Below, piece by piece: positions 1 through 48,414 of a stretch of 48,414 bases of DNA (positions are counted from its first letter, which is position 1; every line of letters begins with the position of its first letter). The notes beneath the pieces were generated by a model that saw nothing but the letters and a program-made list of their open reading frames with translations, had not been told where the DNA came from and did not search any database. Origin of the DNA: Ignavibacterium sp. (GTDB lineage Bacteria; Bacteroidota; Ignavibacteria; Ignavibacteriales; Ignavibacteriaceae). Location: positions 1,625,001 to 1,673,414 of the forward strand of contig CP070637.1 in assembly GCA_020354005.1 (NCBI GenBank). The letters run 5' to 3'. A program made the translations under genes and the position numbers.

Positions 1-1
1 T

Positions 2-1813
2 ACGAGTAAAATAGCTGCCGGCGAAGTAATACAGCGCCCTGAATCGGTAATGAAAGAGCTGCTGGAGAATGCCATCGATGCTGGTGCAGAAAATGTTGAA
101 GTGATTGTAAAAAATGCAGGTAAAAAATTAATCCAGTTGTGTGATGATGGTTGTGGTATGAGTGAAGATGATGCGCTTACTTGTGTACATAAACATGCAA
201 CAAGCAAAATAAGTGCGTATGAAGATCTTGAAGCAATTACAACTCTCGGTTTCAGAGGTGAAGCGCTAAGCTCTATGGCTGCAGTTGCCCAGCTCGAAAT
301 TAAAACCGAATTAGCCGAAGATGATATTGGTACGCTTGTGCGAATAGATGAAACGGGCACCATAGTTCACGAAAAGGGATCATTTACAAAAGGTACCTGT
401 GTTGCCGTAAAAAACCTTTTCTTTAATACTCCTGCAAGAAGAAAGTTTTTAAAATCTGATGCAACTGAACTAAAACATATAATTGAAACTTTCAATAAAA
501 CCGCACTTAGTCATCCGCAAATATCGTTCAAGTTTTTCAATAATGATGATCTGATATTTAATTATGGTAGCGGATCTTTTGAAGACAGGATAGCTCAGGT
601 ATTTGCTGACAATATGATTGATGCACTTTTGCCTGTTGATGAAAAAACTGACTATTTGAGTGTTAGTGGTTATATCGGCAAACCAAGTCTTCTTAAAAAA
701 AGTAAAGGTGATCAGTACCTTTATCTTAATAGCAGATACATAATTAACAGGCAGATAAACCATGCTGTGTTTATGGCTTATGAAAACCTTTTGGAAAAAG
801 GTGACTATCCTTTCTTCATCTTAAAATTAGATATCGATCCAGAGAAGATTGATGTGAATGTTCATCCTTCAAAACTGGAAGCAAAGTTTGATGATGAAAA
901 AAGCATTTACAATTTTGTCCTCGCAGTTGTTAAGAAAAGTTTGGGAACGCACGATTTAGTGCCATCTATGGTATTTTCAGATGAATTACATGATGAAGAA
1001 AAACTTGTAGTTGATAAATTTCATCCAACAAAAAAGCATGACTTTACTGATAGACCGGGTAGAGAAAAAATAGATGTCGAAACTCAAAGATTCTCTGATG
1101 AAGATATTGACAGGCTCTTTAGCACTATTACCGATGATGTAGTTGTTTCTAAGACTGATTCAGTGGCAACACATCCATTTGAAAAAAAAGAACAGGCTGA
1201 AGTACAGCACACTCAAACTGAAGAAAAGAAATCTATTGATGAAAAATCATCTTATATTTTTCAGCTGCATAACAAGTATATTTTATCACAGATAAAAACT
1301 GGCTTGATGATAATTGATCAGCACGTTGCACACGAAAGGATTCTCTATGAAAAAGCATTAAACAGGTTTGAAGCAGATATACCATTCTCTCAGCAGCTTC
1401 TCTTTCCGCGCACACTGCAGGTTGATCCGGGAAGATATGAATTGATTGAAGAGCTTTATTCCTATCTTAATAAGTTGGGCTTCGAATTGAAATTTAAGGG
1501 TGCTGATAAAATAGAAATCATTGGTGTTCCGGATGATATTGTAGGTGGCTCTGAGGAAAAAATACTATTGGAGATAGTTGAAGAATATTCAATTAATCTA
1601 AATGAGAAGGGATTGGAAAAGAAAGATAATCTGGCAAAATCTTATTCTTGTAAAACTGCAATAAAAGCTGGTGATAAATTGAGTGAACGCGAAATGCGGT
1701 TACTGGTTGATCAACTATTTGCTACAACAATGCCATACGCCTGTCCGCATGGCAGACCTATTGTAGTTAAAATCACATTGAATGAGTTTGACAGAAGGTT
1801 TGGCAGGACTTAA
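2..1813 (+). CDS. mutL: DNA mismatch repair protein MutL, 5'-truncated by the window edge
   Basis: MutL couples MutS mismatch recognition to downstream repair. The open frame runs from base 2 with no start, and its first residues (SKIAAGEVIQRPESVMKELL) are the conserved MutL N-terminus, so only a dozen or so residues are missing; the ATG at 50 is internal. The GHKL ATPase motifs are visible: ENAIDAG, DDGCGMS, GFRGEAL and the GTCVAVKNLFFNTPARRKF segment. A low-complexity acidic linker separates the ATPase from the C-terminal dimerisation domain. That domain has DQHVAHERILYE, close to the endonuclease motif DQHA(X)2E(X)4E, as well as SCKTAIKAG and the CPHGRP metal-site motif near the end. This predicts an endonuclease-type MutL, as in bacteria without MutH. 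The usual Ala of DQHA is Val here. About 100 bases without a gene follow. Confidence 0.97.
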   Translation, partial: TSKIAAGEVIQRPESVMKELLENAIDAGAENVEVIVKNAGKKLIQLCDDGCGMSEDDALTCVHKHATSKISAYEDLEAITTLGFRGEALSSMAAVAQLEIKTELAEDDIGTLVRIDETGTIVHEKGSFTKGTCVAVKNLFFNTPARRKFLKSDATELKHIIETFNKTALSHPQISFKFFNNDDLIFNYGSGSFEDRIAQVFADNMIDALLPVDEKTDYLSVSGYIGKPSLLKKSKGDQYLYLNSRYIINRQINHAVFMAYENLLEKGDYPFFILKLDIDPEKIDVNVHPSKLEAKFDDEKSIYNFVLAVVKKSLGTHDLVPSMVFSDELHDEEKLVVDKFHPTKKHDFTDRPGREKIDVETQRFSDEDIDRLFSTITDDVVVSKTDSVATHPFEKKEQAEVQHTQTEEKKSIDEKSSYIFQLHNKYILSQIKTGLMIIDQHVAHERILYEKALNRFEADIPFSQQLLFPRTLQVDPGRYELIEELYSYLNKLGFELKFKGADKIEIIGVPDDIVGGSEEKILLEIVEEYSINLNEKGLEKKDNLAKSYSCKTAIKAGDKLSEREMRLLVDQLFATTMPYACPHGRPIVVKITLNEFDRRFGRT

Positions 1814-1910
1814 ATTTAATCTTATACGGTATACAATAGGGCAATAATTTTCATTTTTTAAATATAGTATAACTACAGTTTATTTTACGAAATTAATTTA
1901 AGGTATTTAT

Positions 1911-3566
1911 ATGAATGGTGATGGATATAAGGAAAGAAGAAGTAAGTATAATGAAAGAGCTTCAGCAGCAAATCATACTGGCATGAAGTTTACTACTGTT
2001 AGCGGCCGACCAGTCGATGTTTTATATGGACCCGATAACATTGAACATATAAATTATTTAAGTGAAATTGGTTTCCCGGGTGAATATCCTTACACGAGGG
2101 GAATACACTCGAATGTATATCGCGGCAGACTATGGACAATGAGACAGTTTGCTGGATTTGGCACACCAAAGGATACTAACGAAAGATTCCATTATTTATT
2201 AGATCACGGACAGACAGGATTATCAGTAGCTTATGATTTACCGACCCTTATGGGATGGGATGCGGACGCTCCTGAGAGTGAAGGCGAGGTTGGTATTTGT
2301 GGAGTAGCAGTTTCATCGCTGAAAGATATGGAAATACTTTTTGATAAAATTCCTTTGGATAAAGTCTCTACTTCGATGACTATAAACTCACCCGCCGCGA
2401 TGATTTTTGCATTCTATCTTGCTGTTGCACAAGAGCAGGGAGTGGATTTTAAAAAGTTAAGGGGTACACTGCAAAATGATATCCTTAAAGAATACATTGC
2501 GCAGAAAGAATATATTTATCCTCCGCATCCTTCTATGAGAATTATTACTGATATGATTGAGTTTTGTACTGATCAAGTTCCACAATGGAATCCTGTCTCA
2601 GTAAGCGGCTATCACATAAGGGAGGCAGGTTCTACGGCAGCACAGGAATTAGCTTATACACTTGCTGATGGCTTTGCTTACATAGAAGCTGCAATTGAAA
2701 GAGGATTGGATGTCGATGCCTTTGCTCCCAGAATTTCATTCTTTTTCAATTCTCACCTGGACTTTTTTGAAGAGATTGCAAAGTTCCGTGCAGCACGTAA
2801 AATATTTGCAAAGAGGATGAAGGAAAAGTACGGTGCAAAAAATCCACGTTCGTGGTGGATGAGGTTCCATACACAAACAGCAGGTTGCACTTTAACTGCA
2901 CAGCAGCCGGAAAACAATATTGTACGAACTGCATTTCAGGCATTGGCCGGTGTTCTCGGAGGTACACAATCACTTCATACAAATTCAATGGATGAAACAC
3001 TTGCTTTGCCAAGTGAAAAAGCAGTAAAAATAGCGTTAAGAACTCAGCAATTAATCGGTTACGAAACCGGTGTAATAAATACTGTGGATCCATTGGGTGG
3101 AAGTTACTTTGTGGAATACTTAACAGAGCAAATGGAGAAAGAGGCAAATGAGATATTTGATCAAATTGATGCTTATGGCGGTGTAATTCCTACAATAGAA
3201 TCCGGATATTTTCAAAAGGAGATAGCAGATGCAGCTTATCGTTATCAAAAAGAAGTTGAGAAAAAGGAAAAAATAATAGTCGGCGTAAATGAATTTGTTG
3301 AATCGGATGAGAAGTTAGAAATACCACTGCTTACAATTCCGATAGAGGTTGAGATTGAACAAAAGCAAAGGTTGGCTGATATTAGGCAAAGCAGAAATCA
3401 GCAGGCAGCTGATAATAGCATTGCTGAAATAAAAGATGCTGCAATTAATGAGAAGAATTTAATGCCGGTTTTTATTAAAGCTGCACGTAACTATGTAACA
3501 CTTGGTGAAATGGTTGGAGGATTAAAAGAAGTATTCGGTACTTATGAAGAAGTAGCAGTGTTTTAA
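1911..3566 (+). CDS. icmA: Acyl-CoA mutase large subunit, isobutyryl-CoA mutase (IcmA) type
   Basis: Coenzyme-B12-dependent mutase of the methylmalonyl-CoA mutase (MCM) superfamily, 551 aa. It carries only the TIM-barrel substrate domain; the DxHxxG cobalamin-binding domain is absent, so a separate small subunit must be encoded elsewhere. The barrel is intact ([73 protein letters not shown]). At the positions that set substrate choice it has Phe80, Ala107 and Gln198, where MCM has Tyr89 and carboxylate-binding Arg207. Phe and Gln are the residues reported for IcmA, which interconverts isobutyryl- and n-butyryl-CoA; the segment EYIAQKE is IcmA-like. Annotation pipelines would probably call it methylmalonyl-CoA mutase. 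It overlaps the next gene by 1 bp (taATG). Family is certain; substrate is inferred. Confidence 0.9.
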
Positions 3567-4444
3567 TGTTTCTTAATTACATAAAGCTTATCAGGGTTTC
3601 ACAGTGGATTAAAAATCTATTTGTATTTGTGCCCCTGCTTTTTTCTCTCAATCTGTTTGATAAAAATTATTTCCTTACAATCCTTTCTGCGTTTATTGTA
3701 TTCTGTCTTGCCTCAAGTTTAGTCTACGTTGTTAACGATATTATTGATGTTGAGGCTGACAGGAAACATCCGACCAAAAGAAACAGACCTTTAGCATCAG
3801 GAGCAATTAGCATTAAAAACGCATTTATTATTGCTGTAATACTATGCGCAATTGTATTTATTCTATTGCTCAACTTCAATTTTGAGTTTATAAGTTTTGT
3901 GATTGGTTTTATCGTACTTAATATTCTTTATTCCCTGTGGTTTAAACACATTGTAATTCTTGATGTCTTTAGCATTGCAGCAGGATTTGTAATAAGAGTA
4001 TTGGCAGGTGCAGTTGTTATATCTGTACCAATTTCAAGCTGGTTAATTTTAACAACAATATTTATCTCACTTTTTCTCGGTGTGATGAAAAGACACTCGG
4101 AATTATTATTGGTAGCACAAGATGAGGAGGCACCAAGTCGCAAGGTTCTTTCACAATACTCACTTAATTTTGCTGATCAAATGGCTACGGTTGCTGCTGC
4201 AGGAGTGATTATTTGTTATGCACTTTACACAGTATCTGAAAGAACCGTGAGTGTGTTTGGTACGGAGAATTTAATTTACACAACCCCATTTGTTGTATAT
4301 GGTATTTTCAGGTATATGTATTTGGAGTATATAAGTCACAAAGGAGACAACACAACAAAAACTGTATTCACTGATGCACAAATGATTATTACAGTTGTGG
4401 CCTACACAGTTACAACGGTTCTTATTATTTATAAAATAATTTGA
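3566..4444 (+). CDS. UbiA-family prenyltransferase, decaprenyl-phosphate phosphoribosyltransferase-like
   Basis: Polytopic membrane protein of 292 aa with about eight or nine hydrophobic segments. Near the N-terminus it has SQWIKNLFVFVPLLFS, then the Asp-rich motif NDIIDVEADRKHP (residues 57-69) and a second conserved stretch LDVFSIAAGFVIRVLAG (Asp133). This pattern matches the UbiA branch containing mycobacterial DPPR synthase (Rv3806c), which transfers phosphoribose from PRPP to a polyprenyl phosphate. It is unlike the menaquinone/ubiquinone branches. In Bacteroidota-like bacteria such proteins are annotated as decaprenyl-phosphate phosphoribosyltransferase, but the lipid and product are not established there. 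The start ATG shares a base with the stop of the mutase gene, so translation is probably coupled. The functional call is by motif resemblance only. Confidence 0.85.
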   Translation: MFLNYIKLIRVSQWIKNLFVFVPLLFSLNLFDKNYFLTILSAFIVFCLASSLVYVVNDIIDVEADRKHPTKRNRPLASGAISIKNAFIIAVILCAIVFILLLNFNFEFISFVIGFIVLNILYSLWFKHIVILDVFSIAAGFVIRVLAGAVVISVPISSWLILTTIFISLFLGVMKRHSELLLVAQDEEAPSRKVLSQYSLNFADQMATVAAAGVIICYALYTVSERTVSVFGTENLIYTTPFVVYGIFRYMYLEYISHKGDNTTKTVFTDAQMIITVVAYTVTTVLIIYKII

Positions 4445-4456
4445 TGCGGACATTCA

Positions 4457-4936
4457 ATGAGTTCGGTAAGAATAATTCTGTTATTCTCTATCATTATTAT
4501 TATAGCTATAAGCTGTTCAACATCTGAAAAAATAAATGACAAATCATCGTTCGATGTTGTTCAAGCTACTGTTGATGCGTGGTTCGATCTAATGCCCGGA
4601 CCATCACCGGGAAGGATTCATCTTCAAGGAAAAATAAAGCTGGCAAACTCAAGTTCAGAAGACATAAAAAATCTCAGTCTCAAAGCGATTACAGTTCATT
4701 CCAATCAAGAAGTTATATATAATTTTAAGCCGTATTTTAAACCCATAATAAAAGATGATGATTATTCATTAAATACAGGTATCAGTAAAGAATTCAGTTT
4801 TGATACTGAGTCAGGAATGAAGATCGATTCAAATGTAGAAAAAATTAATGTTGTTGATGTTAAACTTAACTTTACTTTTGATGAAGATAATTTTGAGTAT
4901 GAAATAAAAGATGTTGAAATAAAGCGAGTGTACTAA
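4457..4936 (+). CDS. Small predicted lipoprotein of unknown function
   Basis: A 159-aa protein with a hydrophobic N-terminus ending in a lipobox (IIAISC, Cys at about residue 20), so it should be acylated and placed in the cell envelope. The mature part contains alternating beta-rich stretches (RIHLQGKIKLANSSSEDIKNL; KINVVDVKLNFTFDEDNFEY) that look like a small immunoglobulin/LEA-14-like beta sandwich with a paired N-S-S 'conserved polar' strand. I do not recognise a named family. It lies 12 bp after the UbiA-type gene and 3 bp before the CorC-type gene, so it is probably co-transcribed with both. Confidence 0.75.
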   Translation: MSSVRIILLFSIIIIIAISCSTSEKINDKSSFDVVQATVDAWFDLMPGPSPGRIHLQGKIKLANSSSEDIKNLSLKAITVHSNQEVIYNFKPYFKPIIKDDDYSLNTGISKEFSFDTESGMKIDSNVEKINVVDVKLNFTFDEDNFEYEIKDVEIKRVY

Positions 4937-4939
4937 GCA

Positions 4940-6163
4940 ATGTTAGATGAGTTAGTTTTACTAGTATTACTGCTGCTTCTTAGCGGATTCTTTTCAGGTT
5001 CGGAGATGGCATATATTGTTGCAAATAAACTAAAGATTGAAATTAAGGCAAGAAAGAATAACCCTGCTGCAATTAGTGCAAATTATTTCACTTCACATCC
5101 ACAAACATTTTTTTCAACAATCCTAATCGGTAACAATATTGTAAACGTAACTCTCTCCTCCTTAAGTGCAGTCTTCCTTGCATATTTATTCGGACTAAGT
5201 GAGTTAAGTATTCTTATCATTTCAGCATTTCTGTTATTAATAATTGGAGAATTAATCCCAAAATATATTGCTCACGAAAGAGCAGATAGTATGTTTTTAC
5301 TAACTGCGCTGCCGGTAAGGTTCTTTAGCTATTTGTTTTATCCCTTTGTTAAGGCTGCTTCCCTTTTTTCAAAAAAACTTACGCAATCTGCTAAGTTAAC
5401 TGCTGATACTGCAGGTCACCTGTTTGATAAGGAAGACATAAAAGATTTAGTGAAGGAAAGTGAAGAAGCCGGTGTTGTAGATAAAAAGGAGAGTGATATA
5501 ATAGAAAAAGTGATTGAACTGGGCGAGCAACGAGTTTATGAGGCGATGACACCAAGGACGGATATTGTTGGAGTTGAAGTAAATGACTCTATTAAATCTG
5601 CATTGTCTGTTTTTATTGAATCCGGATATTCAAAGCTTCCTGTTTATGATGAGAATCTGGATAATATAAAAGGTATTATTCTCGCAAAAGATATCTTCAA
5701 AAATCCTGATACAGTTAAGAGTATTATAAGGGAAGTAAGTTTCATACCTGAAACAAAAAAGAGTTTTGATGTACTCAATGAATTTATGGATAAAAAAATT
5801 TCAATCTCGATAGTAATTGATGAATTTGGCGGAACCGCTGGTATCGTAACGATGGAAGATATTTTAGAAGAATTGTTTGGTGAGATTAGAGATGAGTTTG
5901 ATGTTGAGGAAGTAATCTGCAGAAGGATAGCATTGAATACTTTCATAATCAGTGGCAAAGCAGAAATTGATTACATAAATGAAAAGTATAACCTGAACAT
6001 ACCGGAAGGTGATTACGAAACGATGGCAGGTTACATAACCACAAGTTTGGGGAAAATACCAAATCAGGGGGACACAGTTAACATTGACAACTTCACAATT
6101 CTTATCGCACGTGCATCGCATCAAAAGATTGATGTTGTAAAGCTCATACAAATGCGTGAATAG
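4940..6163 (+). CDS. CNNM/CorC (HlyC) family membrane protein with CBS domains
   Basis: A 407-aa protein with the classical three-part layout of this family. Residues ~1-150 form a DUF21/CNNM transmembrane domain (SGFFSGSEMAYIVAN, then several hydrophobic helices and IGELIPKYIA). Residues ~190-320 hold a CBS pair (EAMTPRTDIVGV; SGYSKLPVYDENLDNIKGI; IDEFGGTAGIVTMEDILEEL). The last ~80 residues form a CorC_HlyC domain (GDYETMAGYI). Members are implicated in magnesium/cobalt efflux, and in Bacteroidota a relative (GldE) is linked to gliding motility; which role applies here cannot be told. It starts 3 bp after the preceding lipoprotein gene. Confidence 0.92.
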   Translation: MLDELVLLVLLLLLSGFFSGSEMAYIVANKLKIEIKARKNNPAAISANYFTSHPQTFFSTILIGNNIVNVTLSSLSAVFLAYLFGLSELSILIISAFLLLIIGELIPKYIAHERADSMFLLTALPVRFFSYLFYPFVKAASLFSKKLTQSAKLTADTAGHLFDKEDIKDLVKESEEAGVVDKKESDIIEKVIELGEQRVYEAMTPRTDIVGVEVNDSIKSALSVFIESGYSKLPVYDENLDNIKGIILAKDIFKNPDTVKSIIREVSFIPETKKSFDVLNEFMDKKISISIVIDEFGGTAGIVTMEDILEELFGEIRDEFDVEEVICRRIALNTFIISGKAEIDYINEKYNLNIPEGDYETMAGYITTSLGKIPNQGDTVNIDNFTILIARASHQKIDVVKLIQMRE

Positions 6164-6171
6164 ATTTAAGT

Positions 6172-6570
6172 TTGCAAGATCACTCAATTATACTGTTCGA
6201 CGGAGTATGTAACTTCTGTAATTACTGGGTAAATTTTATAATTGATAGGGATGAAAAAGACCTTTATAAATTTGTAGCTTTACAATCAGAAGAAGGTCAA
6301 ATGCTTTTACAACAATATAATCTTAGCCAAACCAAACTTGATACATTTTTATTGATCAGAGGTGAAAATGTATTTACAAAATCCACAGCAGCATTAACAA
6401 TTTTAAAAACTATTTCCGGACCCATCAAAATTTTATATCCATTAATATTCCTGCCAAAATATCTCAGAGATTTTATCTACAATCTGATTGCAAAATCCAG
6501 ATACAAAATATTTGGTAAAAGAGTTATATGCAGAGTACCTACACAAGCAGAAAAGGAAAAGTTTCTATAA
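6172..6570 (+). CDS. DCC-family (DUF393) thiol-disulfide oxidoreductase-like protein
   Basis: A 132-aa protein beginning HSIILFDGVCNFCNYWVNFI, the family hallmark: an FDGxCxxC motif in a thioredoxin-like position, followed by RDEKDLYKFVALQSEEGQ and a typical C-terminal amphipathic region ending near CRVPT. Family members are annotated as putative thiol-disulfide oxidoreductases; no physiological substrate is established. No ATG is available at the right place and TTG at 6172 is the likely start, 8 bp after the CorC-type gene. About 147 bases without a gene follow, holding the promoter of tgt. Confidence 0.9.
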   Translation: MQDHSIILFDGVCNFCNYWVNFIIDRDEKDLYKFVALQSEEGQMLLQQYNLSQTKLDTFLLIRGENVFTKSTAALTILKTISGPIKILYPLIFLPKYLRDFIYNLIAKSRYKIFGKRVICRVPTQAEKEKFL

Positions 6571-6648
6571 ATCTTGTATTCTAAAATAATTTCATAGTAC
6601 CATTTACCATTTATACTTATAGCATTGAAATTGTACCTATTGACTTGT

Positions 6649-6680
6649 TTTGTCCCTTCACTCATTTTCCCTTAAATTTG
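6649..6680 (+). promoter_or_regulatory. Bacteroidetes-type sigma promoter upstream of tgt
   Basis: TTTG at 6649-6652 and TAAATTTG at 6673-6680 are separated by 20 bases. This matches the -33 (TTTG) and -7 (TAnnTTTG) consensus of the primary sigma factor of Bacteroidota. It lies 37 bp before the TTG start of tgt and would drive tgt-yajC and possibly nfeD. Confidence 0.6.
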
Positions 6681-6717
6681 TAAGCTTTAATTCAAATAAA
6701 TTACCAACCGGAGTGGA

Positions 6718-7851
6718 TTGCTAAAATTCTCAGTAACTGAAAAAGACAACAACAGTAAAGCCAGAGCAGGATTTTTTGAAACAGCCCACGGTAATGTAGA
6801 AACACCAATGTTCCTGCCTGTTGGTACTCAGGGAACAGTTAAAGCAGTTGATCAGAACTACCTTGAAAAAGATATTAAAGCACAGATTGTTCTTTCAAAT
6901 ACTTATCATCTTTATTTAAGACCAGGCACAGAGGTACTTGAAGAAGCTGGTGGACTTCATAAATTTATGAACTGGCAAAAACCAATATTAACCGACAGCG
7001 GTGGTTACCAGGTTTTCAGTTTGTCTGAATTGAGAAAAATTAAACTGAACGGTGTGGAGTTCAGGTCGCATTTAGATGGCTCGAAGCATTTTTTTACACC
7101 TGAAAAAGTAATTCAAATACAGAGAAGTGTTGGTTCGGATTTAATGATGGTTTTAGATGAGTGTACACCCTATCCGTGTGATTATGATTACGCTATGAAT
7201 TCAATGAATCTTACAAGCGATTGGGCAAAATTAAATAAAGAAGCTTTCGAGAAGACAAAACCATTGTATGGTAAAAAGCAATATCTGCTTGGTATCATTC
7301 AGGGCAGTGTTTATAAAGATCTTCGTACCAAATCTGTTGAAGATTTGATTAAGCTTGATTTTGATGGATATGCAATTGGTGGATTAGCTGTTGGTGAACC
7401 GACGGATAAAATGTATGAGATGACTGATTTCACAACTGACCAGATGCCCGAGAATAAACTCAGATATTTAATGGGCGTTGGCAGACCTGAAAACATACTT
7501 GAATCCATCGAGCGAGGAATTGATATTTTTGATTGCGTAATGCCAACACGGAATGCAAGACATGCTATAGTCTTTACATGGAATGGTGTTTATTCATTAA
7601 AAAACTCAAAGTACAAAGATGATTTTGAAAAGATAGATAATAGTTGCAACTGCTATACCTGTTCAAACTATTCGAAAGCATATATAAAACATTTGTTTAA
7701 TGCAGGTGAGTTGCTGGCTTTGGAACTTGCGAGTATTCATAATCTTCATTTTTATTTAGAGCTGGTAACTGAGGCAAGACGACAGATTATGAATGGCAAT
7801 TTTGGTGAATGGAAGAAAAAAACAGTAAATAAAATTTCAATTAAAAACTAA
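6718..7851 (+). CDS. tgt: Queuine/preQ1 tRNA-ribosyltransferase (tRNA-guanine transglycosylase)
   Basis: Exchanges guanine for preQ1 at the wobble position of GUN anticodon tRNAs in queuosine synthesis. The 377-aa protein has the full length of the family. Visible signatures are ILTDSGGYQVFSL (general-base Asp93), GGLAVGEPTDKMYEM, YLMGVGRPENILESIERGID, FDCVMPTRNARH (nucleophile Asp near residue 270) and a zinc site CNCYTC followed by a downstream His. The start is TTG at 6718, preceded by the Shine-Dalgarno-like GGAG and without an in-frame ATG before the conserved MFLPVG. yajC follows 18 bp downstream, the widespread tgt-yajC arrangement. Confidence 0.97.
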   Translation: MLKFSVTEKDNNSKARAGFFETAHGNVETPMFLPVGTQGTVKAVDQNYLEKDIKAQIVLSNTYHLYLRPGTEVLEEAGGLHKFMNWQKPILTDSGGYQVFSLSELRKIKLNGVEFRSHLDGSKHFFTPEKVIQIQRSVGSDLMMVLDECTPYPCDYDYAMNSMNLTSDWAKLNKEAFEKTKPLYGKKQYLLGIIQGSVYKDLRTKSVEDLIKLDFDGYAIGGLAVGEPTDKMYEMTDFTTDQMPENKLRYLMGVGRPENILESIERGIDIFDCVMPTRNARHAIVFTWNGVYSLKNSKYKDDFEKIDNSCNCYTCSNYSKAYIKHLFNAGELLALELASIHNLHFYLELVTEARRQIMNGNFGEWKKKTVNKISIKN

Positions 7852-7869
7852 ATCCTTACGGAGGGAATT

Positions 7870-8181
7870 TTGGAACTAATATTTGCAATGGCACCGTCGG
7901 GTGGCGAAGGCGGTGGAATGGTTAGCACCATTATAATGTTCGGTGCTATATTTTTAATTTTTTATTTTATGATTATCAGACCCCAGCAGAAAAAAGCCAA
8001 GGAAAGAGATAAACTTCTTTCAAATCTGGAAAAGGGTGATAAGGTTATTACAAGTGGTGGAATACACGGTATAATTGCTGGTATCGATGAGAAAACGTTA
8101 CTGTTGCAGATTAGCGATAATCTTAAAGTGAAGGTTGAAAGATCTGCTATAACTCAGGTGATAGCCAAAAAAGGGGAATAA
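7870..8181 (+). CDS. yajC: Preprotein translocase subunit YajC
   Basis: A 103-aa single-span membrane protein with the family signature: one transmembrane helix (residues ~18-38) followed by MIIRPQQKKAKER and a basic/beta region with GDKVITSGGIHGIIAGI. YajC associates with SecDF and SecYEG in the inner membrane. The start is TTG at 7870, placed by the strong ribosome-binding sequence GGAGGG just upstream; an ATG at 7888 is a possible alternative. secD/secF, which often follow yajC, are not here; 179 bases without a recognisable gene separate it from nfeD. Confidence 0.95.
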   Translation: MELIFAMAPSGGEGGGMVSTIIMFGAIFLIFYFMIIRPQQKKAKERDKLLSNLEKGDKVITSGGIHGIIAGIDEKTLLLQISDNLKVKVERSAITQVIAKKGE

Positions 8182-8360
8182 ACAATTTTGCTTTTGAAAG
8201 TCTTAATCTTCATGAGAATAATTTGGCTTTAACTATAATGAATCGTTATGGTTGAGGCCATTTTTATTTACATCTGCTAAGTATATTTTTGTAATGATTA
8301 TTAGAATTAAATTCTTATAGAATTAAGATATATCTGCAATTAATTACTGATGGGTAAAGC

Positions 8361-9674
8361 TTGAATTCATTCATAAAAACATCGCTTATATTTATTTTAT
8401 TCTCTGCATCCGTGTTGGCGCAAAAAAATGTTTATGTGGCGAACATTGAAGATGAAATCGATCTTGGGCTGGCACCTTACGTAAAGAGGGTTGTTTCGAA
8501 TGCAGAAAAAAATGATGCTGATGCAATTGTGTTTAAGATTAATACCTTCGGAGGTAGAGTAGATGCAGCTACTCAAATAAAGGATGCAATAATCTCAACC
8601 GAAATATTAACCATCGCTTATATTAACAACCGTGCAATATCTGCTGGATCACTAATAGCTTTATCGTGCAAGAAAATTGCAATGGCACCGGGTAGTTCTA
8701 TTGGCGCAACTACAGTTGTTGATCAAACCGGACAGAAACAAGCGGAAAAATATCAGTCATATATGCGTTCCGAGATGCGTGCAACTGCAGAGAGAAACGG
8801 ACGAAGAACTGATATTGCAGAGGGAATGGTTGATGAAAGAGTAGTAGTTCCCGGGCTTGTCGATTCGACACAACTAATCACATTAACTTCGGAGGAGGCA
8901 TTACAGTACGACATCACCGATACTGTGGTAAATAATATTAATGAAGTTCTGGCTGCATTTGATTTGGGTGGAGCAAAAACTCATTCAATAGAGCAAAACT
9001 GGGCTGAAGGTGTGGTAAGGTTTCTGAACAACGCAATAATTTCATCTATACTTATAATGATAGGATTTTTTGGATTACTCGCTGAAATAAAATCACCCGG
9101 ATGGGGAGTACCTGGTACTGCCGGACTTATAGCTTTAGCATTATTTTTTGGTTCAGCGTATATACTTGACCTTGCATCTGCAATAGAAATAATAATGTTT
9201 GTTCTGGGTGTCGCTCTTATATTGATAGAAGTATTTGTTATACCCGGATTCGGTATAGCTGGTGTGAGTGGAATAATTCTTATTATTGCCTCACTTTTTT
9301 TATCTTTAATTGGATCTGATCCTGTATTAGATTTTGAAGGTGTATCTGTGGCAATTATTCAACTTTCAGTTGCATTAGTGGGTGCTATTGTCTTAGTTTT
9401 CATTATGGCAAAATATCTTCCAAAGACAAATATATTTAAGAAGTTTGTTCTTTCAGATGCAGAAAAAACCAATAAAGGTTTTTCTTCTCATGGAACTTCA
9501 AAAGATCTAATTGGTGCTGAAGGAATTGCACTTACCGATTTAAGACCATCTGGAACCGCAGAGATTAAAGGCAAGAAGGTAGATGTAGTAACAGAATCCG
9601 AGTATGTTGAGAAAGGTCAGCGTCTAAAAGTGATCACTGTTGAGGGGATAAGAGTAGTTGTTAAGCCAATATAA
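8361..9674 (+). CDS. NfeD-family membrane-bound ClpP-class serine protease
   Basis: A 437-aa protein of the long NfeD type. A signal peptide (to about VLAQ, residue 21) is followed by a ClpP-like protease domain with NTFGGRVDAATQI and the nucleophile region RAISAGSLIALSCKK (SAG Ser at residue 94), then AMAPGSSIGATT. Next come about four to five transmembrane helices (residues ~225-350) and a C-terminal OB-fold NfeD domain (LIGAEGIALTDLRPSG, GxxVDVVTE). Related archaeal and bacterial enzymes cleave hydrophobic membrane proteins and work with stomatin/SPFH partners; no stomatin gene is adjacent. The start is TTG at 8361. Confidence 0.93.
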   Translation: MNSFIKTSLIFILFSASVLAQKNVYVANIEDEIDLGLAPYVKRVVSNAEKNDADAIVFKINTFGGRVDAATQIKDAIISTEILTIAYINNRAISAGSLIALSCKKIAMAPGSSIGATTVVDQTGQKQAEKYQSYMRSEMRATAERNGRRTDIAEGMVDERVVVPGLVDSTQLITLTSEEALQYDITDTVVNNINEVLAAFDLGGAKTHSIEQNWAEGVVRFLNNAIISSILIMIGFFGLLAEIKSPGWGVPGTAGLIALALFFGSAYILDLASAIEIIMFVLGVALILIEVFVIPGFGIAGVSGIILIIASLFLSLIGSDPVLDFEGVSVAIIQLSVALVGAIVLVFIMAKYLPKTNIFKKFVLSDAEKTNKGFSSHGTSKDLIGAEGIALTDLRPSGTAEIKGKKVDVVTESEYVEKGQRLKVITVEGIRVVVKPI

Positions 9675-9720
9675 ATATTTTATATCTGACCACTTTCTTC
9701 CTACACAAAATATCAATTAG

Positions 9721-10788
9721 TTACAGAAGTTCTACAATATTAGTATTTGTTATTAGCTCATTTGTTTTAGCAATCTTAGTACCATCATCTACCGGTATTT
9801 CCATCCTGTAAAATAACTTTAAATCTGTTTTAGTCGTACCCTTATACACCAATCCCCTGTCAATATCAAAATAGATGTTACTTGTGGCTTCAGTTAAAGG
9901 ATCAGCGAACTCGTAATTAACACCGTTAGTAGTATATGCTCTATCGCCTTCTATTATGCTGGTTGCATCTCCAGTTATAGAAGCTATTCTTTTGTCACCA
10001 ATTTTTTCAATTTTTTCAACTGTAAAATGATCAGTGTATTGAATTTTAAATATCATTATCGATGCAGGATCTATTTCTTTCTCCCATTTAGATTCCACTC
10101 CGAGTTCCTTCTTTGGAAATTCTCTTAACACCTGCCCAATTAAAGGTTTTAATAAATTGTTTTTTATTTCATTCTCCATTACTGGTTTATCTTCGATGCG
10201 GATAGAATCCTTTAAACCGCTTAATTCTAAATAACGGTCTGAAATAGCATCAACATTAGAAATATCTAAAATCTCACCATACTTTGTAATACGTATAAGA
10301 AAAGGAGTATTTACTAGTCCCTCATGTTCGATAAATCTTTTTAGCTGCTCCGGATTTTTTGTTACGCCGGATTGATACGCTACTTTCTGATTGTTTAAAT
10401 TTACATCAACATAAACTTTTGAAATAGTGCATTCGATATCTGCCATATTATTATTCTCCAGAGAGAGGACTTTAAAATTTAATACTCTGGTAATTTTTTG
10501 TTCGAATCTATCAATCGTCAAAGAATCGGTTTCAACGTCACGCTCTGTTGTTGATAAAGTTGTTAAGCGATATCTGAATTCTTTACCTTCTTCAAAATTA
10601 TACGCTAAGTGGAACCTTACATCGTTAAGAACTTCATGATTCATATTGGGCAGAAGTTCTGGTGAATTATTATCACTCATTGAATCTTGTGGTTGCTTTA
10701 ATTCTTTAGTTTCTTGCGTTTTGTTACCACAATTAATAACCATAAATGTTAATGAGATCATTAATATCATCATTACGAAATTTTTCAT
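9721..10788 (-). CDS. Predicted lipoprotein, DUF6263-like, unknown function
   Basis: A 355-aa envelope protein with signal peptide and lipobox (FMVINC, Cys at about residue 21). After a Ser/Asn/Pro-rich linker comes a beta-rich domain beginning NFEEGKEFRYRLTTLSTTER, continuing ITRVLNFKVLSLENNNMADIECTIS, with a later SNIYFDIDRGLVYKG segment. The repeating 'deliver-string, then threshold' pattern resembles DUF6263-type proteins of Bacteroidota, but this match is from memory of the pattern only. It starts 8 bp after the NamZ-like gene on the same strand, so the two are probably co-expressed. It ends tail-to-tail with nfeD. Confidence 0.75.
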   Translation of the reverse strand: MKNFVMMILMISLTFMVINCGNKTQETKELKQPQDSMSDNNSPELLPNMNHEVLNDVRFHLAYNFEEGKEFRYRLTTLSTTERDVETDSLTIDRFEQKITRVLNFKVLSLENNNMADIECTISKVYVDVNLNNQKVAYQSGVTKNPEQLKRFIEHEGLVNTPFLIRITKYGEILDISNVDAISDRYLELSGLKDSIRIEDKPVMENEIKNNLLKPLIGQVLREFPKKELGVESKWEKEIDPASIMIFKIQYTDHFTVEKIEKIGDKRIASITGDATSIIEGDRAYTTNGVNYEFADPLTEATSNIYFDIDRGLVYKGTTKTDLKLFYRMEIPVDDGTKIAKTNELITNTNIVELL

Positions 10789-10795
10789 TTTATCC

Positions 10796-12037
10796 TCAAT
10801 ACAGTAAATGTTTTTTTCTTTCTAAGTTAAATTTTTCAATATCCTGCTGCCATGCCCCAATTATATTTGAAGGATCTTTCCCGGATAGTAATTCTAATCT
10901 CAATTTGTCTGTTCCCGCAAGTCTGTCAAAATGTTGCTCATTAAATTTTACTTGCTCCGGATACAGCTGAAGTAGTGAGTGGATTAGATATATACTAAAA
11001 TCAACTGGTTTAAAATCATCTTCATCGGTTATAGTAATTCTAATTCCGTTACACTCAACTCCTTCATATTTTGGATTCACAGCTTTTCCTTCTATCTCAG
11101 CAGGTGTAAAATTTGCTGGTTCAATGCTTACTCCTTTTATATTTATAAGATTGAGCTTACTTATTAGATCTTCTGAACTAATAAAAGGTGCACCAATCGT
11201 TAAAAATGGAGTTTCAGTTCCTCTGCCTTCTGCAATATTCGTACCCTCTATAAAACAGGTGCCTGGATAAACTAATGCGGTTTCAAAATCTGGAATGTTG
11301 GGTGAGGGAGGAATCCATAATCGGTTTAATTCCTTCCAATAATAGCTGCGTTTCCAGCCACTGATTTTAATAACTCTTACATCTGGTTTTTTACTAACAA
11401 TTAAATGATTCTCAGCAAAATAATTTGCTAGTTCACCCGCCGTCATTCCATACACCACCGGAATTGGGGCAATACCAACAAAGGATTTAAAATTAATTTC
11501 GAGCGTTGGACCGGCAATATCAATGCAATTTAAAGGATTTGGTCTGTCTAAAATAATTACTGGAATATCATTTTCCGTTGCAGCTTCTAAAACGTAATAC
11601 AAAGTTGAGATATATGTATAGAACCTCACACCAATATCTTGTATATCATACAGAATTAAATCGATATTATTTAACATTTCAGTGGTTGGTTTTTTAGTAT
11701 CTCCATATAGTGAGAAGACGGGCAATTTCGTTTTTTCATCGGTAGCTGATGAGATAAATTGGCCCGCACTGTATTCACCCCTTATCCCGTGTTCAGGTGA
11801 AAATAATTTGATTACATTTATACCAAGGGATAGTAACGAATCAACCAGATGTACTTTGTTTGGAAGAAGCGCAGCGTGATTTGTTACTATACCAATTCGT
11901 TTTCCCTTCAATAACTCGAGATGCTCATTTAATAATACTTCATTACCAAATAGTACTTTTTGCTCATCTGGCACATCCTGACAGCCAAGATTAGTTAGAG
12001 AAAAAATGAGTGTAACGGTGGTTAAAAATAACTTCAT
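10796..12037 (-). CDS. NamZ-like exo-beta-N-acetylmuramidase (DUF1343 / GH171), lipoprotein
   Basis: A 413-aa protein of the DUF1343 family; characterised members (NamZ) release terminal N-acetylmuramic acid from peptidoglycan fragments. The N-terminus is a lipoprotein signal (SLTNLGC, Cys19). Conserved stretches include GKRIGIVTNHAALLPN, LFSPEHGIRGEYSAGQ, LYGDTKKPTTEML, LILYDIQDIGVRFYTYISTL, LDRPNPLN, FIEGTNIAEGRGTETPF and the C-terminal HFDRLAGTDKLRLELLSGKD. Length and motif order are normal. It probably acts in the periplasm in cell-wall recycling. It follows ndk by about 75 bp on the same strand. Confidence 0.93.
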   Translation of the reverse strand: MKLFLTTVTLIFSLTNLGCQDVPDEQKVLFGNEVLLNEHLELLKGKRIGIVTNHAALLPNKVHLVDSLLSLGINVIKLFSPEHGIRGEYSAGQFISSATDEKTKLPVFSLYGDTKKPTTEMLNNIDLILYDIQDIGVRFYTYISTLYYVLEAATENDIPVIILDRPNPLNCIDIAGPTLEINFKSFVGIAPIPVVYGMTAGELANYFAENHLIVSKKPDVRVIKISGWKRSYYWKELNRLWIPPSPNIPDFETALVYPGTCFIEGTNIAEGRGTETPFLTIGAPFISSEDLISKLNLINIKGVSIEPANFTPAEIEGKAVNPKYEGVECNGIRITITDEDDFKPVDFSIYLIHSLLQLYPEQVKFNEQHFDRLAGTDKLRLELLSGKDPSNIIGAWQQDIEKFNLERKKHLLY

Positions 12038-12112
12038 TTGATTTTGAAAAAATTATTCCAATCTAACTCGGATAGCGGGAGAGTCTAATTATTAGGATAT
12101 AAATGACCTTGC

Positions 12113-12538
12113 CTAATAATTATTAAGAAGTTCATCACTCGAGAAGAAGTGTGCTATTTCTTTTTCGGCATTCTCATCCGAATCGGATCCGTGTACTGCA
12201 TTTGATTGAATATCTTTCGCAAACAATTTTCTAATTGTACCTTCATCAGCTTTTGCAGGATCTGTAGCACCGATAAGTTTTCTGTAATCATCAACTGCAT
12301 TTTCTTTTTCTAAAGCAATAGGAATGCAGGGTCCTGATGTCATGTATTCTACCAATTCACCAAAGAATGGTCTTTTCTTATGTACTACATAAAATCCTTC
12401 GGCAGAGGATTTTGTTAGATGAATCATTTTCATCCCTTTAATTTTAAAGCCAGCTTTAATAATAAGATCCAATATAGCTCCTGAATGTCCATTAATAACT
12501 GCATCAGGTTTTACTATTGCTAATGTTTTTTTACTCAA
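12113..12538 (-). CDS. ndk: Nucleoside diphosphate kinase
   Basis: Transfers the gamma-phosphate of ATP to nucleoside diphosphates through a phosphohistidine. The 141-aa protein has the typical length and order: TLAIVKPDAV, GFKIKGMKM, KKRPFFGELVEYMTSGP and the active-site segment NAVHGSDS with His116. It lies 37 bp downstream of sucD on the same strand, so the succinyl-CoA synthetase alpha subunit, which makes a nucleoside triphosphate, and Ndk are probably co-transcribed. Confidence 0.98.
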   Translation of the reverse strand: MSKKTLAIVKPDAVINGHSGAILDLIIKAGFKIKGMKMIHLTKSSAEGFYVVHKKRPFFGELVEYMTSGPCIPIALEKENAVDDYRKLIGATDPAKADEGTIRKLFAKDIQSNAVHGSDSDENAEKEIAHFFSSDELLNNY

Positions 12539-12575
12539 CTTTGCTCCAATTATTTATTCTGATATTATCCTAATT

Positions 12576-13535
12576 TTATTTCTTCTTTTTGGTAATAGAT
12601 TTTTTCTTAGTTCCGGATTTTGTAGATGATTTCTTCGGAGAAGGTTTAGCTGTTTTCTTTTTTGCTTTTTCTAAAGCGGCTTTCATTTTAACACCAATTT
12701 CAGCAGGGCTTTCTACAACGTTTATTCCAGCCTTCTTCATTGCAGTCATTTTTTCAGCGGCTGTACCTTTTCCTCCAGCTATAATCGCTCCTGCGTGACC
12801 CATTCTCCTTCCGGGGGGTGCAGTTCTTCCTGCAATAAATCCCACTACAGGTTTTTTTACATTCTTTTTAACATATGCTGCAACCTCTTCTTCAGCAGTT
12901 CCGCCTATCTCACCAATCATCACTATTCCTTCAGTGTCCGGATCATCATTAAACATGCTAATGATATCAATAAAATTGGAACCTATAACCGGATCACCAC
13001 CAATACCAATTGCCGTGGATTGACCTAATTTAACATCAACTAATTGCTTTACTGCTTCATATGTTAATGTCCCACTGCGAGATACAACACCAATCTTTCC
13101 TTTCTTATGAATGAATCCGGGCATTATACCTACTTTTGCTTTACCGGGTGAAATAACTCCGGGACAGTTTGGACCAATAAGTACAACATTTTTGTGTTTT
13201 ATAGAGTCTTGAACTTTCACCATATCCAGAGTTGGAATTCCTTCAGTAATACAAACGATAACTTTTATTCCAGCATTTACAGATTCCAAAATTGCATCGG
13301 CTGCGAATGCGGGTGGAACAAATATTACTGAAGTGTTTGCCTTCTGTTCTGTAACTGCTTCTTCAACAGTGTTGTAAACCGGAATATCCTCAAACGTAGT
13401 TCCGCCTTTACCTGGAGTAACACCTGCAACTACTTTTGTACCGTACTCAACTATTTGTCTTGTGTGATATGAACCTTCGCTGCCTGTAATGCCCTGCACT
13501 ACCAGACGAGTTTTTTTATCTATTAAAATGCTCAT
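12576..13535 (-). CDS. sucD: Succinyl-CoA synthetase alpha subunit with lysine-rich C-terminal tail
   Basis: TCA-cycle enzyme subunit that binds CoA and carries the phosphohistidine. Recognised by [14 protein letters not shown], the [12 protein letters not shown] loop, [20 protein letters not shown] and the active-site segment [11 protein letters not shown] (His247). The catalytic part ends near residue 290, the usual size. It is followed by a 29-residue extension (about 291-319) in which 14 residues are Lys and most of the rest are Ser/Thr/Pro, resembling histone-H1-like tails. The tail is in frame and the stop is clean, so it is not an obvious frameshift product. sucC is not in the window. 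A -7-like element lies 45 bp upstream. Confidence 0.96.
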
Positions 13536-13579
13536 AAAATATTTTTCCCTGGGTGTAACATTATTAGAAAATAAACGTG

Positions 13580-13587
13580 CAAATTTA
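13580..13587 (-). promoter_or_regulatory. Possible -7 promoter element of sucD
   Basis: On the minus strand the sequence reads TAAATTTG, identical to the -7 element before tgt, 45 bp before the sucD ATG. No TTTG is seen at the expected 19-20 base spacing, so only half of the promoter is supported. The rest of the 350-base gap between sucD and the divergent gene (13536-13887) holds nothing else I recognise. Confidence 0.35.
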
Positions 13588-13887
13588 ATGAATTTGTTTG
13601 AATTATCATCTTAATACAAGGTGTTATAAAAATCATTTTCTTTTTGTTCACTATAGAATTGATTTTAACCTATTTTTAATTATAATAAGAGGACGAAATG
13701 ATAGCGAGGGAAATCTGAGTCGCATTCTTGAAGACAATTTAAGTATCAGTTTGAATTTCTCTTTTCAGCAGAATATTTATTTGTATGCGAAAAATTTGAC
13801 TGTGTATTGAAAATCAATACCAGCGATAGTCTAGTACTAATAAATTCTGATACTATTTAATAAAGCTATGTAAAACAATAGAGGGCG

Positions 13888-14676
13888 TTGTTTGCATTGA
13901 AGAGGGAAGCGAATTACCGGCAAACCATAATATTTAAAGAACCAATAGTAATAGTAACAGCATTAACTCTTGCTATGTTATTTTTAATCTCTTCCTTAAC
14001 CAGAGCACAGCAAGACATTTTAATAAGTGGGAAAGGATTTGATCCATTACTTAATTACGCTGGTGTTACTGATCAGGTTTATGAAGCATGGCAGGGAACA
14101 GTTCTAGTGGATGTAGATACTTCAGACGAAAATGGAAACTACGAATTAAAAATTTCTTCGGAAGTAATTTTAACTTCTACAAATGCTGGCGCAGAATATA
14201 AATTAAGCAGAAACTATCCGGAACCATTTTCTGATCAAACCAAATTGAATCTAGTTATCCCGGATTATACAACAATCAAGATTGATATATTTAATATTCT
14301 CGGGCAAAGAGTTATCAGACAGCAATCATATTCAGTTTTTCCGGGCAATTTTTGGATGGATATAAAGGGATTATATGCAAACGGAATTTATTTTGTAAGA
14401 GTAACCTTAGATGAACAGAGTATGGTAGAAAAAATCATTAAGTTAGATGAATATTCTTATATTTCACCATCACAGCTTACCAAACAAATTCCAACCAACT
14501 CATACAATGATCCATCAATAATATTCAAACAAGTAAGTTCGATTACACCAATTCAAAAACTATCATCCGAACTCACAATTAAAGTAAGAAGTATTGGAGT
14601 AATTAAGTATAGAGACGATGAGGTAAAAACGAATTTTGAATCGCAGATATTGAATTTTGTACGAATAAGGATTTAA
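13888..14676 (+). CDS. Secreted protein with an internal T9SS-type sorting-like module
   Basis: A 262-aa protein with an N-terminal hydrophobic signal (residues ~20-42, ending SSLTRAQ). Residues ~60-95 (VDVDTSDENGNYELKIS) look like the end of a carboxypeptidase-regulatory-like beta domain. Residues ~105-185 resemble the T9SS type A sorting module: YKLSRNYPEPFSDQTKLNLV, IKIDIFNILGQRVIRQQ, LYANGIYFVRV. In cargo proteins this module ends the chain; here about 75 unrelated residues follow. The usual NYPNPF is NYPEPF. Start is TTG at 13888 or, better spaced from the GAGGG ribosome-binding sequence, TTG at 13897. Function unknown; it may be an eroded cargo gene. Confidence 0.6.
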   Translation: MFALKREANYRQTIIFKEPIVIVTALTLAMLFLISSLTRAQQDILISGKGFDPLLNYAGVTDQVYEAWQGTVLVDVDTSDENGNYELKISSEVILTSTNAGAEYKLSRNYPEPFSDQTKLNLVIPDYTTIKIDIFNILGQRVIRQQSYSVFPGNFWMDIKGLYANGIYFVRVTLDEQSMVEKIIKLDEYSYISPSQLTKQIPTNSYNDPSIIFKQVSSITPIQKLSSELTIKVRSIGVIKYRDDEVKTNFESQILNFVRIRI

Positions 14677-14681
14677 TGATT

Positions 14682-14705
14682 CCTTTCCCACGGATGGGAC
14701 GAAGG
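14682..14705. terminator. Possible hairpin between convergent genes
   Basis: TCCCA (14686-14690) and TGGGA (14695-14699) form a 5-bp stem with a 4-base loop, extended by CCTT/AAGG across a small bulge. It lies between the convergent ends of the T9SS-like gene and tatA, where a two-way terminator would be expected. There is no clear T tract. Confidence 0.35.
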
Positions 14706-14755
14706 GGATGGGTTTATAATTTTCCTAGAGATAAAAATCGTAAATATGTTACTAT

Positions 14756-14956
14756 CTAACTTTCCTTATCCTTCACCTTGCCAGTATCCTTATCGGCATG
14801 CTTAATCTCATCTTCAACTTCTTTTAATCCTTTCTTAAATTCACTCATCCCTTTGCCAAGACCTTTAGCAAGTTCAGGAATTTTCTTTGCACCGAACAGA
14901 ATTAAAACTACAAGTAAGATTAAAATAATTTCGCCAGCACCAAGGTTGCCAAACAT
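14756..14956 (-). CDS. tatA: Twin-arginine translocase subunit TatA/E
   Basis: A 66-aa protein with the TatA layout: a short periplasmic N-terminus (MFGNLGAGE), one transmembrane helix (residues ~8-22, [13 protein letters not shown]), the hinge [21 protein letters not shown] forming the amphipathic helix, and an acidic/basic tail ([14 protein letters not shown]). TatA oligomerises to let folded proteins cross the inner membrane with TatC. tatC is not adjacent. It sits 12 bp after purQ, at the end of the operon, and a good SD (AAGAGGTGA on the - strand) precedes the ATG. Confidence 0.95.
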
Positions 14957-14967
14957 GTTATCACCTC

Positions 14968-15669
14968 TTAATTAAAAATATTGTTTGCAATTGCATTAAA
15001 AATTAATTGTCCATCAGTATTTTTCAATACCGGATCGCAGCATCTCTCCGGATGGGGCATCATCCCAAGTACGTTACCATTCTTATTAATTATTCCGGCA
15101 ATATTTTCTACCGATCCGTTCGGATTATGTTTTTCAGAAACCTTACCTTTATCTGAGGAATATTTAAATACTATCTGGTTATTATCCTTTAGCTCATTTA
15201 GAGTATAATCATCAGCAAAATAATTGCCTTCTCCATGGGCAATAGGGATTTTCAACACATTTTTATCTTCAATTCCCCGGGTAAAATTACTATCAGTATT
15301 CTCTACAGAAAGATAAACATCTTTACATACAAAGTTTAGTGAAATATTCCTCAACAAAACCCCCGGAAGCAAACCGGCTTCCAGCAATATTTGAAATCCG
15401 TTGCATATGCCGATAACCGTACCTCCTTTATTTGCAAATTCAATAACCGATTTCATAATCGGCGAAAAGCGGGCAATTGCACCTGTTCGTAAATAATCAC
15501 CATAAGAAAATCCACCGGGAAGAATTATCACATCACTTTCTTTCAAGTCGTTTTCTTTGTGCCATAGAAAATGTACTTTAAATCCGAGTAATTTATTCAG
15601 TGCATAATAAGCGTCGTGATCGCAATTGGAACCAGGGAAAACAACAACACCAAATTTAAGTTCATTCAT
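14968..15669 (-). CDS. purQ: Phosphoribosylformylglycinamidine synthase, glutaminase subunit PurQ
   Basis: Supplies ammonia from glutamine to PurL in step four of purine synthesis. The 233-aa class I glutamine amidotransferase shows [28 protein letters not shown], the nucleophile elbow [11 protein letters not shown] (Cys89) and the His-Glu pair in [11 protein letters not shown]. The start ATG overlaps the purS stop by 4 bp (ATGA), so the two are translationally coupled. purL is not in the window; the separate purS/purQ arrangement means that a small PurL is expected elsewhere. Confidence 0.98.
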
Positions 15670-15917
15670 TTCACTTCTTCCAGAGTAAACTCATAATCTT
15701 CCATAATCGGATTGGAAAGAAGTTTGTTGCAATAAAGATTTACTTCCTTTTCAGCTTTGGATTTATCTTTAACATCAACATCGAACTCAATAAATTTTCC
15801 TATCCGTGTATTTTTAACATTGGTTAATCCAAGGTGATTTGCTCCAATTTCGATAGCTTTACCCTGCGGATCAAGAATAGATGGTCGTCGCTTGACAAGT
15901 ACTTTTGCCTTAAACAA
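15666..15917 (-). CDS. purS: Phosphoribosylformylglycinamidine synthase subunit PurS
   Basis: An 83-aa protein that bridges PurQ and small PurL in the FGAM synthase complex. Recognised by [20 protein letters not shown], the [18 protein letters not shown] segment and the C-terminal [17 protein letters not shown]. The length is typical. A strong ribosome-binding site (AAAGGAG on the - strand) lies just before the ATG. It follows pssA by about 46 bp on the same strand. Confidence 0.97.
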
Positions 15918-15963
15918 TATTTTTACTCCTTTAAAGCAATGAATGATTTACTAAAGAAATTAA

Positions 15964-16677
15964 CTAAGCAGTTCGGGCTTTTATCAGGTAATAGATGTGG
16001 CGAAAAATACCTATTACGATTAATAAAACAAAAGTATAGAACAACCCTTTCGTGTAAGTGAACACAACTAACAACATTGCAATCAATAGAAAGACAAAAT
16101 GAAACGGTTTTTCTTTTATACCCTCTAATGAAAATCGTGGAAAGCTTTCGTACCTGATGTTGCTTATCATCAAATAGGATACAATAAATACCATAGGAAT
16201 AATCATATCTGAATATGGTTTTGGATATCCATTATTATAAAACGCAAGAACAAAGGATGCGATTGTTAAGGCTGCTGTTGGAATTGGCAATCCGAGAAAA
16301 AAGGATTTTTCAAATCCAACTAATTGGACATTGAATCTCGCCAATCTAAATCCTCCTGCAATTAAAGGTAATGAACTGAGAATTACACCAAAGTTATCAA
16401 ATTGATAAAAGTATGTTACGTACAATAAAAACGATGGTGCACAACCAAAGCTTACTATGTCAGATAATGAATCAAGCTCAACACCTAACTCGGAACTGGA
16501 TTTTGTAAGCCGTGCTACCAATCCGTCAAGTGCATCAAATACTGCTGCTATTATTATTAACCATGCTGCATAATTGTAATTACCGTTGCTTGCTGTTATG
16601 ATTGATAGAAAACCGCAAAACATATTCATTGCGGTAAAGAGATTTGGTATAACCGAAGGTGTGATTTGCAGACGCAT
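15964..16677 (-). CDS. pssA: CDP-diacylglycerol-serine O-phosphatidyltransferase
   Basis: Makes phosphatidylserine from CDP-diacylglycerol and serine in the inner membrane. The 237-aa polytopic protein carries the CDP-alcohol phosphatidyltransferase motif DG(X)2AR(X)8G(X)3D(X)3D at residues 51-73 (DGLVAR ... GVELDSLSD), preceded by the typical N-terminal PNLFTAMNMFCGFLSI. Subclass II (Bacillus-type) membrane PSS by appearance. It begins 1 bp after the psd stop; the adjacent Psd uses its product, so the pair converts CDP-DAG to phosphatidylethanolamine. Confidence 0.97.
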   Translation of the reverse strand: MRLQITPSVIPNLFTAMNMFCGFLSIITASNGNYNYAAWLIIIAAVFDALDGLVARLTKSSSELGVELDSLSDIVSFGCAPSFLLYVTYFYQFDNFGVILSSLPLIAGGFRLARFNVQLVGFEKSFFLGLPIPTAALTIASFVLAFYNNGYPKPYSDMIIPMVFIVSYLMISNIRYESFPRFSLEGIKEKPFHFVFLLIAMLLVVFTYTKGLFYTFVLLIVIGIFRHIYYLIKARTA

Positions 16678-16678
16678 A

Positions 16679-17329
16679 TTATTTGATTATCTCAAATAGA
16701 ATTGTTTCGCCTGCAGTTACATTTTGATCTTTTTCTACTTTTGGTTTCCAGTGCATTGGTGCAACAACATCCACACGACTGCCGAATTTTATCATTCCAA
16801 ACCTTTCACCGATCTTCACATCATCCCCTTCATTTAATTCGTTTACTATTCTGCGTGCTACAAATCCGGCAACCTGTGTAAAAAATATTTTTCCATTTGT
16901 GCTGGTAACTCCTATTTCCTGTCTTTCGTTTAAATCACTTGCCTTATCTTCGAACGCGGCTATATATCTTCCTTCAAAGTATTCAAGATAGTCTACTTTT
17001 CCTGTAATCGGAATTCTATTAACGTGAACATTCAAAGGCGACATAAATATTGAAACCTGATTGGCCTTACCATTTACAAATTTGTCATCAACAACTTCCT
17101 TCACAAACAACACTCTTCCATCAGCGGGAGAAACAACAACATCATCTTTTTGCGGAGGATTTCGTTCCGGATCTCTAAAAAAGTAAAGAGTGAAACATAT
17201 CAGCAGAACGGCAACAACAATCAGACTGATCTTGGCGATATTATTATTCAGGAAGATGGCCAATACAATGATTAGAAATGAAATTACGGCTGTAATACCA
17301 ATCGTCGTGTAACCGTATTTTGTAAACAT
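16679..17329 (-). CDS. psd: Phosphatidylserine decarboxylase, short pyruvoyl type
   Basis: Decarboxylates phosphatidylserine to phosphatidylethanolamine. The 216-aa form has two N-terminal membrane segments (residues ~8-50), FRDPERNPP, VSPADGRV, SIFMSPLNVHVNRIPITG and the self-cleavage site KFGSRVD, in which Ser184 would become the pyruvoyl cofactor. The long N-terminal part of E. coli Psd is absent, as is normal for this short class. It follows the PurC-like gene by 3 bp and precedes pssA by 1 bp. Confidence 0.97.
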   Translation of the reverse strand: MFTKYGYTTIGITAVISFLIIVLAIFLNNNIAKISLIVVAVLLICFTLYFFRDPERNPPQKDDVVVSPADGRVLFVKEVVDDKFVNGKANQVSIFMSPLNVHVNRIPITGKVDYLEYFEGRYIAAFEDKASDLNERQEIGVTSTNGKIFFTQVAGFVARRIVNELNEGDDVKIGERFGMIKFGSRVDVVAPMHWKPKVEKDQNVTAGETILFEIIK

Positions 17330-17332
17330 TTA

Positions 17333-18010
17333 TTATGTATTGGTTAAGTTAAGAAGAAAATCAGTGTACCTTCGCATCTCGCTTGAGGTATTTAATGAAT
17401 ATGGATTTGCCCACCCATTTTTATCCCCTTCTGGAAATACTTTTAAACTTAGAGGAGAAAAATCATCTACAAGGTAAATTTTATTATTATGCTTCCCAAA
17501 GCTGCAGGTGAATTCAGCTACCGTTTCATGTCTTCTTTCGAAGAATGCCTTTAGCACCGCATTGACTTTTGAGCAGATGCGGTTAATTACCTTAAGATCT
17601 TCTATTGCACAAAGATCGAACGCTATTAAGTGGCTCTCAGAGACAAGTGAATCTTTCGAAATTCCAAAGTGATATTCAAATATCGGCAGTTCAAGTTGCA
17701 ATCCTTCTTTTATAGAAAATATTTTTGATGTCCTTTTATCTGAACGGTTTAATATTTTTACTGAGAAGGGAAGCTGCCGGAATTTTAAATAAACCAATGA
17801 ATTTTTTTTATGATCTTTCACATAAACAGATGGTATGTGATATTCCTTCAAATAATCGTAAAAAAACTGGTTAATCGATACAAACTTTTGACCCAAGTGT
17901 TTGACCTTAACCCTCTTATTTTTCGTTGGGAAAAAATAATCAGGGTATTCAACCATCAGATAATTTTGATCATCAAAAGGTAAGTTGTTCTTTGTTTGTT
18001 CTGTTATCAT
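17333..18010 (-). CDS. Degenerate PurC (SAICAR synthetase)-like protein
   Basis: A 225-aa protein whose length, order and spacing follow PurC. It has YLMVEYPDYFF (PurC: LLVLEF), FFYDYLKEYHIPSVYV (PurC: LxEAGIPT), FSIKEGLQLELPIFEYHFG (PurC: LGIEEGxxLxxPxxE), VNAVLKAFFERR, EFTCSFGKHNNKIYLVDDFSP (PurC: DFKLEFG...DEFSPD). The catalytic features are altered or missing: the N-terminal glycine/lysine ATP loop (RGKxK) is absent because the protein starts after it, KGxxNN is not recognisable, the VVRNRAAGS segment has become KILNRSDKRTS, and SPDGSRLWD is SPLSLKVFP. No upstream in-frame start could restore the N-terminus. It heads the operon with psd, pssA, purS and purQ. Homology is inferred from the pattern; activity as SAICAR synthetase seems unlikely. 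Confidence 0.7.
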   Translation of the reverse strand: MITEQTKNNLPFDDQNYLMVEYPDYFFPTKNKRVKVKHLGQKFVSINQFFYDYLKEYHIPSVYVKDHKKNSLVYLKFRQLPFSVKILNRSDKRTSKIFSIKEGLQLELPIFEYHFGISKDSLVSESHLIAFDLCAIEDLKVINRICSKVNAVLKAFFERRHETVAEFTCSFGKHNNKIYLVDDFSPLSLKVFPEGDKNGWANPYSLNTSSEMRRYTDFLLNLTNT

Positions 18011-18096
18011 TAAATGAGTTTTGCAGGTAAATCCTTCTATAAGAAATTGCAGGTAGAAATTATAAAATTAAAGTATATAAAGTCAATCGATTATAT

Positions 18097-18104
18097 TATA
18101 TTTG
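18097..18104 (+). promoter_or_regulatory. Possible -7 promoter element of ybaB-recR
   Basis: TATATTTG fits TAnnTTTG and lies 50 bp before the ybaB ATG, in the 143-bp gap between divergent genes. No TTTG is present at the expected upstream spacing, so the call is tentative. Confidence 0.35.
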
Positions 18105-18153
18105 AGGCCAAAATTAACAAAAAAATGAATTATTCAATTTAGGAGGGAAACGA

Positions 18154-18480
18154 ATGAAAGGTGGAATGCAGGGAATGTTAAAACAAGTTCAGAAAATGCA
18201 GGCTGAGATGCAAAAAGTTCAGAGTGAACTTGGAAATTTGACCGTAAGTGAAGAAGCAGGTGGTGGAATGATTAAAGCAATCGCAAGTGGAAACAAGGAA
18301 TTGATATCAGTAGAAATTGACCCGCAGGTCATAAATGGTGAAGAAAAGGAAATTTTGGAAGATTTAGTGGTTGCTGCAGTAAATAAGGCACTCACATCTG
18401 CCGGTAAAATGGCTGAAGAGGAAATGGCTAAAGTTACAAAAGGAATGATTCCTCCAGGAATGAACATTCCGGGAATGTAG
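18154..18480 (+). CDS. ybaB: YbaB/EbfC-family nucleoid-associated protein
   Basis: A 108-aa DNA-binding protein. A Met/Gln-rich helical N-terminus (MLKQVQKMQAEMQKVQSEL) leads to the family core VSEEAGGGMIKAIASGNKEL, VEIDPQVINGEEKEILEDLV and AAVNKAL. The C-terminus is Gly/Met/Pro-rich (GMIPPGMNIPGM). The ATG is preceded by a very strong ribosome-binding site, AGGAGGG. It directly precedes recR, the conserved ybaB-recR pairing in bacteria. Confidence 0.97.
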   Translation: MKGGMQGMLKQVQKMQAEMQKVQSELGNLTVSEEAGGGMIKAIASGNKELISVEIDPQVINGEEKEILEDLVVAAVNKALTSAGKMAEEEMAKVTKGMIPPGMNIPGM

Positions 18481-18482
18481 TT

Positions 18483-19079
18483 TTGCAAATAGCAGAGCCA
18501 TTAACAATTGCTATTGAGGAATTGAGCAAGCTTCCCGGGATTGGTAAAAAAACGGCTCAAAGGTTAGCAATATTTATGTTAAAGATGGATGATGATCGTG
18601 TTGATGGTTTATTGAATTCGATAAAAGACTTAAAGATAAAACTGAAATTTTGCAAACGATGTTTTAATCTATCTGAAGAAGATTTATGCGAAGTTTGTAA
18701 AAGCGAAAAACGTGATCAGAAATTAATTTGTGTTGTTGAAGAAGTTAGCGATGTAATTGCAATTGAAAAAACAAATGAATTTAACGGTCTATATCATGTT
18801 CTCGGTGGTGTTCTTTCTCCGCTTACCGGAATAACTCCCGATTCTCTCCGTATTAAAGAATTACTGAAGCGATTTGAAAACGAAGAAATAAAAGAAGTAA
18901 TTCTTGCACTTAATCCTGATACCGAAGGTGAAGCAACCTCTCTTTATATAGCCAAATTACTTAAACCCATTGGAGTGAACGTTACTCGCATTGCAAGGGG
19001 ACTGCCCATTGGTGGAGATCTTGAATTTGCCGATGAAGCTACAATTGGCCGTGCAATGATAAATAGAATTTCTATCTAA
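18483..19079 (+). CDS. recR: Recombination protein RecR
   Basis: Works with RecO/RecF to load RecA at gaps. The 198-aa protein has the helix-hairpin-helix LSKLPGIGKKTAQRLA, the C4 zinc finger CKRCFNLSEEDLCEVC (residues ~58-73), the Toprim domain with VVEEVSDVIAIE and LNPDTEGEATSLYIA, and a C-terminal GLPIGGDLEFADEATIGRA. The start is TTG at 18483, 2 bp after the ybaB stop and without its own clear SD, which suggests translational coupling. Confidence 0.97.
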   Translation: MQIAEPLTIAIEELSKLPGIGKKTAQRLAIFMLKMDDDRVDGLLNSIKDLKIKLKFCKRCFNLSEEDLCEVCKSEKRDQKLICVVEEVSDVIAIEKTNEFNGLYHVLGGVLSPLTGITPDSLRIKELLKRFENEEIKEVILALNPDTEGEATSLYIAKLLKPIGVNVTRIARGLPIGGDLEFADEATIGRAMINRISI

Positions 19080-19081
19080 CC

Positions 19082-19813
19082 ATGGAATGGTTTAAACATT
19101 GGTTTAATTCTAAAGAATATCTTAAAGTTTACAAGCACCGTGATGAGAAAGAGGCAGAAGAGCTTTTAGAGCTTGTTCTGAAGAATATTTCGATAGCTGA
19201 AAACGGTAATGTTCTTGATCTTGCTTCAGGTTTTGGGCGGCATGCCATTCTTTTTGCAAAAAGAGGATTCAACGTAACTGCAGTAGATTTGAGTGAAAGT
19301 CTGTTATCAATTGCCAAAGATAATGCTGCGGCTGAAGGGGTTAATATAAATTTTGTTCATTCCGATATAAGACAATTTAATCCGGTAGTTTACTATGATT
19401 TAATAGTAAATCTTTTCACCAGCATAGGTTATTTTGAAAAGGATGAAGAGAATTATTTCATCTTAAGAAAAGTATATGATCTCCTGGCACAGAATGGATT
19501 TTTTGTTTTAGATTATTTTAACAAGAATTTTGTTGTAAAAAATCTTGTGGCAAAAACGGTTGAGGAAATTGATGATGGTACTATTACTCAGAATCGATTT
19601 ATTGAAGGAGAACGAATAGTCAAAGAGATAACGATTGACAGGAAAGGAAAAGTAAATAAATTTCATGAGTCAGTACGTATGTTTAGCAGCGAAGAGCTAC
19701 TTAATATGATACAAAAACTTGGCTTTAATAAATTAAATGTTTTTGGAGATTTTAGTGGAAATCCATTTGAACTTGAAACTTCACCGAGAATTATTATTAT
19801 TGTAAATAAGTGA
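19082..19813 (+). CDS. Class I SAM-dependent methyltransferase
   Basis: A 243-aa protein with a Rossmann-fold methyltransferase core: NVLDLASGFGRHAILFAKRG (motif I, residues ~43-62), an acidic VTAVDLSESLL (motif II) and YYDLIVNLFTSIGYF (motif IV). The C-terminal half is beta-rich with a charged strand (EGERIVKEITIDRKGKVNKF). The substrate cannot be deduced. It starts 2 bp after recR, and its stop overlaps the next gene's GTG start, so it belongs to the ybaB-recR unit. Confidence 0.88.
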   Translation: MEWFKHWFNSKEYLKVYKHRDEKEAEELLELVLKNISIAENGNVLDLASGFGRHAILFAKRGFNVTAVDLSESLLSIAKDNAAAEGVNINFVHSDIRQFNPVVYYDLIVNLFTSIGYFEKDEENYFILRKVYDLLAQNGFFVLDYFNKNFVVKNLVAKTVEEIDDGTITQNRFIEGERIVKEITIDRKGKVNKFHESVRMFSSEELLNMIQKLGFNKLNVFGDFSGNPFELETSPRIIIIVNK

Positions 19814-20388
19814 AGTATAGGTTTTACATATTGTTGCTGGCAGTGCTGGTAGGATGCGATATTTTTACGACGAGAGATCCGGAAACGCCGGATCAATCGA
19901 GATCAAGTTATGTTGATGCATTTGAACGTGAAACCGTCATACAAAATCTAATTAACGCCTTCGCAGATAAAAACGCAGATGATTATTTAAAATCTTTTTC
20001 TAAGCTTGAATTTACAAATAGACCATTCCAATTTGTTCCATCAAGTACAGCATTAGCACGATATTTAACAATATGGAACGGATGGGATATAAGTTCTGAA
20101 TTTCAATCTTTTAACAATATGATAAACTTAGTTCCTGATGAATTACCTGTTGTTCTAGATTTATCAAAAGAACCAAATTCTTTTAGCATATTAGGAGATA
20201 GCTTGAGATATACATCAGAGTATTTTATTAGTGTACCTCAAGGAAGCGGTGATCCACTAATTTTTGAAGGTAATGTGGAATTTTCTATGATACTAGATTC
20301 AAGATCGATTTGGGTAATTTACTTTTGGAAAGATAATGCTATTGGAGATAAACCAAGTTGGAGTGATTTGAAAGGTAGTCTCTATTAA
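19810..20388 (+). CDS. Small lipoprotein, possible NTF2-like fold (first of a tandem pair)
   Basis: A 192-aa predicted lipoprotein: a short signal with lipobox VLVGC (Cys at about residue 16), then a Pro/Asp/Thr-rich linker. The mature part begins with a helix (RETVIQNLINAFADKNADDYLKSF) and continues with beta strands ending in SIWVIYFWKDNAIG, a layout typical of NTF2/SnoaL-like proteins that bind small molecules. No family is recognised with certainty. Start is GTG at 19810, overlapping the methyltransferase stop (GTGA). The following gene has the same layout, so the two look like diverged tandem duplicates. Confidence 0.75.
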   Translation: MKYRFYILLLAVLVGCDIFTTRDPETPDQSRSSYVDAFERETVIQNLINAFADKNADDYLKSFSKLEFTNRPFQFVPSSTALARYLTIWNGWDISSEFQSFNNMINLVPDELPVVLDLSKEPNSFSILGDSLRYTSEYFISVPQGSGDPLIFEGNVEFSMILDSRSIWVIYFWKDNAIGDKPSWSDLKGSLY

Positions 20389-20899
20389 TATTAAAATTAA
20401 AATATATTTTCCTCTACTTTTTCTTCTTATTCTAACAGGATGTAAAAATCCATTTGCTCCTGCGTACGATGATAGTGCAGGTGACAATCAGCTATCAATA
20501 TCCGACCAAACCACGATTGAGGGTGTCTTTCAAAATTTTCAGTATAGCTATCAAATTAAAGACACACTTATATACGGCAAACTATTAGCACCTGATTTTA
20601 TTTTTACATACCGGGACTATGAGCAAGGTTTTGATGTGTCGTGGGCGCGTGATGAAGATATGATAACTACAAATGGTTTGTTCCAGAATACTGAGAGGTT
20701 GGATTTAATTTGGAACAATATAATACTCAGTACTCAAGACTCGATTTTTGCAAATGTTGTACGAGGTTTTAATTTAAACATAACTTTTAATCCAACAGAT
20801 GTAGTACGTGTGGATGGAAGAGTTAATGTATCACTCAGACGAAATCCCGAAACCAATGTCTGGCGAATGACCAGGTGGTTAGATGAATCGAATTTTTAG
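20384..20899 (+). CDS. Second tandem lipoprotein, with no standard start codon
   Basis: An open frame from just after a TGA at 20369 to the TAG at 20897 encodes a clear lipoprotein: hydrophobic PLLFLLILTGCKNPFAPAYD, then SDQTTIEGVFQNFQYSYQ, YGKLLAPDFIFTYRDYEQG and a terminal NVWRMTRWLDESNF. The first ATG in frame (20636) is far inside the protein, after the lipobox, and no TTG or GTG occurs upstream of the signal. The best candidate start is ATT at 20384, 8 bases after GAAAGG and overlapping the stop of the upstream paralogue; ATT at 20390 or 20396 is also possible. Layout (lipobox, helix, beta strands) mirrors the previous gene. A sequence error or a damaged start codon are the alternatives. 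Confidence 0.7.
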   Translation: MNIKIKIYFPLLFLLILTGCKNPFAPAYDDSAGDNQLSISDQTTIEGVFQNFQYSYQIKDTLIYGKLLAPDFIFTYRDYEQGFDVSWARDEDMITTNGLFQNTERLDLIWNNIILSTQDSIFANVVRGFNLNITFNPTDVVRVDGRVNVSLRRNPETNVWRMTRWLDESNF

Positions 20900-20941
20900 T
20901 TAAAATTTTTTGCTTTCAGCAATAAAACTACAAAGTACATT

Positions 20942-21808
20942 ATGGTAATATTTTGGTTTAAGGAAGCATTCAAATCAATTGGAAGAGCAAAATCTTCTTT
21001 TATATTAACTCTTATCTCATTAACACTGGCTGTAATTTTAATTGCAGCATCAATAATGGCTTTGCAACTCTCAAGCATTTTTCAAAAAAAGTTAAAGAAT
21101 AACATTAACGTTAGTGTTTTTATAAAAGATCCTTTTAACAACAAAGATATCGAGAACTATAAATCAGTTTTAAGCAAGAAGGATTTTATAAAGTCAGTAA
21201 AATTTATCAGCAAGGAGCAGGCTGCATCAAATTTTATAAAAGAAACCGGTGAAGATTTTAGAGATATTCTCGATTATAATCCGCTCCCGGCTTCATTTGT
21301 TGTAAAACTAAATACTGGTGTTCTAAATAAAGATTCCCTTGACGTCGCAATCAGCAGTCTTTCGAGATTAAATTTTGTTGATGAAGTGATTTTCAGGAAC
21401 GATTTTGTATATCGTCTACTGTCATATCTCGATGCTGGTAAAACTTATTTATTTATCATAACAGGAATATTACTATTCATTGCTGTGTACTTAGTTTACA
21501 GCACAATTAAATTGATTACGAACGCAAGGATGAGCGAGCTTGAAAATATGAAATTAGTCGGTGCCAAGCTTTCTACTATAAAGATGCCGATTCTACTTAA
21601 TGAAATATTCACAGGATTATTGGCAAGTATAATATCAATCGCAGTCTATTATTTTTTATCTATTCAAGTTAGTCAATATCATCTTGTGGCAAAATTCATC
21701 TCTGCAAACAAGTATTTTTACTTGATTAGTTTGTTTGTAATTGGTCCTGCCTTATGCTTTATAGTAACAGTTTTTGCTCTAAGGAAACTAACATTAAAGA
21801 TTGGATGA
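20942..21808 (+). CDS. ftsX: FtsX-like cell division ABC transporter permease
   Basis: A 288-aa membrane protein with the FtsX layout: a cytoplasmic N-terminus (FWFKEAFKSIGRAKSSFILT), the first helix (~22-42), a periplasmic domain (~43-170; NINVSVFIKDPF, FISKEQAASNFIKETGED, NPLPASFVVKL), then three helices of the FtsX-core domain with NARMSELENMKLVGAKLSTIKMP. FtsX works with the ATPase FtsE to activate cell-wall hydrolases at division. ftsE and a peptidoglycan hydrolase are not adjacent, so the partner must be encoded elsewhere. Confidence 0.93.
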   Translation: MVIFWFKEAFKSIGRAKSSFILTLISLTLAVILIAASIMALQLSSIFQKKLKNNINVSVFIKDPFNNKDIENYKSVLSKKDFIKSVKFISKEQAASNFIKETGEDFRDILDYNPLPASFVVKLNTGVLNKDSLDVAISSLSRLNFVDEVIFRNDFVYRLLSYLDAGKTYLFIITGILLFIAVYLVYSTIKLITNARMSELENMKLVGAKLSTIKMPILLNEIFTGLLASIISIAVYYFLSIQVSQYHLVAKFISANKYFYLISLFVIGPALCFIVTVFALRKLTLKIG

Positions 21809-21896
21809 AGCTGTATTATTTTTTAATTTTATTAGCTAAAAATTAAATAAATACATTTATTCAAACCTTTCCGAATAATTATAAGCGAACATAATA

Positions 21897-23498
21897 TTGA
21901 GCTTCTTTAAAATATTCGTCATCATTTCTTTTGTTCTTTCTGCATTAAATAATACTAAAGGGCAGGATAAACCAGACTATCCAGAACGATCATTGCAGGG
22001 ACAAACTGATCCAGTACAAACGTCGCAACTGGGAACTGATAACATTGAAACTGCTCAGGGCAGTATCGATCCTGATGAATATTACGTTGGCCCTGGAGAT
22101 CAGATATTTGTTTCTATTAGTGGATTACGAGAAACTGTTTATACACTAGTTATAAACTATGAAGGATGGACATACATTCCTCAGGTTGGTGCTGTTGACT
22201 TAAATAATAATACATTGGCGGAAGCAAAGATAGAATTAGAAGAGTCAATAAGACGCTACTACAAAGATGTTATTATATTTATTTCTTTAGTTGGCTTTAG
22301 AAATATAAGAGTTTCATTAACTGGTGATGTTATTAAACCCTCAAACTTCATTGTGAGTTCAAACTCCAGATTGATGGATCTAATTTCAATTTCTGCTGGA
22401 TTGAATGAAAGTGCTGACATTCGTAACATAAAAATAATTTCGAGAGACAATACAGAAATTCGATACAATTTATTATCTTTTTTAAGATTTGGAAACTCAA
22501 AGAATAATCCGTTGCTTAGAGAAGGTGATATAGTATTACTGGATAAAGCAGATAAAACAGTTTACATAAGCGGTGAAATAAAATTTCCTGGCATATACGA
22601 GTTTGTTGAAAACGAATCAGTTTACCAGTTGATTGAAATGGCTGGTGGATTTTTAAGCATGGCAAAGAGAGATACAATAGAGGTAGTTAGTTTTGATGAA
22701 ACCGGTACTTACCAAAACAGTGAATTCTATAGTTTAAAGACTTTAGAGCATAATGAAGTCATTTTACATAACAAAGATCATGTTATTGTAAGAGTTAAGC
22801 CAGAATATTTGATTGATCATTTTGTAAAAGTTGAAGGATTTGTAAGGTATCCTGGATATTATATGATTGAAAAGAATAAGTCGACTCTGTCGGAAGTTAT
22901 TAATAAAGCTGGTGGATTATTAGAAAATGGATCATATACTGAAGCAACTTTAACCAGAAAGCTGAGTGTAAGTGGTTACGATGCTGAGTTTGAAAGATTA
23001 AAAACAATTCCTCGTGTTGATATGTCGGATGATGAATACGCCTACATTAAAGCAAAATCGCGTGAGAGAGCGGGTAGAGTTGTGGTTGATTTTTATGATC
23101 TTTTAGTAAATGGAAATAAGAACGAAGATGTAACCTTATATAAGGGAGATATTATTTATGTACCTGAAAAGAAGAACTACATAACTCTTTTAGGCCAGGT
23201 TGTTAATCCAGGTAGTATTGATTTCAATCCCGAATTAAGCATAAGTGATTATATAAATTTAGCAGGTGGATTCGGCTGGCGTGCACTTGAAAATGATGTT
23301 ATAGTGATTAAAGCGCTTACAGGCGAGTGGATAGAGGCTGGCGATGTAAAATCTTTGGAACCTGGGGATACTATCTGGATACCGGAAGATCCGCCACCAC
23401 CAAAATTCTGGGATGTATTTATGGATGCGTTAGCCATAACGGCACAATTGGCAACAGTTATAGTTGCAGTTACTGCAATAATTGTAGCGTCAAGGTGA
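21897..23498 (+). CDS. Polysaccharide export protein with repeated SLBB domains
   Basis: A 533-aa Wza-like export protein. A signal peptide (residues 1-22, ending NTKG) precedes the polysaccharide-export domain with DPDEYYVGPGDQIFVSISG, a Wza-family hallmark, followed by ITLTGDV-like and several SLBB repeats (VYISGEIKFPGIYEFVENES; VKVEGFVRYPGYYMIEKNKS; ITLLGQVVNPGSIDFNPEL, each followed by an AGG motif). A C-terminal hydrophobic helix (~510-530) could span the outer membrane as in Wza. The start is TTG at 21897. It opens the glycan cluster and is followed 4 bp later by the Wzz-like gene. Confidence 0.93.
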   Translation: MSFFKIFVIISFVLSALNNTKGQDKPDYPERSLQGQTDPVQTSQLGTDNIETAQGSIDPDEYYVGPGDQIFVSISGLRETVYTLVINYEGWTYIPQVGAVDLNNNTLAEAKIELEESIRRYYKDVIIFISLVGFRNIRVSLTGDVIKPSNFIVSSNSRLMDLISISAGLNESADIRNIKIISRDNTEIRYNLLSFLRFGNSKNNPLLREGDIVLLDKADKTVYISGEIKFPGIYEFVENESVYQLIEMAGGFLSMAKRDTIEVVSFDETGTYQNSEFYSLKTLEHNEVILHNKDHVIVRVKPEYLIDHFVKVEGFVRYPGYYMIEKNKSTLSEVINKAGGLLENGSYTEATLTRKLSVSGYDAEFERLKTIPRVDMSDDEYAYIKAKSRERAGRVVVDFYDLLVNGNKNEDVTLYKGDIIYVPEKKNYITLLGQVVNPGSIDFNPELSISDYINLAGGFGWRALENDVIVIKALTGEWIEAGDVKSLEPGDTIWIPEDPPPPKFWDVFMDALAITAQLATVIVAVTAIIVASR

Positions 23499-23502
23499 AA
23501 AA

Positions 23503-24648
23503 ATGACGTTGCACGATATTATACATACGATTCTACTATACAGAAATCCAATCCTTAAAATTACCATTACGACATCTGTTATTATTTTCTTGGTTCTTCT
23601 TTTTATTTATCCAATATCCTATAAGGCACCGGTTACAATATTACCACCATCAGATCAGGATCAGATGGGTGGATTGAGAGGTATCGTTTCCGGTGGAGAC
23701 GTTTCTAGTTTAGTATTAGGAAACTTGAATCAAAGTAGTTCTCAGATTCACATCGAAATTTTAAAAAGCAGAACAGCTGCCGAGCATGTTGTAACAAAAC
23801 ATGATCTTATAAAATATTATGATACCAAAACTGTTTATGATGCATGTAATAAGTTACGTAATGATCTTGAAGTTGACTTATCGAAGGAGATGATTATCAC
23901 ACTTTATGTAAAAGTCTCAACAGGTTTTCTTCCATTATTCCTTGCTGATCTTGATTCCAATAAAAAATTTGCTGCTAAGTTATCAAATTCTTATGTGGAG
24001 GCTCTTGATAAAATTAACACCGAAAAAATCTCGTATAAAGCCAGGCGAACGAGGGAATATATTGAGGAGCAACTTATAATAACGGATTCACTGCTTAGCA
24101 CTGCAGAAGAAAAGTTAATGGAATTTAAACAAAAAAATAAAACTATAGCTTTACCGGAACAGTTGAAATCAGCTATTGAAAGTTCGGCTGAGATTAAGGC
24201 TGAATTGATTAAAACAGAAATTGAAATTGGATTGTTAGAACCAAATTTGCGTGATGACAGCCCAACCCTTATAGCATTAAGGAAGAAGTTATCCGAATTA
24301 AAACAGGAATACGACAAATTTGAAATTGGTACCGAAGACTATCTTATAGCATTTGAAGATGTTCCTGAATTAAGTAAAGAATTTGCAGATTTGTTACGCG
24401 AGGTAAAAATTCAAAATGAAATTTATCTTCTATTGCAGCAGCAATATTATAAAGAGAAGATACAGGAAAACAAAGATCTTCCTACTATTGAAGTTTTAGA
24501 TGAAGCAATCCCACCTTTAAAAGCTTCAGGTCCGAGAACAATTTTTTCCACTGGAATTGGTGGTATATTTACTTTTTTACTTGTTTCGCTCTACTTTATT
24601 TTAAAAGATAGAAAGTTATTTCCATTTAAAAGAGAAAATAAAGTTTAA
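23503..24648 (+). CDS. Wzz-type polysaccharide chain-length/co-polymerase protein
   Basis: A 381-aa inner-membrane protein with two terminal membrane helices (residues ~21-43 and ~350-370) and a long periplasmic coiled coil (~180-330; [20 protein letters not shown]). The N-terminal loop has a Wzz pattern ([13 protein letters not shown], then [12 protein letters not shown]). The conserved proline region before the second helix is present ([14 protein letters not shown]). A C-terminal tyrosine-kinase domain is missing, so this is a PCP-1-like or kinase-free form. It overlaps nothing and directly abuts the UDP-glucuronate decarboxylase gene. Confidence 0.9.
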
Positions 24649-25587
24649 ATGAAAACCGCTGTTGTTACTGGTGGTGCAGGATTCCTCGGTTCCCATTTGT
24701 GTGATAAGTTAATTAGCGAAGGATTTAAGGTTATTTGTGTTGATAATTTAATTACTGGTAATACCGATAATATTTCTCATCTTGCCGGCAATGAAAATTT
24801 TTCATTTATAAAACATGATATTACTAATTATATTTTCCTTCCGGACAGAGTTGATTATATATTACATTTTGCATCTCCCGCAAGTCCGATTGATTATTTG
24901 CAGCTCCCAATTCAAACATTAAAAGTAGGATCGTTAGGAACTCACAAAGTTCTCGGTTTAACAAAAGAAAAAGAGGCAACTTTTTTATTAGCATCCACTT
25001 CAGAGGTTTATGGAGATCCAGACGTTCATCCACAGAAGGAAGATTATTGGGGGAATGTTAATCCAATTGGACCAAGGGGAGTATATGATGAAGCAAAACG
25101 TTTTGCTGAGGCATTGACTATGGCATATCACCGATACCATAGTATGGATACAAGAATTGCCCGAATTTTCAATACTTATGGACCTCGAATGCGTCCTGAT
25201 GATGGTAGAGCATTACCAACATTCATTTCTCAGGCACTAAGAGCTGAGGATATAACTGTGTTTGGTGACGGAACGCAGACGAGAAGTTTCTGCTATGTAT
25301 CTGATCAAATTGAAGGAATATATAAATTGTTAATAAGTAATGAAACGGAGCCGGTAAATATCGGAAATCCTGACGAAATTAGTGTAAATCAAATGGCGAG
25401 AGAAGTAATTTCTTTAATCAAAAGCAAAAGCAAAATAATTTATAAAGATTTGCCGGTTAACGATCCAAAAGTTAGGCAACCTGATATTGATAAAGCTCGC
25501 AGAGTGCTTGGCTGGGAACCGAAGGTGAAACGAAGCGATGGCTTAAAGATTACAATTGATTACTTAAAAAACTTAACCATTATTTAA
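24649..25587 (+). CDS. UDP-glucuronate decarboxylase (UDP-xylose synthase)
   Basis: A 312-aa extended short-chain dehydrogenase. It has the NAD loop [29 protein letters not shown], the Ser/Thr and Tyr-x3-Lys catalytic residues in STSEVYGDP and [13 protein letters not shown], and UXS-typical [21 protein letters not shown] and [11 protein letters not shown]. The [10 protein letters not shown] segment distinguishes UXS from dTDP-glucose dehydratases and GalE. It would make UDP-xylose from UDP-glucuronate, the precursor of xylose residues in the glycan. Confidence 0.93.
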
Positions 25588-25640
25588 AACCTTTTTACCA
25601 GATCTACATAATCATATCTATTTACTTGCAATAAAGTATA

Positions 25641-26411
25641 ATGAAAAAGATCTTCATCAAAATACTTTCGTATGTAGGTATTTATAACCGGCTCAAATTG
25701 TTAAGAGACATATATTTTACAAATCCTAATCAAACAAAAATTAATGAGAAACTACAAAGCTTTTATTCTCAGATAGTTAAGTCGGGAGATTTGTGCTTTG
25801 ATGTTGGAGCAAGTTACGGATACCGAACTGAAACATTTCTTAAACTCGGTGCAAAAGTAGTAGCTGTAGAACCTCAAAATCAACCTGCTGATTTTCTTAG
25901 AATGAAATTCAATAATGATATTATATTGGTTCAAAAAGCACTTGGTGAAAAAAATGAATTCAAACAAATGCTAATAAGTAGCGCAAATGCGTTGTCATCA
26001 TTATCAGAAAATTGGGTGTTGGAAGTAAAAAAGAAAAGGTTTAAATCGGAAACCTGGAAAAAAAAGATCAATATTGAAGTCACAACACTGGACGATCTGA
26101 TCAACCGATATGGTGTGCCGGATTTTTGTAAGATTGATGTTGAAGGTTATGAGTACGAAGTATTACAGGGATTAACTAAACCCATTCGATTGTTATCCTT
26201 TGAATTTACAATTCCTGAATTTACCGACAGAGCAATAATGTGTATCAATTACCTTAGTGATTTAGGAGAAATTAAATGCAATTATTCATCTGGGGAATCA
26301 TTGAAGTTCGGTTTGGATGATTGGCGGAAACCAGATGCATTTATTCCTTTGTTTAAAGAGTTAACTGTTAAAAATGTAATCGATGGTGATATTTATGTTA
26401 ATTTTATATGA
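25641..26411 (+). CDS. FkbM-family methyltransferase
   Basis: A 256-aa SAM-dependent methyltransferase of the FkbM type, often O-methylating sugars in glycan clusters. Motif I is CFDVGASYGYRTETFLKLGA (residues ~52-71), followed by VVAVEPQNQ, the VTTLDDLINRYGVPDFCKID segment and VEGYEYEVLQGL, all diagnostic of FkbM. Acceptor unknown. It is separated from the UXS gene by 53 bp. Confidence 0.93.
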   Translation: MKKIFIKILSYVGIYNRLKLLRDIYFTNPNQTKINEKLQSFYSQIVKSGDLCFDVGASYGYRTETFLKLGAKVVAVEPQNQPADFLRMKFNNDIILVQKALGEKNEFKQMLISSANALSSLSENWVLEVKKKRFKSETWKKKINIEVTTLDDLINRYGVPDFCKIDVEGYEYEVLQGLTKPIRLLSFEFTIPEFTDRAIMCINYLSDLGEIKCNYSSGESLKFGLDDWRKPDAFIPLFKELTVKNVIDGDIYVNFI

Positions 26412-26475
26412 TTAGATATTTCTTGAATAATCATAATGATAGATCTCTAATTTCTGCTTTCAATTACATGAAAAA

Positions 26476-28023
26476 TTGCTGATGAAAAATAAGGTAGTCA
26501 TATCTATTGCTAAAGCAACCGTACTTCTAACATTATTAACTATTCTAAGTAAGTTTATTGGATTAGTTAGGGAGATGATATATGCAAGAAATTTCGGTTT
26601 AACCTCTCAGTTTGATTTATTTCTGGTAAGTGCTGTGATTCCCATTGTTATAAATACATCAGTAATATATTTAGGGCAACATTATTTTATACCTGCATAC
26701 AACCGTGTTAAATCTACTTCTGATGATGAAGCGATAAAGTTTTTCTCTACAACATTTTGGAGTTTCATTCTTGGTGGAGTGTTGCTTGCGTTCATATTAT
26801 TCATTTTTTCAGGTACAATCATTAATATTTTCTTATCCTCGCAATCATTAGAATATAGGGAGATTGGTACAGAAATATTTTTATTGTTTCTACTTACAAT
26901 ACCTATAAATGCTGGAATGTTCATAATAATTGCTTATCAGCAAGCTAATTTTCATTTTATATATCCGGCAGTAACCCAGATTATAATGAATTTAGTGTTG
27001 ATTGTAATAATTATAGCATTTACAAATGTCTTTCAAATATTTGTACTTCCTTTGGCATTTTTAATCTCTTATGTTTCTGCGTTTGTTATTATGTTCTTTC
27101 CAGTGAGGAAGTTTATTAAATTAAATTTTAATTCAATATTTAAATTCCGGAAAAATGAGTCGAATTTAAGTACTGTTGGGGCACTCATAATTATAGAAGG
27201 ATTATCACTTTCCTATATACTTGTGGATAGATATTTCTTCGGTGAAATTCCTTCGGGAAGTATTGCAGCTTTAAATTATGCGATTATAATATTCACACTC
27301 CCTGTGTCGATATTCTCAATCTCACTTATTACAACCTTCTTTTCCAAATTTTCAAAATTTTCAGTAAATAATAGACCCCAGCTAATTTTAGATTTCAAGA
27401 AAGCAGTAAAAGTAAATATTTATATCATGCTACCTGTTAGTATAGTGTTAATTTTTGGCGGTGATTTTTTTATTGAAATATTTTATAAGAGAGGTAAATT
27501 CACGGCTGCCAATACTATCCTAACACATAGTGTTCTTCAATATTATGTTATTAGTTTGGTGTTTTATTCCTCTTACTTAGTAATTGTTAAACTGTTGTAT
27601 AGCGTTAATAAGTATAAACACGTACTGATTATTTCTGTATTAGCATTTCTATTAAAAGTCATATTAAACTTTTCACTAGTAAACACATTGCAACAGGAAG
27701 GCCTTGCTTTATCTACTTCGCTTGTTTATGTATTTTTATTTCTTACTGGCTCATTCCTAGTAATAAAAGTTTTAAATATGAAGAACAGGTATTTCCATTT
27801 TATTGATATACTATATTTTTTAGTCAATGCTGCTGTATCATACTTAGTGAGCTATACTTTCCTGAATCTATATGGAGGGCTTGGAATTATTACTGAGATT
27901 ACTTCAATAGTTCTTTTTTTAAGTATATATATTATTAATTCAAAACTTTTAAATGATGAAGAGTGTGGAATGATTGCAAATTCGGTTGATTTATTATTGC
28001 GAAAGGTTAAAAGGCAGGCTTGA
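26476..28023 (+). CDS. MurJ/MviN-type lipid-linked oligosaccharide flippase
   Basis: A 515-aa integral membrane protein with about 14 helices. The N-terminus (LLTILSKFIGLVREMIYARN, FGLTSQFDLFLVSAVIP) carries the GxVRE/R and DxF signature of MviN/MurJ-family MOP exporters. The position in a polysaccharide cluster, where a Wzx flippase would be expected, suggests that it flips the lipid-linked repeat unit rather than lipid II; a true MurJ may exist elsewhere. The track-length start is TTG at 26476; ATG at 26482 is an equally good start. About 150 bases without a gene follow. Confidence 0.85.
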   Translation: MLMKNKVVISIAKATVLLTLLTILSKFIGLVREMIYARNFGLTSQFDLFLVSAVIPIVINTSVIYLGQHYFIPAYNRVKSTSDDEAIKFFSTTFWSFILGGVLLAFILFIFSGTIINIFLSSQSLEYREIGTEIFLLFLLTIPINAGMFIIIAYQQANFHFIYPAVTQIIMNLVLIVIIIAFTNVFQIFVLPLAFLISYVSAFVIMFFPVRKFIKLNFNSIFKFRKNESNLSTVGALIIIEGLSLSYILVDRYFFGEIPSGSIAALNYAIIIFTLPVSIFSISLITTFFSKFSKFSVNNRPQLILDFKKAVKVNIYIMLPVSIVLIFGGDFFIEIFYKRGKFTAANTILTHSVLQYYVISLVFYSSYLVIVKLLYSVNKYKHVLIISVLAFLLKVILNFSLVNTLQQEGLALSTSLVYVFLFLTGSFLVIKVLNMKNRYFHFIDILYFLVNAAVSYLVSYTFLNLYGGLGIITEITSIVLFLSIYIINSKLLNDEECGMIANSVDLLLRKVKRQA

Positions 28024-28173
28024 TATTATAATGATGATCAAAATATAAAAAGCAATAATGTATAAGGGTTTTTACTGAAATATTTAGTCGACAAAATTTT
28101 TACTATAATGCATTATCAGTTATTAATTAGGATTCTATATTTACCTGACATCATTTTGTTAATCTTTTAATTA

Positions 28174-29361
28174 ATGAGAAGCTTGCTTACAAACATAACA
28201 GCAAATCACATTTCGGAGTCTGAACCGAAAATAAGTAGGTATAGATTTACATTTTTATTAAATAGAATTCCTATACTACAAAAATTATTAAATATAGCAG
28301 TCTATCCATTGTTTTTTCTAGTAAGACTGTTGCGTAAGTTCCGCCGTGAAGAAGGAAAGAGCATTGTAATTGTATCGCTGCATCGCTTGGGCGATACAGT
28401 TTTCACAATTCCTGCGATTAAAGAGATTATTAAACATTACGATAGGGATATTTACATAGTCTGTTCTAAACAGAGTGAATTAATATACAGTTATGTATTT
28501 CCCGAATTAAATTATAGAATATTGTGCAAAAATGATTTCATCTTGGACGGAAGATTATCAAAAGGAAAAACACGCAAACTTTTTAACAACCTTAAACCAA
28601 AAACTATATTCGATCTAACACGATCTGTACAATCCGCATTTCTTATCTTCAATTCGCCAGCAAGAGAATTAATTGGTGCAAATGATGAACATTTCAGGGC
28701 AATTTATACCAATTTTACAACCATCAGAAAAACTCCTCATCTCGTTGATGCTTACCTTGATGTAGTAAATACTAAGTTTAAGATTGAAAATGATAAAGGG
28801 ATAAAAGAGTTTAAAACGAATTTTAATAAAGACGGAAAAATACTTATTCACCCCTTTGGCGGCTGGGCTGCAAAGGAATGGGAATTGGATAAATTTATTC
28901 TTCTTGCAGAAAAATTACATTTGGAATATAGCGTTGAAATTATTGTACCTCCTAATTCAATTAACTCGCAAGCAAAGCTGGGAGTTGATATTCAGGAAAT
29001 TCCAATTTCAGAAACAAATTCAATAACTGATTTGATTGATAAGATTAAAGAGTGTTCTCTTTTCATCGGTAACGATACAGGTCCTCTCTATATAGCAAGT
29101 ATGGTGGGTAAACCCACATTTACAATTTATGGTCCAACAAATCCTGATTATTCAATTCCGTTCGGTGATAATCATAAATTTATAAGTAAAATAATAGGAT
29201 GTTCTCCTGAAAAAAATAAACAATATTGTTTTACTCATGCAGGTCGTGTGGGGTGTCCTGCATTTAAGTGTATGGAATTGCTGGATGTGGATGAAGTTTA
29301 TAACAAACTACTTCCATTCATTCAAAAGCATTGCAATAAAAAATTTATGAATTTAGCATAG
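28174..29361 (+). CDS. Glycosyltransferase family 9 (heptosyltransferase-like)
   Basis: A 395-aa GT-B glycosyltransferase. After a basic/hydrophobic N-terminal stretch (~70 aa) the GT9 core starts with IVIVSLHRLGDTVFTIPAIK, has NSPARELIGAND, HPFGGWAAKEW and the C-terminal donor-site segment SLFIGNDTGPLYIASMVGKP followed by YGPTNP. GT9 enzymes usually transfer heptose or related sugars in the LPS core. The N-terminal 70 residues before the domain are longer than usual and could anchor it to the membrane. It is followed 15 bp later by a methyltransferase gene. Confidence 0.92.
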   Translation: MRSLLTNITANHISESEPKISRYRFTFLLNRIPILQKLLNIAVYPLFFLVRLLRKFRREEGKSIVIVSLHRLGDTVFTIPAIKEIIKHYDRDIYIVCSKQSELIYSYVFPELNYRILCKNDFILDGRLSKGKTRKLFNNLKPKTIFDLTRSVQSAFLIFNSPARELIGANDEHFRAIYTNFTTIRKTPHLVDAYLDVVNTKFKIENDKGIKEFKTNFNKDGKILIHPFGGWAAKEWELDKFILLAEKLHLEYSVEIIVPPNSINSQAKLGVDIQEIPISETNSITDLIDKIKECSLFIGNDTGPLYIASMVGKPTFTIYGPTNPDYSIPFGDNHKFISKIIGCSPEKNKQYCFTHAGRVGCPAFKCMELLDVDEVYNKLLPFIQKHCNKKFMNLA

Positions 29362-29376
29362 TGTAAAAAAATTGTT

Positions 29377-30024
29377 ATGAAAGAGAAGCTTAAAAAATTA
29401 TCGCCTGCATGGCTATGGAATGTTTTAAGGGCTATTAATAGATTCAGACTGGTTATTATTTACAGATACTGGGGAAGACCTTTAACGATTGCAGAATCAT
29501 CTAAAGCCAGAAACAGGAGAATTAGAGAAGGATTCTTTGATAATTATTGCACCGGAAAAGGATTGGATATTGGTTTTGGAGGGGACTTAATATCTGAAAA
29601 TGCCGAGGGATTTGATTTTGAACATGGAGATGGACAAGTGCTTAAAGGTATAGACGATGAATCATACGATTTTGTCTATTCATCGCATACCATCGAGCAT
29701 TTACCGAACCCATCAGAAGCTATAAAGAATTGGTTCAGAGTACTAAAACCCGGTGGATATTTAATTATTTATTTACCGCACAGAGATTTATATGAGAAAA
29801 AGAAATCCTTACCATCCCGATTCAATCCTACTCATCTACATTATTTTTTACTTGATCAAGATGAAGAACCACATACTATTGGAATAGTCCCGTTAATCGA
29901 AAGAATAATAAAGGGATATGATATTATATATGCTAAAGAATGTAGTGAAGGACATACTATTACTGATCCTTTAATACACAGTGACGGAGAATATTCTATA
30001 GAAGTTGTTGTAAAGAAAAAATAA
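29377..30024 (+). CDS. Class I SAM-dependent methyltransferase (glycan cluster)
   Basis: A 215-aa Methyltransf_11-like protein. After an amphipathic N-terminus come GKGLDIGFGGDLISENAEG (motif I), FDFEHGDGQVLKGI, DFVYSSHTIEHLPNPSEAI and NWFRVLKPGGYLIIYLPH. The substrate is not known; in this context it may modify a sugar or a terminal residue. The next gene starts 19 bp downstream. Confidence 0.88.
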   Translation: MKEKLKKLSPAWLWNVLRAINRFRLVIIYRYWGRPLTIAESSKARNRRIREGFFDNYCTGKGLDIGFGGDLISENAEGFDFEHGDGQVLKGIDDESYDFVYSSHTIEHLPNPSEAIKNWFRVLKPGGYLIIYLPHRDLYEKKKSLPSRFNPTHLHYFLLDQDEEPHTIGIVPLIERIIKGYDIIYAKECSEGHTITDPLIHSDGEYSIEVVVKKK

Positions 30025-30043
30025 TGTATTCGATAAAAAATTA

Positions 30044-31453
30044 ATGATAGCAATTCAGAAATCTAGAACGAGTGAAATCATATTGCTTATTGTAGCAGCT
30101 GCTGGTACATCTATATTATTTGTTGAGTTTCTTTGGATGGCTGTATTGGCATTGGTTTTTTTAATTATTCTTTTACGTTATCAAAAGGACTTTTTTATAA
30201 TCTTCAGTTTCTTTACACTTATGACAATCACTACAGGATTAAGTGCATCACTTCGTTTATTAGTGCAATTGATAAATATATTTCTTGTGTTCTATTTCTT
30301 TCTCAGAATTTATCAACTAGATCACAAAAACTATCCTAAAATTCCAAAATCAATTATGCTTCTTGTATTGCTAATTATATCCTCAATGATAGTATCAACT
30401 TTATTCTCTGATTATCGGGGAATATGAATGATACAAATCCTAAGAACAAGTTTATTTTTTTTAATAATATATCTTTTTTATTCGCTCATTGAAAATGAGA
30501 GGGAATTGAAGCTGTATATATTTGTCTTTGTAATAACTGCAATTTCTCTTTTCTTCCTTGTTCTTTATCTTTTTTATTCTGCAAACTTTGATGTAATACA
30601 ATTTCAACAATATTTATTAATTGATGAGGATAAAAACTATATTCATAAAAATACTCTTGGTGCATTGTTTGTTATGACAGTCTCGATAATTCTGGCATAT
30701 TATTTTAGTCAATCGAATAGTATTCGTAAGCGGACGATTGAATTGACCATTATTTTATTAATTATTGGATTGGTCATTACAAATGCAAGAGCCGCAATAT
30801 TTTCTTTAGTGGTTAGTACAAGTTTTATTTTTTACGTATTAAATAAGAAATTACTTTACAGATTTTTAATTGGAATTGTAATTATTATACCCTTTCTATT
30901 TATTGAACCGATAAGTGATGTGATTGAATTATACTTCCGGTTGGATAGGGTATTTAGTGGTAGAGATGCAATTTTAAAAGCTACATATCAGATTATTACT
31001 GATAATCCAATATTCGGAACAGGCCCGGCAGCTGCAAAAATCGAAATGAGTAAAAACATTCCATTCTTGGCAGGGAGTAGTGATTGGATTTTTCTTAACC
31101 GGTATGTTGATACCATTGGGATGGGACATGCTCATAACTTTTATCTTTTTTTCCTTTCAGAACTTGGTATTTTAGGGCTCATTGCTTCTATCACAATTCC
31201 TGTTGTGTTTTTTAAAATTGGTTACAACACACTAAAGAAAATTCAAGCTTCAGAATATAAATATTTTACATTAGTAGTTGGATTAATTGCTGCTGGATTG
31301 GCTATTATAACAAGGGGAATATTTGAGTGGGGTGGTATTGTTAGTTACGGTATGATAGCAAAAGATTTGCCTTTTTGGTGGTGTTTTATAATTCTCATTT
31401 ATATTAATAAAAGATTTTCACTTATTAATAAAGAAACTAAGAGCTTACATTAG
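30044..31453 (+). pseudogene. Wzy/O-antigen-ligase-family polymerase, split by an in-frame TGA
   Basis: Two open frames in the same reading frame, 30044-30427 (127 aa) and 30428-31453 (341 aa), are separated only by a TGA at 30425-30427; the next codon is ATG. Both parts are rich in membrane helices (about four and eight). The second part has the O-antigen polymerase/ligase features RVFSGRDAILKATYQII, DNPIFGTGPAA and MGHAHNFYLFFLSELGILGL. Together the ~470 aa match the length of a Wzy or WaaL-type protein, which would polymerise the repeat unit made by this locus. Either it is a nonsense mutation, a sequence error, or the TGA-ATG junction allows re-initiation so that two halves assemble. TGA is used as a true stop elsewhere in the window. 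Confidence 0.75.
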
Positions 31454-32008
31454 AGTAAAAACAGTAATGAATTGTTTAATTGAACTTGACCGAAGTTAGA
31501 CAAAGTAGAGAGTAGTCTTGATTTCCTAAAATCCTATTGCTCCGATTTTATTATAATTACAAAAAATTCTGATTAAGATAGAAACAGTTTACACTTTATA
31601 ACTCAAGTAGTTAAAATGTAAAAAGTTAGATTAGCATTTTTCTTTATATATTACCTTCCATATATAATTATCTATCTATCTTCAATTAATTTAAGATTTG
31701 ATTAAATAATTTTGTGAGCCCAGAGTTAATACTATGCAAAAAACAGAAGTTGATTGCGAGTTCTATATTCCAATAGTGTTCGACATTATACTAAAGTATT
31801 TTGCAAAACACTCATGTAGTATTTTGAAACAATCCGGTATTGATAATAAATGTTTTAAAGGATTACTTCATGCAATTTTAGTAAAAATGTTTGTTATCAT
31901 TATTATTAATGGTTCTTTTATTATAAAATTTCAAATTGAAAGTTAAAAATGCATATTCCTTTATAATATTTTTTTAGAGTATTGAATTGTAAAGGATACT
32001 GAATTACT

Positions 32009-33124
32009 ATGAGAATATTATTACTAGCTGATCCATCCTCTGCTCACACAATTAAATGGGCAAATGGTTTACATGATAAGGGATTAGAAATTTCTATATT
32101 TGGATTATCATCTTATGAGGGTAAGCAATACAAAGTCGCTGTAAAAATTGATACATTCCCTTTCCCTCAGTTTATCAAGCTACGAACTGATGGAAGTTTG
32201 TTGAAAATTTTCTATTTATTGGCATTACCCAGATTAAAGAAAAAAATTAAAAAATTTGAACCTGATATTATCCATGCACACTCAGCGTCAAGCTATGGCC
32301 TCCTTGGAGCTTTGAGTGGCTTTCATCCATTTGCGTTATCTGTATGGGGAACGGACATTTATAACTTTCCACAAAAATCAGACCTATTAAAACAATTAGT
32401 AATATATAATCTAAAAAAATCTGATATGTTATTTTCAACAAGCAAAATAATGGCTGAAGAAACAAAAAAATACACAAACAAAAAGGTTAACGTAATCCCT
32501 TTTGGAATTGATACTGAGATTTTTAAACCAAAGGAAACCAGAAACTACTATTCAGACAATGATGTCGTTATAGGCACAATAAAATCAGTGGAAAAAAAGT
32601 ATGGGACCGAATATTTGGTTAGTGCATTTAAAAGAGTTAAGGAGAACCATCCGGACCTACCTCTAAAATTATTGATTGTGGGTGGAGGTTCAATGATTAG
32701 CAATATAAAAACATTAGTTAATAAAATTGGAATTGCATCGGATGTTAAAATAACAGGTTTTGTGAGTTATGATAAAATTCCTGATTATCATAGAATGTTA
32801 GATATATATGTTGCTGTTTCAACTGAAGAAAGTGAAAGTTTTGGTGTTGCTATTCTTGAAGCATCTTCTTGTGAGAATCCTGTTATTGTTTCAGATGTTG
32901 GGGGATTGCCGGAGGTTGTTGATAATAATATTACTGGTTTCATAATTCCCAAGTCTAATGTTGAAGTATTGGTTGAAAAAATAGAACTATTACTTGATGA
33001 CGAAATTAGGAAGAAGTTTGGAAAAGCTGGGAGGACAAGAGTTAAAAAATTCTTCAACTGGGATGAAAATGTTATGCAAATGATAAAAAGTTACAAGGAA
33101 ATTTTAAGCCAGAAAACCACTTGA
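32009..33124 (+). CDS. Glycosyltransferase family 4
   Basis: A 371-aa GT-B enzyme. It has HTIKWANGLHDKG at the N-terminus, PDIIHAHSASSYGLLGALSG, SVWGTDIYNFP, VIPFGIDTEIFKP, the nucleotide-sugar site EESESFGVAILEASSCENPV followed by VSDVGGLPEVVDNNITGF and a final FFNWDENV. Normal GT4 length. The donor sugar is not deducible. It is preceded by about 550 bases without a recognisable gene (31454-32008), which contain only a weak 70-codon open frame. Confidence 0.93.
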   Translation: MRILLLADPSSAHTIKWANGLHDKGLEISIFGLSSYEGKQYKVAVKIDTFPFPQFIKLRTDGSLLKIFYLLALPRLKKKIKKFEPDIIHAHSASSYGLLGALSGFHPFALSVWGTDIYNFPQKSDLLKQLVIYNLKKSDMLFSTSKIMAEETKKYTNKKVNVIPFGIDTEIFKPKETRNYYSDNDVVIGTIKSVEKKYGTEYLVSAFKRVKENHPDLPLKLLIVGGGSMISNIKTLVNKIGIASDVKITGFVSYDKIPDYHRMLDIYVAVSTEESESFGVAILEASSCENPVIVSDVGGLPEVVDNNITGFIIPKSNVEVLVEKIELLLDDEIRKKFGKAGRTRVKKFFNWDENVMQMIKSYKEILSQKTT

Positions 33125-33126
33125 TT

Positions 33127-33246
33127 ATGATAATAGCCGTTTCTGAAAATGACTTTGTTAAAATTATTGAATTGAAATTTAATTCTTTTAGTAAAAACCA
33201 TTTTACTACTGCTTTTTATCAGAATATTATTAACAGTGGTTTCTAG
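33127..33246 (+). pseudogene. Possible remnant of a GNAT-type acetyltransferase N-terminus
   Basis: A 39-codon open frame starting 2 bp after the GT4 stop reads SENDFVKIIELKFNSFSKNH and ends at TAG 33244. The pattern (D near the start, a helix with IxxL, FxxS/N, then F-Y) resembles the first helices of GNAT acetyltransferases, without anything of the acetyl-CoA-binding core; no continuation was seen in the other frames nearby. It could also be a chance frame. Confidence 0.3.
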
Positions 33247-33405
33247 AGTAATACAGCATTCCTAATGATCTTAAATCTGCCGTAAACATTTATTAATAAT
33301 ACTTTATTATTGGGTATGTAGATATTGCAATTAATTTGAGTTTATACTTTAAGTAAGTTTAATCATTCTTTAGTTAAATAAAATTAAATACCGGAAATCT
33401 CAACA

Positions 33406-34413
33406 ATGAATAATTATCCGCAAATACCTCTTGTTACGGTCATTATTCCCTGTAGAAATGAATCTGATTATATAGAAGATTCGGTTACATCTATTCTTAA
33501 TCAGAAAGATTTGCCCGGGGGAAGTGAGATTATAGTTGTTGATGGTTTTAGCGATGATGGAACAAGGGAGTTATTAGCTGAATTACAAATGGATTTTCCA
33601 AATTTAAAGGTTATTGAGAATCCTAAACGAACTACACCTTTTGCTTTAAATCTTGGTATTCAGGATGCTAATGGTGAATTTATTTGTATAATGGGAGCCC
33701 ATTCAGAATATGCAGATGATTACTTATCAACATCACTCAAATTGATGGAGAAATATCCTGAAGCTTCTTGTGTTGGTGGACCTATTATAAGCAGGGGTAA
33801 AAACGATTTTGGCAAAGCCGTCGCTTGCGCTATGTCTAGTTCCATAGGTGTAGGTAATGCCAAGCACCGATTTCCTGATTATGAAGGATATGCTGAAATG
33901 GCATGTTTTCCTTTTTTTAGAAAAGAAGTGTTTTCTGAAATTGGATTATATGATGAATCATTAATTAGAAACCAGGATGATGAATTTTGTTCCAGACTAA
34001 CAAGCAAAGGGGGGAAAGTATTTATATCACCCAAAGTTAAAAGTGTTTATTATGTTAAGGAGACACCATACAAATTATTTAAACAATACTTTTACTATGG
34101 ATTATACAAACCGCTCGCTTTAATTAAAGTTAAGGGTAAAATCATAATAAGACATATAGTTCCTTTCATATTTGTAATATATCTTTTATCACTACCAGTG
34201 GCATATATATTTCCTTTTTGGTTACTTCCTGTCGTTGTCTATATCTTAATCATTATATGGAACGCTATAAACTCAAAGTTAAATGTAAAAAGTAAATTCT
34301 ATCTAGTTATTGTGTATCCGTTAATTCATATTGCTTATGGCGTTGGGTTTATTTTTGGCATGTTTAAATTAATTAAATACAATTGGTTCTCACCTGCAGT
34401 GAGTAAAAACTAG
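33406..34413 (+). CDS. Glycosyltransferase family 2, ExoA-like
   Basis: A 335-aa GT-A enzyme. The N-terminal domain shows VTVIIPCRNESDYIEDSV, EIIVVDGFSDDGTRELL, APFALNLG-like (TTPFALNLGIQDANGEF), IMGAHSEYADDYL (in place of a DxD) and NQDDEFCSRL near residue 195. Three hydrophobic segments follow in the C-terminal third (~245-330), anchoring it to the membrane. This layout resembles ExoA/succinoglycan-type transferases. About 280 bases (33125-33405) precede it, holding only the GNAT-like fragment; about 209 bases follow, with no gene. Confidence 0.93.
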   Translation: MNNYPQIPLVTVIIPCRNESDYIEDSVTSILNQKDLPGGSEIIVVDGFSDDGTRELLAELQMDFPNLKVIENPKRTTPFALNLGIQDANGEFICIMGAHSEYADDYLSTSLKLMEKYPEASCVGGPIISRGKNDFGKAVACAMSSSIGVGNAKHRFPDYEGYAEMACFPFFRKEVFSEIGLYDESLIRNQDDEFCSRLTSKGGKVFISPKVKSVYYVKETPYKLFKQYFYYGLYKPLALIKVKGKIIIRHIVPFIFVIYLLSLPVAYIFPFWLLPVVVYILIIIWNAINSKLNVKSKFYLVIVYPLIHIAYGVGFIFGMFKLIKYNWFSPAVSKN

Positions 34414-34552
34414 TATCGCTTTTTCACTGAGGATAGATGCTGTTATTGATAGAGTTATATTAATAATTAAAACATCACTAATAGTAATAATTTTTATATT
34501 TTAATATCACTCCATTGCATATTAGAAAATTAGAATATTATTAGTTTTTTAC

Positions 34553-34560
34553 TATTTTTG
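34553..34560 (+). promoter_or_regulatory. Possible -7 element before the DegT aminotransferase
   Basis: TATTTTTG fits TAnnTTTG and lies 62 bp before the aminotransferase ATG. There is no TTTG at the expected spacing. The 209-bp gap (34414-34622) contains nothing else recognisable. Confidence 0.25.
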
Positions 34561-34622
34561 CTATTAGGTTATTTGGAATATTGCTTTCAATGTTGTTATT
34601 TTCACTATAAAATTTACAGTGT

Positions 34623-35783
34623 ATGAAAAACGATTTTCTCTTGTTCCATAAGCCGTTTATTTCCGAAGATGAAGTAAACGAGATTGTAGATACTGTCCGA
34701 TCTGGTTGGATAAGTATGGGGCCAAAAACAATTCGATTCGAAAACAATTTTAGTGAATACATTGGTGTTAGTAAATCAGTCGCTGTAAGTTCCTGGACAG
34801 CAGCGGGACATCTCACCCTCGAAGCTTTTGGAATAAAACCGGAAGATGAAGTAATCGTTCCGACAATGACGTTTCCGGCTACGGCAGAGATTGTTTGCTA
34901 TTTCGGTGCAAAACCGGTAATTGTTGATGTGGATGAAGATACACTTAATATATCACTGGAAGCAGTTGAAAAAGCTATAACACCTAAAACTAAAGTTATT
35001 ATCCCTGTTCATTATGCAGGACAACCTTGTGATCTTGATGAAATTCATGATATATCAAGAAAGCATGGAATAAAAGTTCTTGAGGATGCTGCTCACGCAC
35101 TTCCAGCTGATTATAAAGGTAAAAGAATCGGGACGATTTCTGATGTAACCTGTTTCAGCTTTTATGCAACCAAAACTTTATCTACTGGCGAAGGAGGGAT
35201 GATCTGCACTAATGATGAAGAAATAGCAGAGAGATGTAAAATTATGCGACTTCATGGAATTAATAGAGACGCCTGGAAAAGATACACTGAATCAGGTTCA
35301 TGGTATTATGAAGTAGTTGCTCCCGGATATAAATATAATTTTACTGACCTTCAGGCATCTTTAGGTTTACCTCAGCTTAAAAAAGTTGATACAATGTGGG
35401 ACTCCAGAAAAAAAATTGCAGCGAGGTACACTCAAGCTCTTAAAGACTTAGATTCTATTCAACTTCACACAATAAAACCAGACAGAGATTCTTCGTGGCA
35501 CCTTTTCCCAATCAGGCTTCATCTTGATAGATTAACGAAGAACAGAGCACAGCTTATAAATGAATTAAGAGAGAAAAATGTTGGCGTCGGTGTTCATTTT
35601 ATGCCTGTTCACCAGCATTTATACTACAGTGAAACATTTAATATTTCTGATGATGATTATCCGGTTGCTTCAGCGGTATTTCCAAGGTTAATGTCCTTAC
35701 CGATATATCCGGGTATGACAGATGAAAATGTTGACAGAGTTATTGATGTAATTATAGATACTTTGAATAAATTTAAGAAGTAA
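34623..35783 (+). CDS. DegT/DnrJ/EryC1-family sugar aminotransferase
   Basis: A 386-aa PLP enzyme that aminates keto-sugar nucleotides to make amino sugars. Signatures: KPFISEDEVNEIVDTVRSGW, SSWTAAGHLTLEAFGIKPED, TFPATAEIVCYFGAKPVIVD, VHYAGQPCDLDEI, EDAAHALPADYKG and the internal aldimine in FSFYATKTLSTGEGG (Lys184), then YNFTDLQASLGLPQL and GVHFMPVHQH. The pattern fits ArnB/PglE/perosamine-synthase-like members; the exact sugar cannot be read. It precedes the initiating sugar transferase by 13 bp. Confidence 0.94.
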   Translation: MKNDFLLFHKPFISEDEVNEIVDTVRSGWISMGPKTIRFENNFSEYIGVSKSVAVSSWTAAGHLTLEAFGIKPEDEVIVPTMTFPATAEIVCYFGAKPVIVDVDEDTLNISLEAVEKAITPKTKVIIPVHYAGQPCDLDEIHDISRKHGIKVLEDAAHALPADYKGKRIGTISDVTCFSFYATKTLSTGEGGMICTNDEEIAERCKIMRLHGINRDAWKRYTESGSWYYEVVAPGYKYNFTDLQASLGLPQLKKVDTMWDSRKKIAARYTQALKDLDSIQLHTIKPDRDSSWHLFPIRLHLDRLTKNRAQLINELREKNVGVGVHFMPVHQHLYYSETFNISDDDYPVASAVFPRLMSLPIYPGMTDENVDRVIDVIIDTLNKFKK

Positions 35784-35796
35784 TCACTTCTTAAAA

Positions 35797-36372
35797 ATGG
35801 GAAAGCAAGGAAGTTTTATCAAACGGTTTACCGATATTATCTTCAGTATTTTATTACTGATTATATCGCTGCCTGTAATGCTCATTTCTGCGATAGCAAT
35901 TAAACTGGATTCTAAAGGTCCGGTTTTTTTTATACAGGAGCGTTCCGGCTTAAATGGTAAGCCCTTCAGAATGGTCAAGTTTAGGGGAATGGTATATAAT
36001 GCCCTTAAAGTTGGACCACCAATTACCCAGGAAAACGATTCCAGAATAACCCGCGTTGGTAAAATACTTAGAAGAACAAGCATAGATGAAATTCCACAAA
36101 TAATTAACGTACTAAAAGGTGAGATGAGCTTAATAGGTCCTAGACCAGAGATCATTCAGATTACGTCAAAGTTCACGCAAGAGCAAAGAAAAGTATTTAA
36201 TTTTAAGCCCGGCATAACAGGTTATTCGCAAATTAATGGAAGACAGAGATTATCACCCGGAGAGCGTGTTAAGATGGAGATTGAATATTACAGCAAGGCA
36301 AATTTCTGGAGTGATTTTATGATTGTTGGGTCAACTATTAAAGTTATACTTAACAACCAAGGAAATATCTAA
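35797..36372 (+). CDS. Monotopic phosphoglycosyl transferase (PglC/WcaJ-type initiating sugar transferase)
   Basis: Transfers the first sugar phosphate to undecaprenyl phosphate to start the repeat unit. The 191-aa protein is the minimal PglC-like form without the four-helix N-terminus of WbaP. It has a re-entrant hydrophobic helix (residues ~13-36), KGPVFFIQERSGLNGKPFRM, VKFRGM, the catalytic Asp-Glu pair in TSIDEIPQ (Asp97-Glu98), NVLKGEMSLIGPRPEI and KPGITGYSQINGR. It lies next to the DegT aminotransferase, an arrangement typical of bacillosamine-like sugars. Confidence 0.95.
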   Translation: MGKQGSFIKRFTDIIFSILLLIISLPVMLISAIAIKLDSKGPVFFIQERSGLNGKPFRMVKFRGMVYNALKVGPPITQENDSRITRVGKILRRTSIDEIPQIINVLKGEMSLIGPRPEIIQITSKFTQEQRKVFNFKPGITGYSQINGRQRLSPGERVKMEIEYYSKANFWSDFMIVGSTIKVILNNQGNI

Positions 36373-36459
36373 TAGAATTGATAGTTACAATAATTAGTTT
36401 TACGTCTTGGTCTTTTTATAAAGTGCTTTAATTCCTCCGGACTTTTATTAAAGATTATT

Positions 36460-37155
36460 TTACTTTTCAGCTATTCCAATCACAATATACCTTTTGCTCT
36501 CAGGAATAATCTTCTCAAAAAGACTATCTATTTTTCCAAGGAATTTTCGCTGTGTTTCCGATCTTCCAAATGTGCCCCAAAATCCAACAGTTATATATTC
36601 TAATTTACTGTATGAAGAGAATATTTCTTCAATTTCATTGTACTTTAAATAATTCCATTCAACACCCCATTTAACAAATCTTTTCCTGAAAAATTTATGA
36701 ATGAACGAAGCTTCGAGATTTTCTGCAAACAATAACTTTCCAGAAAGCTTTAATGATTTGTGAATTTCATTTACTGTAATTTTTTTTAGCCAATTATTTC
36801 CATCACGACTTATTCCACCCAAAATGGATTTAAATGTTACTATATCAAACTTGTTTTCATACGGAATTTTAGTTGCATCAATTGACTCATAATTTATTCT
36901 GCTTTCAGCTTTATATTTTCTATGTAATTCTGAAGCAAGATTTTCAGGTGATTCTAGGTCTGAACAAATTACATTATTTCCTTTCTGGGCAAGAAAAAGT
37001 GATAATCCACCCCGTTTACCTCCTAGCTCTAAACAGGTATAATTTTTGTTTTTTAAATCGATTTTCTTTTGCCAAAACATTATTGACTTTGACCAGTTTA
37101 CAACATCCCAATCAATTATATCTTTTATCAGTTGTTTGTCAGTTTTGTCTTTCAT
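36460..37155 (-). CDS. Class I SAM-dependent methyltransferase, divergent to the C25 gene
   Basis: A 231-aa protein with a Rossmann-type core: TCLELGGKRGGLSLFLAQKG (motif I), NVICSDLESPEN, INYESIDATKIPYENKFDIV and KSILGGISRDGNN, then SLKLSGKLLFAEN. The C-terminus (YITVGFWGTFGRSE) is less common. It is convergent with the sugar transferase and divergent from the C25 protease gene, with a 106-bp gap (37156-37261) that may hold promoters for both directions. Substrate unknown; an O-methyl sugar role is suggested by the cluster. Confidence 0.85.
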   Translation of the reverse strand: MKDKTDKQLIKDIIDWDVVNWSKSIMFWQKKIDLKNKNYTCLELGGKRGGLSLFLAQKGNNVICSDLESPENLASELHRKYKAESRINYESIDATKIPYENKFDIVTFKSILGGISRDGNNWLKKITVNEIHKSLKLSGKLLFAENLEASFIHKFFRKRFVKWGVEWNYLKYNEIEEIFSSYSKLEYITVGFWGTFGRSETQRKFLGKIDSLFEKIIPESKRYIVIGIAEK

Positions 37156-37261
37156 TTATCTTTAATTTTGATATCTCTGTTCAATTAAATATTACTGATT
37201 GTGTAAAAATACTTGTTAATAGGCATATTTTTCCCCTTGCCTTATATCAACTCTAAATTAT

Positions 37262-40200
37262 ATGTTTCAAGCGATTTTTCAAATAATTAGGAAATTAATG
37301 CATTCAAGGCTGCAGCATCTCATACTCTTCCAGTTTCTATTTTTTATTTCATTTTCAAACACTTTTGCTCAGAAATATAGTATAGTTGAATCAACTAACG
37401 ATCATTTAACTTTAGAGTTTGATTTTTCGGATTCTTATTCAATTCGTGATACTCTGATAAACGAGAGAAATTTTCAGGTAATTGATGGTGAGGAGAATTA
37501 TTATAGAATGCCCGGAGATCCGTGGCTTCCAATGATAAATATAAACTTGGGGATTCCTCACAATTCAAAACCTACTATTAAAATTTTACATAGTGATAAA
37601 AAATCGTACAGTAATAAATTTATTATACCATTTCCTGAAAATGACCCTCTTTTTGAAAATCCTGATGTTGATAAAATAAATATAGAAATTTATTCTAATA
37701 ACCAATTTTTTCCGTTCGAAGCTGTTCAAATAAATTCTTCTTTTATTTTCAGGTATGCAAACATTTTGCCTGTAAGTATATCACCTTTCCAGTTTAATCC
37801 TGTTAAAAGAGAGTTGGTATTCAATAGAAAAATTTTAGTTAGGATTAAATACAATGTATCCGTTGCTGTTAATAATGTTGCAATAACAGATGCTATGACA
37901 AATAGTTATTTGGAAAGTACAGTAATAAATTTTGATCAAGCCAAAAACTGGATCAGTAAATCAATCTCGAATGGTTATTCTCCTTTGAAAGAAAATAGTT
38001 ATTGGTATAATCCTAATAAAAACTATTTCAAATTTTACTTGAAAGAGAAGGGGGTTTACAGGATTACTTACAGTGAATTGATAGCAGAAAATGTGCTGCT
38101 TGGCTCTAATACCCCAATTGATAAATTAGAATTGATTAATAATGGAAATTCAGTAACGCTTGATATAGTAGACACAAACGACGATTCACTCTTTAACGGT
38201 GATGACTATTTCCAATTCGTGGGTTATCCGCCACCTTCTAGTCCACATTCATATTTCAACATTTATAATCTTAGTAATGTTTATTGGTTTTCTTACGAGA
38301 ACGATACCACAACGAATTTCTATACGCACAAAGATGCATATCCACATTTCTGGATTAATTCTTTTGCCACAGATACACATACTTTACATTATGAGATAGA
38401 CACACTATATGAACGACTTGGACATGCATTAGATGATCAGAGGGATTATTGGTATTGGGGAACTACTTCTGGAATTAATGGTAATTTAATAAAATTGTTT
38501 ACCGGTGTTTTCCCTGGTCCCGAAAACTTATCAGCAGAAGCAACAAGTTTGAATGTTTCGCTGAATATGCATGGAATGACAACGAATTCAAATTGTAATC
38601 CCGATCATAAAGTAAAGGTATATTTAACATCTCAACTAATTGGAGAACATAGCTGGGATGGATCGAATGCGACAACTTTTACGACTGAAGTGGATTTAAG
38701 CCAGGTTAACATTTTCAACTCGAATAATTTTCAAGTTGCAGCCGAGGGAGATATTTGTCCCAATGACCCTGCACCATCGGACGAAGTTCGTATTAATTGG
38801 TTTGAAATTGAATATCCACGTGACTTGCGATCTGACGAAAATAATATATCATTTAAAAGTCCCGAAAACACAATCGGACTTACAAGATTCCAGGTTTTTA
38901 ATTGGCAAAAAGATAATATGAAGGTATATGTTCCCGAACACAAAGAAATTTTAATAAATCCTCTCGTGGCGAACGATCAGTTTAAATCTGTATTTTTTAT
39001 TGATAGCTTATTTGAGCAGAGTGAATACTTTTGTGTTTCAGATGACTACTTTTTGCAAGTTGATTCAATTGTTCAAGATCAACCTTCAAACTTAAGGGAG
39101 GTTTCAAATGGTGGGGATTACTTAATAATTACTCATTCTAAGTTCAATGGAATTGCAAATCAATTAGCAGACTTCAGAACAAATAACTTTCCGGATGAGA
39201 GCATAACCAACCCGAGAATCATAGTTACGGATGTACATCAGATCTATGATGAATTCTCTTATGGTCTTCTGGATCCATTTGCATTACAAGGTTTTGTAAA
39301 ATATGCGTTTGAAAATTGGCAGCAGCCAGCACCTTCCTATGTGGTTCTTATTGGAGATATGAGTTACGATTACAGGGGATTAATTAATGGCAGTCGCCCC
39401 AATTTTATACCTTCAATACCATATCATGCACAACCGTATGGACAGGCTGCAAGTGATAATATAATAGTAAGTGTAGCCGGAGATGATCTGGCCCCAGATA
39501 TTGCAATTGGCAGATTATCGGCCGAAACTATTGAGGAAGCAAATGAATTGATATACAAAATAATAAATTATCCAGACGACGATTCAAAAAAGTGGAAACA
39601 GAATGTTCTGCTTGTTTCATCCGGTTTAAATCTAAATGATGAAACAACATTTGGTTTTAATGATGCAAATCTATTTCTAGATGATAGTTATTTGGTGCCT
39701 AATGGAATAAGTTCCACAAAAATTTTTCGTTACCCTCACAAACCAAGACATTTCCCATTTCAGGGTGAGGGCGTTGAAATAAGGCAGGGATTTAATGATG
39801 GAGCAGTTGTTGCTAATTACTATGGACACGGAGGTGGGTACCAATGGGATCTGGTTTTTACTAATGATGATATTCATCAGTTAGTGAATGGAGGGAGATT
39901 ACCCTTCATTTCCAGTGTTACTTGTTATACTGCTCATTTCGATAATCAGGATGTATTTGGTGAAATTTTTAATAAAATTGAAGGGAAGGGTTGTATAGGA
40001 TTTTATGGCAGTTCCGGATTGACATATTGGGGTATTGGAAAAGCAATGAACGAGGTATTATTTAATGAAATATTTGAACAAAAAAATTACATAATTGGTA
40101 GAGCAATACTTTTTTCAAAAAATCATTTTACTCCCATAGGATTATACGGACAACAATTGGCATTATTAACATATTTGGGTGATCCGGCATTAAAGCTTTC

Positions 40201-43045
40201 GATCCCCGATAAACCTGACTTTGAAATTCTTTCCTCTGATATTTCAATAGATCCTCAAGTTGTTTTAGTAGATAAAGATGTTGAGATTAAAGTAAAGTTA
40301 AAAAATTATGGGATAGTCTTTCCTGGTGATTCCATAGTAGTTCAATTGGTTGTCACGTCAATCGATACTTCTTATATGTTAAATGAAATTAAAGTCGGCA
40401 GCTTTGGAGAAACCGATTCAGTTATTGTTAATTGGGTGCCAACAAAAAAAGGATTATATGAAATAACCGTAGGAATTAATACAGTTGACGTTATTCCCGA
40501 AATGGATCATACGGATAATCAGGCATCAATTAATGTCGCAGTATTCGATTTAGGAGAACCGAGTATAGTAGATCCAATTAATGGCTTTGTATCTGCTGAT
40601 AGCACAGTGAATTTTCTATTTGTCGATGACGGCTTCTATATCTACAAGGATTTAAGATATTTTATCCAGATTGATACGAGTATTACTTTCGAAAACCCAT
40701 TAGTAGAATCTTCTTATATAACACCACAAGGAGGATTGCTGCAGTGGGATTCTCCGATCCTTCCGGAGGGGGCATATTTTTGGCGAACGAGAATAATTAT
40801 TGAAGGGGACTCAACATTTTGGAATAATCCAAGGGCTCTAACAGTTGACTATAATTCGAATGAAACAGGATATTATATTAAAGAGAAGTCTTTAAGTTCA
40901 TTGCAATTGAATAATGTCAACTATTCAGATTCACTGCAAAGTTTAATTCTGAACACTAATCCATCACCTCCAAGACCAACTGATAATACATTGATTGAAT
41001 TTCTTGATTTCACTCTACCCCCAGAATTAAGTGGAGTAACAACAATTACCACGGACGGTACATATATATATTATGCACATATGTCCTTTTTCAGGAATGG
41101 TCTTAAATCACCAATTTATAAACTGGGTACTGGTTATAATGGTTCGATTAAAGCTCAGGATTATGGACCAATCCCTGAGGTAGAAGTTTACATTTGGGAC
41201 CAGTTATTTTACTTCCCCGATAATGACGGTGGAAACATATATGTTGCATATGGAGATCCTTATCGTCTTACGAAAATCAATCCACAAAATGGTGATACAT
41301 CTACTATAGTAATTCCAGAAGGAATGTTAAACGTAGCTAACGCTCAGGTTAGTGACGGTGCATTTTATATTACATCCAATGGCCGGTATGTATATAATAT
41401 TGCTACCAGGAATGAGTTAGGAGAATACAAATATACAATACGAACATTCGATCCGCTGAATGGGTGGGCCAAAGTTAAAGATGATTTGATACCTGCTGGT
41501 GAGAGTTATCCAGCTTTCACAAACTTTTTTGTTGCTAATAATTATCTCTACCCATATGAAAGAGTAGATCAGGGGTACTTAAGGAGAATTAATCTGGATA
41601 ATGGAGCGTTTGAAGAACAGTGGCATAGTTCAATACCTTTTCAGTATTATTATTCCTGGACATATGATTGGGTAAATGACAGAGTCTATGCATCGGTTTT
41701 TCCCAGCGATAATCAACCAACAAAAATTGCAGTATTTAAGGGTACATATAGAGATGCCAGGGGAAATATCCTATCGCATCAGGTAGGACCTTCAGTTCAG
41801 TGGAATAATCTGGAATACATTGTGGACGACGATGGATCGGCGGGCACTTACCAAACATATTTACATGGCTTCAATAAACAAACAAGTCTCTGGGAAAATC
41901 TTTTTGAAAATCCTCCGCAACAATTAGATCTTAGTTCAATTGAAGCAGATGAATATCCATATCTTCAACTACAATTTACGTTAACTGATACAAGTTTTGG
42001 AGCTAGTGAGCCTATAAAGGTCAATGGTATGAATATTTCGTATGACGCTCCACCCGAAATTATGATTACTAAAGATAATATTCAGTTTACTCCAGATACA
42101 ATTCTTCAAGGTTTTGATACGGAATTAAAAACTAGAATTTTAAATATTGGGAATTCCAAAGCCGAAGGAATTAAATTGGATTATTACTTCGATGCTGGCA
42201 TTGATTCCTCTGGCGATTCGTCTGTCATTTCTAAAAATGTGACAGTACTTGGTAAATCATATATAGATCTTTTTGACACGATTTCTACCTCTTCGATGCT
42301 ATTTAATAATGTTGTGAAAATTGTAGTGGACTATTCCGGTCTTGAATATTTTACATTTAACAATCTATCTGAGAACAGCTTTTTTGTTGCAAGAGATTCT
42401 GTCTGGCCCGAATTTAAAATAACTTTTGATGGTGTCGAAATTATTGATGGAGATATAGTTTCTGCAAAACCTGATGTTATGATTACATTGAAAGACAATA
42501 GTCCTTTACCACTCGATACAAGTTTTTTCCAAATAACATTGAACGAAAGTGTTCCATTGTACTTTGCTCAACCCGAATTGAGTTATGAATATACACCGTA
42601 CCCTGATTCTAAAGCAGAAATTCATTGGACACCTGAATTACCTGATGGAGATCATATTCTAAGGGTTAATGCAAAAGATGCTTCCAACAATCCTTTCGAT
42701 TCCACGTCGTCAATTACATTGTTTTCCGTTTTCAACGAATTTGATTTAACTCAGGTTTTTAATTATCCTAATCCGTTTGCAAACGATACACATTTTACTT
42801 TCGAACTTAGAGGTTCAGAATTACCTGACAAAGTGAATATAAAAGTTTATACCATTGCGGGTAGACTGATATGGGATTATGAAAGATCCAGAAGTGATTT
42901 ATCATCTGGATTTAATAAGCTTTATTGGAATGGCAAGGATCAGGATGGAGATGATGTTGCCAATGGAGTATACCTGTATAAAGTCATTGCAAAATTTAAG
43001 GATGAAACAAAGTCCGTAACACAAAAACTTGCGCGTGTACGATAA
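37262..43045 (+). CDS. Large C25 (gingipain-like) peptidase with T9SS C-terminal sorting domain
   Basis: A 1927-aa secreted cysteine protease. A signal peptide ends at NTFAQ (residue ~37); the ATG at 37298 (residue 13), preceded by AGGA, is a better start than 37262. Residues ~40-230 form a C25 propeptide-like beta domain. The C25 domain (~600-970) has DYLIITHSKFNGIANQLADF, VLIGDMSYDYRG, PDIAIGRLSAETIEEAN, the His site YYGHGGG (His856) and the Cys site SVTCYTAHFDN (Cys888). A CARDB-like domain follows (~985-1095), then a long beta-rich and propeller-like region. The last ~95 residues are a type A sorting module of the FlgD-like kind: VFNYPNPFANDTHFTF, IAGRLIWDY, YWNGKDQDGDDVANGVYLYK. PorU, the T9SS sortase, is a C25 relative; this protein is bigger, so a PorU role is possible but unproven. 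Confidence 0.92.
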   Translation: MFQAIFQIIRKLMHSRLQHLILFQFLFFISFSNTFAQKYSIVESTNDHLTLEFDFSDSYSIRDTLINERNFQVIDGEENYYRMPGDPWLPMININLGIPHNSKPTIKILHSDKKSYSNKFIIPFPENDPLFENPDVDKINIEIYSNNQFFPFEAVQINSSFIFRYANILPVSISPFQFNPVKRELVFNRKILVRIKYNVSVAVNNVAITDAMTNSYLESTVINFDQAKNWISKSISNGYSPLKENSYWYNPNKNYFKFYLKEKGVYRITYSELIAENVLLGSNTPIDKLELINNGNSVTLDIVDTNDDSLFNGDDYFQFVGYPPPSSPHSYFNIYNLSNVYWFSYENDTTTNFYTHKDAYPHFWINSFATDTHTLHYEIDTLYERLGHALDDQRDYWYWGTTSGINGNLIKLFTGVFPGPENLSAEATSLNVSLNMHGMTTNSNCNPDHKVKVYLTSQLIGEHSWDGSNATTFTTEVDLSQVNIFNSNNFQVAAEGDICPNDPAPSDEVRINWFEIEYPRDLRSDENNISFKSPENTIGLTRFQVFNWQKDNMKVYVPEHKEILINPLVANDQFKSVFFIDSLFEQSEYFCVSDDYFLQVDSIVQDQPSNLREVSNGGDYLIITHSKFNGIANQLADFRTNNFPDESITNPRIIVTDVHQIYDEFSYGLLDPFALQGFVKYAFENWQQPAPSYVVLIGDMSYDYRGLINGSRPNFIPSIPYHAQPYGQAASDNIIVSVAGDDLAPDIAIGRLSAETIEEANELIYKIINYPDDDSKKWKQNVLLVSSGLNLNDETTFGFNDANLFLDDSYLVPNGISSTKIFRYPHKPRHFPFQGEGVEIRQGFNDGAVVANYYGHGGGYQWDLVFTNDDIHQLVNGGRLPFISSVTCYTAHFDNQDVFGEIFNKIEGKGCIGFYGSSGLTYWGIGKAMNEVLFNEIFEQKNYIIGRAILFSKNHFTPIGLYGQQLALLTYLGDPALKLSIPDKPDFEILSSDISIDPQVVLVDKDVEIKVKLKNYGIVFPGDSIVVQLVVTSIDTSYMLNEIKVGSFGETDSVIVNWVPTKKGLYEITVGINTVDVIPEMDHTDNQASINVAVFDLGEPSIVDPINGFVSADSTVNFLFVDDGFYIYKDLRYFIQIDTSITFENPLVESSYITPQGGLLQWDSPILPEGAYFWRTRIIIEGDSTFWNNPRALTVDYNSNETGYYIKEKSLSSLQLNNVNYSDSLQSLILNTNPSPPRPTDNTLIEFLDFTLPPELSGVTTITTDGTYIYYAHMSFFRNGLKSPIYKLGTGYNGSIKAQDYGPIPEVEVYIWDQLFYFPDNDGGNIYVAYGDPYRLTKINPQNGDTSTIVIPEGMLNVANAQVSDGAFYITSNGRYVYNIATRNELGEYKYTIRTFDPLNGWAKVKDDLIPAGESYPAFTNFFVANNYLYPYERVDQGYLRRINLDNGAFEEQWHSSIPFQYYYSWTYDWVNDRVYASVFPSDNQPTKIAVFKGTYRDARGNILSHQVGPSVQWNNLEYIVDDDGSAGTYQTYLHGFNKQTSLWENLFENPPQQLDLSSIEADEYPYLQLQFTLTDTSFGASEPIKVNGMNISYDAPPEIMITKDNIQFTPDTILQGFDTELKTRILNIGNSKAEGIKLDYYFDAGIDSSGDSSVISKNVTVLGKSYIDLFDTISTSSMLFNNVVKIVVDYSGLEYFTFNNLSENSFFVARDSVWPEFKITFDGVEIIDGDIVSAKPDVMITLKDNSPLPLDTSFFQITLNESVPLYFAQPELSYEYTPYPDSKAEIHWTPELPDGDHILRVNAKDASNNPFDSTSSITLFSVFNEFDLTQVFNYPNPFANDTHFTFELRGSELPDKVNIKVYTIAGRLIWDYERSRSDLSSGFNKLYWNGKDQDGDDVANGVYLYKVIAKFKDETKSVTQKLARVR

Positions 43046-43128
43046 TCTACATCATATTTTTTGATTGCCTACAATAATTTTATATTTAGCTAAGATATTC
43101 ATTACAATTATAAAAGTGAGGAATTTAT

Positions 43129-44961
43129 ATGTGTGGAATAGTTGGATACATTGGAGATAAAAATTGTCTTCCTATTCTGATAAATGGATTAAAACGTCTG
43201 GAATATCGTGGATACGATTCTGCAGGTATTGGTATTATAACTAACGGAGATTCCGTTTTGATAAAGAACAAGGGGAAAGTATCAGTGCTGGAGGATAGAG
43301 TGGGCGAGATGAACCTTGAGGCCCCCTTAGGGATTGGGCATACAAGATGGGCAACTCACGGTATCCCTAATGAAACTAACGCACACCCACATACAAATGA
43401 GGATAAATCTCTTTTTCTAATTCATAATGGCATAATTGAGAATTACCGAACAATAAAAAACGAGTTGCTAAAGCTTGGTTACGAATTTGCCAGCGATACT
43501 GATACAGAGGTACTTGTTCATTTAATAGATAGTTTCATAAACCGGGGAAATGATCTTTGTAAAGCAGTTCAGCTTACATTGAATGAGGTAATTGGTACCT
43601 ACGGTATTGCAGTAATTTATAAAAGTGAGCCTGACAAAGTTGTTGTGGCGCGTAAAGGTTCACCCCTTGTAGTTGGTTTGGGCGAGAATGAGAATTTTAT
43701 TGCATCTGATGTTTCTGCGTTACTAGCACATACAAAACAGATTATATACCTGGATGATGGTGAGCTTGCCGTTGTGAGCCGTGATGGTTATAAAGTAAAA
43801 ACAATTGCCGATCAGGAAATTGAAAAAGAGATACACGAGATTAGCATGACTTTAGAAGAGATTGATAAAGGCGGCTACACTCATTTTATGTTAAAAGAAA
43901 TTATGGAACAGCCGGATTCTGTATTTAATTCTATGAGAGGTAGGTTACTTTTTGATGAAGGAGATGCAAAACTTGGCGGCTTATCTGATGTAACAAACCG
44001 GTTGATAAATTCAGAAAGAATTATCATCTCAGCTTGCGGAACATCATGGCACGCAGGACTTGTGGCAGAATATATGCTTGAAAATATTGCACGTCTTCCA
44101 GCAGAAGTTGAATATGCTTCAGAGTTTCGTTATAGAAATCCCGTTATTAATAGCAATGATACGGTTATTGTAATATCACAAAGCGGAGAAACCGCAGATA
44201 CTCTTGCTGCATTGCGCGAAGCCAAGTATAGAGGAGCACTTGTATTAGGTGTTTGTAATGTGGTGGGGAGCACTATTGCCAGAGAAAGCGAGGCGGGAGT
44301 TTATATTCATGCCGGTCCAGAGATAGGTGTTGCTTCTACAAAAGCATTTACGTCTCAGTTAATCGTTCTTGCTTTAATAACTTTATTAGTAGCAAGAAGA
44401 AAGGCTTTAAGTGCTGATGAGGGAAAGTTAATTGTTAATGCACTCCGAAGATTACCCGAACAAATTTCACACATACTTAATCTTAATAGCAGTATCGAGT
44501 TGTTAGCCAATGAATTTAAAGATGCAAATAACTTTTTATACTTGGGGAGAGGTTACAACTTCCCAGTTGCTTTAGAAGGTGCGTTAAAACTTAAAGAGAT
44601 TTCCTACATACACGCTGAAGGTTACCCGGCAGCTGAAATGAAACATGGTCCAATTGCATTAATTGATGAGAACCTTCCTGTAGTATTTATTGCTACGAAG
44701 GACTCGACATACGAAAAAGTTATAAGTAATATTGAAGAGGTTAAGGCAAGAGGTGGAAGGTTAATCGCTATTGCAAGTGAGAACGATGACGAGATTGACA
44801 GGCTGGTGAATCACACTATAAAAATTCCTGATACAGTTGAAATGCTGCGACCAATTTTAACTTCAATTCCATTACAATTGCTCGCTTATCACATTGCTGT
44901 AAAAAAAGGATTGAATGTTGACCAGCCAAGGAACCTGGCTAAGAGTGTTACTGTTGAATAG
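43129..44961 (+). CDS. glmS: Glutamine-fructose-6-phosphate aminotransferase (isomerizing)
   Basis: Makes glucosamine-6-phosphate for UDP-GlcNAc. The 610-aa protein has full length: the N-terminal nucleophile Cys in MCGIVGYIGDKNCLPILING, LEYRGYDSAGI, GHTRWATHGIPNETNAHPH, VVARKGSPLVVGL; two SIS domains with ISACGTSWHAGLVAEYMLE and ISQSGETADTLAALREAK; EGALKLKEISYIHAEGYPAAE; and the C-terminal NLAKSVTVE. The usual SD (AGTGAGGA) precedes the ATG. It lies downstream of the C25 protein and upstream of tRNA-Phe. Confidence 0.99.
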   Translation: MCGIVGYIGDKNCLPILINGLKRLEYRGYDSAGIGIITNGDSVLIKNKGKVSVLEDRVGEMNLEAPLGIGHTRWATHGIPNETNAHPHTNEDKSLFLIHNGIIENYRTIKNELLKLGYEFASDTDTEVLVHLIDSFINRGNDLCKAVQLTLNEVIGTYGIAVIYKSEPDKVVVARKGSPLVVGLGENENFIASDVSALLAHTKQIIYLDDGELAVVSRDGYKVKTIADQEIEKEIHEISMTLEEIDKGGYTHFMLKEIMEQPDSVFNSMRGRLLFDEGDAKLGGLSDVTNRLINSERIIISACGTSWHAGLVAEYMLENIARLPAEVEYASEFRYRNPVINSNDTVIVISQSGETADTLAALREAKYRGALVLGVCNVVGSTIARESEAGVYIHAGPEIGVASTKAFTSQLIVLALITLLVARRKALSADEGKLIVNALRRLPEQISHILNLNSSIELLANEFKDANNFLYLGRGYNFPVALEGALKLKEISYIHAEGYPAAEMKHGPIALIDENLPVVFIATKDSTYEKVISNIEEVKARGGRLIAIASENDDEIDRLVNHTIKIPDTVEMLRPILTSIPLQLLAYHIAVKKGLNVDQPRNLAKSVTVE

Positions 44962-45007
44962 CTTTTGAGGTTAGTACTAAAATTATTAATTTTGAAATTA
45001 AAATTTA

Positions 45008-45080
45008 GGGCAGATAGCTCAGTTGGTAGAGCAATGGACTGAAAATCCATGTGTCGGCGGTTCAATTCCGTCTCTGCCCA
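45008..45080 (+). tRNA. tRNA-Phe (anticodon GAA)
   Basis: A 73-base cloverleaf folds completely: acceptor stem GGGCAGA/TCTGCCC with discriminator A, D-arm GCTC AGTTGGTA GAGC, anticodon stem ATGGA/TCCAT around loop CTGAAAA (anticodon GAA), variable loop GTGTC, T-arm GGCGG TTCAATT CCGTC. CCA is not encoded (ACTC follows). It is the only RNA gene recognised in the window. The integrase gene lies 162 bp downstream. Confidence 0.98.
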
Positions 45081-45083
45081 CTC

Positions 45084-45119
45084 AAAAAGCTTCATTACAA
45101 CTTGTATTGGGGCTTTTTT
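45084..45119 (+). terminator. Intrinsic terminator after tRNA-Phe
   Basis: AAAAAGCTT (45084-45092) pairs with GGGCTTTTT (45110-45118), including two G-T pairs, around a 17-base loop, and is followed by a T-rich run. It ends the tRNA transcript and separates it from the integrase region. Confidence 0.7.
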
Positions 45120-45158
45120 ATTTTAACCCTACCTATGACATTTTAAATTACTGACTCA

Positions 45159-45173
45159 TTTTAGACCCTAAAA
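45159..45173. repeat. Inverted repeat upstream of the integrase
   Basis: TTTTAG-ACC-CTAAAA, two perfect 6-base arms. The TCTAAAA/TTTTAGA element recurs as AGTCTAAA (45183-45190) and in the second inverted repeat. Possible arm-binding sites for the integrase or an operator. Confidence 0.6.
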
Positions 45174-45194
45174 TTACCCAGGAGTCTAAAAAAA

Positions 45195-45214
45195 GGTCTA
45201 AAATTTTCTAGACC
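45195..45214. repeat. Second inverted repeat upstream of the integrase
   Basis: GGTCTA (45195-45200) and TAGACC (45209-45214) with an 8-base AT spacer, 28 bp before the integrase ATG at 45243. It shares the core GTCTAAAA with the first inverted repeat. Its position covers the presumed promoter region, so it could also be an operator for the recombinase gene. Confidence 0.6.
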
Positions 45215-45242
45215 CTATATGCTTTGTGTTAAAGGAGGATAT

Positions 45243-46253
45243 ATGTTTCTTTCAAAACACAAGAACGGGTACTACTATCTTTACTACATCGATGTTAATA
45301 AAAAGCGAAAGATCATTTCTACTAGATCAAAGACCAAATCAGAAGCAAACAAGTTTCTATCCAAGTTTAGTCTGGAACTAAAGGATAGACTAGATAGAAA
45401 AACAATTCCAATCAACTTTAAGAAAATGATTTTTGAATTTCTGAAATATTCAGAGTCTGTTCATAGTTATAACCACACAATCACTTTAAAAAGTGCTTTT
45501 AAGGAAATGTTGAAATACTACGGCGACTTTCCAATAGAGGAATTAAATAAAGAAAAAGTATTGAAGTACATACAGTATAGAAGTAGGAACTTATCTCCGC
45601 ACACTGTAAAAAGAGAAATTGAAAGTCTAAGCTCATTATTTAATTGGGCAATAGATCATAATTTTATATTAGAGAATATCTGCATCGGAATAAAAAGACC
45701 TAGGCTTCCAGAAAAGTTACCTGTGTTTTTTACTAAATGGGAATTTGAAGAATTGTTGAATACAACCATTGATGATGATCTTAATGATATTTTTATCTTT
45801 GCTGTAAATACTGGACTTAGGCAAATGGAGTTAATAAAACTTGAATGGAATCAAGTAAACATAGAAAGTAAAACGCTTATCCTTGATAATCGAAACCACT
45901 TAACAAAGTCAAAGAAAATCAGAAGCTTACCGTTAAATCAATCTGCTATTAAGATATTGGAAAAAAGAATTCAATCTCGTTATAAGCACACAATTGTTTT
46001 TACTTATCATAACCAACCGATCAATCAGCAATTTATTTCTCACAAAACAAAAAAGCTTATAAAATTATCGGGAATAAATCCCAAGTTAAATTTCCATTCC
46101 CTGCGTCACACATTCGCATCCTGGCTTGTTCAAAGGGGAGTATCCATTTACGAGGTTAGCAAACTACTCGGCCACGCAGATATCAAAACAACACAGATCT
46201 ATGCACATCTTAGAAGTGATGACTTGAGGAATGCTGTGGAGATGTTGGATTAA
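45243..46253 (+). CDS. Tyrosine recombinase / integrase next to tRNA-Phe
   Basis: A 336-aa phage-type integrase. The start at 45243 is set by AAAGGAGGA immediately upstream; an in-frame ATG at 45219 would include that ribosome-binding site. The N-terminal arm-binding region (KNGYYYLYYIDVNKKRKIIS), SAM-like core-binding domain (~60-160; LSPHTVKREIESLSSLFNWA) and catalytic domain with Arg in NTGLRQMELIKLEW, a basic KSKKIRSLPLN segment, HSLRHTFASWLVQRG and LLGHADIKTTQIYAH (catalytic Tyr) are all present. Position directly after an intact tRNA gene is typical of an integrated element. No second att copy of the tRNA 3' end is visible in the window, and no phage genes are present. Confidence 0.95.
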   Translation: MFLSKHKNGYYYLYYIDVNKKRKIISTRSKTKSEANKFLSKFSLELKDRLDRKTIPINFKKMIFEFLKYSESVHSYNHTITLKSAFKEMLKYYGDFPIEELNKEKVLKYIQYRSRNLSPHTVKREIESLSSLFNWAIDHNFILENICIGIKRPRLPEKLPVFFTKWEFEELLNTTIDDDLNDIFIFAVNTGLRQMELIKLEWNQVNIESKTLILDNRNHLTKSKKIRSLPLNQSAIKILEKRIQSRYKHTIVFTYHNQPINQQFISHKTKKLIKLSGINPKLNFHSLRHTFASWLVQRGVSIYEVSKLLGHADIKTTQIYAHLRSDDLRNAVEMLD

Positions 46254-46272
46254 GTAGGGACTTAATAAAAAT

Positions 46273-46300
46273 CCCCGCCTATGTTACTAAGCAGGGGTTG
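46273..46300. repeat. Palindromic repeat, copy 1 (between integrase and sulfatase)
   Basis: A 28-base imperfect palindrome with CCCCGC and GCAGGGG arms around a 12-base loop CTATGTTACTAA. It differs from copy 2 (47914-47942) by one missing base and two substitutions. It lies between the convergent ends of the integrase and sulfatase genes, so it may also act as a terminator-like hairpin. Confidence 0.65.
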
Positions 46301-46320
46301 ATAACAAACTGTAATTTTTT

Positions 46321-47733
46321 TCACTTTTCAGGCAGATATGGATCTGGTGTAAATGGTGGAATTGGAGGTTCCTGTTTAAATGTGCCGAGGTGTTTCAAAA
46401 GAGCTTCACCTGCGGGGTATCTTACCCAGAAATTAGGAGGAGCATTTAGCACCGGGTATTCTTCCCTGGGATCTAAATGCAGGTTGTAGAACAGAGGGAC
46501 AGAGTACTCTTTAGGTGGTACACCGAAGCCCTTGTCCAATTCTTTGGTCATCATTTTCCAATTTCTCCATTTAACGCCATAAACGTGTCTCCCTACATAA
46601 ATGATTACCTCTTCCCGACCTGATTTGTAATTTTTGCCCATAAAGAAATCTGTCATATCCTTAGAATCAATGATCCTGTCTGATGGGATTTTGCCGCCGG
46701 CTATATTTGCAAAAGTTGAATACAAATCCATTTCGTGAACGATTTCATTGGAGACAGTTTTAGCAGGTATTTTTCCTGGCCATCGAATAATAAAAGGCAC
46801 CCTCAAACTCCCTTCCAATCCGGTAAAATAGCTTCCCCTCCAAGGTCCCGCGAATCCTTGGTGAGGTATAGCTGCTTCAGGACCATTGTCTGCTGTAAAT
46901 ATGAAAATGGTGTTTTCTTTAATTCCTTCCTGATCCACTACATCAAGCAGTTCACCAACATAATCATCCAGTTGGGCTAAAACATCCCCCCACTTTCCAT
47001 TTCCAGTTGATCCTTTTCGAGTTGGTTCCGGTTCCACAGGCAGATGTGTCTGGGTGTATGGTATAAAACAGAAGAAGGGCTGATCTCCTTTGGCTTTTCT
47101 TTTTATGAAATCTTTGGCCTTGTCGGTAATCTCTCTATCCATCATTAATCTTTGTGCCGAATTATAAACCTTAATGTTTTCAGGCTTTTCTCCTCTTTTC
47201 GCTTCCATTACGTACTCATACTTTACCTGGGGTGTTACTCCTTCTATGAACAGATCATTGTCCGGCCAATAGCTTTCATCGGAAGAATTTGGTATTCCAT
47301 ACCATTCATCAAATCCTTGATCTGTAGGGTATCGGCCTTCGGAGTCGCCCAGATGCCATTTGCCAAACATTCCAGTGACATATCCGGCGTCCTTCAACAT
47401 TTCAGGCATTGTATACTCCCATTGAGTGAGACCATATTCGCCAACGCCTAAAGGCACCTCTGCATTACCGGTTCGGATAGCATAGCGTCCGGTCATTATT
47501 GCAGCACGACTCGGTGTGCATTGAGCTTCTACATTGAAATTCAGCAGGCGCATGCCTTCATCTGCAAGTTTGTCTATGCGAGGAGTAGGAGCACCGCGCA
47601 AAATTCCTCCTCCATAACACCCGAGTTCTCCCCATCCAAAATTGTCCATAAAAATCAGAACTATGTTTGGCTTATCTTGTGCTGATAATGAAAATCCCAA
47701 AAGTAAAAGAATTGTAATCAATATTTTTCGCAT
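46321..47733 (-). CDS. Formylglycine-dependent sulfatase, secreted
   Basis: A 470-aa arylsulfatase-family enzyme that cleaves sulfate esters. The signal peptide ends at SLSAQ (residue 19). The sulfatase signature C-x-P-S-R is in EAQCTPSRAAIMTGR; Cys72 would be oxidised to formylglycine by a maturase (not in the window). Further motifs are PNIVLIFMDNFGWGELGCYGGG, GMFGKWHLGD and IFTADNGPE. The first metal-site pair is Asp-Asn (MDN) instead of the usual Asp-Asp, as in one sulfatase subfamily. A hand count of one 60-base line (46801-46860) gives 53% G+C against 27% in the neighbouring integrase (45421-45480), suggesting acquisition by transfer. The likely substrate is a sulfated glycan. Confidence 0.95.
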   Translation of the reverse strand: MRKILITILLLLGFSLSAQDKPNIVLIFMDNFGWGELGCYGGGILRGAPTPRIDKLADEGMRLLNFNVEAQCTPSRAAIMTGRYAIRTGNAEVPLGVGEYGLTQWEYTMPEMLKDAGYVTGMFGKWHLGDSEGRYPTDQGFDEWYGIPNSSDESYWPDNDLFIEGVTPQVKYEYVMEAKRGEKPENIKVYNSAQRLMMDREITDKAKDFIKRKAKGDQPFFCFIPYTQTHLPVEPEPTRKGSTGNGKWGDVLAQLDDYVGELLDVVDQEGIKENTIFIFTADNGPEAAIPHQGFAGPWRGSYFTGLEGSLRVPFIIRWPGKIPAKTVSNEIVHEMDLYSTFANIAGGKIPSDRIIDSKDMTDFFMGKNYKSGREEVIIYVGRHVYGVKWRNWKMMTKELDKGFGVPPKEYSVPLFYNLHLDPREEYPVLNAPPNFWVRYPAGEALLKHLGTFKQEPPIPPFTPDPYLPEK

Positions 47734-47913
47734 AATATATTCCTCCTTATTTGTACGAATATTTATAATGTAAAATTGCTGACAATGTTTTACATAATCA
47801 ATGAATAGTCAATACATAATAATCATACTCACCAACCAATTCTCATGCCCACGATTCCATACTCAAGCCACATCACAGCCCTCCCCACACACCAATCATA
47901 ACACTCAATTAAA

Positions 47914-47942
47914 CCCCTGCCTATGTTATTAAGCAGGGATTG
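47914..47942. repeat. Palindromic repeat, copy 2 (upstream of the sulfatase)
   Basis: A 29-base palindrome CCCCTGC-CTATGTTATTAA-GCAGGG(A), in the same orientation as copy 1 and 1.64 kb from it, so the two flank the sulfatase gene. The rest of the gene-free stretch 47734-48121 is AT-rich and holds nothing else I recognise apart from a GAGAG ribosome-binding sequence before the next ATG. Confidence 0.65.
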
Positions 47943-48121
47943 GGGAAAATGAAATTTGGTGTTTTGATTATTTTAATAATCTGCAGATTTCAGTAATGAC
48001 GCAGAAATAGTCAATTATGACATATTGAAAATAATAATCTTTATTTGAATGGTAAAAGGAAGAAATTTTCAATGGCATCCTATTGGGGTATATATATTGA
48101 ATTTAAGAGAGAACATATAAT

Positions 48122-48414
48122 ATGAACTCCGGGAACCAATTATTATCAATTGCAGCTATCTTTTTATTGCAACTTCTTTTGATGAATGCGAATAAGCACA
48201 ATATTGAAAGAATGCAACTTAAGAACACCAACACCGCTGTCATCGCAGCCTCCTCTGTTGCTCAATCAATGATTGAAGAAATTCAACAAAAGGCCTTCGA
48301 TGAAAATACGGTTTCAAAATCAGTTTTGAATGATGCGAATTTAACAGACTTATCATACTTGGGACCCGATAAAGGAGAGTTCAACAATACACAATTCGAC
48401 GATATTGATGATTA
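48122..48414 (+). CDS. Unknown protein, 3'-truncated by the window edge; pilin-like N-terminus
   Basis: 97 codons are visible before the window ends. After SGNQ comes a hydrophobic helix (LLSIAAIFLLQLLLM, residues ~7-22), then a charged region and VAQSMIEEIQQKAFDE. This last stretch resembles the amphipathic helix of type IV pilin-like or pseudopilin proteins (AxxLIEEIxxKAFD), but the Gly/Glu5 prepilin cleavage pattern is not clear. The ATG at 48122 is preceded by GAGAG. It may start a pilus or secretion operon beyond the window; function unassigned. Confidence 0.6.
   Translation, partial: MNSGNQLLSIAAIFLLQLLLMNANKHNIERMQLKNTNTAVIAASSVAQSMIEEIQQKAFDENTVSKSVLNDANLTDLSYLGPDKGEFNNTQFDDIDD

Follow-up and report, generated by a model that had tools for sequence, protein, structure and literature searches.

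The purC-like gene and its operon

The window, i.e., the whole stretch of 48,414 nucleotides from Ignavibacterium sp. that was analysed here, carries on its minus strand five genes in the order purC-like, psd, pssA, purS and purQ, with ybaB-recR located upstream in the divergent orientation (Table 1). These coordinates agree with the original prediction, in which a degenerate purC-like gene shared an operon with the four others and was separated from psd by 3 bp. Promoter-like matches, such as the one that precedes the first gene, were no more frequent than expected by chance (17 found versus 14.8 expected in a 3.6-kb stretch). No riboswitch was detected upstream of the purC-like gene when the whole window was searched against Rfam at gathering scores; the sole Rfam match in the window at that score is a tRNA at 45008-45080 (+). 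In some relatives that retain the purC-like gene, purS was not seen in the position after pssA.

Table 1. Position of the operon genes and of the features discussed in the text
Feature	Coordinates in the window	Strand	Remarks
PurC-derived pseudoenzyme ORF	17333..18010	-	first gene of the operon; ATG start, 225 aa
psd, phosphatidylserine decarboxylase	16679..17329	-	PF02666; begins exactly 3 bp past the pseudoenzyme gene
pssA, CDP-diacylglycerol-serine O-phosphatidyltransferase	15964..16677	-	TIGR00473, above cut-off
purS, FGAM synthase subunit	15666..15917	-	fourth gene of the operon
purQ, FGAM synthase glutaminase subunit	14968..15669	-	fifth gene of the operon
promoter-like site, TTGACT-16-TATAAT	18059..18086	-	11/12 consensus match only; ~50 bp before the ORF
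NRSDKR, codons N88-R93	17732..17749	-	in the place of the PurC RNxAxGS motif; checked by translation
codons of helix residues 144-160 (RICSKVNAVLKAFFERR)	17531..17581	-	best-conserved stretch; checked by translation

The window protein is predicted to adopt the SAICAR synthetase fold

The window protein matches the Pfam SAICAR_synt profile (PF01259) with 58 bits (E 1.3e-15, residues 32-198), which is above the Pfam cut-off. Its score with the TIGR00081 purC equivalog profile, 36.5 bits, is far below the cut-off of that profile (189.9 bits). The AlphaFold2 model, computed from the window protein plus 71 related rows, has the PurC fold (pLDDT 89.6, pTM 0.86). The first 38 matches of a Foldseek search against the PDB were all SAICAR synthetases or PAICS. 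VIA-align, run on the predicted model, gave Z values of 26.5 for 3nua, the best match, and of 26.2 for the E. coli enzyme (2gqr), over 221 residues; the long-type enzymes of yeast and mycobacteria reached about 19-20. In addition, when the sequence profile of the family was compared with PDB sequences, eight matches were obtained, every one a PurC of 230-263 residues. According to the model, the window protein is thus a member of the SAICAR synthetase fold, as had been anticipated from the pattern of its chain, and the model lacking this fold that would have spoken against the original prediction was not obtained. A kinase-like function by way of the wider superfamily was also considered and was set aside, the Foldseek matches to inositol-phosphate kinases being weak (TMq 0.28-0.35) and silent on function.

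The catalytic residues are replaced by a new signature

According to PMC3261824 (section 12), the substrate residues of E. coli PurC are K11, K13, Q69, R94, S100, D175, E179, R199 and R215; E179 contacts ADP, and K11 and K13 are given as CAIR contacts. The corresponding positions were counted in 51 family rows, using the E. coli numbering and excluding L074 (two Ns) and L084 (short). None of the five key residues R94, S100, D175, E179 and R199 is kept in 50 of the 51 members, and the remaining member keeps two. E179 is never found (0/51); D175 and R199 are likewise absent (0/51 each), E and K respectively standing at these positions in 44 rows; R94, S100 and K177 are each retained once. K11 is present in 3/51 rows, D191 in 23/51 and D196 in 1/51, and the K13 column, which is loosely aligned, holds a K in 17/51. 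The family therefore lacks both the ATP-side set (GKxK loop, E179) and the CAIR set (R94, S100, D175, R199). The original prediction of altered catalytic motifs was borne out, and that of a missing N-terminal ATP loop stood in part: the GKxK motif is gone, but at this end the chain has lost just a few residues relative to E. coli PurC.

The family has also acquired residues of its own. Its signature consists of NxxDKR and RICSKVNAVLKSFFERR. Within the former, N88 is found in 51/51 rows, D91 in 45, K92 in 40 and R93 in 43 (N95, D98, K99 and R100 in the E. coli numbering), and R144, K148, N150, R159 and R160 of the window protein are invariant across the 51 rows. Taken together, the residue losses and the new fixed residues indicate that the ATP side is gone and that the former CAIR side has been rebuilt rather than merely eroded.

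A long-type PurC is encoded elsewhere in the genome

Two PF01259 matches are present in the genome from which the window is taken: the window gene and a bona fide purC at C1:379806-380543 (E 9.9e-76), which provides the separate working copy that the original prediction had called for. That the window gene is itself a true SAICAR synthetase was rejected on the two grounds of lost substrate residues and of this separate purC. A PF01259 profile search of 97 genomes, the present one included, recovered the degenerate copy in 53, and in 47 of these 53 a true purC, full or partial, was recovered as well. Those without one are G027, G031, G046, G047, G048 and G054, and in G027, G031 and G047 the pseudoenzyme is the sole PF01259 match. 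Each of the 31 f2 genomes included in this search has a single match. In the long-type PurC rows, at least four of the five key residues are kept (15/15).

Two further observations concern the purine genes of these bacteria. In the present genome, PurH (AICARFT_IMPCHas) is matched at two separate places some 14 kb from each other, C1:444918-445823 (-) and C1:459758-460666 (+), versus at most one in the other 14 genomes searched. In G049 (genus g27), the purine genes are gathered in one cluster (G049:C260:14501-22771), in which one frame, of 474 aa, matches both PurC and PurE, and another, of 1020 aa, matches the PurL linker and, weakly, PurS; this cluster is a different purine set that was perhaps acquired.

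Descent of the window gene from a short-type operon purC

Relatives were collected by scanning 84,980 species genomes with one peptide pattern, and the best 80 of the 98 relatives were taken, so that the set is a sample and no complete count. Among these 80, the same slot outside the Ignavibacteria-type set is occupied by a short PurC (22 loci), which is followed by psd-pssA in every locus that is long enough; the L163 locus stops right after the gene. Eight of these slot PurCs keep all five key residues (L142, L143, L144, L145, L147, L150, L151 and L156, with LCP-89, Calditrichaeota and Tariuqbacter among their labels), and 14 are partly degraded, each keeping one to four. This division was made by eye and then borne out by the residue counts. 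Of the degraded copies, eight are labelled Calditrichota, Calditrichia or Caldithrix, or a spelling variant. R94 is kept in 3/14 of them, S100 in 2/14 and D175 in 3/14, with E179 in 12/14 and D191 in 13/14. Judging from these sequences, the CAIR side goes first in the degraded slot copies and E179, on the ATP side, stays. Two loci labelled Caldithrix sp., L146 and L149, carry separately degraded slot PurCs before psd-pssA, in which E179 is changed to Q and K; purS-purQ are absent after psd-pssA in L149, and the L146 locus stops 0.6 kb past pssA. Both genomes carry a long PurC within a frame of about 470 aa.

A quick IQ-TREE phylogeny was computed from 67 rows, with SH-aLRT as the only support measure; it includes 26 of the 51 family rows and six of the 15 long rows, and excludes the six very divergent members (DIV), SEC_L182 (wrong frame) and SEC_L187, the last being the same protein as OP_L143. 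The pseudoenzyme family forms one clade (SH-aLRT 100) nested within the clade of operon short PurCs (99), and the long-type PurCs are separate (100). The degraded copies appear to lie nearest to the family. The tree and the shared operon slot together identify the old operon purC as the ancestor of the window gene. The gene had originally been regarded as a paralogue; in the usual sense of the word it is not, as the working purC is of the long type, and the tree rules out that the gene arose recently from that PurC.

A second PF01259 match was found in 11/14 genomes with a degraded operon copy versus 4/8 with a canonical one, a trend that is in line with this descent but weak by itself; the second matches of G169 (weak, E 1e-25) and G179 (both copies E about 1e-51) were left unjudged. 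The median pI is 8.8 for the family (51 rows), 8.0 for the degraded (14) and 7.2 for the canonical (7) operon PurCs, and 5.8 for the long type (15). As these differences amount to a trend only, a strong membrane-binding charge of the family was not retained as an explanation.

The gene is linked to psd-pssA

The pseudoenzyme family is present in 78 of the 164 genomes of the order (73/80 f1 genomes, five f3 and no f2). The gene directly precedes psd in 52/52 fetched loci, in 6/6 very divergent loci and in the window, that is, in all 59 loci checked, which represent 59 of the 78 genomes having the family. Next after psd comes pssA in 51/52 loci, the psd of L062 reaching the contig end. The gap between the gene and psd has a median of 3 bp and is at most 20 bp in 51/52 loci; the medians are 0 bp for psd-pssA (n=51) and 21 bp for pssA-purS (n=45), and all three may be biased because starts were picked near the homologous start. 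Behind pssA, purS-purQ were not seen in L065, L074, L079, L081, L082 and L083; the L062 and L066 contigs are cut. The steady genomic partner of the gene is thus psd-pssA and not the purine genes, and this conservation, which the original prediction had proposed to survey, is the linkage by which an accessory protein of PssA-Psd would be recognised. The very divergent members (L197, L200, L201, L202, L206 and L207), which have no degenerate-copy PF01259 match, are still located directly before psd.

The gene is missing at 10/10 f2 psd loci, where ybaB-recR adjoins psd-pssA and where purS-purQ are found in 9/10; it is also missing from g8 (G012, G037) and from G050, in which psd-pssA are retained. 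These absences indicate that the lipid enzymes do not need the gene everywhere and, judged by them, the pseudoenzyme is helpful and not essential.

The gene is under purifying selection and is kept without the tested purine genes

Within the window's genus, 13 of the 15 comparisons of the gene are saturated at synonymous sites, and we therefore used other pairs and raw pN/pS. Over nine pairs, the pN/pS of the gene ranges from 0.09 to 0.33, similar to psd and pssA. This agrees with the original view that the gene is kept, and together with its conservation it rules out a chance ORF or a pseudogene. With its catalytic residues lost and the gene still under purifying selection, the family fits a pseudoenzyme of the SAICAR-synthetase-like superfamily.

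We then compared the distribution of the gene with that of the purine pathway in a set of genomes that are mostly MAGs. The comparison covered PurC, PurD, PurE, the PurL linker, PurS and PurH. PurD and PurE are both absent from five of the 80 f1 genomes, all of which retain the gene: G027 (96% complete), G047 (93%), G031 (99%), G053 (90%) and G107 (77%). They are also both absent from three f2 genomes (77-81% complete). G027, G047, G031 and G053 further lack the PurL linker domain, PurS and a true PurC; PurH is absent from G031 and G053 and present in G027 and G047. These four genomes (loci L065, L074, L082 and L197; genera g23, g27 and g10) are large, 3.1-3.7 Mb, and nearly complete. From their gene content, they appear to have lost the de novo purine pathway. 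PurS absence is weak evidence by itself, as PurS is absent from G017 despite the presence of PurH, the PurL linker and PurD. Between G027 and G047, the gene is 73% identical with a pN/pS of 0.20, comparable to psd (0.24) and pssA (0.21); the G031 and G053 copies are much more divergent. Conversely, by hand count, PurD is found in 71/79 and PurE in 72/79 f2 genomes, from which the gene is absent. A protein serving purine synthesis should show the opposite distribution, and this pattern counts against a purine role. The binding of a purine intermediate, which had been proposed originally, is therefore weakened, and the other part of that proposal, a repurposed protein, gains from the loss of the catalytic residues, the constraint on the gene and its retention where the tested purine genes are gone.

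Discussion

The reading that we favour, with moderate confidence, gives the PurC-derived pseudoenzyme an accessory, non-catalytic role in the PssA-Psd phosphatidylserine/ethanolamine module. Its ancestor was a short-type purC in a purC-psd-pssA-purS-purQ operon. SAICAR synthesis was presumably taken over by a long-type PurC encoded elsewhere in the genome, a separate lineage of the enzyme thus displacing the first, and the operon copy would then have lost first its CAIR/aspartate chemistry and next its ATP chemistry, while keeping the fold and gaining fixed residues of its own. The short gap to psd suggests that the pseudoenzyme is made in step with Psd through translational coupling, and it is the linkage that points to PssA-Psd as the partner; the adjacency, however, was inherited from the old operon and could reflect inertia. 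The pseudoenzyme would be cytoplasmic and slightly basic, and may serve as a scaffold or as a subunit that senses a ligand. Its new conserved charges suggest that a small phosphorylated ligand could be held, and not turned over, in the rebuilt CAIR pocket, where NxxDKR is found, with E in place of D175 and K in place of R199. A more specific and decidedly tentative version, which we regard as possible, is that bacterial phosphatidylethanolamine synthesis recruited a displaced purine enzyme as a dedicated subunit, regulatory or scaffolding, its old CAIR pocket reading a phosphorylated cytosolic ligand, and that the working stage, the stage with CAIR residues lost and E179 kept, and the fixed pseudoenzyme are all alive in the same slot.

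Other readings have to be weighed against an accessory role in the PssA-Psd module. PurC ancestry, the presence of purS-purQ in the same operon in most relatives and the charged residues kept in the rebuilt pocket would all suit a regulator that binds CAIR, SAICAR or AICAR and controls either purine synthesis or the FGAM synthase subunits that the downstream genes encode. Such a regulator is nevertheless unlikely: the gene is kept, and constrained in the tested pair, where PurC, PurD, PurE, the PurL linker and PurS are all missing; f2, in which PurD and PurE are widespread, does not have it; and it stays with psd-pssA in the six loci in which purS-purQ are not alongside. PurH leaves G027 and G047 some purine metabolism, with which a function connected to purine salvage or to the nucleotide level would be compatible. 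A general sensor of nucleotides (ATP/ADP/AMP, CDP or CMP) tuning phospholipid synthesis would combine the nucleotide-binding ancestry with the psd-pssA linkage, and short PurC structures have been solved with many nucleotides, according to their PDB titles. The partly degraded operon copies mostly keep E179, but the family itself has lost it entirely and has K11 in only three rows, which leaves this reading rather improbable.

The new fixed charges (D98 in 45/51, K99 in 40, R100 in 43, E175 in 44 and K199 in 44, E. coli numbering) could also be those of an enzyme that catalyses a changed reaction in the rebuilt pocket; we give little credence to this, given the state of E179 (0/51), D191 (23/51) and D196 (1/51). 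Equally little credence goes to a decaying relic or a translational leader, for which translation into psd would matter and the protein would not. The gap of about 3 bp to psd, the absence of the gene from f2, g8 and G050, and an identity between relatives that is lower than for purS-purQ in most comparisons would fit, but pN/pS values like those of psd and pssA and residues that are invariant across a deep family do not. Finally, the fold and a score above the Pfam cut-off are what a working SAICAR synthetase would show; with a score far under the purC equivalog cut-off, the substrate residues lost and a true purC present, we consider this highly improbable.

Metabolic enzymes are known to have given rise to pseudoenzymes. 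What gives this locus its unusual value is that intermediate stages survive, so that it constitutes a stepwise record of an enzyme turning into a pseudoenzyme in place. Because annotation based on Pfam would call such genes purC, pathway reconstructions can err, notably for G027, G031 and G047. If the link to lipid synthesis holds, the pseudoenzyme becomes a candidate for a new regulator of phosphatidylserine/ethanolamine synthesis in a group of bacteria that is large and has been little studied. The portions of the open-access literature that were searched, PMC3261824 and PMC9376930 included, contain no description of the gene or of a PurC-Psd link.

A published parallel is that of the Thermococci, which have duplicate purC-like genes with a possibly inactive second copy (PMC3261824, section 12). 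As in the window's genome, this copy occurs in a genome with another purC; in contrast, the two Thermococci genes both have purine genes nearby, one of them stops early at its C-terminus, and that section mentions no lipid-gene link. The long-type PurC shares its fold family with the pseudoenzyme, whereas the working copy here is a protein of 297 aa encoded away from the operon, with its catalytic residues retained. Short-type PurCs are alike over the whole chain (E. coli 2gqr, C. perfringens 3nua and P. horikoshii 3u54; Z 25.3-26.5 over 212-221 residues) and, like the window protein, carry an FG motif just behind the long strand 162-174; they differ from the pseudoenzyme family in the catalytic residues, with an identity of about 20%, and the pseudoenzyme gene sits among lipid genes. 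Nearest of all in the tree are the operon short PurCs from outside the Ignavibacteria (L142-L164; LCP-89, Calditrichaeota, KSB1 and others), which occupy the same slot before psd-pssA and have a KVNAxLKSFFDRR-like helix in common with the pseudoenzyme family, but in which all five key residues (eight copies) or one to four of them (fourteen copies) are still held.
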